From the NCBI GenBank assembly GCA_016744535.1, contig JADGEE010000019.1:1-38455 (forward strand): a stretch of 38,455 nt of DNA, read 5' to 3'. Below are positions 1 to 38,455 of this stretch, in pieces. The translations under genes and the position numbers were made by a program. The stretch's first letter is position 1. Each line of letters starts with the position of its first letter. The notes below the pieces were generated by a model. The model was not told the origin of the DNA. It ran no database searches and was given only the letters and a program-made list of their open reading frames with translations. This DNA comes from Campylobacteraceae bacterium (GTDB lineage: Bacteria > Campylobacterota > Campylobacteria > Campylobacterales > BB28).

Positions 1-113
1 TCTTTATACTCATTTTTTTATCCCTATATTTTGTATTTTATTCTAACATTTGGAATAAGAATACTCAATTAATTAGTTTGATTTTCTAGGGACATTATAT
101 TGTTGAGTAATAC

Positions 114-154
114 CAATTCCTAAAAATAATTCAATAAATTAGTTTTAGGAATTG
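114..154. terminator. 12-bp hairpin downstream of DUF4105 gene
   Basis: Perfect inverted repeat: CAATTCCTAAAA at 114-125 pairs with TTTTAGGAATTG at 143-154 around a 17-base loop. It lies a few bases beyond the stop codon (161-163) of the minus-strand DUF4105 gene, which fits a 3'-end hairpin. The minus strand shows no clear T-run after the stem, so intrinsic termination is not certain and it may instead stabilise the transcript end. The remaining bases 1-113 show no gene that I can support. Confidence 0.45.
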
Positions 155-160
155 ATATAA

Positions 161-1978
161 TTAAAAAAAATAATTAAATGAAAGCCCAAAAGAATCTAAA
201 TTGGTTGTTGAATTTTTTTTATGATTTAAAAATATACCTACTCTATATTTTTTATTAAAAAATAGTGATTGTTCTAAATTTAAATCGTGATAACCTGTTT
301 GAGAATTATCTTGATTGAAAAAGTACTTGTACTCTATTGTGCTTTTCATATTAAAGATTTCATAAATAATTAATCCTATTTGTGAAAATAAATAAGGATA
401 TAGTGAATTATTTCCATAAGCAATTCCTACATCTAAAAGAGTAAAAATAGACATATCATTATGAATCTTTTTTGTAATTCCAAAACCTCCATTTAAATTA
501 ATAGAGTGAAATGGTTTTAAATTTTTTGAATATTGTTTCTCATAATTAAATTTAAAATCATTTGATAGAGTTTTTGTTAGAGTATTCCAAGGAATAAATG
601 ATTTCATAGAAAATATATTTAAAGAATCTAAACTTAAGTTTTTTTTATCTACAAGGAGTGAAAACTCACCTATTTTTAAACTCGACTCACTAAAATATTC
701 TCGATTATCATCATAAAGTCTATTTGAAGCAGGTAAAAAATTTAGTTTTAAAGATTTTTCATTATCAATATTTTGATAAGAGATTGAAAATTGTGAATCA
801 TTAAATGTTTTAATAGGATTTTTATATCTACTTAAATCAACACAATAATTATCTTTTTGGTCATTCTTTACTATTTTTTTAATATTTTTGTCATATAAAA
901 AATCACCATAAGTTATTGCTAATTTTTTCTCTAAATATTTATTTTTTTTATCACTTGAAAATTTAAAATTTTTTAATTTATCATATTTTTTATTAACAAC
1001 TATTTCGCTTATTTTATCAATTGAATTATTAGAAATTGATTCACTTAACATATTTAGTTCCCAATTTATAGAAGGAATAAGTATTGAGTTTTTTATTAAA
1101 TTATATTTATTAGCTTTTTTAATAACATCTTTTGGAGTAACCCATAATGATAATTTTTTTTTATAATTTTTATCATATATACCCAGCATATCATCTACAA
1201 TCGTAGCACAATTAAATCCTGTAAATAGATAAGTTATATCAATATCTTTTAATTCCCAAAAGTGATAATAAATTAATTTTTTTTGAAAATCTGATAAATT
1301 TAAATCATATTCCCAAATATTTCTATTTTCCTCTTTAAGGTATCGATTAACTTGTGTTTTATATGGAGATAAAATAAAAAGACCCTTCATTCCTGTAATA
1401 AAACTTTTTAATATTAAATAAGGAATATTAAAAGTATCAATAATAGTAAAAAAAGATATAGCATTTTCTCTTAATTCATAATTTTTATCATAACCAATAA
1501 GTTTAAAAAAAGTGTGTCCCATCATACTAGATGGATTTTTAACCTGTTCTGATACAAAAACTAACTTTAAATCTGTTGGATTTGTTTTTTCAATATACTC
1601 ATTAAATCCTAAACAATTCTTTTTAGAGAATATAGAATTACTTATATTTAACTCATTTTCTAACCAATAATATCTCGCTGGATATTTACAAACAGCTTTT
1701 TTATTTTGTTCAAATAATTTAATCGTAGCTATTAACTCTTTTTTAGGGCTAAAGTTTGGATAACTTATTAAAAACGATTTATTATTTATATATGGATTTA
1801 GTGATTTATCTAAATGAAGTAATCTATGCCAAATATGAGAATTATCTAAATTTTTTTTTAAAGCTTTTTCTAAAATAGAAATTTTTAAATTATCAGAAAA
1901 GCTAAAAATAGGTAAAAAAATATAAAGAAAAATAAAGAAAAAAAATCTTTTTTTTTTACTCTCTATTTTTAAATACAA
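161..1978 (-). CDS. DUF4105 (Lnb N-terminal domain) outer-membrane protein
   Basis: A 605-residue exported protein. The N-terminus is basic (KKKR at 8-11) followed by a Phe/Ile-rich hydrophobic stretch to about residue 27, a signal sequence. Residues about 100-290 match the DUF4105 / Lnb N-terminal periplasmic domain: MMGHTFF with His155, and GFNCATIVDDML with Cys257, the likely His/Cys pair of this cysteine-peptidase-like fold. The C-terminal half (about 390-605) alternates short hydrophobic strands and ends in Phe, as outer-membrane beta-barrels do. The start is TTG at 1978, two bases after the TAG of the upstream lipoprotein gene; the pair therefore looks translationally coupled. Known for the family: DUF4105 proteins are often encoded beside small lipoproteins. 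The enzymatic role and substrate are unknown; the barrel is inferred from pattern only. Confidence 0.8.
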   Translation of the reverse strand: MYLKIESKKKRFFFFIFLYIFLPIFSFSDNLKISILEKALKKNLDNSHIWHRLLHLDKSLNPYINNKSFLISYPNFSPKKELIATIKLFEQNKKAVCKYPARYYWLENELNISNSIFSKKNCLGFNEYIEKTNPTDLKLVFVSEQVKNPSSMMGHTFFKLIGYDKNYELRENAISFFTIIDTFNIPYLILKSFITGMKGLFILSPYKTQVNRYLKEENRNIWEYDLNLSDFQKKLIYYHFWELKDIDITYLFTGFNCATIVDDMLGIYDKNYKKKLSLWVTPKDVIKKANKYNLIKNSILIPSINWELNMLSESISNNSIDKISEIVVNKKYDKLKNFKFSSDKKNKYLEKKLAITYGDFLYDKNIKKIVKNDQKDNYCVDLSRYKNPIKTFNDSQFSISYQNIDNEKSLKLNFLPASNRLYDDNREYFSESSLKIGEFSLLVDKKNLSLDSLNIFSMKSFIPWNTLTKTLSNDFKFNYEKQYSKNLKPFHSINLNGGFGITKKIHNDMSIFTLLDVGIAYGNNSLYPYLFSQIGLIIYEIFNMKSTIEYKYFFNQDNSQTGYHDLNLEQSLFFNKKYRVGIFLNHKKNSTTNLDSFGLSFNYFF

Positions 1979-1980
1979 CT

Positions 1981-2340
1981 CTATTTACAATCTACATCAA
2001 CATTTTTTTGGTCATACTTCCACATAGATTTTGAAGCATAATCTGTAGTAGAACCAAACACACCACCTGATAAAATATTAACAAAAAAAGTAGGATTAAC
2101 TGATTTTGTTAATAAAACATCATTCTCACAGCCTTCAACTTTTAAAATTGCATCTTTATCATCTCTTTGTAGTGTAATAACACCTGGTGCTCTAAAGTTT
2201 TGTCCATTAATTTCAACAGTTTTTTCTGTAGAAGAACTTAAATTAATATTTTGAGTTTTTCCATCTAATATAGTTGCACATCCACTAAATAAAATTCCAA
2301 ATCCTATAATAGAGGTAAGCATCAGCGCTTTTTTTAACAT
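1981..2340 (-). CDS. Small lipoprotein (STTDYA..MWKY family)
   Basis: A 119-residue lipoprotein. The signal peptide ends in the lipobox LFSGC with Cys21 as the lipidation site. The mature part starts with ATILDGKTQNINLSSS and has a C-terminal signature GSTTDYASKSMWKYD, both typical of a widespread small bacterial lipoprotein family of unknown function, sometimes confusingly named in databases. The ATG at 2340 is preceded by a good ribosome site (AAAAGGATAACTTT before ATG). It is the first gene of a two-gene unit with the DUF4105 protein, whose TTG start lies just past this stop codon; the two probably act together at the outer membrane. Specific function is not known. Confidence 0.8.
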   Translation of the reverse strand: MLKKALMLTSIIGFGILFSGCATILDGKTQNINLSSSTEKTVEINGQNFRAPGVITLQRDDKDAILKVEGCENDVLLTKSVNPTFFVNILSGGVFGSTTDYASKSMWKYDQKNVDVDCK

Positions 2341-2711
2341 AAAGTTATCCTTTTATTTTTAATGAAAAAATATTACAAACTTTATACTTAAAATCTATTG
2401 AAGTATAAAATAATTTAAATTTTGCAATAGAAGAATCATTGAGTTTTATGAAGCTAAAAAAATTGAAGACTTAAACTGACTAAATCTCTAGCCTAGACTC
2501 AGCATCATTTACCAAAAAAATAATTATAAATGAGACTATTATTGAACCACCAACTAAAAAAGTAGCTATTGCGTCAAATAACATAATACATCCTTTTTAA
2601 AATTCGTGAATATTTAGTGACTTTTAATAGTATATTAAATTAAAATGCAGTAATTATGCAGAAAAACAAATAATTTCTGTTAAAATTTTAGAAAGGATAA
2701 TAAGGATAATC
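2341..2711. other. Intergenic region between lipoprotein gene and xseA
   Basis: About 370 bp between divergent genes. It holds the 34-residue peptide gene at 2480-2584 on the minus strand. The leader of the lipoprotein gene has a -10-like TATAAA on the minus strand in the stretch around 2380. The xseA leader carries two AAGGATAAT-like ribosome sites just before its TTG start. No RNA gene, repeat or mobile element is apparent. Confidence 0.4.
2480..2584 (-). CDS. 34-residue single-span membrane peptide
   Basis: A short open frame not large enough for usual gene calls. ATG at 2584-2582 follows AAAAAGGATGTATT, a strong ribosome site with 7-base spacing, the same AAGGAT form used by its neighbours. 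It encodes 34 residues: a short amphipathic start (MLFDAI), a hydrophobic segment of about 20 residues (ATFLVGGSIIVSFIIIFLV) and an acidic/basic tail (NDAESRLEI), ending in TAG. This is the typical shape of small inner-membrane proteins that attach to oxidases or transporters. No homologue is recognised. It stands alone between the lipoprotein gene and xseA. Confidence 0.55.
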   Translation of the reverse strand: MLFDAIATFLVGGSIIVSFIIIFLVNDAESRLEI

Positions 2712-3926
2712 TTGAATCAAAATTATATAAGTGTTACAAATTTTACTAATCAATTTAAAGCTTATAGCGAAGAGACTTTTCAGAGTGTTTTTATAAAAGG
2801 TGAAATTTCTAATTTAGTTATTCACACATCAGGACATATCTACTTTTCTCTTAAAGATGAAAAATCTATTATTAAATGTATAATGTTTAAAAATTATAGA
2901 TATAATTTGAAGTTTAATTTAGAAAATGGAGATAATATATTAATTAGAGGTAAATTAAATATCTATACTCCAAGGGGTGAATATAATATTTTATGCTTTA
3001 ATATCTCAAAAGAGGGAATTGGAGATTTAACTAAAAGATATGAAGAGTTAAAAGAGAAATTAGCCAAAAAAAATTATTTTGATTCGAGTCATAAAAAATC
3101 ACTTCCAAAAATTATAAATCATATTGTAATTATTACTGCAAATCAAGGTGCTGGTTTAGCCGATATGTTAAAAATTGCAAATAAGAGATTTGCTTTAGTA
3201 AAAATTACTCTAATTGATACTTTAGTTCAAGGAAATAGTGCAAAAGATGATATTGCAAAAAATATTCAAATAGCTGATAGATTAAATAGTGATGTAATTA
3301 TCATAGGACGAGGAGGTGGCAGTCAAGAGGATTTATGGGCGTTTAATGAAGAGATTGTAGCCGATGCTGTATTTAACGCAAAAACTTTAATAGTTTCAGC
3401 AGTTGGACACGAGAGCGATTTAGTAATAAGTGATTTAGTAGCTGATATTAGGGCATCAACTCCATCAAATGCAATAGAGATAATTTTGCCTGATAGTGAT
3501 GAGTTAATATTAAGTATTGATTCATTAATAGATAAATTTAATATGCAATTTAATCGTATTTTGTACAAAAAATCAGAAGAGTTAAATTACTTAAAAAAAA
3601 GTTTTACACAAAATTCAATTGAATCTAAAATTGAATTTTATAATTTAGAGATAAAAGAGTTAAAAAATAGATTTAATAAAGCATTTGAATTTTTAATAGA
3701 GAAAAAAGAGGCTAATTTAAACCATTTAAAAGAATCAATAGAGTTTAATCACCCATCTAAAAGAGTTTCAAGTCATAATGCACAATTAGTTAAACAAAAT
3801 AGATTAATAAATTTAGAAGAGATTCAAGTTGGTGAAACATTTCAACTACAAGATGGAAAATTTAAAGTTGGAGTGAAGGTTCTTTACAAAGAGAACGCAG
3901 AAATTATTAAAATACAGAAGGATTAA
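2712..3926 (+). CDS. xseA: Exodeoxyribonuclease VII large subunit
   Basis: Catalytic subunit of exonuclease VII, which degrades single-stranded DNA into oligonucleotides in mismatch and recombinational repair. 404 residues, shorter than the enterobacterial protein (about 450) but usual for this phylum. An OB-fold nucleic-acid-binding domain lies at about 1-100 (ISNLVIHTSGHIYFSLKD). The nuclease core follows: GRGGGSQEDLWAFN and SAVGHESDLVISDLVADIRA, the latter with Ser in place of the commoner Thr (VGHETD). A coiled-coil region runs from about 255 to 350. The start is TTG at 2712, chosen because AAGGATAATC precedes it and the conserved N-terminal ISVTNF begins at once. It leads a tight operon with apbC and dnaG. 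xseB is not in the window. Confidence 0.95.
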   Translation: MNQNYISVTNFTNQFKAYSEETFQSVFIKGEISNLVIHTSGHIYFSLKDEKSIIKCIMFKNYRYNLKFNLENGDNILIRGKLNIYTPRGEYNILCFNISKEGIGDLTKRYEELKEKLAKKNYFDSSHKKSLPKIINHIVIITANQGAGLADMLKIANKRFALVKITLIDTLVQGNSAKDDIAKNIQIADRLNSDVIIIGRGGGSQEDLWAFNEEIVADAVFNAKTLIVSAVGHESDLVISDLVADIRASTPSNAIEIILPDSDELILSIDSLIDKFNMQFNRILYKKSEELNYLKKSFTQNSIESKIEFYNLEIKELKNRFNKAFEFLIEKKEANLNHLKESIEFNHPSKRVSSHNAQLVKQNRLINLEEIQVGETFQLQDGKFKVGVKVLYKENAEIIKIQKD

Positions 3927-3927
3927 A

Positions 3928-4959
3928 TTGAAACAAGAGATTTTAAATTTACTAAAAGAGATAAAATATCCTAATTTAGATAAAAATATAGTGGAACTTA
4001 AAGTTATAAATGATATTAAAATTAATAAAAATGAAGTTGAAATAACTCTTCAAGTTACAAAAGAGGATGCCTTTAAAAAACTTGAAAAGTCTATTAAAAC
4101 AAAACTCAAAAATAGACCTATTAAAGTAAAAATTATAAATATTGCTCCAACTCCTAAAAAAGATATGAATTATGGAACTAGTTTAAAGCCAAATAATAGA
4201 GCCCCTTATGCAAAAAAAATAATTGCAGTTACAAGTGGTAAAGGTGGGGTTGGAAAGAGTACAGTAGCTGTTAATTTCTCAATTGCCTTAGCACAAGATG
4301 GTTTTAGTGTAGGGCTTTTAGATGCTGATGTATATGGGCCAAATGTACCTCGAATGCTTCAAGTTGCAGATGAAAAACTTCAGTGGAATGACAATGATAA
4401 AATTATTCCTAGTGAAAATTTCGGAATAAAAATTATGAGTGTAGGGCTTACAACTCCGAGTAGTGATACTCCGCTTGTTTGGAGAAGTTCAGTTGCGGTT
4501 TCGGCTTTAATTCAATTTTTAGAAGATGTTGATTGGGGAGAACTTGACTTTTTAGTTATTGATATGCCACCAGGGACTGGAGATGTACAATTAACTATGG
4601 CACAAGAGTTGCCAATAACTGCTGGGGTTATCGTTACAACTCCTCAATTAATATCAACTGATGATGTGAGTCGGGCTATTATGATGTTTAAAGATATAAA
4701 AGTAAAAATCGGTGGACTTGTAGAGAATATGAGTTACTTTATTGCACCTGATACTAAAAATAGATATGATATTTTTGGAACTGGTGGAGGTGAGAAAATA
4801 GCTTCTAAATATAATATTCCACTTTTAGGAAAAATCCCTTTAGATATGGAAGTTAGAGAATTTTCAGATAGTGGAACTCCTGCTGTGGCTATGGGAAATG
4901 ATGAACAAAAAAATTATTATAAAGATATAGTTAAAAATTTATTAAAAGAGATAAAATAA
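3928..4959 (+). CDS. apbC: ApbC/Mrp-type iron-sulfur carrier ATPase
   Basis: P-loop ATPase of the Mrp/NBP35/ApbC family, thought to bind and deliver Fe-S clusters to apoenzymes in the cytoplasm. 343 residues. Residues 1-90 form the DUF59/MIP18-like domain; the deviant Walker A GKGGVGKST is at 104-112, followed by DADVYGPNVPRML (switch I) and DMPPGTGD. At 273-276, where many family members carry the cluster-ligating CPxC motif, this protein reads APDT (NMSYFIAPDTKNRYDIFG). Some alphaproteobacterial relatives, from memory, show the same change, so it is a subtype rather than damage. TTG start at 3928, one base after the xseA stop, with AGAAGGAT as ribosome site inside the end of xseA. Middle gene of xseA-apbC-dnaG. 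Confidence 0.92.
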   Translation: MKQEILNLLKEIKYPNLDKNIVELKVINDIKINKNEVEITLQVTKEDAFKKLEKSIKTKLKNRPIKVKIINIAPTPKKDMNYGTSLKPNNRAPYAKKIIAVTSGKGGVGKSTVAVNFSIALAQDGFSVGLLDADVYGPNVPRMLQVADEKLQWNDNDKIIPSENFGIKIMSVGLTTPSSDTPLVWRSSVAVSALIQFLEDVDWGELDFLVIDMPPGTGDVQLTMAQELPITAGVIVTTPQLISTDDVSRAIMMFKDIKVKIGGLVENMSYFIAPDTKNRYDIFGTGGGEKIASKYNIPLLGKIPLDMEVREFSDSGTPAVAMGNDEQKNYYKDIVKNLLKEIK

Positions 4960-4965
4960 AAATTT

Positions 4966-6663
4966 ATGATAAAAAAAGAATCTATTGAGAGTTTAAAAAA
5001 TATAATTGATATTGTTGATGTAATATCAAATTACATCGAAGTTAAAAAAAGTGGTACAAACTTTAAAGCAGTTTGTCCATTTCACGGTGAGAATACTCCT
5101 AGTTTAGTGATAAATCCAAATAGAGGATTTTATAAATGTTTTGGTTGTGGAGTCGGTGGAGATGCGATAAAATTTGTTCAAGAGTATGAGCATTTAAGTT
5201 TTATTGAAGCGGTTGAGAGTATAGCTAACTCTCTTAACTTTGAGTTGAGTTACGATAAAGATGATAATTTTAAAAAAGATAATTTAGAAATTTTGGAGAC
5301 TTTAAATAAATTCTATAAGAGAAATTTTGATTTAAATAACTATGCGAAAAATTATATTCATTCTCGTGGAATTAATGCAAATATAGTTGAAAAATTTCAA
5401 ATAGGCTTCGCCCCTGATTCACAAATGAGTTTAGATTTTTTAAAGAGTAAAAATGTAAATTTTGATGATGCAATTGAAGTTGGAGTTATTGCAAAAGATA
5501 GAGACTTTTATGCTAGATTTATAAAGAGAATTACATTTCCAATTTTCTCAAATAGTGGAAAAATTATCGGTTTTGGTGGGCGTACAATATCAAATCACCC
5601 AGCTAAATATATAAATTCACCTCAAAGTAGAATCTTTAATAAATCAGCACTATTATATGGATATAATTTTGCAAAAGATGAAATTTATAAAAAAAGTGAA
5701 ATTATAGTAGTTGAGGGTTATCTTGATGTAATTATGCTTCATCAATCAGGATTTAAAAATGCTGTGGCAACTCTTGGAACAGCTTTAACCACAGAGCATA
5801 TTCCACTACTTAAAAAAGCTAATCCTAGACTTATTTTAGCTTATGACGGAGATAAAGCGGGAGTTAATGCAGCACTTAAAGCTTCAAAATTAGTAGCGAA
5901 TAGTTTTGATGGTGGGGTTGTGATATTTAATGATAATCTAGATCCTGCTGATATGATAAAAAATAATCGAGAAGATGAGTTAAGAGAGTTTTTTAAATCT
6001 CCTAAACCATTTATTGAATTTGTACTTCAAGAGATAGTAAAAAGCTATGATATAAAAAATCCATTTCAAAAAGAAAGTGCATTAAAAGAGTGTTTAGAGT
6101 TTTTAAAACCAATTTCACCAATTATTAAAAATGAATATAAAACATATCTGGCAAATCAATTAAGAGTCGATGAGCATTTAATTAATTTAGGAAGTGAAAA
6201 TATAACGGTTGAAACTAAACCAACTATGCAACCCAAACTATCTAAGCCAAAACCTCAAAAAAAAGAGTTTAAAAAAAAGATATTTAATAGAGTTGATATT
6301 GTTGAAATTAGTATTATTAAAACTCTAATTCAGAATCCAAATCTATTAGATTTAATAATTGAGCGAGGCGATGAGAGTATTATCTTTAAAAGTTTTCAAA
6401 ATGAAATAGAGTTAATAAAACAAAATGATTTAAAAAACCCTAAATTAATTGAGATTTTATTAAATGATAATATTCAAGAGTGTAATGAAGAGGAGTTACA
6501 AAAAAGCATAAATACTCTACTTATCAACCTTTATCAAGAGAAAATGAGTGAAGTAAAAAAGAAAATTCTATCTTTTGAAGATAAAGTTTTTTATATTAGA
6601 AAGATTCAAGATTCTATCAATAGACTAAAATTAGGCGAATTAATCGCTTATGAAGAGGTATAA
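4966..6663 (+). CDS. dnaG: DNA primase
   Basis: Synthesises RNA primers at the replication fork, loaded through the DnaB helicase. 565 residues, a typical length for this phylum. The zinc-binding domain (CHC2) is at the N-terminus with ligands Cys37, His40, Cys58 and Cys61. The core domain is at about 120-240 (KIIGFGGRTI). The Toprim fold has the catalytic Glu250 in VEGYLD and metal-binding acids in YDGDKAG (Asp294, Asp296). A Pro/Lys-rich linker (about 415-440) leads to a helical C-terminal DnaB-interaction domain. ATG at 4966 lies 6 bases after the apbC stop with only a weak ribosome site, so translation probably depends on coupling. No gene follows closely; the operon ends here. Confidence 0.96.
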   Translation: MIKKESIESLKNIIDIVDVISNYIEVKKSGTNFKAVCPFHGENTPSLVINPNRGFYKCFGCGVGGDAIKFVQEYEHLSFIEAVESIANSLNFELSYDKDDNFKKDNLEILETLNKFYKRNFDLNNYAKNYIHSRGINANIVEKFQIGFAPDSQMSLDFLKSKNVNFDDAIEVGVIAKDRDFYARFIKRITFPIFSNSGKIIGFGGRTISNHPAKYINSPQSRIFNKSALLYGYNFAKDEIYKKSEIIVVEGYLDVIMLHQSGFKNAVATLGTALTTEHIPLLKKANPRLILAYDGDKAGVNAALKASKLVANSFDGGVVIFNDNLDPADMIKNNREDELREFFKSPKPFIEFVLQEIVKSYDIKNPFQKESALKECLEFLKPISPIIKNEYKTYLANQLRVDEHLINLGSENITVETKPTMQPKLSKPKPQKKEFKKKIFNRVDIVEISIIKTLIQNPNLLDLIIERGDESIIFKSFQNEIELIKQNDLKNPKLIEILLNDNIQECNEEELQKSINTLLINLYQEKMSEVKKKILSFEDKVFYIRKIQDSINRLKLGELIAYEEV

Positions 6664-6803
6664 TTGCAGTTTTATCACAAAATAGCCATAAAATATTATT
6701 TTTATTCTTATTCTTTATAATTTTTTATAATTAAAATTATTTTCTAAGTAATATTTTAAATTATTTTTTAAAAAAATATCATTTTTTTTTCATTTTTTTT
6801 TGA

Positions 6804-6809
6804 TAGAAT
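6804..6809 (+). promoter_or_regulatory. Candidate -10 element for secreted protein gene
   Basis: TGATAGAAT directly follows a long run of T residues (about 6782-6801), the T-rich upstream tract plus TATAAT-like -10 arrangement typical of sigma-70 promoters in this phylum. It lies about 30 bases before the ATG at 6839. The rest of 6664-6838 is AT-rich with no gene that I can support. Confidence 0.4.
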
Positions 6810-6838
6810 ATAGTTATCTTATTAAAAAAGGACTAAAA

Positions 6839-9307
6839 ATGAGAAAATTATTATCAATAAGCTTTATAGCTTCGGCGGTATTAGTGGGGCAAAGTTTTGC
6901 TGATTTTGGAGCAACAACGGTATATCAAACAAATACAGGTACATCGTGGAATAATCAATTAGTAGATATAAGTAGTAACTCTTTATTATTTAATATATCA
7001 GATGATGTAAAGCTAGTAGATTTAGATACTTCTACAAGTAATACTATTACTACCTTTGATGCTTTATATGGTTTTAAATTATTAAATGAAGAGAGAGAGT
7101 TTGTAATTAAAGATTATAATGGAAATAATTTATATGATATCTTTCATTATGATAAAGATGGAGTTAAATTAAAAGAGTTTTTAAATATTTCATACATAAG
7201 TGAAATATTATTTGACAACAGTGGAAATCTATTAACTTATTTTGATGTTTGGTCTCCTTATTATGAAGGAAATATAACTTCAATTGCACCAAATGGAAGT
7301 GAAAATTTTACCACTACATTAGATGGAATAATACACAAATACAGTTTATCTTCAGATAAAAATAGTATTTTTGCAACAACTTATAATAATAGTTTTCATC
7401 ATTTTTATATATTAGATAGTCTAAATGGAAATGTATTATCGGATATTAATAGTTCATCTTTCAATATTGAGTATACCGATGATGGAAGTAATTTATTTAT
7501 GATTAATGAAGACGATAATATTTCATCTTTTAACATTACTTCTGGTAATTTAAATTGGAAAACACCTTTTGTTACGAACTATAATACTAATATTGATTTA
7601 ATTGAAAATAATCAAATACTAATGCTCACTTCAAGTGACAACTCTAATGATAACCATATTATAACTCTAATAGATACTACAACAGGAAATGTAAATTGTA
7701 GCACTGATTTAGGAGACTTTAATTATTGGTTAAGCAATAGTTTTTATATTGAAGATAATAACTTAATAATTTCTATATTAAAGAATGCTAATTTCAATGA
7801 TAACGAGAAGTTGGTATTTACAAATCCAACTAATTGTAATACAGAGTATAGTGAAAATATAACTACTGATAGTTACTATAGTTCATATAAATATTTAGAT
7901 GTAAATAATAGTATTGCTAATCCAATAAATTATATTCCTATTTTAAAAGATGATAATAGTAGTGATAATGTAGAATTTGTCAGATTTAATACGGATGGAA
8001 CTGTCCTTTCAAGTACAGTTGTAGGAACTGATGCTATTTGTGAAACTGTGTTTGCAAGAACAAAAGAGAATAATTTTTATTTCTTAACAGATGATAAATT
8101 AACTGCTATAAATGAAGCTGGAGAGAAGATAGCAGAAGTTAGTGTAACTGATACTACAGATTGCTATTATAGAAGAGTTATTGCAAGAGATGATAAAATT
8201 GCTGTTAAAACAGGAGATGGTACATTAAAAGTTTATGAATTAGATTTAGTAATTAGTGTTCCTGATATTCCAGAAGATAATACAACTACTGTAATTATTG
8301 ATGATTATACAGATATTGTGGTTATTGATAATAATACAACTACTACAGACCCTACTATTGATAATACTCAACCAACTCTTATTTTAACGACATCAGGTAG
8401 CACTACTCTTGATAAAAAGACTCCTATTAATTTAACTTTAATTAAAGATAATGTAACAGGTCTTCAACTAAGTGCAAATGATAATAGTGTAAACTTTACA
8501 GTTACAAGTGATTCTATAACAGTTAATTTTAACGAAAGTGGAACTTTTAATATTGGTGTTTCTGGATTAGATTTAAATTCAAATTACATCGAGAGTAATT
8601 TAACATTTACAGTAGCCAATAACACACCAATTTCGCAAAATGAGACATTTAATGTAAATTCTAATGAAACTTTATCACTCAATAACTCACAATACTTTTA
8701 TGATGCTGATGGAGATGCTCTTGTTTTAGATATAGTAAACTATCCTAGTATAGGTATAGTTGTATTACAAGATAATAAAATAATTTATAAACCTGAGAGT
8801 AGCAGTTATACAACAACATTTGATGTAAAAGCAACAGATGTGGAAGGAAGTTCAACGACTGCTACATTTACAGTTAATTCAATTTATCAATCAGTTGATA
8901 CTTTAAGTGTTAACAGTGGTTGGAATCTACTTGGAAACTCGTTTACAGACAAAACAATATCAACTACTGATATTGTAGAGAGTGATGAAGAGGTTTGGGT
9001 ATTTGATAATAACACTTGGTCATCAACAAGATATAGTGGAACATTAGAAATTAAATCTAAACAAGGTTTTTGGTTATACTCAAACAGTGATAGAGATATA
9101 ACGATTAATGCAATTAATAATAATTCTGTACTAACTCCTGCTAGTAGCGGTTGGTCTTTAATGTCTGGAGCTGTTGATTCAACACTAAGCCAATTACATT
9201 TTGGATACAATAAAATTTATACTTATGATAGTGCAGTTTGGTATGAAGGTACAGCAAATCCAAATTATGAATTGAAAAAATTTAAAGGATATTGGGGTAG
9301 AAAATAA
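6839..9307 (+). CDS. Large secreted protein: propeller, cadherin-like, GWNL domain
   Basis: 822 residues. I place the start at ATG 6839, behind AAAAAAGGACTAAAA and immediately before the signal peptide MRKLLSISFIASAVLVGQSFA; the frame is open upstream from a TTG at 6800 but lacks a ribosome site there. Residues about 25-470 are short repeated beta strands with dispersed DxxTG(N) elements, like a PQQ/WD-type propeller. A Thr/Asp-rich linker follows (about 475-515), then Ig/cadherin-like strands including DADGDAL near residue 621, a possible calcium site. The C-terminus (about 690-822) holds two related halves, SGWNLLGNS near 692 and SGWSLMSGA near 770, each followed by an aromatic W/Y-rich stretch, ending GYWGRK. 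It is probably an exported cell-surface or extracellular protein; function unknown. It is monocistronic. Confidence 0.75.
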   Translation: MRKLLSISFIASAVLVGQSFADFGATTVYQTNTGTSWNNQLVDISSNSLLFNISDDVKLVDLDTSTSNTITTFDALYGFKLLNEEREFVIKDYNGNNLYDIFHYDKDGVKLKEFLNISYISEILFDNSGNLLTYFDVWSPYYEGNITSIAPNGSENFTTTLDGIIHKYSLSSDKNSIFATTYNNSFHHFYILDSLNGNVLSDINSSSFNIEYTDDGSNLFMINEDDNISSFNITSGNLNWKTPFVTNYNTNIDLIENNQILMLTSSDNSNDNHIITLIDTTTGNVNCSTDLGDFNYWLSNSFYIEDNNLIISILKNANFNDNEKLVFTNPTNCNTEYSENITTDSYYSSYKYLDVNNSIANPINYIPILKDDNSSDNVEFVRFNTDGTVLSSTVVGTDAICETVFARTKENNFYFLTDDKLTAINEAGEKIAEVSVTDTTDCYYRRVIARDDKIAVKTGDGTLKVYELDLVISVPDIPEDNTTTVIIDDYTDIVVIDNNTTTTDPTIDNTQPTLILTTSGSTTLDKKTPINLTLIKDNVTGLQLSANDNSVNFTVTSDSITVNFNESGTFNIGVSGLDLNSNYIESNLTFTVANNTPISQNETFNVNSNETLSLNNSQYFYDADGDALVLDIVNYPSIGIVVLQDNKIIYKPESSSYTTTFDVKATDVEGSSTTATFTVNSIYQSVDTLSVNSGWNLLGNSFTDKTISTTDIVESDEEVWVFDNNTWSSTRYSGTLEIKSKQGFWLYSNSDRDITINAINNNSVLTPASSGWSLMSGAVDSTLSQLHFGYNKIYTYDSAVWYEGTANPNYELKKFKGYWGRK

Positions 9308-9418
9308 TCTTTTTCTAACTTCTCCTTTTTCTCCTATTCAAGTTAAAATTTCTACATATTATTAAAAATTTACCTTATTTAAGATAGAATTTCAGAAAAT
9401 TAATCTTAAGGTATTGCA

Positions 9419-9970
9419 ATGAGAATAAGACTTCCTCACTCACCTTATATCGCAAATAAAATCACATTAGATTTATTAAATTCTGGTTATGTGAAAATGA
9501 AAAGTGGGCTTGACCCAATTAAAGATTCAATCAGAAAAATAATTGATTTAGATATAAAAAAAGAGTTGGCACTTGAAGAGAGCGTTAATGAAAAACTTGA
9601 TGATAGTGAAGATGATATAGAATATCTAAGAGCAGATTATAAACAACTATTTAGAATGGTTAAAAAAAGATTAGCTCCTGAATTTGGTGTAATATTAAAT
9701 TTTGAAGATAGATATAGTAATCTTTCACACGAAATTTTAGATGAGCTATGGAATGAAGACTTGATGGATTATAGTGTAACTGAAAATAAGATAAGAAATG
9801 TAATCTATAATGCTATCTCAAGTTATATAAACTCTTTTGAAGATATAGAGGATATTGTATTTGATAAAATGGATAGTTATAAACGAAAACTACAACATGG
9901 AAGTGAAGAATTTGAAATAATTTTTAAAAAACTTTATGAAGAAGAGTTAAAAAAGAAAGGTATATTATGA
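9419..9970 (+). CDS. DUF507 family protein
   Basis: 183 residues, cytoplasmic, with the DUF507 signature: an N-terminal MRIRLPHSPYIANKITLDLL and a highly charged, mostly helical remainder (ELALEESVNEKLDDSEDD, then EEFEIIFKKLYEEELKKK at the end). The family is found mainly in Campylobacterota and Aquificota and has no established role. ATG at 9419 follows CTTAAGGTATTGCA. The stop overlaps the carA start by four bases (ATGA), so the two are translationally coupled, an arrangement I know from other members of the phylum. A TAGAAT -10-like element occurs about 35 bases upstream. Confidence 0.88.
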   Translation: MRIRLPHSPYIANKITLDLLNSGYVKMKSGLDPIKDSIRKIIDLDIKKELALEESVNEKLDDSEDDIEYLRADYKQLFRMVKKRLAPEFGVILNFEDRYSNLSHEILDELWNEDLMDYSVTENKIRNVIYNAISSYINSFEDIEDIVFDKMDSYKRKLQHGSEEFEIIFKKLYEEELKKKGIL

Positions 9971-11082
9971 AAATTTGGATTTACCTTGAGAATGGAATAT
10001 TCTTAGAAGCGAAAAGTTTTGGTGCATCTGGTACTAGCATTGGCGAAATTGTATTTAACACTTCACTAACAGGTTATCAAGAAATAATCACAGACCCAAG
10101 TTATGCTGGGCAATTTATAACTTTTACAATGCCTGAAATTGGAAATGTAGGAGTTAATATTGATGATATGGAGAGTAATAAAGCACACTGTAAAGGTGTA
10201 ATTGTTAGAAATTATAATGAAAACTTTTCAAACTTTAGAGGACAAAAGAGTCTAAATGAATTTCTAAAAGAGCAAAATACTATCGGAATTACTGAAATTG
10301 ATACAAGATTTTTAACAAAAGACCTAAGAGAGAGTGGGGCTATGATGATGATAGCTTCAACTGAAACTAGTAATAGAGATAAACTTAAAACTATGTTAGA
10401 AACTTCACCTAGAATAGAAGATATAAATTATATAAAAGAGGTTAGTACAAAAGAGAGTTATACTCATAAAACTGCTCTTTGGAGTCACGAGAATCAATGT
10501 TATAGTACGATTAAAACTGATAAAAAAATAGTTGCAATTGATTTTGGAGTTAAGAGAAATATCTTAAATGAACTTACAGCAGTTGGGCTTGAAGTTGAAG
10601 TTATTCCATCTGATTTTAATGCAGAAAATTTAATAGATAGATTTAATAAAAATGAGATAGGTGGAGTGTTTTTATCAAATGGACCTGGTGACCCATTAGT
10701 ATTAAATGAAGAAGTTGGACAAGTTAAAAAATTAATAGTTGCAAATATTCCAATGTTTGGAATCTGTTTAGGTCATCAAATATTATCAATTGCACACGAT
10801 CATAAAACTTATAAGTTAAAATTTGGTCAACACGGTGGAAATCATCCAGTTCAAAACGAAAGCGGTGTAGTTGAGATTACAGCACAAAATCATAACTATA
10901 ATGTACCTGATTCAATTAAAGAGATAGCAAAAGTAACCCACATAAATCTATTTGATAATACCATTGAGGGAGTAAAATATAAAAATGCTCCAATATTTTC
11001 AGTTCAACATCACCCAGAGGCAAGCCCCGGCCCACACGAGAGTAGTTATATATTTAAAGATTTTGCAAAGATGGTAAAGTAA
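9967..11082 (+). CDS. carA: Carbamoyl-phosphate synthase small subunit
   Basis: Glutamine amidotransferase subunit: releases ammonia from glutamine and channels it to CarB for carbamoyl phosphate used in pyrimidine and arginine synthesis. 371 residues, full length. The N-terminal CPSase_sm_chain domain shows FNTSLTGYQEIITDPSYAGQ; the class I GATase domain has the nucleophile Cys267 in FGICLGHQ and the His349/Glu351 pair in QHHPEASPGP, so it should be active. ATG at 9967 overlaps the DUF507 stop. carB is not in the window, so the two subunits are encoded apart. An inverted repeat follows the gene. Confidence 0.97.
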   Translation: MKIWIYLENGIFLEAKSFGASGTSIGEIVFNTSLTGYQEIITDPSYAGQFITFTMPEIGNVGVNIDDMESNKAHCKGVIVRNYNENFSNFRGQKSLNEFLKEQNTIGITEIDTRFLTKDLRESGAMMMIASTETSNRDKLKTMLETSPRIEDINYIKEVSTKESYTHKTALWSHENQCYSTIKTDKKIVAIDFGVKRNILNELTAVGLEVEVIPSDFNAENLIDRFNKNEIGGVFLSNGPGDPLVLNEEVGQVKKLIVANIPMFGICLGHQILSIAHDHKTYKLKFGQHGGNHPVQNESGVVEITAQNHNYNVPDSIKEIAKVTHINLFDNTIEGVKYKNAPIFSVQHHPEASPGPHESSYIFKDFAKMVK

Positions 11083-11087
11083 AAAGA

Positions 11088-11110
11088 TAGAGTAAATTTT
11101 TTTTACTCTA
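11088..11110. terminator. Hairpin after carA
   Basis: TAGAGTAAA at 11088-11096 pairs perfectly with TTTACTCTA at 11102-11110 around a loop of five T residues, just after the carA stop. No long T-run follows on the plus strand, so it may attenuate or protect the transcript end rather than terminate efficiently. It also lies just before the ribosome site of the LRR gene. Confidence 0.5.
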
Positions 11111-11130
11111 AATAGATTTAGGTGTTTTTT

Positions 11131-12432
11131 GTGATAGATTATGAAAAGATAGATGAACGGTTTGAAAATACTAAGACAATAATGAGTTTAGGCTTAAATG
11201 AAGAAATAAATTTAGATAACTTAGATTTAACGAGTAATGATTTAATTGAATTACTTCCTAAGTTATTAAAATTAAAAAATTTAAGTTTGTTATTTTTAAA
11301 TAATAATAATATTGAAAGTTTGCCTATTGAACTTTTTCAATTAATTAATATAAATACTTTAATTTTGAATAATAATCCATTAAGTTATTTACCTAAAGAA
11401 ATTGGAAATTTAGTAAATTTATATCATTTAAATTTAAATAGCACAAATATAAAATATTTACCTATAGAAGCTAGTAAAATAAAAAGTTTACCTGAAGAAA
11501 TTTGTAATTTAAAAAAATTAAAGTATATTGTTATTCCATTTAATACTAATATTAAAATACCTACGAAAATCTTAAATAATAAAAATATAAAGATTACAAC
11601 TTTTGTAAATGGTTATTTAACAGATTATAAAGAATTTTTAAAAGCTGTGGATAATTTTACCCCAAACACCACAAAAGAGACAATAAAAATAAATATAGAA
11701 TTTAAAGTAGCATTTAAACAATACTTAACTTATTTTAATGAGTATGTGAAAGTTACAAAAAATAGAGATATAGAGTTTGAAGTTCATAGCGTTGATGAGG
11801 GGTTAGAGTTAAATATCAAAGATAATCAAGAGTGTGAAATTCAAGAGATAAAAGAGTATTTAAGTGAATATGTGGGATTTATTAAAGAGAATATTGATGA
11901 TTTAACAATTAATACTACACAAGATATAAATAGTATTGAGATGAAAGTGATGCAACTTGACTTAAGAAATCAAATTAGACTATTAGAAACTCAATTAGAG
12001 AGTAAAATAGAGATAATTGAACTTTATAAAAATGAAAAAATAAATTTAAATGAAATTATAAATAATATAGTTAATTCAGTTCAACACTTAAACCCAACTA
12101 CTATAAATAATAATTTAACTCAAACTCAAATTCAATCACAAAATCAAAGCGTAGATATTGATATTAAAATAGAGAATAGTTTTAAAGAGTTGAGAAGTGA
12201 TTTTAATGACTTTATAGACTTAATAAAAGATGAAAAGCTAAAAGAGAAAGCCAAAAATATAGAGAATGAATTGTGTGAAGTTGATAAACCTAAAAAAGGT
12301 CTATTGAATAAATTAAGTGATTTTATTGAAAAAGTAAAAAAAAGTAACTCTATCGTAGGTGATAAAATAGAGTTATATAATAAAATAGTTGAAAATATTG
12401 ATAAGATAAAAGAGTCTTTACCTTTTATTTAA
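11131..12432 (+). CDS. Leucine-rich repeat protein with coiled C-terminal region
   Basis: 433 residues from GTG 11131, chosen because TTAGG sits 8 bases upstream; an in-frame GTG at 11122 lacks a ribosome site. No signal peptide, so cytoplasmic. Residues about 15-140 are leucine-rich repeats of about 23 residues (LKNLSLLFLNNNNIESLP; INTLILNNNPLSYLPKEIG). One repeat is cut short: IKYLPIEASKIKSLPEEI joins two LP units without the intervening LxxLxL strand. The rest is charged and helical, with a GLELNIKDN strand near 225, a coiled coil (about 270-310), an Asn/Gln/Thr-rich linker (about 318-338) and a helical tail (about 340-433) containing DKPKKGLLNKLSDFIEKVKK. The tail resembles, in pattern only, C-terminal tails of bacterial LRR-ROC-COR and other conflict-type proteins; no ROC GTPase motif is seen. 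The 3' end overlaps the convergent cobT-like gene by 8 bases. Confidence 0.7.
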   Translation: MIDYEKIDERFENTKTIMSLGLNEEINLDNLDLTSNDLIELLPKLLKLKNLSLLFLNNNNIESLPIELFQLININTLILNNNPLSYLPKEIGNLVNLYHLNLNSTNIKYLPIEASKIKSLPEEICNLKKLKYIVIPFNTNIKIPTKILNNKNIKITTFVNGYLTDYKEFLKAVDNFTPNTTKETIKINIEFKVAFKQYLTYFNEYVKVTKNRDIEFEVHSVDEGLELNIKDNQECEIQEIKEYLSEYVGFIKENIDDLTINTTQDINSIEMKVMQLDLRNQIRLLETQLESKIEIIELYKNEKINLNEIINNIVNSVQHLNPTTINNNLTQTQIQSQNQSVDIDIKIENSFKELRSDFNDFIDLIKDEKLKEKAKNIENELCEVDKPKKGLLNKLSDFIEKVKKSNSIVGDKIELYNKIVENIDKIKESLPFI

Positions 12433-13498
12433 AAAATCCCTCAACTTCTTTAGTTATTTGCTCTTTTGTTAAATTGTTTAAATATCCATAAAATATTGCA
12501 CCACCAGCACCTACACCCTCTTTAGCTTCACCTTTGTCATAAAGTTTTAAAACTTCGCTTTGGCTGTCGCTAAAATCAAAATCACTATAATAGGCTAAAA
12601 CATCAAAATTTAAAAGCTCTAATAGTCCTTTTATATCTGAATTTTCATCTTCATAAAGCCATTTTGTAGTTACTAATGCTAAATTTTTACCATCAATTTC
12701 ACCTTGCATAACTTCTATAATAGAGTTCATAACTAATAATAACGATGCCATTTGTGTGCCACCTGCTAAGACAACTTTATAGTTTTGCATTAAAGCCATC
12801 ACAAACCCAGCATTAAAAATCAACATATTATCACTAACTTTTGAGAGTTTTTCAAATATATCCATATTTGAAGAAATATTAGAGAGAGCTTTGTTTACTA
12901 CTTCATTTTTAAGTGATTTTGGATGTGCTTTAAATGAGGACGAAAACATACCATCACAATTATAACCTAACGCTTTTGCAGTTGCATAAGCTGTCGTTGT
13001 ACCACTAGGAACTGATTCTCCTAAAATTATATAATCACTTTTAGTTTTGTAGTTTTTACCAAATTCTACTCCCATTTCAAAGAGTGTTTCAGCTTCAATA
13101 TTTGCTCCTAAATCTATTCGCTCACTTGGCTTTAATTTAAAATCATAAATTTTAAAAAAGTTTACTTTAGGTGAATTGGTTAATCCTAAATTCAGAAGTT
13201 CAATATTATTAAATGGTTTTAATAGATGAATAGCTCTTGTAATTAATGCTGGAGTTGGGACTCCTTTTGCAGTTTTAGCAATATCTCCAATTGAGCGAAC
13301 TTCACCACTACATAAAAATTCAGCATCTAAAATAGGAGTTAAGTGAATTTTACCCTCAATTCCAGCTTGTGTAATATTTGGTATTTCGCAAGTTTTAGTA
13401 GTTGAGAGTGAAAGTAAAAATAAGGCATTTTTACCTCTTAAAAATTCTATAAAATCTTTTGCTAAATATTTTTGACCGTGAAAATTAATTATATTCAT
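12425..13498 (-). CDS. CobT-like phosphoribosyltransferase (TIGR00303/UPF0284)
   Basis: 357 residues of the TIGR00303 family, distantly related to nicotinate-nucleotide--dimethylbenzimidazole phosphoribosyltransferase (CobT), which activates the lower ligand base for cobamide assembly. Recognisable segments are GESVPSGTTTAYATAKALGY, NAGFVMAL, VVLAGGTQMASLLLVMNS and a Gly-rich end GVGAGGAIFYGYLNN. The family is best known in archaea and cyanobacteria, where genes are often annotated as UPF0284; the enzymatic assignment here is by family. ATG at 13498 follows AAAAAGGTTATAT. It is the last gene of the porin-chemoreceptor operon. CbiB at 35-36 kb provides another cobamide step. Its 3' end overlaps the LRR gene on the other strand. 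Confidence 0.85.
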   Translation of the reverse strand: MNIINFHGQKYLAKDFIEFLRGKNALFLLSLSTTKTCEIPNITQAGIEGKIHLTPILDAEFLCSGEVRSIGDIAKTAKGVPTPALITRAIHLLKPFNNIELLNLGLTNSPKVNFFKIYDFKLKPSERIDLGANIEAETLFEMGVEFGKNYKTKSDYIILGESVPSGTTTAYATAKALGYNCDGMFSSSFKAHPKSLKNEVVNKALSNISSNMDIFEKLSKVSDNMLIFNAGFVMALMQNYKVVLAGGTQMASLLLVMNSIIEVMQGEIDGKNLALVTTKWLYEDENSDIKGLLELLNFDVLAYYSDFDFSDSQSEVLKLYDKGEAKEGVGAGGAIFYGYLNNLTKEQITKEVEGFFK

Positions 13499-13519
13499 AT
13501 ATAACCTTTTTATAAATTA

Positions 13520-14173
13520 TTATTTTTTATTTCCAAATAATAAATCTTTTAGAGATAAATCTTTATCTTTTTTATCGCTCTTAATAGCAACTGCTTTTGA
13601 GGTATCTTTATCTTTTAACTTTTTATATAATTCAAATACTTCTCTGTTTTGACATAAAGCATCACTATATACTAAATTTAAAAATTCATTCATATAATTT
13701 TGTATTATTTTTGGAAGTAATTTTTTATTATAATTATTAAAATCTTTTAAAGTCAAATTAGTTGTTGTTAAAATAGTCTCTTCAACTAATTTATAAATTG
13801 GCTGAATTAAAATTAAATCTTTTGTTGCTAAAATACATTGATGTATTTTTAACACTTTTCTAAATTCACTAAAAGCATCTTCTAATTTGTTGAATTGATT
13901 ATTTTTTAACTTAAATTCATAATCATTTAAATCTTGATAAAAGAGTATTAAGTTAGCTTTATCAAGATTTGAAATATTTAAATTTAAAACTATTTCATTT
14001 ATAGTTAAATTATTTTCATTAAGAATAGAAATATAATTTTTATCTAAATTAATTAATTTATCTTTTGTATTATCTGTAAATTTTAAATACTCTTTTTTTA
14101 AATAATCATAGTTATTTAAACTGTAATATCCAATACTTCCAATAATAATTAAAGTAAAAAGAAATTTAAACAT
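13520..14173 (-). CDS. Unknown protein with N-terminal membrane anchor
   Basis: 217 residues that I do not recognise. A hydrophobic segment at residues 3-17 (KFLFTLIIIGSIGYY) is an anchor or uncleaved signal; the rest is Lys/Asn/Leu-rich and predominantly helical, with Cys at about 117 and about 176, and a basic Lys/Asp-rich tail (AIKSDKKDKDLSLKDL). It therefore probably faces the periplasm as a helical bundle. ATG at 14173 follows AAAAGGAGTAATTT, a strong ribosome site. It lies 16 bases after the chemoreceptor gene and 21 bases before the cobT-like gene, all in one direction, so it may be an accessory of the receptor. Confidence 0.7.
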   Translation of the reverse strand: MFKFLFTLIIIGSIGYYSLNNYDYLKKEYLKFTDNTKDKLINLDKNYISILNENNLTINEIVLNLNISNLDKANLILFYQDLNDYEFKLKNNQFNKLEDAFSEFRKVLKIHQCILATKDLILIQPIYKLVEETILTTTNLTLKDFNNYNKKLLPKIIQNYMNEFLNLVYSDALCQNREVFELYKKLKDKDTSKAVAIKSDKKDKDLSLKDLLFGNKK

Positions 14174-14189
14174 AAATTACTCCTTTTAG

Positions 14190-16391
14190 TTATTTACCAA
14201 TAAAATTTTTACTCATAGCATCTTCTCTAATTAGTGAAGATATTTTTTCTAAATCTTTAGCTATATAATTTGTTTTATCTGCTATATTCACATTCTCTTG
14301 AGTTCCATTTTCAAGCCCAGAGACGGAATTATTAATATGCTCTATTCCACTAGACTGCTCTTTAATATTTTCAGAAATATCATTAATTGATTGAACTAAA
14401 GTGTTAATATTTACATTAATTTCACCCAAGCTTTTTTGAGTTCTCTCTGCAAGTTGTCGTACCTCATCAGCAACAACAGCAAATCCACGACCGTGTTCAC
14501 CTGCTCTTGCCGCTTCAATAGCTGCATTTAAAGCAAGTAAATTTGTCTGATCTGCTATATCTCCAATTATTGCTACAACTGATTTTATATCGTTTGATTG
14601 AATACTTACACTCTCTGTTTTATTAGCAACTTCACCAATTCCACTTGTCATATTTCCAATTTCCTCTGCAATTTTTTCCAAACTAGAAGCTTGTTTGTTT
14701 GCTGAAGTTGAAAGTGTTCCTACAAATTCACTAAGTTGATGTGAATTATCTTTTAAGATAACTGCATCTTTTGAATTTTTTAAAATCATAAAGGATATAT
14801 CAGAACCCAATTTATTAACCCCATCAATTAGTTTTCCAAAATCACCATCTAAATTCGCTTTATCAGTTTTTGCTGTATAGTCTTGATTTGAATAAAACTC
14901 TAGCGTTTTTACAATTTTTATAATATTCAAATCTAAAACTTCAAGCATCTGATTAATTACATCTTTTAATTGATTAAGTGAGGGATTATTACTATTTGCA
15001 TTAATTTTCTCATTTAAAAAACCCTCTGTTACTCTTTTGGCTACTCTTGTAGTATCATTTATAACTAAATTGTCTTTTTCTATTTCATTTTGAATATTTG
15101 CTACACTTTGATTGATAATTTCTGCCATTTGACCAATTTCATCTTGAGCAAAAATTTTAATATTTTCAATTTTATCGTTTTCTCTATTTAGATAAGCGAA
15201 AAAATTCATCAATCCTACGTGTAATCTCTCTAATGGATTTGAGATTCCTTTTTGAACTACAAAAAATATAATTCCTGTCATAAAAACTATAATAACAAGT
15301 ATTGCTATAATAAAAAGCTTTATTGTTGCATTTATGTTATCTTTTGTAAGCTCTCTAATCCTTATTATCTCATCATTTATATCATCAACATAAACACCGG
15401 TTCCAATTATCCACCCCCACTCTTTTAAAAGAGATATGTATGATATTTTCGGTTGAGGTTTATCTTTATCAGCTTTTGACCACATATACTCTACAAATCC
15501 ACTACCATCTTTTTTTGCTAATTCTACAAACTCATTAAATAGATATTTTCCATTTGCATCTTTTACATTTGATAAATTTTTTCCATTTAATTCAGGTTTT
15601 GTTGTGTGCATCACCATTTTTGGCTCTAAATTATTTATCCAAAAATAACCCATTGCATTTTTTCCAAATCTCATATGCTTTATTGTCTCTAATGCCTCTT
15701 TTTGAATCTCTTTAGTAACATTATCAACATATTCTCCAGTTCCAATTACCCAATTAAAAGGTTTAAAAAGTTTAACAAAAGATATTTTTGGTTGAGGCTC
15801 TTCAAATTTAGGTTTTGACCACATATAATCTACAAACCCTTTTCCATCTTTTTTACAAACTTTCACAAATTCATTAAATAGATATTTACCTTTTGGGTCT
15901 TTAAAATTTGATAAATCTTTTCCATCAAGATGAGGTTTAATCGGATGCATTACAATTACAGAATTTAAATCATTAATCCAAAAATAACCTGTTTTATTAT
16001 ATTTTGCACCTTTTACTAGCTCCTTAATATGTTTTTTTAATTCATCTTTAGCCATTGTATTTTTATTTTTCTCATAAAAATTAGTTATAGAATTCATAAG
16101 TAAATCAGTTTGTGTTAATAATTTATTTTTAACTTCAGCTTCAATTTTATCTTTTGAGGTTCTCTCATAAAATGAGACTAGAGTCTTATATGCTATCTCA
16201 ATAGAGCTTTTTAACTCATCTTTTTTTGCTGTAAAAACTTTATTTTTATATCTTTGTATATTTTCTTCAGAAATCTTATTAATACTAAGAATAGTTAAAA
16301 AACCAACAATAGCAGAAGTTATAATTACAGAGACTATAACTAAAACTGCTATTTTCCATCTAATATTTAAATTATGTATATTTTTAAACAT
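14190..16391 (-). CDS. Methyl-accepting chemotaxis protein, tandem Cache sensor
   Basis: 733-residue chemoreceptor. TM1 lies at about 14-34 and TM2 at about 353-378. Between them are two tandem sCache_2-type sensor units with nearly parallel sequence: [19 protein letters not shown]...GTGEYVDNV and [19 protein letters not shown]...GTGVYVDDI, evidently an internal duplication. A HAMP segment (about 380-435) follows, then a second linker and the MCP signalling domain with the conserved hairpin tip [20 protein letters not shown] at about 620-640. There is no C-terminal CheB/CheR tether pentapeptide. Ligands of sCache_2 receptors are often small organic acids, but the ligand here is unknown. The ATG follows the porin stop by 3 bases with no ribosome site, so expression must be coupled to the porin. 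Confidence 0.93.
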
Positions 16392-16394
16392 ATA

Positions 16395-17729
16395 TTAAAA
16401 ACCATAATATGCTATAAATCTATATTCGTCCCAACCTCTATCATCACTTGCAAAGCTATCAGGATAATTTCCTCTAAGTCTAAGTTTTAAGTTTTTAACT
16501 GCAGGAACTTTATAAATTAAATCAAAAAATGATTCAGATGCCAACCAACTTTTACCATTAATATATGAGTTATTTTCAGCAACATCAAACTCCATATAAC
16601 TCGCATGTGCACTAAGCCCATCAACTCCAAATTTAGACATATCTTGAATTGCTCCAATTCTCCAAGAATCAGTATCAGCAAAACTACCGTGTCTTGTAAC
16701 CATTCCTTGAACAAATAGAGGGTGACCTCCCCAAGGTAAAATAATTCCACCATTTTGATTTGAATTTAAATTAGTTCCTGTTGAAGTGTAAGCTACATAA
16801 AGTTTTGTTTTATCAATTGCTAATGTAGCTTTTGCACCTAATAAATCAGCATCAACTTCTCCTGCAATTTTATCACCAACATCATCTTCTCTAATATATT
16901 GTCCAGATAGAGTTAAATTTGTAGATTTATTAAAATTAATTTTGTAATCACCTTGTGCATAAATTGCATTTAAAATATCGTGTGCGTAATAATCCCAAAG
17001 TTGAAGTTTTAAATTAGTAATTCCAGTGTAAATAATAGCTAAAGCTGTTACTCCATTTGTATCTGGTGCATCCATTCCTAGTGCTGCATTTTCCATATCT
17101 ACAAATTTACCAACTTGAGCCCCTAAACCATAACCACTTTGTAGTCCTAAATTACCCCTGCTACCCTCACCTCCATAAGCATTACTAAAAGTACCATCTG
17201 CCATCTTATTAACTTGTGCTGCTATTAAAGTTGTATCTTTAAAGTAATTATTTGCTAAAACTACAGCTTCAAAATGATTTGGAATCATTCTAACATCATC
17301 ACTTCCTGCAAGTGGAGTAGCAAGTTTTTGTCTTCCAACTTTCAAAGATGTATTCATATTTTTATACTCTACATAAGCTTCTGATAAAATTGAGTAACTC
17401 TTTTTATCTTTTCCAAATAGTGTTGGGTCAATTTCAATAGAATCTCCACTATTTAAACCTAAACCATTTGTAGTGTGTCCAGTTGCACCAACACTAAAGC
17501 CATTATATCTAGCACTATTATAATTTAAGTGTCCGCCAAGTGAAAAAGCTTCTCTGTCTATTTTATTATTTATATTTTCAAAATTTTTATCCCAATTTCT
17601 ATTGATGTAAAATGACCTAATTTCGCCTTTAACTTTACCATTAGAAAACATTTCCGTTAATGAATTTACTTCTTCTCCAAATGCACTTAAAGCTAAAATT
17701 GTACTAAGTGATAAAACTCTCTTCACCAT
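16395..17729 (-). CDS. OprD-like outer-membrane porin
   Basis: 444-residue porin with signal peptide MVKRVLSLSTILALSAFG, mature N-terminus EEVNSLTEMFSNGKVKGEIR (the usual opening of Campylobacterota porins) and a beta-barrel body ending in aromatic strands (RLRGNYPDSF, then RFIAYYGF). The last residue is Phe, the OmpA/BamA sorting signal. Segments such as SLKVGRQKLATPLAGSDDVR and ANNYFKDTTLIAAQVNK fit OprD family strands. ATG at 17729 follows AAAAAAGGGGCTTTT. It leads the operon porin - chemoreceptor - unknown - cobT-like. Solute specificity cannot be read from sequence; co-transcription with a receptor suggests uptake and tactic sensing of related compounds (inference). Confidence 0.9.
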   Translation of the reverse strand: MVKRVLSLSTILALSAFGEEVNSLTEMFSNGKVKGEIRSFYINRNWDKNFENINNKIDREAFSLGGHLNYNSARYNGFSVGATGHTTNGLGLNSGDSIEIDPTLFGKDKKSYSILSEAYVEYKNMNTSLKVGRQKLATPLAGSDDVRMIPNHFEAVVLANNYFKDTTLIAAQVNKMADGTFSNAYGGEGSRGNLGLQSGYGLGAQVGKFVDMENAALGMDAPDTNGVTALAIIYTGITNLKLQLWDYYAHDILNAIYAQGDYKINFNKSTNLTLSGQYIREDDVGDKIAGEVDADLLGAKATLAIDKTKLYVAYTSTGTNLNSNQNGGIILPWGGHPLFVQGMVTRHGSFADTDSWRIGAIQDMSKFGVDGLSAHASYMEFDVAENNSYINGKSWLASESFFDLIYKVPAVKNLKLRLRGNYPDSFASDDRGWDEYRFIAYYGF

Positions 17730-17920
17730 AAAAGCCCCTTTTTTATTATTTCATAATTTTATACTATATCTTAACAAAAATAATAACTTACATTTATTAA
17801 AATAGTTCAGTAGTATTTTTTATTAAAAAAAAGTAAATATTAATAAATTGTAATGAAATTGTTATTTAACTTATTTAGAATACTTGATAGATATTATTAA
17901 ATTTTATAAAAAGGATTTAA

Positions 17921-18589
17921 ATGCTACCAAAGAATAAGGAAAAACTTCAAAGTATAAATCAAACTCTTGTAAATTTATCAGATGATGTAATTAATATACA
18001 CAAAGAGATTCTTGATGCTTTTAAAAAGAAAGATGTTAATGCTTTAACTTCACTTAAAAAGATTATGAAAGAGATTCCAGATAGAGCAAATGATATTGAT
18101 AATGAAGTGGTAAAAGCCTTAGCACTGTTTGAACCTGAAGCAAAAGATTTAAGAACAATTGTCGCTGTACTTAAAATTACAAATGAGCTAAATAGAATTT
18201 TAGTTGATGGTAAAAAATATGTTAGAGGTATGAAAAATCAGATAGGAAACAGTGAATTTGATTTTAATCATTTAGATAATTATATAATTCAACTTCACTT
18301 AGCAGCTATAAATTCTATTTCGTATGCAACTGAAGCTCTCTCTAAAGATGGAGAAGAGTTTGATGAATTATATAGAAAAGTGATGATTGAGGAGAGTAAA
18401 AGTGATGATTTACTATCACTAATTGAAAAAGAGATTTTAACAAAATTATCAAAAGGAACTGAATTTTTAATTGAATATATTAATATTTTAAGTTCAGTTA
18501 GACGACTTGAAAGAGCAGCTGATCACGCTGTAAATATGGCAAAATTAATGTATTTTTCTAAAAAAGGTGGTAAAATAGAGAGTTTTTAG
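17921..18589 (+). CDS. phoU: PhoU domain protein
   Basis: 222-residue all-helical protein of the PhoU family, usually a negative modulator of Pho signalling and of phosphate uptake. PhoU-type three-helix-bundle repeats are visible: EPEAKDLRTIVAVLKITNEL at about 71-90, and SVRRLERAADHAVNMAKLM near the C-terminus, where E/D residues form the metal-binding signature. ATG at 17921 follows AAAAAGGATTTAA. It is followed 12 bases later by a response regulator and histidine kinase, giving a phoU-phoB-phoR-like operon. No Pst transporter gene is nearby. The assignment as phosphate-related rests on this gene. Confidence 0.88.
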   Translation: MLPKNKEKLQSINQTLVNLSDDVINIHKEILDAFKKKDVNALTSLKKIMKEIPDRANDIDNEVVKALALFEPEAKDLRTIVAVLKITNELNRILVDGKKYVRGMKNQIGNSEFDFNHLDNYIIQLHLAAINSISYATEALSKDGEEFDELYRKVMIEESKSDDLLSLIEKEILTKLSKGTEFLIEYINILSSVRRLERAADHAVNMAKLMYFSKKGGKIESF

Positions 18590-18601
18590 GAGATAAATAA
18601 T

Positions 18602-19273
18602 ATGAGTATATTAATAGCAATAATTGAAGATGAGGAAGATTTGTTAGAATTGCTCGAATATAATCTTCAAAAAGAGGGATTTGAGAGTGTTGGTTTTTTA
18701 TCAACTAAAAATGTTGAAAATTTACTAAAAGAGGAAGATGTAGACCTACTTATAGTAGATAGGAATCTCCCAGGAGTCGAAGGAAGTGACTTTATTAAAG
18801 AGATGAGGCAAAAAGGCTTTTTAACTCCTGTAATATTCTTAAGTGCAAAAGATGCTGAAGATGATATTTTAGATGGATTCTTAAAAGGTGGAGATGATTA
18901 TATTACAAAACCTTTTAATATGAGAGAGTTGATTCTAAGAGTAAAAGCAGTCATTAAAAGAACAAAAAAAAGTGAAGAAAAATCTGTACAATATAGAGAT
19001 ATTATTATAAATATAAAAGCTAGAGAAGTTTTAGTTAATGGTAATATGGTTGAACTCACAAAACTTGAATTTGATTTATTAATTACACTTATTAAAAATA
19101 AAAATATAGTGTTAAGTAGAGATTATTTATTAGATAATGTTTGGAAAGATGACGCCTTATTTCAAGATAAAACTGTAAATGTTGGGATTAAAAGATTAAA
19201 AGATAAAATTGACCCAAATAAAGATAAAAATTATATAAAATCAATTAGAGGGACAGGATATACTCTGTGTTAA
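18602..19273 (+). CDS. OmpR/PhoB-type response regulator
   Basis: 223 residues. The receiver domain (about 1-120) has acidic residues Asp10 and Glu11, phospho-acceptor Asp53 in LIVDRNLPG, Ser81 and Lys103 (ITKPF). The C-terminal winged-helix domain (about 130-223) shows ELTKLEFDLLITLI and SIRGTGYTL. It is probably the PhoB-like regulator paired with the following kinase, whose start overlaps its end by 7 bases, and with phoU upstream. Target genes are not evident; I found no convincing repeat of a Pho-box in this window. Confidence 0.93.
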   Translation: MSILIAIIEDEEDLLELLEYNLQKEGFESVGFLSTKNVENLLKEEDVDLLIVDRNLPGVEGSDFIKEMRQKGFLTPVIFLSAKDAEDDILDGFLKGGDDYITKPFNMRELILRVKAVIKRTKKSEEKSVQYRDIIINIKAREVLVNGNMVELTKLEFDLLITLIKNKNIVLSRDYLLDNVWKDDALFQDKTVNVGIKRLKDKIDPNKDKNYIKSIRGTGYTLC

Positions 19274-20649
19274 AACTTCATCAACTCTTTTTTAGAAATT
19301 TTTTAATTATACTCTCTATTACTCTTTTTATATCTGGATTTGTCAGTTACTTTACTTTAAAGAATATAGAACTAAATCACTTTGAAGATAATTTAAAATC
19401 AAATATTAATATTATAGAAATTGAACTTCTAAACTCAAAAAATAGAGATTTAAATAGATATTCAGCCTCTTTTGAAAATATTAATGATTTAAGAATTACT
19501 CTAATTGATGCAAAAGGAGTTGTATTAGCTGATAGTTCTAAAGATATAAAAGAGATGGATAATCACTTAAATAGACCAGAAATAGTTCAATCAAAAACAG
19601 ATAAATATGGTATTTCAATTCGACACTCCGCTACTACAAATATGGATTATCTATATGTTGCTAAGAAAATAGGTCTTAATGGAAGTTCAATTTATATTAG
19701 AATGGCAGTATTAATTGATAGAATTATGAGTGATTTTTATAATTTATGGTTTAAAGTAACACTAATTTTTGCTATTTCAATTGTTTTTGCCCTATTTATA
19801 AAATTTTATATAAATAAAAAGATAACTCAAGAAGTTGAAAGAATAACTGATTTTTTACATCATCTCTCAAATAAAAAATATAGACCAATTAATTCTAAAT
19901 CTTTTACGGAAGAGTTTAATAGTATATTTATACTTTTAGAAAAAGTTGCTAAAAAACTTAAAAAAAGAGATAAACAGAAGAAAAAATTTACTCGAGAGTT
20001 ATTACTTAAAAATAGGCAAAACAGAGAGATAATTTCTGCTATGAGTCACGAATTTAAAAATCCAGTAGCTGTAATTTTAGGTTATAGTGAGACTCTAACT
20101 CAAGATAAAGATATGAATGAGAATATTAGAGATAAATTCTTAGGCAAAATTTCGCAAAATGCAAAAAGAATTTCAGATATTGTAGATAGAATTACAATTG
20201 CAATTAAACTTGAAAATCAAGATTTAACTCTTAAAATTAGCTCTTTTGAGATAAAAGCTTTAATCCAAAATGTAGAAAATCTTTTAAAATATAAATACAA
20301 AGATAGAGAAGTTGAAATTATAGGAGAAGATAGAAAAATTGAAGCTGATAAGACTCTAATAGAGTTAGTTTTAATAAATTTAATTGAGAATGCCTTAAAA
20401 TATTCAGATGATAATATAACCGTAGAGATAAACAGTAATGAAATTAAAATAATCGATAGAGGAATTGGAATCTCTAAAGAAGATATTAATAGAGTTACAC
20501 AAAAATTTTATAGAGTAGATAAACATATTTGGAATAACTCTTTGGGGCTTGGATTAAATATAGTTAAATATATTTTAAAAATGCACAATACATTTTTAGA
20601 TATAGAGAGTAGATTAGATGAGGGATCTGTTTTTAGTTTTAAAATTTAA
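19267..20649 (+). CDS. Sensor histidine kinase, PhoR-like
   Basis: 460-residue membrane kinase. TM1 is at about 10-30 and TM2 at about 165-185, enclosing a periplasmic sensor of roughly 130 residues. A HAMP-like linker follows, then DHp with phospho-acceptor His261 in AMSHEFKNPVAVILGYSE, and the HATPase domain with N-box LIENALKYSDD, DRGIGIS and LGLGLNIVKYIL. GTG start at 19267 is inside the last codons of the response regulator gene, so the two are translationally coupled. The order phoU-regulator-kinase supports a PhoR role, but the large periplasmic loop also allows another signal. Confidence 0.92.
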   Translation: MLKLHQLFFRNFLIILSITLFISGFVSYFTLKNIELNHFEDNLKSNINIIEIELLNSKNRDLNRYSASFENINDLRITLIDAKGVVLADSSKDIKEMDNHLNRPEIVQSKTDKYGISIRHSATTNMDYLYVAKKIGLNGSSIYIRMAVLIDRIMSDFYNLWFKVTLIFAISIVFALFIKFYINKKITQEVERITDFLHHLSNKKYRPINSKSFTEEFNSIFILLEKVAKKLKKRDKQKKKFTRELLLKNRQNREIISAMSHEFKNPVAVILGYSETLTQDKDMNENIRDKFLGKISQNAKRISDIVDRITIAIKLENQDLTLKISSFEIKALIQNVENLLKYKYKDREVEIIGEDRKIEADKTLIELVLINLIENALKYSDDNITVEINSNEIKIIDRGIGISKEDINRVTQKFYRVDKHIWNNSLGLGLNIVKYILKMHNTFLDIESRLDEGSVFSFKI

Positions 20650-20654
20650 TTTGT

Positions 20655-20660
20655 TATAAT
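20655..20660 (+). promoter_or_regulatory. Candidate -10 for cupin gene
   Basis: TATAAT in TTGTTATAATTAAATC lies between the kinase stop and the cupin ATG, about 22 bases before the start codon. It would give the cupin-yrdC-membrane protein unit its own promoter. Confidence 0.4.
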
Positions 20661-20681
20661 TAAATCATAAAAGGAAGATTT

Positions 20682-21053
20682 ATGTATTTAACAAATGAGA
20701 GTGAACACGAATATAGATTTGGAGATAATGGACCAAAATATTTAACAAATGGGCCATTTATTGATATGGGAATTGTAATTATTCAAGCTGGACAAGACTT
20801 TGATACTCATAAACATGTAAAACAAGAGGAGTCTTTTTTAGTATTAGAGGGTGAGTGTGATGTTTATGTAGATGGAAAATTAGTTAAAATCAAAAAAGGT
20901 GACTATTTAAGATGTGACCCAAATGAGGCACACTATTTTAAAAACAGAAGTAATGCTGAATTTAAAGCTGTATTTATAAAAGCTATTCACGCAGAAATTA
21001 AAGATAGTGTATATATCGATTGGAAACCAGACCAAGAGTTTATAAAAGAGTAG
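20682..21053 (+). CDS. Small cupin-domain protein
   Basis: 123-residue single cupin_2 domain. Metal-ligand pattern: His44 and His46 in DTHKHVKQEESFLVLEGE with Glu50/51, and the second motif DYLRCDPNEAHYFKN with a late His. The Gly-rich EGECDVYVDG turn between the motifs is typical. Such stand-alone cupins serve as isomerases, dioxygenases or sugar/auxin-binding proteins; the substrate cannot be told. ATG at 20682 follows AAAAGGAAGATTT. The yrdC-like gene begins 11 bases after its stop. Confidence 0.85.
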   Translation: MYLTNESEHEYRFGDNGPKYLTNGPFIDMGIVIIQAGQDFDTHKHVKQEESFLVLEGECDVYVDGKLVKIKKGDYLRCDPNEAHYFKNRSNAEFKAVFIKAIHAEIKDSVYIDWKPDQEFIKE

Positions 21054-21064
21054 AGAAATATAAC

Positions 21065-21502
21065 TTGAAAGATAAAGTTTTTCTTACTCAAACTGATACA
21101 ACAGTAGGTTTTTTATCTCAAAATTCTCAAAAATTAGCAAAATTAAAAAATAGAGAAGCAAACAAAGAATTTTTAAAAGTTATAGATTCTTTAGATACTT
21201 TAAAAAGTTTCGTAAGAGTTCCAAAAAAGTTCAGAAAAATTGTAAAAAACTCAAAAAAAACTACATTTGTTTATCCTAATAAAAAAGCTTTTAGAGTTAT
21301 TTTTGATAAAACTCATAGAGAATTTATCAAAAAATCCAGATGCTTTTATTCAACTTCAGCAAACAAAAGTGGAAAACAATTTGAGTTAAATTTTGCTATT
21401 AAAAATTGTGATATAATCATTTATGATAAGAGAGGTTTTAGTGAGCAAAGTCCATCTAAAATAATAAAACTATCAAAAAATAGACAAAAGAGACTTAGAT
21501 GA
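21065..21502 (+). CDS. Short Sua5/YciO/YrdC-type protein
   Basis: About 145 residues from TTG 21065, 11 bases after the cupin stop; the frame is open further upstream into the cupin gene (ATG 21020), but the family N-terminus KVFLTQTDTTVGFLS begins only here. Family members (TsaC/Sua5) make threonylcarbamoyl-adenylate for t6A modification of ANN-reading tRNAs. Visible motifs are QTDTTVGF in place of the usual PTDTVYGL, and YSTSANKSG near residue 100, matching the S-x-N-xSG nucleotide-binding motif. It is shorter than standard TsaC (about 190), as I expect for the Campylobacterota version. Its stop overlaps the next start by four bases. Confidence 0.78.
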   Translation: MKDKVFLTQTDTTVGFLSQNSQKLAKLKNREANKEFLKVIDSLDTLKSFVRVPKKFRKIVKNSKKTTFVYPNKKAFRVIFDKTHREFIKKSRCFYSTSANKSGKQFELNFAIKNCDIIIYDKRGFSEQSPSKIIKLSKNRQKRLR

Positions 21503-21942
21503 TAACACGATTAATTTCTTCATTCTTTAGGGGACTACTTTTAATATTAATTTTAGATTTTATTCTATTTGCAGGAATGATTGGTAATTATTTTCATACT
21601 TTAGATATAAAAGAGGAGTATTTTAACCCTGTATTTATAGATAATCAGATGTATTTACTTATATTTACTTTAGCACTTCCTGTTGGTTATTTTTTTTCAT
21701 ATACATCATTTAAGAAAAGTTTTCAAATAATCTATTTAATAGTTCTTTTAATTTTTTCATTAGTTTTTATTAAAAATATTGGTTTTAGTGTTGGTAAATT
21801 TTTCTTTTTAAAAAAAGATAATATTAAAATTAATGAAATATATTTAAATGGAGAAATACTCTATATTGGTAGAGAGTATCTCTATTTTAGAAAAGATTTA
21901 AGTACTAAAACTTTAAAATTTAAAAAAGACTTGATAAAATAG
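21499..21942 (+). CDS. Unknown membrane protein
   Basis: 147 residues with about three hydrophobic segments: about 11-28 (LLLILILDFILFAGMIGN), about 51-68 and about 77-95 (IIYLIVLLIFSLVFIKNIG), then a Lys-rich soluble tail (about 100-147). The ATG at 21499 overlaps the yrdC-like stop (ATGA), so it is coupled to it. Not recognised; similar small membrane proteins follow yrdC-like genes in this phylum, as far as I remember. It ends 30 bases before the convergent hxlR-type gene, with a shared terminator between. Confidence 0.7.
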   Translation: MITRLISSFFRGLLLILILDFILFAGMIGNYFHTLDIKEEYFNPVFIDNQMYLLIFTLALPVGYFFSYTSFKKSFQIIYLIVLLIFSLVFIKNIGFSVGKFFFLKKDNIKINEIYLNGEILYIGREYLYFRKDLSTKTLKFKKDLIK

Positions 21943-21946
21943 TTTC

Positions 21947-21984
21947 AAAAAATATTAATAAGTATAGCTATATTAATGTTTTTT
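21947..21984. terminator. Bidirectional terminator between convergent genes
   Basis: AAAAAATATTAAT at 21947-21959 pairs with ATTAATGTTTTTT at 21972-21984 (one T-G wobble) around a 12-base loop. It has A-run/T-run flanks on both sides, the usual form of an intrinsic terminator working both ways. It overlaps the last codons of the hxlR-type gene, whose stop is at 21973-21975. Confidence 0.65.
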
Positions 21985-22338
21985 TTCACAAACATAATTA
22001 TCAGTTATTTCTCCACACTCTTTTGCATACTCTATCCCCCAATTATTCATTGCATTTAAAGTATCTTGAAGTTTTTTACCAATAGGTGTAAGAGAGTAAA
22101 TAACTTTTGGTGGAACTTCTGCAAATACTTCTCTTTTTATAAGCTTTTTTTCTTCAAGCTCTTTTAATTTAACTGTTAATGTTTTTTGAGTTATTTGATA
22201 AATATCTTCACTTAACTCTTTATATCGTTTAGAACCATTTAAAAGATGCCATACAATACCAAGTTTCCATTTATCATTAAATATCTCATTTGTTATTTCA
22301 ACTGAACATTTGAACTCTTTTCCATTTATTTTATACAT
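21973..22338 (-). CDS. HxlR-family transcriptional regulator
   Basis: 121-residue winged-helix regulator. I take the start as ATG 22338, preceded by GAAAGGCAAAAA, over a TTG at 22368. HxlR features: an N-terminal Cys11 in KCSVEI (a possible redox-sensing cysteine, as in HypR/YodB/QorR), DKWKLGIVWHLLNGSKRYKE, the recognition region ITQKTLTVKLKELEEKKLIK and the wing YSLTPIGKKL. It is divergent from an mdaB-type quinone reductase, the usual target arrangement for quinone or electrophile-sensing HxlR proteins. It therefore probably represses that gene and itself. Confidence 0.9.
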   Translation of the reverse strand: MYKINGKEFKCSVEITNEIFNDKWKLGIVWHLLNGSKRYKELSEDIYQITQKTLTVKLKELEEKKLIKREVFAEVPPKVIYSLTPIGKKLQDTLNAMNNWGIEYAKECGEITDNYVCEKKH

Positions 22339-22359
22339 TTTTTGCCTTTCACTTAGATA

Positions 22360-22365
22360 ATTATA
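22360..22365 (-). promoter_or_regulatory. Candidate -10 of hxlR-type gene
   Basis: On the minus strand TTGTATAATTATC gives a perfect TATAAT about 22 bases upstream of the ATG at 22338. The -35 region is weak and falls next to the inverted repeat at 22402-22432, consistent with autoregulation. Confidence 0.45.
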
Positions 22366-22401
22366 CAATAATCCTATTTTATTACTTTACATTCCATTAC
22401 T

Positions 22402-22432
22402 TACTTAAAGTACTGTAAGAGTAATTTAAGTA
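22402..22432. promoter_or_regulatory. Candidate HxlR operator
   Basis: Inverted repeat TACTTAAA (22402-22409) / TTTAAGTA (22425-22432), 15-base spacer, in the 135-bp region between the divergent hxlR-type and mdaB-type genes. A nested shorter dyad CTTAC / GTAAG is also present. Position and symmetry fit binding of a dimeric winged-helix regulator. Confidence 0.5.
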
Positions 22433-22473
22433 TATAGTGGTTAGACTTTTATAAAATAATTTTGGAGAAGCAA

Positions 22474-23064
22474 ATGAAAAATGTACTTATCATAAATGGT
22501 CATCAAAGATATGAAAATATTGCGGAGGGTAATTTAACAAGAGCTTATATTGATATAGCAGATAAATTTTTAACTAAAAATAAATTTAATGTAAAACACA
22601 GTGTAGTTGAGAGTGAATATGATATAAAAAATGAGGTTGAAAAATTTAATTGGGCAGATTATTTTATAGTTCAATATCCTGTTTATTGGATGGGTGTACC
22701 TTGGATTACTAAAAAGTATATTGATGAAATTTTTTCTGCTGGAGTTGGAAGTGTTACTTATCTTGATGATGGTAGAAGTAGAGAAGATTTATCTAAGAAA
22801 TATGGAAGTGGTGGACTTATGAAAAATAAAAAATATATGATTTCACTAACATATAATTGTCCTATTAATGAATTTGATAATAAAGATGGTTTTTTTGATG
22901 GGTTATCTTTAGATGAAGCCAATATTGCTACACATAAAACTTTTCAATTTTGTGGTGTAAAACCTATGAAAAGTTATTCAGTACACAATATATTTAAAAG
23001 TAACTTTGATTTAGAAGTTGAATTAAAAAAATTTGAAGAGACTTTAAAGATAAACTTTCTTTAA
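22474..23064 (+). CDS. NAD(P)H quinone reductase, MdaB type
   Basis: 196-residue flavodoxin-like protein of the MdaB/NAD(P)H dehydrogenase (quinone) family, which reduces quinones with two electrons and protects against oxidative and electrophile stress. Motifs: KNVLIINGHQRYENIAEGNL (FMN phosphate loop), FIVQYPVYWMGVPWITKKYI, and the long GRSREDLSKKYGSGGLMKNK insertion seen in MdaB. ATG at 22474 is chosen because GGAG ends 6 bases upstream; a TTG at 22462 would remove that site from the leader. It is divergent from the hxlR-type gene, which probably controls it. It converges with dctM. Confidence 0.88.
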   Translation: MKNVLIINGHQRYENIAEGNLTRAYIDIADKFLTKNKFNVKHSVVESEYDIKNEVEKFNWADYFIVQYPVYWMGVPWITKKYIDEIFSAGVGSVTYLDDGRSREDLSKKYGSGGLMKNKKYMISLTYNCPINEFDNKDGFFDGLSLDEANIATHKTFQFCGVKPMKSYSVHNIFKSNFDLEVELKKFEETLKINFL

Positions 23065-23086
23065 AGAACTCTAACTTTTCAATCTT

Positions 23087-24367
23087 TTACATTATAATTT
23101 TAGGAAACATCACTACTATTGCTAAAACTATGATTTGAATTATAATAAATGGAATTACACCTCTGTAAATTTCCATTGTAGTAACTAATTTTCCAACACT
23201 TCCTTTAAGAAAAAATAGGGCAAAGCCAAATGGTGGGCTTAAAAATGACGCTTGTAAGTTAAGGGCGATGATTATTGCAAACCAAGTTAAATCTATCCCA
23301 AAACTTTGTGCAATTGGTGCTAAAATAGGGACTATAATAAAAGATATTTCAATAAAATCTATAAAAAATCCTAAGATAAAAATAAGTGCCATAGAGATTA
23401 AGATAAAAGTTGTTTTATCGCCTAAATCATTTTTAAAAAGCTCTTCTACAAAATCAGTTCCACCAATTTCATAAAAAACTAAACTAAAAGCAGTTGCTCC
23501 GATTAAAATCATAAATATCATAGAAGTTAATTTTACACTCTCAATTGCAGAGTATTTAATCGTTTCAATTGAGAAAGTTTTATTTATAATCATTAAAATA
23601 ATCGCACCAAATGCTCCAATTGCACTAGCTTCAGTAGGTGATGCTATTCCAAAAAAAATACTCCCTAAAACTGCAAAAATTAGAATAAATGGAGGAATTA
23701 AAGCCAAAATTGCTTTTTTAAATATTTCAGATTTTGAGCTTTTAGTCTCAATTGCTGGGGCAATATTTGGGTTAGTATAAGAAATTATTATAATATATAA
23801 AATATATGCACCAATTAGCATTAAACTAGGAATTAATGCAGATTTAAATAAATCTCCAACAGATATATTTAAAACATCTCCTAAAATAATTAAAATAACT
23901 GAAGGTGGCACAATTTGACCAAGAGTTCCACTAGCTGTAATTACTCCACTAGCTAACTGTTTAGAGTAACCATATTTTATCATAACAGGAAGTGAAATCA
24001 GACTCATCATAACAACACTAGCCCCAACAATCCCAGTAGTTGCCCCTAAAATTCCACCAACTATAACAACACTTATTGCAAGTCCTCCACGAAAACTTCC
24101 AAAAAGCTCCCCTATTGATTCAAGCATCGCCTCTGCAATTTTACTCTTTTGCAAAACAAGCCCCATAAATATAAAGAGTGGAACTGCAATTAGAGTAAAA
24201 TTTTGCATAATTCCATAGATTCTAAATGGAACTAATGCTAAAATAGAAATTCCAACATCAGCAAATAAGTAAGCAAAGACAAGTGAAGCAAATCCAAATG
24301 CAAACGCAACAGGAATACCTACAAATAGAAGTAAAAGTGAAAAGAGAAACATATATAAACCAAGCAC
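23087..24367 (-). CDS. dctM: TRAP transporter large permease subunit (DctM)
   Basis: 426-residue membrane protein with about 12-13 hydrophobic segments, the ion-coupled channel subunit of TRAP uptake systems. Typical strings are PVAFAFGFASLVFAY, GIVGASVVMMSLISLPVM, ASGTLGQIVPPSVILIILGD and SPTEASAIGAFGA, all hallmarks of DctM. GTG start at 24367 follows AAAAGGATAATTA. It should lie next to dctQ, but three restriction-modification genes (24381-27571) intervene; the endonuclease gene ends 13 bases upstream. Base composition by eye is less extreme than that of the intervening genes. No substrate-binding dctP gene is in the window. Confidence 0.95.
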   Translation of the reverse strand: MLGLYMFLFSLLLLFVGIPVAFAFGFASLVFAYLFADVGISILALVPFRIYGIMQNFTLIAVPLFIFMGLVLQKSKIAEAMLESIGELFGSFRGGLAISVVIVGGILGATTGIVGASVVMMSLISLPVMIKYGYSKQLASGVITASGTLGQIVPPSVILIILGDVLNISVGDLFKSALIPSLMLIGAYILYIIIISYTNPNIAPAIETKSSKSEIFKKAILALIPPFILIFAVLGSIFFGIASPTEASAIGAFGAIILMIINKTFSIETIKYSAIESVKLTSMIFMILIGATAFSLVFYEIGGTDFVEELFKNDLGDKTTFILISMALIFILGFFIDFIEISFIIVPILAPIAQSFGIDLTWFAIIIALNLQASFLSPPFGFALFFLKGSVGKLVTTMEIYRGVIPFIIIQIIVLAIVVMFPKIIM

Positions 24368-24380
24368 TAATTATCCTTTT

Positions 24381-25439
24381 TCATAGAGCTTTAAACACAT
24401 TATTTCTATGATAATCAAAATATTGCATTCTTTCATTATTAATAAACATATTATCTAAATAATAATTATTTAAGTGCTGAGAAACATCTTTATTTAGTTT
24501 AGGGGAATAAATTATTGACCCATCATCATTAAAAGATATATATCCTTGGTCAAATAGTATATCAATATTACGACTTAACAGTAATCCATTATTTTGGTCA
24601 TAAGCCTCATAATCATCTGATTGTATAAAAGGTTTTATGTGACTAGCAACTAATGAAGGATAAGATAATTTCTCTACCATACATTGAGTATAATTTAATT
24701 TTTCTTCAACTTCTTCTTTTAATTGATTTTTGTAGATTCTATGTAAATAACCGTCTCTTTTTTTAGTTTTCTGTTTTAAATCTTCTCCAAAAATAACTTT
24801 TGCATCTTCTTCAAAATATAGTATATTATTAATAAAAACAACATCATCAAGTTTTTGTAAAAGGTTAAATAAATATACAACTTGGTTATATTTCCTTTTT
24901 ATAAAACCATTCGATAGAGCTTCATCTGTATGATAGTTTAATTCACTTAAATTTACATATCCTTTCTGATAATCAATGATATTAACATTCATAAGTCCAA
25001 TAATATTTTTTTTACTTAAGCTACCAACTTCTTCAAGTGTCTTTAGTAAAAAATTAATTTCTTTTTGTCTTGAAAATTCAGTTATGGAGCTATTAAAACT
25101 TGAATACTTATAAACAATTTTTGAAAATACACTTTGTTTTCTTCTATTTGTTCTAGCGTTTAAAAATTCGATAGATTCTTGATTATATGATATTAAGTTA
25201 TTTACAAAGCCAAGCTTTACAAATTGATTTATACTTTTTCTTAAAGAAGTACCTTGAAGTCCATTTATAGAACTAATATATTCTTGTAAATCATTGTAAT
25301 ATTTGTTATTTGCTTCTTTGTTGAAATTAGTATTTATAAAATCAATAATTGCTTTTAATGTGTTGTAAAACTTATCACCGTTAATATCTGTATAGGCTAA
25401 TGTTAGTTTCCAATAATTTTCATAATTTTGCTTACTCAT
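24381..25439 (-). CDS. HNH restriction endonuclease
   Basis: 352 residues. The C-terminal third (about 248-310) is an HNH_2-like nuclease fold: CMVEKLSYPSLVASHIKP with His267, NNGLLLSRNIDILFDQGYIS with Asn284 and the Asp293/Asp297 pair. The SHIKP...NGL...D.LFDxGxIxF order is the signature of HNH-type restriction enzymes. The N-terminal 240 residues are charged and helical, with no recognised motif, and probably bind DNA. It directly follows two DNA methyltransferases, overlapping the adenine methylase by 8 bases, so it is the cognate restriction enzyme. It is the last gene of the cassette, consistent with methylation before cutting. Confidence 0.82.
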   Translation of the reverse strand: MSKQNYENYWKLTLAYTDINGDKFYNTLKAIIDFINTNFNKEANNKYYNDLQEYISSINGLQGTSLRKSINQFVKLGFVNNLISYNQESIEFLNARTNRRKQSVFSKIVYKYSSFNSSITEFSRQKEINFLLKTLEEVGSLSKKNIIGLMNVNIIDYQKGYVNLSELNYHTDEALSNGFIKRKYNQVVYLFNLLQKLDDVVFINNILYFEEDAKVIFGEDLKQKTKKRDGYLHRIYKNQLKEEVEEKLNYTQCMVEKLSYPSLVASHIKPFIQSDDYEAYDQNNGLLLSRNIDILFDQGYISFNDDGSIIYSPKLNKDVSQHLNNYYLDNMFINNERMQYFDYHRNNVFKAL

Positions 25440-26511
25440 TTACACATTCCTTAAACTTATCATTATTTATAATAAATAAATATTCAGTGTTTTTTGTCTT
25501 TTTTGCCTTACCTGTAACCTTATAATTATAAGGTTTTTCAATTACTTGAATATCATTAGAATATTGACTTATGATATTGATTAGCTCATCTTTTGATGGA
25601 TAAGAGTTATTATTATAACTTAGAAACCAGTATTTGAAGTTTTGTAAATTAGAAAACAACTTATCAAATAAAGCCAAAGATGATTTTTTATCTATAAAAT
25701 TATTTTCAAAAGGTTTTAATTTTTTTGAATGAATATACTCATCAACAAGTCCATAAAAACCAAAATAATTATTCATAGTTCCTGTATATGGAGGGTCTAA
25801 ATATATAATATCGGCACTTAGTGTATTTAATAAATTAAATATATCATCATTATAAACTTTATTATTTTTACCATTATTAAAAACTGCATTGTTATAATCT
25901 TTAAAATTTTTTATAAAATGGCTTTTAATTGATTCATTATGATATGCTCTTTTTCTTTTATATTTTGCATAGCTATATTCTTCATCTCTTAATTGTTTTA
26001 TTTTCTCCCAATTTAGATTAAATCTTGAATATGGCATCTTCCTAACCATTGCTCTTCTTATCAATGTAAATGCAATAGACTTTTTATATTCAGATGATAG
26101 TTTATTAATATTTTTTCTATATAAATCTAAATCCATACACTCTTCAGGAAAAAAGAATACTTCAGAATAATTTCTATACATAAATCCTTTTAATGGTTTT
26201 CCGTTAAAAATTATATCTATATCTTTCTCATTTAAAGTCTCTTTATTATTTTCTACAAGTGATTGAGCAAGATAATAATTTATTTTTAAAATGTCATTAC
26301 TAATGGTTTTATATCCTCTTTTTTTTGATTCATAGCCAATGGAAGAGCCTCCACTAAAAGCATCAAAAACCGAATTTGTATTTTTTGGAAAATAATCACA
26401 TATCCAATTTGCTAATTTTTCTTTATTTCCAATATAATTAACTTTTGGATATTTATTATCGAATATAATTTTATCTTTTTTTATCATATTTTTTATCATA
26501 TTTTTTATCAT
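25432..26511 (-). CDS. DNA adenine methyltransferase, D12 class
   Basis: 359 residues of the MethyltransfD12 (N6-adenine) class. The AdoMet motif is FDAFSGGSSIGYESKKRGY (about 49-67) preceded by NYIGNKEKL; the catalytic motif IYLDPPYTG has Asp239-Tyr242; a TRD-like insertion lies between. The N-terminus MIKNMIKNMIKKDK arises from a 12-bp tandem repeat that supplies three possible in-frame ATG starts (26511, 26499, 26487). The first is nearest a ribosome site (AGAAG about 9-10 bases upstream). It overlaps the C5 methylase gene by 41 bases and the endonuclease gene by 8. Confidence 0.9.
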   Translation of the reverse strand: MIKNMIKNMIKKDKIIFDNKYPKVNYIGNKEKLANWICDYFPKNTNSVFDAFSGGSSIGYESKKRGYKTISNDILKINYYLAQSLVENNKETLNEKDIDIIFNGKPLKGFMYRNYSEVFFFPEECMDLDLYRKNINKLSSEYKKSIAFTLIRRAMVRKMPYSRFNLNWEKIKQLRDEEYSYAKYKRKRAYHNESIKSHFIKNFKDYNNAVFNNGKNNKVYNDDIFNLLNTLSADIIYLDPPYTGTMNNYFGFYGLVDEYIHSKKLKPFENNFIDKKSSLALFDKLFSNLQNFKYWFLSYNNNSYPSKDELINIISQYSNDIQVIEKPYNYKVTGKAKKTKNTEYLFIINNDKFKECVNE

Positions 26512-27571
26512 ATTTTTTATCTTCTTTTATCATATTTTTTATATTATTTGCAATTGCTTCTGCCATAAGTGGGGGAACGGCGTTACCAACTTGTTGTTGC
26601 TGGGCAATACTACTACTTTTAAATTCAAAGTTATCAGGGAATGTTTGAAGTCTTGCTAATTCTCTCACTGTTAAAGCTCTATTTTGAGAATAATGAAAAA
26701 CTTTTCTCATATCACCTGTAATTGTAATAGAGGGTTTATCACTACGATATTTTATATATTTTCTAACATCTCCAGATTTTGGTCGTACATTTAGTGGTAT
26801 CTCTGTTCTATCTCCACCATCTTTAATAAAACTCATTTTATGCAACATTTGTGATGTGTGATTCATTGCCTTATGATTTAGTACAGATGAACTTTCTCCA
26901 GACTTTAAAATTGGTAAATCTTCTAACGCATTTTTTACAGTATTATATGAAGTATGAGAGATATTAGGAAATAATATTTTATCACTCATTCTTGAACCTA
27001 TAAAAATAACTCTCTTTCTAATTTGTGGGACACCATAGTCTGCTGAATTTAAAATAGCACACTTTACTTCATACCCCAATTTATTAAAATTTGTAATTAT
27101 TTCTTCTTTTGTTTTATGCTTATTATGAGTATATAATCTTGCTACATTTTCCATTACAAAATACTTGGGATTTACAATATTTACTACTCTAACAAACTCT
27201 TGAAATAATTTATTTCTAGGGTCATCTATAAATTTTCTTCCAATATTACCAGCTATGCTAAATCCTTGACAAGGAGGTCCTCCTATAATTACATCAATTT
27301 CGTGGAATTTAATTAATTTTTTAATTTCTTCTTTTGTTATGGTTGTAATATCTTTTTGTATTAAATTATGAGTAGGAAAATTTATTTTATAAGTATCACA
27401 AAAATCTTTTTGTATATCAACTGAAAAGATATTTTGAAATCCTGATTTATCAAAACCTAGTGAAAACCCACCAGCTCCACAAAATAAATCAATATATTTT
27501 AAAGTTTTTTTTTCTTTTGATATTGAAACATTAGGATAAAGCCCTTTAGCTAATTCTAATATATCAGCCAT
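26471..27571 (-). CDS. DNA cytosine-5 methyltransferase
   Basis: 366 residues with all key C5-methylase motifs: I DLFCGAGGFSLGF (about 28-40), IV GGPPCQGFS with catalytic Cys101, VI ENVARLY (141-147), VIII QIRKRV (183-188), IX RELARLQTFPDNF and X QVGNAVPPLMAEAI. It is intact and should be active. The extreme C-terminus is a repeat-encoded tail (KKYDKKYDKKYDKKR) outside the conserved fold. ATG at 27571 lies within the end of dctQ (8-base overlap, AATGGCTGA), with AAAGG as ribosome site inside dctQ; the cassette is thus read from the dctQ transcript. First gene of the restriction-modification set. Confidence 0.96.
   Translation of the reverse strand: MADILELAKGLYPNVSISKEKKTLKYIDLFCGAGGFSLGFDKSGFQNIFSVDIQKDFCDTYKINFPTHNLIQKDITTITKEEIKKLIKFHEIDVIIGGPPCQGFSIAGNIGRKFIDDPRNKLFQEFVRVVNIVNPKYFVMENVARLYTHNKHKTKEEIITNFNKLGYEVKCAILNSADYGVPQIRKRVIFIGSRMSDKILFPNISHTSYNTVKNALEDLPILKSGESSSVLNHKAMNHTSQMLHKMSFIKDGGDRTEIPLNVRPKSGDVRKYIKYRSDKPSITITGDMRKVFHYSQNRALTVRELARLQTFPDNFEFKSSSIAQQQQVGNAVPPLMAEAIANNIKNMIKEDKKYDKKYDKKYDKKR
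26485..26542. repeat. 12-bp tandem repeat spanning two methylase genes
   Basis: Three perfect copies of CATATTTTTTAT (26485-26496, 26497-26508, 26509-26520), a 10-base interruption (26521-26530), then a fourth copy (26531-26542). On the coding (minus) strand the unit is ATAAAAAATATG. It reads KKYD in the C5 methylase frame and MIKN in the adenine methylase frame. Because the unit is four codons long, copy-number change keeps both frames open while adding or removing ATG starts. Confidence 0.85.
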
Positions 27572-28070
27572 TTTTTACCTTTAACTTTTCAAAACTCTTT
27601 ATAATTTCTGAAATAGATTGTAGTATTAATAATACAAAAGCTATTAAAATAGCACTCTTTATTAAATATCTACAACATAAACCATTTGGATTTGATGAAA
27701 CTTCATTTTGAAGATAACTAACTTCAACTAATCCATAGCTATAATAAACTATCACACTAGAAAATGGAATTATTATAAAAAAATTAGAAAAAATGTTTAA
27801 AATATTTTTTGTTTTATTTGAGTATTTTGCATATAAAATATCAACTCTTACGTGTTTATCGTGCTTTAGTGCGTAGGAGATTCCAAGTAGAAATATTAAA
27901 TCAAATAAATGCCACTCTATCTCTTGAAGAAATATTGAACCGTTACTAAAAAGATATCTATTTAAAGCATCATAAACTATTACTAAAATTAAAACTACTA
28001 TAAAAGTAGCAGAAAGTTTGCCTACTAACTTTATTAATGAATCGATGTAAAAAGAGAGTTTGTTAAACAT
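27564..28070 (-). CDS. dctQ: TRAP transporter small permease subunit (DctQ)
   Basis: 168 residues with four hydrophobic segments (about 15-35, 50-65, 88-108, 136-155), the DctQ topology. Conserved features are DALNRYLFSNGSIFLQEIEW, HLFDLIFLLGISYALKHDKH and VRVDILY, then NPNGLCCRYLIKSA. This form (EWHLF...LKHD.HVRVD...NP.GL..RYLIK) belongs to the TRAP subgroup often annotated for mannitol/chloroaromatic or organic-acid substrates. It starts 9 bases after the PII-like gene. Its stop overlaps the C5 methylase start, and dctM lies 3.2 kb further on. The last residues (KLKVKNG) may have been altered when the cassette inserted (inference). Confidence 0.92.
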   Translation of the reverse strand: MFNKLSFYIDSLIKLVGKLSATFIVVLILVIVYDALNRYLFSNGSIFLQEIEWHLFDLIFLLGISYALKHDKHVRVDILYAKYSNKTKNILNIFSNFFIIIPFSSVIVYYSYGLVEVSYLQNEVSSNPNGLCCRYLIKSAILIAFVLLILQSISEIIKSFEKLKVKNG

Positions 28071-28079
28071 CTTTAACCT

Positions 28080-28418
28080 TTACATCTCTTTTTTTACATC
28101 TTCTTCAAACTGGTGAAGTTGTTCCATATTAATTCCAGTTAAGTGTGATATAGGAACTGTAAAAAACATACTATCGCCTAAATCAGGCTCTTTTTTAAGA
28201 GCTTTTAAAATTTTAATTGATAATTTATGCTCAAGCATAAAAATTAAAACAGATTGACTACCCTCAAATGTTAAACCAAAAAAAGTTTTTTTCTGTTTAA
28301 AGCCAATTCCTCTACCATTTAAAATAGTAACACCACCTGCCCCATCTTTTCTAGCAGTATCAATTACTTTATCTTCAACCTCATCAGGAACGATTCCAAC
28401 TAATACAGAAAATTTCAT
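28080..28418 (-). CDS. PII-like signalling protein
   Basis: 112-residue protein with the ferredoxin-like PII fold pattern: KFSVLVGIVPDEVEDKVIDT (strand-helix), AGGVTILNGRGIGF and VLIFMLEHKLSIKILKALKK. It lacks the uridylylated Tyr motif of true GlnB in the T-loop region (KQKKTFFGLTFEG). PII-like proteins next to transporters generally bind a nucleotide and gate or sense transport. The ATG at 28418 overlaps the DUF1538 stop by one base (TAATG), with AAAGGAG as ribosome site inside that gene; DUF1538 plus PII is a recurrent pairing as I remember it. Ligand unknown. Confidence 0.85.
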   Translation of the reverse strand: MKFSVLVGIVPDEVEDKVIDTARKDGAGGVTILNGRGIGFKQKKTFFGLTFEGSQSVLIFMLEHKLSIKILKALKKEPDLGDSMFFTVPISHLTGINMEQLHQFEEDVKKEM

Positions 28419-29905
28419 TATTTACTCCTTTTTGCTAAATATTCACTTAAAATACCATAACTCATTACGGTTATCATTGGAAATAGTGAAGCGAATGCTA
28501 TAAGTCCAAAACCATCAATTAATACATCTCTTCCCTCAATATTTGAAGCAAGTCCAAGCCCTAGGGCTGCAACTAATGGAACTGTAACTGTTGAAGTTGT
28601 AACACCACCAGAATCATAAGCTATCGGTACAATATATTTTGGTGCAATAAAAGTTAAAACAATTACAATAGCATAACCAGCAATAATATAGTAGTGAATT
28701 GCATCACCTACAACTATTCTATAAGCCCCTAGTGAAATCCCAATTGCAACTCCAATTGCAACAAATATTCTTAAATATAAATCATTTATTTTACCGCTAC
28801 TTATCTCTCTAGCTTTTACTGCAACTGCAATTAAAGCAGGTTCTGCCATTGTGGTTGAAAATCCAATGAGTAATCCAAATAGATAAACTAAATAGACATT
28901 ACCATTTGCAATTAATCTCTCTGCCATACTCTCACCCAATGGGAAAAGTGCCATTTCAAGACCAACAATAAAAGCATAAAGCCCTAAAATTACAAGTAGA
29001 AAACCACTTGAAACTTTTTTAAGGTGTGGAATAGGTTTTCTAATAATTATATATTGAAAAAACAGAATTACTAAAATAATTGGTAACACATCTTTTACTA
29101 CACCTAAAAATTCAAGTAGTTGTGCAACAATAATATTTTGTGAAACTGGCACTTCTACTATCTCTTTTGCTACACTTGCAACTGCTAAACCTTCTGTCCC
29201 AACAGCATACATTATAATCCCATATACTTGTACAAATATCATAGGAGTTAAAGAGGCAAATGCTATAAGCCCAAAGCCATCAATCATAGGATTTCTACCT
29301 TTAATACTAGTAGCAAGTCCAACGCCTAATGCAGCTACAAGTGGTACTGTAACTGTGGATGTGGTGATACCACCAGAATCATAAGCTAATCCTATAATTT
29401 CAGGAGGTGTAAAGAAAGTCATACTCACAACCATAACATAACCAGCAATAATGTATAAATGTATTGGATGTCCTAGTAAAATTCTAATTACACCTAGTGT
29501 GATTGCTGAACCAACGGAGAGTGCTACAATAATCCTAAGCCAAAAGGCATCGATTAAACCATTACTAATAGTTTCTGCTTTACCAGCAATAGCTATAAGT
29601 GCTGGTTCTGCAATTGTGGTTGAAAAACCTATAAAAAATGCAAAGAAACTAAGCCAAAAGAATGAGCCTTTTCTAGCAAACTCATTCGCTAAATTTATCC
29701 CAACAGGAAAAATACCTATTTCAAGACCTTGAATAAATATTGCAAGTCCAACCGCAACGATTAACATTCCAATAGCTATTGAAATTAAATCACTCGGAAC
29801 TTCTTGAATAATAAAGGCTTGAAAGAAAAAGAAAACTACTACAATTGGTAATAAATCCCTAAACGAATTTTTTAACAATTTTAAAAATAGATTTAACTGT
29901 TCCAA
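28418..29905 (-). CDS. DUF1538 integral membrane protein (two repeats)
   Basis: 495-residue polytopic membrane protein made of two tandem DUF1538 units. The halves repeat the same motifs: [14 protein letters not shown] / [30 protein letters not shown] / [36 protein letters not shown] / [20 protein letters not shown]. The inverted or tandem repeat architecture and conserved polar strings in the membrane suggest a transporter, but no substrate is established. Start is TTG 29905 behind a perfect AGGAGG, 5 bases away. First gene of the operon DUF1538 - PII-like - dctQ - [R-M] - dctM. Confidence 0.9.
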
Positions 29906-29975
29906 TAACGCCTCCTATTATTTTAATTTTATGTTTTAACCTTAAACTTAAAAATTAACCATTATTATGAGCGTT

Positions 29976-29981
29976 ATTATA
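29976..29981 (-). promoter_or_regulatory. Candidate -10 of DUF1538 operon
   Basis: On the minus strand a T-run (about 29985-29993) followed by AGCTATAATAACGC gives TATAAT about 70 bases upstream of the TTG start, in the gap after the kinase gene that ends at 30005. The T-tract plus TATAAT form is usual for this phylum. Confidence 0.45.
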
Positions 29982-30004
29982 GCTAAAAAAAAATTTACTC
30001 TCTA

Positions 30005-31267
30005 TCAATTTACTTTAATCACAAAATAATTACTATTATCTTTATAAAAATAGTGAAATTTAAATTTATGAAGCTTTATTATCTCACTTACTATATAGAG
30101 TCCTAGACCAAATCCCTTTTGATTAATTTCATTTAAATTACCTTTAAAAAATGGTTCTATATATTTACTAAAATTCTCTTTTAACTCTTCACCTTGATTT
30201 ATAAACATTAAATTTTTATTTTTGTTATCATACTTAATTTCTACTCTTTTATTATTAGAATATTTAATAGCATTATCAATCAAATTTTTAATTGCAATTG
30301 CAAAAAAATTAAAATCTACACTTAAAATTATGTTCTCTTTAAAGTTAATTTTTACTAAATTTTTATCAATCATTGCTATATCAATAGCTTCATCAATTAA
30401 ATCAATTACTCTACTATTTTGAAGTCTTAATCTATTTTGACCAGATGTAATCTCCTCTATCATTACAGATTCTTTAACTAAAACTTCCATTCTATGGAAA
30501 ATATTTATGAGTCTTTTTTGATTTTTACTATCTTCTAATAGTGCTATTGCTACTTTTCCTTTTGTAATAGGCGTTTTTAATTCGTGCATTATATTTCGTA
30601 AAAATAGTTGTCTTGAATTTATAAGTCTATTTATCTTTTTAGTTGAAATTTCAAGTGCATTTGCAACATCTGCAATTTCATCTTTTGAATCAATTTTAAA
30701 AGAGATACTAAAATCACCATTTCCAAACTTCTCTACATCTCTTTTTAACTTTTTTAGTGGTAAGAGTTTTTTAATAGTAAAAATATAAGAGAGTATAAAA
30801 ATCAATTCAATAAAAATTAAAAAAGATATAGCTAAATTATTATTATATGGTTTGAAATTTAACTCTTTTAATAAAATATCTTTAAATGGACTATTTTCAT
30901 AAATATATAAAGTAGAATCATATTGTAATAATTTAGAACCAAATTTATCCATATTATTATTTTTATGATGTGGAGGTTTTGGACGATTATTAATATTCAT
31001 TTTTAATACTTTTGCATTTTTTAATATAGTGTTTTTATCTTTTATATACTCAACACCCAAAGGCTTAAGAAATTTATTAAACTCTTTAAAATTAAGTGAT
31101 AATATTACATTTTCTCTAATAGTATGAAAAACTTCTCCATATTTTATCTTGATACTCTTATAATATTTTTCTTTGTCTAACTTATTAAATAGTGTAAAAG
31201 CAAAAATAACTGAACTAAATGAGAGTATAAAAACTACTGTTAAAGTAAAAATTATAGAACGATTCAT
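30005..31267 (-). CDS. ArsS-type sensor histidine kinase (copy 1)
   Basis: 420 residues. TM1 at about 7-27 and TM2 at about 143-163 flank a sensor of about 115 residues that contains a His/Asn-rich stretch ([14 protein letters not shown]). Then come HAMP, DHp with His228 in [15 protein letters not shown], and HATPase with [12 protein letters not shown] and GFGLGLYIV. The [12 protein letters not shown] box is characteristic of Campylobacterota ArsS-like kinases (acid/envelope responsive in Helicobacter). It overlaps its response regulator by four bases. Its last 90 residues are nearly identical to those of the second kinase at 32480-33739 while the sensor is not, pointing to gene conversion or selective retention. 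Confidence 0.92.
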
Positions 31268-31932
31268 CTCTCTAATTTATATCCAATTCCACGAATAGAG
31301 AATATATATTTTGGCTCTTTTGGATTATCTTCGATTTTATGTCTAATTCTAAAGATTATCACATCTATACTCTTATTTGAGCTATCTTCATTAATTGCAT
31401 CCACATTCATAATTAACTCTTCTCTCGAAATTACGAAACCTCTCTTTTGAATTAAATAGCTAAGTATTCCAAATTCTGCATTTGTAAACTCTAATTTTTT
31501 ATCTTTAAAAAATATTTGCATTCCATCTTTATCAACTCTAAAATCATTTTTTTGTTCTGTTTTTGGCTTAATTTTATATCTTCTTAAAACTGTTGAGATT
31601 CTAGCTTCTAGCTCTCTTGGGTCATAAGGCTTAGGTAGATAATCCTCTGCACCCATTTTAAGTGCAGTTACTTTATCAGCTACATCACTTCTAGCTGAAG
31701 ATATTATAATTGGAATTTTATGTTTTGCTAAAATCTCTCTACAAACATCTATTCCATCCATATTTGGTAGAGTTAAATCAAGAATTATTAAATCAAATCT
31801 TTGGATATTTAAAGTTGAGAGTGCAAGATATGGCTCATCAATATTTTTAACCTCTATTTGAAATTTAGATAAATACTCAATTAACATCTCTGCTAACTCA
31901 ATATCATCTTCTATCATCAATATTTTTATCAT
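31264..31932 (-). CDS. ArsR/OmpR-type response regulator (copy 1)
   Basis: 222 residues. Receiver: Asp9/Asp10, phospho-acceptor Asp52 in [11 protein letters not shown], Lys101 in [11 protein letters not shown]-terminal winged helix (about 128-222) with [14 protein letters not shown] and [10 protein letters not shown]. Paired with kinase copy 1, whose ATG overlaps its stop. A TATAAT element lies upstream at 31956-31961. Together with the Spy-like gene just upstream it forms a Cpx/Ars-like envelope stress module; direct targets are not shown by the sequence. Confidence 0.93.
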
Positions 31933-31955
31933 AAAATAACTCTTTTTTTTCTGAA

Positions 31956-31961
31956 ATTATA
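31956..31961 (-). promoter_or_regulatory. Candidate -10 of two-component system 1
   Basis: TAGTATATAATTTC on the minus strand gives TATAAT about 25 bases before the regulator ATG at 31932. It sits between that gene and the hairpin at 31975-31999, so the regulator-kinase pair probably has its own promoter. Confidence 0.45.
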
Positions 31962-31974
31962 TACTAATGAAAGT

Positions 31975-31999
31975 AGAGAAATAGTTAAACTATCTCTCT
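31975..31999. terminator. Hairpin after Spy-like gene
   Basis: AGAGA-A-ATAGT (31975-31985) pairs with ACTAT-C-TCTCT (31989-31999) around a TAA loop, one A-C mismatch. It is immediately downstream of the minus-strand Spy-like stop at 32008 and upstream of the promoter for two-component system 1. No strong T-run follows, so termination efficiency is uncertain. Confidence 0.45.
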
Positions 32000-32007
32000 T
32001 AAATTAA

Positions 32008-32421
32008 TTATTGTAGGCTATTGTAGAGTGTAGTTATTTGCTCTGATGTTAAAACACTAAATAAATTCTCCATATAAGTTGCTTCACTGTCTATATGAGT
32101 TGTAAAATTAGCTGTTGCACCCTCTACAAAAAGTGTTTTGTTAAATCCAGTTGAAGTGATAGAACTTTTTAAGTTTGTCTCTCTAGGGTTATTTATTCTA
32201 TTACTCTGTCTTGCATAATTCATATCTAACATAATTTGTTGAATACTCAAAGTTTGAGCAGTTGTTAAGTTTAAATCTTGAAACATTGAAAGCATTCCTC
32301 CACTATGCATTCCTCCGCCACCAAATGAACCTCCACCATGATGTCCTCCTCTTGCACTAAGAGTTGATACACTTAAAAGTGTAGCTAATGCTATACTTAA
32401 TAATAAACCTGTTCTTTTCAT
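32008..32421 (-). CDS. Spy/CpxP-like periplasmic protein
   Basis: 137 residues. Signal peptide MKRTGLLLSIALATLLSVSTLSA, then a Gly/His-rich start (RGGHHGGGSFGGGGMHSGGM) that could bind metal, then a helical part with two LTxxQ-type motifs (LNLTTAQ and LTSEQ). LTxxQ motifs define Spy/CpxP/ZraP periplasmic chaperone-like proteins, which feed back on Cpx-type sensors or buffer misfolded proteins and metals. ATG at 32421 follows AAAAGGAGATAAA, and TATAAT is present upstream. It stands alone between two ArsRS-type systems, so it is a likely target and/or modulator of one or both (inference). Confidence 0.78.
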   Translation of the reverse strand: MKRTGLLLSIALATLLSVSTLSARGGHHGGGSFGGGGMHSGGMLSMFQDLNLTTAQTLSIQQIMLDMNYARQSNRINNPRETNLKSSITSTGFNKTLFVEGATANFTTHIDSEATYMENLFSVLTSEQITTLYNSLQ

Positions 32422-32451
32422 TTTATCTCCTTTTCTTTTATAAGATGTAAA

Positions 32452-32457
32452 ATTATA
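32452..32457 (-). promoter_or_regulatory. Candidate -10 of Spy-like gene
   Basis: On the minus strand AGTTTATAATTTTAC gives TATAAT about 31 bases before the ATG at 32421, in the 58-bp gap after kinase copy 2. It indicates separate and probably regulator-controlled expression. Confidence 0.45.
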
Positions 32458-32479
32458 AACTATTAAAATGAATAACTTT

Positions 32480-33739
32480 TTAATGAAAAGTTAATGGTTG
32501 GTTAATGAATTCTATTACAAAATAATTTTTATTATCTTTATGAAAATATTTAAATTTAAATTTATGAAGCTTTACTATTTCATTTACAATATAAAGTCCT
32601 AAACCAAACCCTTTTTGATTAATTTCATTTAAATTACCTTTAAAAAATGGTTCTATATATTTACTAAAATCCTCTTTTAACTCTTCGCTTTGATTTATAA
32701 AAGTTAAATTTTTATTTTTATTTTTAATTTCTACTCTTTTATTATTAGAATATTTAATAGCATTATCAATTAAATTTTTACAAATTAATGAAAATAGTTT
32801 AAAATCGACTTGCAAAACTTCATTCGTTAAATTATGTTTTACTAAACTTTTATCTAAAAAGAGTAATTCCATTGCATTATCTACAATATCAATTAATCTA
32901 TGCTCTTTTAAGTTAAGTTGAATATTATTAGAAGTTAGCCTCTCTATTTCACTCATCTCATTAATCAAAACCTCTAGTCTATTAAACACATTTTTTAAAA
33001 TAGTTTTATTTGTACTATCACATATTAACTCTATACAAATTTTTCCTTTTGTAATTGGAGTTTTTAATTCGTGCATTATGTTTCTTAAAAATAGTTTTCT
33101 AGCACCTCTTAAATTTTTAATTTTTTCAACAGCATTGTGAAACTCATTTGCCACAAGTGAAATTTCATCTCTTTTATCTGAAATAATATTTATATCTAAA
33201 TCTCCCTCACCAAATTTTTTTATCTCTTTTGCTAATCTCTTAAGTGGTAAAAGACTTCTTTTTAGTGCTAAATAAATAAGTGTAAGGACTGCTAAAATAG
33301 ACAAATAAATTAAAATTGCATAATATATATAATTCTCTTTTTTAGAAGTATCTTTAAGTAATATTTGAAAATCAATCTCATTTACATAAAAATACTTTAC
33401 TTCATTTAGAGTTAATATCTGTAATCCCTTTTGAACAATTTGAATAAATTGGTCATTTATTTTTAAATTTATTTTTGCTTCTCTGGCATATTGGAGTATA
33501 GGATATGGATTATTTACTATTTTTAAATTTTGATTAGATAAAACTTCTCTAAGCCTCTCAAAATCTCTATGTTTTCTAAATGAGTTTATAGCTTTTGATA
33601 TTTCTCTAGTTTTAATTACATCAATATACTCATACCTTGCATTTAATTCAACTAAAAAATAGATAAAAAGAGCTGTTATAAAACTGATAGCTAAGATAAA
33701 AATTATATTTAATTTTAAAAATATTGATTCTTGATTCAT
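32480..33739 (-). CDS. ArsS-type sensor histidine kinase (copy 2)
   Basis: 419 residues. TM1 at about 10-32 and TM2 at about 138-158 with a sensor of about 105 residues unlike that of copy 1. HAMP follows, then DHp with His223 in [15 protein letters not shown] and HATPase with [12 protein letters not shown] and GFGLGLYIV. The C-terminus carries a short extra tail (INQPLTFH). 58 consecutive bases (32613-32670) are identical to 30117-30174 of copy 1. It overlaps its response regulator by four bases. Signal unknown; ArsS relatives respond to acid or envelope stress. Confidence 0.92.
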   Translation of the reverse strand: MNQESIFLKLNIIFILAISFITALFIYFLVELNARYEYIDVIKTREISKAINSFRKHRDFERLREVLSNQNLKIVNNPYPILQYAREAKINLKINDQFIQIVQKGLQILTLNEVKYFYVNEIDFQILLKDTSKKENYIYYAILIYLSILAVLTLIYLALKRSLLPLKRLAKEIKKFGEGDLDINIISDKRDEISLVANEFHNAVEKIKNLRGARKLFLRNIMHELKTPITKGKICIELICDSTNKTILKNVFNRLEVLINEMSEIERLTSNNIQLNLKEHRLIDIVDNAMELLFLDKSLVKHNLTNEVLQVDFKLFSLICKNLIDNAIKYSNNKRVEIKNKNKNLTFINQSEELKEDFSKYIEPFFKGNLNEINQKGFGLGLYIVNEIVKLHKFKFKYFHKDNKNYFVIEFINQPLTFH

Positions 33740-34401
33740 TGACTTAAAAACTTATAACCTACTCCACGAATAGATTTAATATATTTTGGATTTTTTGAAT
33801 CATCATCTAGTTTTTGTCTAATTCTACTCACTATTACATCTATACTTCTATCGCTACTATCCCAATTTATCGCTTCAACATTATTTGCAATAAACTCTCT
33901 TGATATTACCATCTCTCTTTTTTCTATAAATAATTTCAATATCTCATATTCTGCTTGAGTTAAACTTAAAACTTCACCATTTTTTAATATCTGCATCTTC
34001 TCTTGATTAATTTGAAATTCACTATTTGAATTATTAATATTTGCATATCTTCTAAGCACACTTTTAACTCTTGCTACTAACTCTCTTGGCTCATAAGGTT
34101 TTGGTAAATAATCATCCGCACCTAACTCTAAACCCATTACTTTATCACTCAAATCACCTCTTGCAGTTGAGATAATAATAGGAGTGTTATATTTTTTACG
34201 AATTATTTTACATACATCAAGCCCATCCATTTCAGGAAGGGATAAATCTAAAATAATTAAATCATATTTATCAATTTCAAGTGAATTTAGTGCAGAGGAT
34301 GGTTTTGCAAAACCTGTCACATTCATACCGTAACTAGAGAGAAACTGTTTTAGGAGTAGAGTTATCTCTTCGTCATCCTCTATCATTAAAATTTCTACCA
34401 T
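33736..34401 (-). CDS. ArsR/OmpR-type response regulator (copy 2)
   Basis: 221 residues. Receiver with Asp9/Asp10, Asp52 in ILDLSLPEMDG, Thr79 and Lys101 in YLPKPYEPRE; winged helix with LTQAEYEILKLFI and SIRGVGYKFL. It is a clear paralogue of the regulator at 31264-31932 (same length, same key residues). ATG at 34401 follows TTGGAGTTAAA. It is first in the two-gene operon with kinase copy 2. The promoter lies in the short gap before the tRNA gene and is divergent from it. Confidence 0.93.
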   Translation of the reverse strand: MVEILMIEDDEEITLLLKQFLSSYGMNVTGFAKPSSALNSLEIDKYDLIILDLSLPEMDGLDVCKIIRKKYNTPIIISTARGDLSDKVMGLELGADDYLPKPYEPRELVARVKSVLRRYANINNSNSEFQINQEKMQILKNGEVLSLTQAEYEILKLFIEKREMVISREFIANNVEAINWDSSDRSIDVIVSRIRQKLDDDSKNPKYIKSIRGVGYKFLSQ

Positions 34402-34482
34402 TTTAACTCCAAAATTTTACTGTTATTTTAACATAAATTTATAAATTTCTTATTATTAAGTTAATTTTAATGAATATTCTTA

Positions 34483-34488
34483 TATAAT
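34483..34488 (+). promoter_or_regulatory. Candidate -10 of tRNA-Phe
   Basis: CTTATATAATTTC gives TATAAT 17 bases before the tRNA 5' end, with an AT-rich T-tract upstream. This is a good position for a tRNA promoter in a region divergent from the response regulator gene. Confidence 0.5.
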
Positions 34489-34505
34489 TTCACCTCATAA
34501 ATTAC

Positions 34506-34581
<76 letters not shown>

Positions 34582-34697
34582 CTCAACAAACCTCATAAAA
34601 TCAACAGTCTAAATCAAAAAGCATTAAAATTTAAGTTTTCTAAAGAAAATGTTTTCCAAGCTATTTCAATTTTGCTCGTTATTGATAATAATTTTAT

Positions 34698-34836
34698 TTA
34701 ATTCCTGATGTTACGATGACTTTTCAAGAGTATCCATAGTTTGGGCTTTCAAAACATCTAATAATACACTGTTAATATGTCAAGAAGACCTATAATGGGG
34801 AATATATTAAAAAACTTAGCGTAACATCAGTTAATT
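34698..34836. mobile_element. MITE-like element with TIRs and 6-bp target duplication
   Basis: The element at about 34705-34830 is bounded by CTGATGTTACG (34705-34715) and its exact inverse CGTAACATCAG (34820-34830); a few further bases match weakly inside. It is flanked by TTAATT at 34698-34703 and again at 34831-34836, a 6-bp direct repeat like a target-site duplication (one unmatched C at 34704). The 126-bp interior has no long open frame, so it would be non-autonomous. The parent transposon is not in the window. Confidence 0.55.
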
Positions 34837-34928
34837 AGTATCGTATTTGAGTAGTTTAAGTTTACATGTTTTCCAATCTTTACCATTTTTTTAATAGATT
34901 CTGAATTACAATGTTTACATTTCATCAT
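34827..34928 (-). pseudogene. Possible transposase N-terminal fragment
   Basis: A 33-residue open frame from ATG 34928 reading MMKCKHCNSESIKKMVKIGK and on to a TGA inside the repeat of the MITE-like element. A start of the MKCxxCxS form with Lys-rich follow-up resembles the zinc-ribbon beginning of IS1- or IS1595-type transposases, but only one CxxC knuckle is present and there is no catalytic domain. Taken as debris; the attribution is weak. Confidence 0.3.
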
Positions 34929-35158
34929 TTAAGCTTTTTTTTGATTTTTTTTCATAATTTTAGCATATCTTATATTTTTAAATTAATTTAGCTGTGAAAG
35001 AACGCAACGCCAAAGATAAAAAATAAGGAGAGGATAGATTGAGATGTGGGGGGACATCCCAAAAAATATGAGGTTGAGGAAAAATTTAAATTGATTTATA
35101 TTTAAATAAATTTTTTATACCTTAAAAGTATAAGATAAAACTACTAATGAATATTAAA

Positions 35159-36055
35159 TCAAATGTTAATGAATGTTAATAGACTTATAATAATAATAAG
35201 AAAAATATCTATTTTATTTTTAAATTTAAGTGAACCTAATACATCACTTTTTAATATTTTTTTTCTACCATCTCCAAAATATGGCTTTTTTTTAATTTTT
35301 CCAAAATAACTAGTATCACCACCTAGAGAAATATTAAGTGAAATTGCCATTGCTGAAATTGGATAACCTGCATTTGGACTTTCATGTAAATTTGCATATT
35401 TTATAAATTTAAGATTATCTATTTTAAGTGAAAATAAAATAATTAAGATAGCCGTTAATCTAGCAGGAATAAAATTTATAATATCATCAAATTTTGCGGA
35501 AAATTTACCAAAATTTATATATTTATCATTTTTGTATCCAACCATAGAATCAAGTGTATTAATAGCCTTATAAACCATAACCCCCTCTAATCCAAATAGT
35601 ATTAAATAAAAAAGTGGTGCTACAACTCCATCGCTTAAATTTTCTGCATAAGTCTCAATACAAGCTTTATTAATACTACTTTCACTTAAATTTTTAGTAT
35701 CACGACTTACAAGCATAGAGATTAAATATTTAGGATTATTTGAATTAATAACACTTTTAACACTATTATAAAGCATTTTTGAAGCGATTGCTGTTGAGGC
35801 TAAAATTGAAGTTAAAATTATCTCTATATATATGTTATTAAATAATGAAAATATTAAAGTTATAAAAAAAGAGATAGAAAAAACTAAACTTAAAAGTGAA
35901 ATATTTAAAATAAAACCTCTAAAAATTGAATTTTTATAAAAATTTTTCTCAAACCAACTTATATATTTACCCATTATTACAACAGGATGAGTAATTTTAA
36001 ATTCACCTATAAACTTATCAATTAAATAAGCTATAAGTGATATTTCTAAATTAAT
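35159..36055 (-). CDS. cbiB: Cobalamin biosynthesis protein CbiB/CobD
   Basis: Membrane-embedded adenosylcobinamide-phosphate synthase, which attaches the aminopropanol(-phosphate) arm to adenosylcobyric acid. The frame contains [46 protein letters not shown] and SYFG, hallmarks of CbiB. The first canonical start is ATG 35974, but the frame is open to 36073, and the 27 codons before that ATG encode a TM helix and [13 protein letters not shown], the conserved HPVxxMG segment of the family. I therefore extend the gene to ATT 36055 ([12 protein letters not shown] follows), about 298 residues, the family's usual size. No ATG, GTG or TTG exists there in frame; ATT would be a rare start. GGGAAG lies 8 bases before it, inside the end of pyrE. 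It overlaps the pyrE stop. Confidence 0.85.
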
Positions 36056-36662
36056 TTCCTCTACTTCCCGGTTTTATAGCTTTGCTTTTACCGGCTTTAC
36101 AAAGTGGGCAATCATTTGGCTCATAAATATCAAAAGTAAAATCTTCTAATGCAAAAAATGGCAAGTTTTTTGGTAATTTACACTCTGATTTAATTTCTGT
36201 ATTTGAATTTTCTCTTTTGCAAAATCCTCGATTAGCCAATGCTGAAAATGCCACAACTTTACCACCAAGCTCCTCTACAACTAAACTTGCTTCCATCGCA
36301 CTTCCACCAGTTGTGATAATATCTTCACAAATTAAAACTTTTTCACCATTTTTAACTTCAAACCCTCGTCTAAGACTCATCACTTTATCAACTCTTTCTG
36401 TGAATATAAATCTAACTCCTAATGCCCTAGCTAACTCATATCCAGCTAAAATTCCTCCTAATGCAGGTGAACATACTAAATCAATTTTAATTCCACTTGT
36501 TTTAATATTTTTAGCTAATGCTTGTGCTAATTTTTCAGAAGTTTTTGAATTTTCAAGAACTCTTGCAGATTGCAAATAAAACTCTGAATGATTTCCGCTA
36601 CTTAATAGAAAGTGTCCTTGAAGTAAGGCATTTGCATCTCTATAAATTTGTTCTACATTCAT
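36051..36662 (-). CDS. pyrE: Orotate phosphoribosyltransferase
   Basis: 203 residues; makes orotidine 5'-phosphate from orotate and PRPP in pyrimidine synthesis. Motifs are [15 protein letters not shown] at the N-terminus, [33 protein letters not shown] and the PRPP-binding loop [19 protein letters not shown]-terminal extension with cysteines ([19 protein letters not shown]) is typical of the Campylobacterota/cyanobacterial type. ATG at 36662 is one base beyond the frr stop, with AAAGGT inside frr as ribosome site. Third gene of secG-frr-pyrE-cbiB. Confidence 0.95.
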
Positions 36663-36663
36663 T

Positions 36664-37221
36664 TTATACCTTTAATATTTCTGCCTCTTTCTGTTTTGAT
36701 AATCCCTCTGCTATTTTTGTAAATTCATCAGTAATCTTTTGAATCTCATCTTGAGCTTTTTTAGATTCATCTTCTGTTATTGATTTATCTTTTTCAAGCT
36801 TTTTAACATCATTATTAGCATCTTTTCTGATATTTCTAACTGAAACTTTAGCTTTTTCACCCATAATTTTGGTTTTTTTTGCTGTCTCTTTTCTCTGCTC
36901 AACAGTCATTGGAGGAAAAAATAGTTTTATAGATTCACCATCATTATTTGGGTTTACTCCTATATTTGCCTCTTGAATAGCTTTTTCAATATCTTTTAAT
37001 ATATTTTTTTCCCAAGGATTAATCACAATTGTAGTTGCATCTGGAGTTAAGACTGAACCAACTTGAGTTAGTAGAGTTGGTGTTCCGTAATAATCAACTT
37101 TAATACTTTCAACAATCGAAGTTGATACTTTACCACTTCTAAGAGTTGTAAAATCTTTTTTAAGTGCATCTATAGACTTATTCATACTCTCTTTTGTTTT
37201 ATTATAAATTTCATTTAACAT
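36664..37221 (-). CDS. frr: Ribosome recycling factor
   Basis: 185 residues, the standard length; splits post-termination ribosomes together with EF-G. Signature segments are [51 protein letters not shown] and [17 protein letters not shown]. The two-domain structure (three-helix bundle plus beta domain at about 30-105) is complete. ATG at 37221 follows AAGGAAATACT, 9 bases after the secG stop. Second gene of the secG-frr-pyrE-cbiB operon. Confidence 0.97.
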
Positions 37222-37230
37222 AGTATTTCC

Positions 37231-37554
37231 TTACTTTTCATTTTCTGGAACTGCTGGTGCGTTTGGAGTAGAAGTTGTTGTAGAAGTTGGAACGATAGTC
37301 TCAATATTATCAATAATCGAGCCATTATACTCTTTATTGTAAAAATATCCTAAAGTTACAGTATTTGCAACAAATAAAAACCCAACAACAAAAGTAAATC
37401 TAGTTAAAAAATTTGCAGGTCCCTTTGCTCCAAACATAGAATCATTACTTCCACTATAAGCTCCTAAACCGATACTGGAACTTTTTTGAAGTAGAACTGA
37501 AATTGTTATCACTACTGCTAATACAAATTGCAAAATTAAAAAAAATTGAACCAT
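37231..37554 (-). CDS. secG: Protein-export membrane protein SecG
   Basis: 107 residues; small subunit of the SecYEG translocon. Two membrane helices (about 2-20 and 52-72) enclose the conserved LLQKSSSIGLGAYSGSNDS and MFGAKGPANFLTRFT loop. A Thr/Pro-rich tail (PTSTTTSTPNAPAVPENEK) follows, as is common in this phylum. ATG at 37554 follows AGAGGTATATTCAAA. It leads the operon with frr, pyrE and cbiB and is divergent from bioC. Confidence 0.95.
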   Translation of the reverse strand: MVQFFLILQFVLAVVITISVLLQKSSSIGLGAYSGSNDSMFGAKGPANFLTRFTFVVGFLFVANTVTLGYFYNKEYNGSIIDNIETIVPTSTTTSTPNAPAVPENEK

Positions 37555-37630
37555 TTTGAATATACCTCTTGCTAAATTTTGAAAATTTTATAATAATTCT
37601 ATCTAAAAATTGTTGATATAAAGTTAAAAA

Positions 37631-38329
37631 ATGTATAAGGTTCAAAAAGAGTTTTCAAGATTTGCAAATAGTTATGATAGATACAGTATTATCCAAAAAG
37701 ATGTCTCTATTAAATTAATTAATTTAATAGATTTTAAACCTCAAAAGATATTAGATTTAGGCTCAGGTACAGGTGAAGTTATTAGAAATATAAATTGGAA
37801 ATTTGATAAATTTATAGGAATTGATATTTCAGAAGATATGTGTAAAATACACCCTAAAAATAAAAATATTGAAGTTCAAAACTTAAGTTTTGAAGATGAA
37901 AATATTTATAATCAAAACTTAAATTTTGATATCGTGATTTCAAGCTCAGCAATACAATGGGCAAAAGATTTAAATAGGCTGTTTTTTAATATCTCAAAAG
38001 TGAGTCAAAATATAGCTTTTGCAATTTTTACATCAAATACATTTACAACTATTCATAAAATTTCAAATTTAAATTCACCAATTTACTCTTCAGAAGAGTT
38101 ATTGGAAAATTTAAATAGATACTTTAATTTTAGTTATGAAATAAAAAATTATAAATTAAAATTTGAGAATAAAATTGAGATGTTTAGATATATTAAAAAA
38201 AGTGGAGTTAGTGGAGGTTTTAAGAGGCTTGAGTTTAAAGATACTAAAAATTTAATTAAAAATTATCCATTTAATTACTTAGAATTTGAAGTTATATTTA
38301 TGGTAGGAGAAATTAAAAAAAATAAATAA
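37631..38329 (+). CDS. bioC: Malonyl-ACP O-methyltransferase (BioC-type)
   Basis: 232-residue SAM-dependent methyltransferase. An N-terminal FSRFANSYDRYSIIQKDV matches the BioC opening (F..A..YD....Q). Motif I ILDLGSGTGEVIRNI, then FIGIDISEDMC, and the post-II IVISSSAIQWAKDLNR with the SS..QW signature of BioC. BioC masks malonyl-ACP as a methyl ester to start pimelate synthesis for biotin. It is slightly short (usual 230-260). ATG at 37631 has only a weak ribosome site. Other bio genes are not in the window. It is divergent from secG; the 76-bp gap has TATAAT-like elements on both strands. Confidence 0.82.
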   Translation: MYKVQKEFSRFANSYDRYSIIQKDVSIKLINLIDFKPQKILDLGSGTGEVIRNINWKFDKFIGIDISEDMCKIHPKNKNIEVQNLSFEDENIYNQNLNFDIVISSSAIQWAKDLNRLFFNISKVSQNIAFAIFTSNTFTTIHKISNLNSPIYSSEELLENLNRYFNFSYEIKNYKLKFENKIEMFRYIKKSGVSGGFKRLEFKDTKNLIKNYPFNYLEFEVIFMVGEIKKNK

Positions 38330-38368
38330 AATTTTATTTCATCATTAATTTTTAGGCACTGACTAAAT

Positions 38369-38403
38369 AAGCTAAAAATAAATGGCTTTTTGATTAGCTT
38401 TTT
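38369..38403 (+). terminator. Possible terminator after bioC
   Basis: AAGCTAA (38369-38375) pairs with TTAGCTT (38394-38400) around an 18-base loop, followed by further T residues. It lies 40 bases after the bioC stop. The loop is long, so it is only a fair candidate. Confidence 0.4.
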
Positions 38404-38417
38404 GATAAAATTTGTTT

Positions 38418-38455
38418 ATGAAAAAATACAAAAAATATAAAAGATTAACAACATA
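38418..38455 (+). CDS. Possible 5' end of a gene cut by the window edge
   Basis: ATG at 38418 opens a frame MKKYKKYKRLTT that runs to the end of the window. A Lys-rich start is compatible with a signal peptide or a basic protein, but only 12 codons are visible. A TAAAAT -10-like element is directly upstream, leaving almost no leader and no ribosome site, so this start is doubtful. Confidence 0.2.
   Translation, partial: MKKYKKYKRLTT

What the first reader, a model, noticed from the sequence alone, without database searches (positions are those of the whole stretch)
34698..34836. Small non-autonomous transposon-like element next to tRNA-Phe
Eleven-base perfect terminal inverted repeats (CTGATGTTACG / CGTAACATCAG) enclose about 104 bp without coding capacity, flanked by a TTAATT direct repeat. 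That is the structure of a MITE. No matching full-length element is in the window.
Basis: seen in the sequence. Interest (0 to 1): 0.5.

Follow-up and report, generated by a model that had tools for sequence, protein, structure and literature searches.

The report
Short jumping-DNA relic beside tRNA-Phe
This 126-base stretch is one of seven near-identical copies of a tiny non-coding transposon that relies on another element's enzyme to move; it is a real but ordinary kind of mobile DNA, new mainly as a family.

Summary
Window 34705-34830 (126 bp) has 11-bp perfect terminal inverted repeats and no coding capacity. The genome carries 6 further copies: 5 complete, the 6 complete ones differing by 1-6 of 126 positions, and 1 lacking its right end. 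The target duplication is 7 bp, not TTAATT: perfect in 4 of 6 complete copies, 6 of 7 in the window (TTAATTC/TTAATTA), 5 of 7 in C73. An 1121-bp IS with the same ends lies on contig C60. Its transposase is nearest NCBIfam IS701_2 but below cut-off, 224 of 250 bits. Relatives have CTSAYSTTACG-type ends and perfect 7-bp duplications in 8 of 11 places: 8 of 10 on plasmids (two probably one insertion), 0 of 1 in the order. The C60 transposase lacks 19 residues including the Y and R of the YREK motif, so present mobility is doubtful. The interior matches no IS found; only 13-18 terminal bases are shared. No clean empty site was found. A new MITE family; the 7-bp duplication departs from published IS701 (4 bp) and ISAba11 (5 bp).

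The parts
34698..34704 (.). left target-site duplication, TTAATTC
   Evidence: 6 of 7 match to right copy; 7-bp length set by other copies
34705..34715 (+). left terminal inverted repeat CTGATGTTACG (end A; 13 nt CTGATGTTACGAT shared with the ends of the C60 IS)
34716..34819 (.). 104-bp non-coding interior, no match to any IS found beyond short chance-level pieces
34820..34830 (-). right terminal inverted repeat (end B, read inward CTGATGTTACGCTAA; 15 nt shared with single ends on C2, C8, C37, C118 and C153)
34831..34837 (.). right target-site duplication, TTAATTA
34506..34581 (+). neighbour: tRNA-Phe (GAA), 123 bp before the element; not part of it

Best explanation
The element is a MITE: a 126-bp non-autonomous transposon. 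Shown: 7 copies in one genome, inverted ends, 7-bp target duplications, and an 1121-bp IS with the same ends. Inferred: a DDE transposase of the IS701_2-like (IS4-superfamily) group binds the CTGATGTTACG ends in trans, cuts the MITE out or copies it, and inserts it at AT-rich sites resembling TTANTAA, where repair of a 7-bp stagger gives the duplication. Inferred: the interior is filler, and the element is a passenger with no role for tRNA-Phe. Inferred: the transposase that spread it is, or is related to, that of the C60 IS or the degraded sister ISs; the C60 protein itself is probably impaired now.
For: 6 further copies, 94-98% identical to the 156-bp query or part of it; 6 complete copies differ by 1-6 of 126 positions. 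Perfect 7-bp duplications in 5 of 8 elements examined (4 MITEs and the 214-bp C32 element) against 1 of 56 mismatched flank pairs. Same ends on the C60 IS, on the 214-bp C32 element (TTAATTA both sides) and beside degraded transposase remnants. The 13-base end pattern with up to 1 mismatch has 26 places in the genome against 6 for the reversed control. Relatives of the transposase have CTSAYSTTACG-type ends and perfect 7-bp duplications in 8 of 11 places, against 3 of 132 mismatched pairs, the C60 IS being included in that control.
Against: No clean empty site: G001, the only other genome held of the genus, has other sequence after tRNA-Phe and at the C40 and C153 sites. Duplications are imperfect in the window (6 of 7) and C73 (5 of 7), and absent at the C60 IS (4 of 7). 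The only full-length IS found scores 224 bits against the 250 cut-off and lacks 19 residues. Only 13-18 terminal bases are shared between MITE and IS ends. The one relative from the same order whose two ends could be read has no duplication (L130, 4 of 7). Movement was not observed.
Confidence: 0.93

Rival explanations
1. A regulatory or processing hairpin: the element is transcribed with its neighbours and its RNA fold (terminator, processing site, small RNA) or a promoter in it is what is kept.
For: The RNA of 34698-34836 folds better than shuffles: -29.6 kcal/mol, z -2.90, 2 of 200 shuffles as good. Promoter-like matches in 34400-35200 are somewhat in excess (10 against 5.4, sd 2.3), and one on the minus strand starts in the left end (34714-34685).
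Against: Inverted ends fold by construction. Across 6 copies no pair changes on both sides; of the mutations in the ends, two break a pair and two leave G-U. No terminator-like site in 34400-35200, no Rfam match in the element. Copies sit in different gene contexts (read by eye).
Confidence: 0.04
2. A repeat dispersed by recombination or copied with larger segments, not by transposition.
For: Other repeats crowd the same neighbourhoods (C153 and C165 share a further 130-bp stretch at 91%); the C73 copy sits where an IS end should be.
Against: Homology between MITE copies stops near the inverted ends and the adjoining flanks differ, and the flanks carry 7-bp duplications.
Confidence: 0.02
3. 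A chance palindrome.
For: 11-bp inverted pairs are common in this AT-rich window, 18 against a mean of 20.0.
Against: Pairs this G+C-rich are not (mean 0.03), and there are 6 more copies in the genome.
Confidence: 0.005

Closest known systems
Bacterial MITEs, e.g. MITEAba12 of Acinetobacter (PMC6382973, abstract and one section read)
   Same: Short (113 bp there), no known CDS, terminal inverted repeats, target duplication, a related IS proposed as parent.
   Different: MITEAba12 has 16-bp imperfect ends and 9-bp duplications and ISAba12 as proposed parent; here 11-bp perfect ends, 7-bp duplications and an IS701_2-like partner.
IS701_2 (NCBIfam NF049921), which also takes in ISAba11
   Same: Best NCBIfam match of the C60 transposase (224 bits). 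Of 7 proteins scanned, 6 exceed the cut-off: L135, L137, L138, L152, L156 and the ISAba11-like L158; the C36 fragment (96 bits) does not.
   Different: The ISAba11-like copy L158 has TAGGACTTACGCA ends and, read from its flanks, a 5-bp TTAAT repeat; the partner group here has CTSAYSTTACG-type ends and 7 bp.
IS701 family as defined in 'IS4 family goes genomic' (PMC2266710, passages and one section read)
   Same: DDE transposase related to the IS4 family.
   Different: Published: 1400-1550 bp, 4-bp duplication, YREK tyrosine in only 4 of 27. Here about 1.1 kb, 7 bp, and the YREK tyrosine present in the relatives that reach that region.

Membership tests
MITE | Short, non-coding, bounded by terminal inverted repeats | tested here: met
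   126 bp, 11-bp perfect ends, no ORF of 60 aa or more
MITE | Several dispersed copies in one genome | tested here: met
   7 copies, 6 complete
MITE | Flanking target-site duplications of fixed length | tested here: met
   7 bp: perfect in 4 of 6 complete copies, 6 of 7 and 5 of 7 in the other two; C40, without a right end, not scored
MITE | An autonomous element with matching ends | tested here: inconclusive
   1121-bp IS with the same 11-bp ends, but its transposase lacks 19 residues
MITE | Mobility shown (empty site or transposition) | tested here: inconclusive
   No orthologous empty site in G001 for the 3 sites tried: window, C40, C153
IS701_2 / NF049921 (the C60 IS) | Transposase above curated cut-off of 250 bits | tested here: not met
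   224.2 bits; the relatives L135, L137, L138, L152, L156 exceed it
IS701 family of 2008 (the IS group) | 4-bp target duplication | tested here: not met
   7 bp in 8 of 11 relatives, no match in the other 3; definition from PMC2266710
IS701 family of 2008 (the IS group) | Length 1400-1550 bp | tested here: not met
   1095-1148 bp except L136, 1436 bp
ISAba11 group (the IS group) | 5-bp target duplication | tested here: not met
   7 bp here; 5 bp for ISAba11 in PMC7885321 passages and in L158
ISPepr1 subgroup of IS4 | 7-8 bp duplication, 1500-1600 bp, ends YT-AA-YTT | tested here: not met
   Duplication length fits; length and ends do not

The most novel reading that the evidence does not exclude
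The 1.1-kb ISs with CTSAYSTTACG-type ends, YREK transposases and 7-bp TTANTAA-like duplications (seen with the duplication on Acinetobacter, Piscirickettsia and Polaromonas plasmids; with the ends alone in a cyanobacterium and in this genome's order) form an unnamed subgroup distinct from IS701 (4 bp) and ISAba11 (5 bp), and this MITE family is its first known non-autonomous passenger, outliving its transposase in this genome.
Probability: 0.35. Interest if true: 0.35.

Novelty: new member of a known kind. Interest (0 to 1): 0.22.

Why it matters
It gives a new MITE family with its probable partner IS, fixes the duplication length, and links it to an IS group whose 7-bp duplication does not fit the published definitions seen here. 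For annotation, the 126 bp are mobile DNA and not a tRNA-linked regulatory element. Biologically it is a routine passenger.

Tried and rejected
Empty site: G001 was searched with the window flanks and with the C40 and C153 neighbourhoods. One neighbouring gene aligns in each case, but what lies beyond the element's place differs (read by eye), so nothing is claimed. The other sites were not tried. The C173 copy abuts an end of another repeat (R2, also in the window), but only one flank is homologous, so it is not counted as an empty site.

MITE core outside this genome: 0 in viral contigs, 0 in genome contigs (exact 32-base pattern with one free base; the window's own genome may be left out there). 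In 398 genomes of the order, 2 had a match: the own genome, and G144 with about 38 bp at 83%, E 2.4e-4, which I treat as chance; only the top 2 candidates per genome were scored.

Transposase in genome contigs: no relative found from a single sequence. In 398 genomes of the order, 16 including the own one have a match, mostly partial, with at most 5 candidates scored per genome.

RNA element reading: rejected. Phage relatives of the sequence beside the element: none.

Literature: listings showed no paper on this MITE, on its end sequence as an IS end, or on a 7-bp IS701-type duplication. Several listings were cut (20 of 509; 20 of 26; 15 of 48; 8 of 43; 8 of 9) and most listed papers were not opened, PMC9208149 among them. 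Passages were read of PMC4853749, PMC6352166 (an IS701 element with a 4-bp repeat) and PMC7326120; a find in PMC10689435 gave nothing. ISfinder could not be consulted, and the ISAba11 family paper (Rieck 2012) is not held.

Full report
What is there. CTGATGTTACG (34705-34715) and its reverse complement (34820-34830) enclose 104 bp, 123 bp after tRNA-Phe (34506-34581). No ORF of 60 aa or more overlaps the element. Such 11-bp pairs are common in this AT-rich window by chance (18 against a mean of 20.0), but not with 5 or more G/C per arm: 1 observed, mean 0.03 in 30 simulations (threshold chosen after seeing the pair).

Copies. The genome (G000: 3.02 Mb, 174 contigs, unnamed) holds 7 copies: the window, C173, C73, C16, C165, C153 and C40. 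Six are complete and 126 bp long, differing by 1-6 positions; C40 has lost its right end. The adjoining flanks are unrelated, apart from stretches of other repeats.

Target duplication. C40 was left out for want of a right end. With the boundary at the inverted ends, left and right flanks of the other 8 elements (6 MITEs, the 214-bp C32 element, the C60 IS) agree at length 7 and at no neighbouring length: mean match 0.89 at 7, 0.48 at 6 and 0.45 at 8. The 7-bp match is perfect in 5 of 8 (C173, C16, C165, C153, C32), 6 of 7 in the window, 5 of 7 in C73 and 4 of 7 at the C60 IS. Mismatched flank pairs are perfect in 1 of 56, but 6 of 7 or better in 15 of 56, because the sites are AT-rich and mostly TTA-like. 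So the window's own duplication is not significant alone; the family's is.

Partner. The end pattern CTGATGTTACGAT with up to 1 mismatch has 26 places in the genome, 6 for the reversed control. They include an 1121-bp IS on C60 (7997-9117), the only full-length match of its kind; its 5 other matches are 32-43 bp pieces or similar. Its 347-aa protein matches NCBIfam NF049921, IS701_2, at 224 bits (cut-off 250), and Pfam DDE_5 below cut-off. Partial relatives lie on C36, C144, C118 and C153, and the C36 one is followed by CGTAACATCAG. End A of the MITE shares 13 bases with the C60 ends; end B shares 15 with single ends on C2, C8, C37, C118 and C153. In the own-genome loci held, the interior has no match outside the MITE copies beyond short pieces at E 0.07 or worse. 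So the MITE is a passenger by its ends and not a recognisable deletion of an IS found here.

State of the partner. Aligned with four relatives that span the region (L135, L138, L137, G188), with G012, which ends in it, and with C36, the C60 protein lacks 19 residues that in these relatives hold a tyrosine and an arginine (IYQKRW or IYEKRW); the following E and K remain. I read them as the Y and R of the YREK motif; the motif is named in PMC2266710 passages, its spacing is recalled. The gap could be real or an assembly fault. Either way no clearly intact autonomous copy was found here. The C60 IS also lies between a gyrB piece and an rha-like gene and has no 7-bp duplication.

The IS group elsewhere. 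tblastn in plasmids gave 277 records, all under 60% identity, 220 of them Piscirickettsia or Acinetobacter; many of the Acinetobacter rows listed are ISAba11 at about 24%. I read the ends of 11 closer relatives, chosen from the listed rows: 10 plasmid places (L135-L138, L152-L157) and one genome of the order (L130, G188). Perfect 7-bp duplications: 8 of 11; L136 and L138 probably are one insertion, giving 7 of 10. Not matching: L137 (3 of 7), L130 (4 of 7), L155 (1 of 7, right end altered). Mismatched pairs, C60 IS included: 3 of 132 perfect, 18 of 132 at 6 or more. The duplications read were TTATTTA, TTATTAA, TTAAAAA, ATTGTAA, TTAAGGT, TTACTAA and CTTATAA. An ISAba11-like copy (L158) gives 5 bp when read from its flanks, as in passages of PMC7885321; ISPna6 (L159) showed no clear duplication. 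The 2008 definition of IS701 is 4 bp and 1400-1550 bp (PMC2266710).

Distribution and empty sites. G001, the only other genome held of the genus and family (88% complete), has no copy. The stretch with tRNA-Phe and the response-regulator gene aligns there at 79%, but what follows differs, so there is no orthologous empty site to compare. The same was found for C40 and C153.

Hairpin reading. The RNA folds better than shuffles (z -2.90), as an element with long inverted ends would. Across 6 copies no compensatory change occurs, and no terminator-like site was found in 34400-35200, though promoter-like matches are somewhat in excess and one starts in the left end.

Verdict. A real MITE family, new as a family as far as these searches reach, mobilised in trans by an IS701_2-like transposase (inferred). 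Ordinary in kind.

Noticed in passing
window 34916-35014: A second repeat: 12 other matches in the genome (best 97% over 99 bp at the end of contig C86; several of the weak ones do not look related in the alignment), ending in TTAGCTGTGAAAGAACGCAACGCC; perhaps the end of another IS. Pfam found nothing in a 23-aa reverse-strand frame.
   Followed up: partly
L049 (C173) 508-672: The C173 MITE copy lies directly against an end of that second repeat: nested mobile DNA.
   Followed up: partly
L046 (C73) 1-226 and L083 (C36) 590-650: The C73 MITE stands where the last 13 bases of a C36-type IS end should be, which may explain its imperfect duplication (compared by eye).
   Followed up: partly
L150 (C60) about 2900-4010: A gyrB piece that looks split over three frames ends at the C60 IS; only its last part was scored (Pfam DNA_gyraseB and Toprim). 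Whether an intact gyrB lies elsewhere was not tested.
   Followed up: no
L150 (C60) 1190-1765: A reverse-transcriptase domain (Pfam RVT_1, E 9.4e-10) on the contig of the IS.
   Followed up: no
L035 (C32) 479-692: A second, 214-bp element with the same ends and a perfect 7-bp duplication TTAATTA; not searched for genome-wide.
   Followed up: partly
L078 (C153) 454-938: A partial IS701_2-like element starts 18 bp from the C153 MITE and seems interrupted by a DDE_3 (IS630-type, recalled) transposase piece.
   Followed up: no
window 30005-34401: Two similar pairs of what look like response regulator and sensor kinase genes, in tandem, beside the tRNA (by eye).
   Followed up: no
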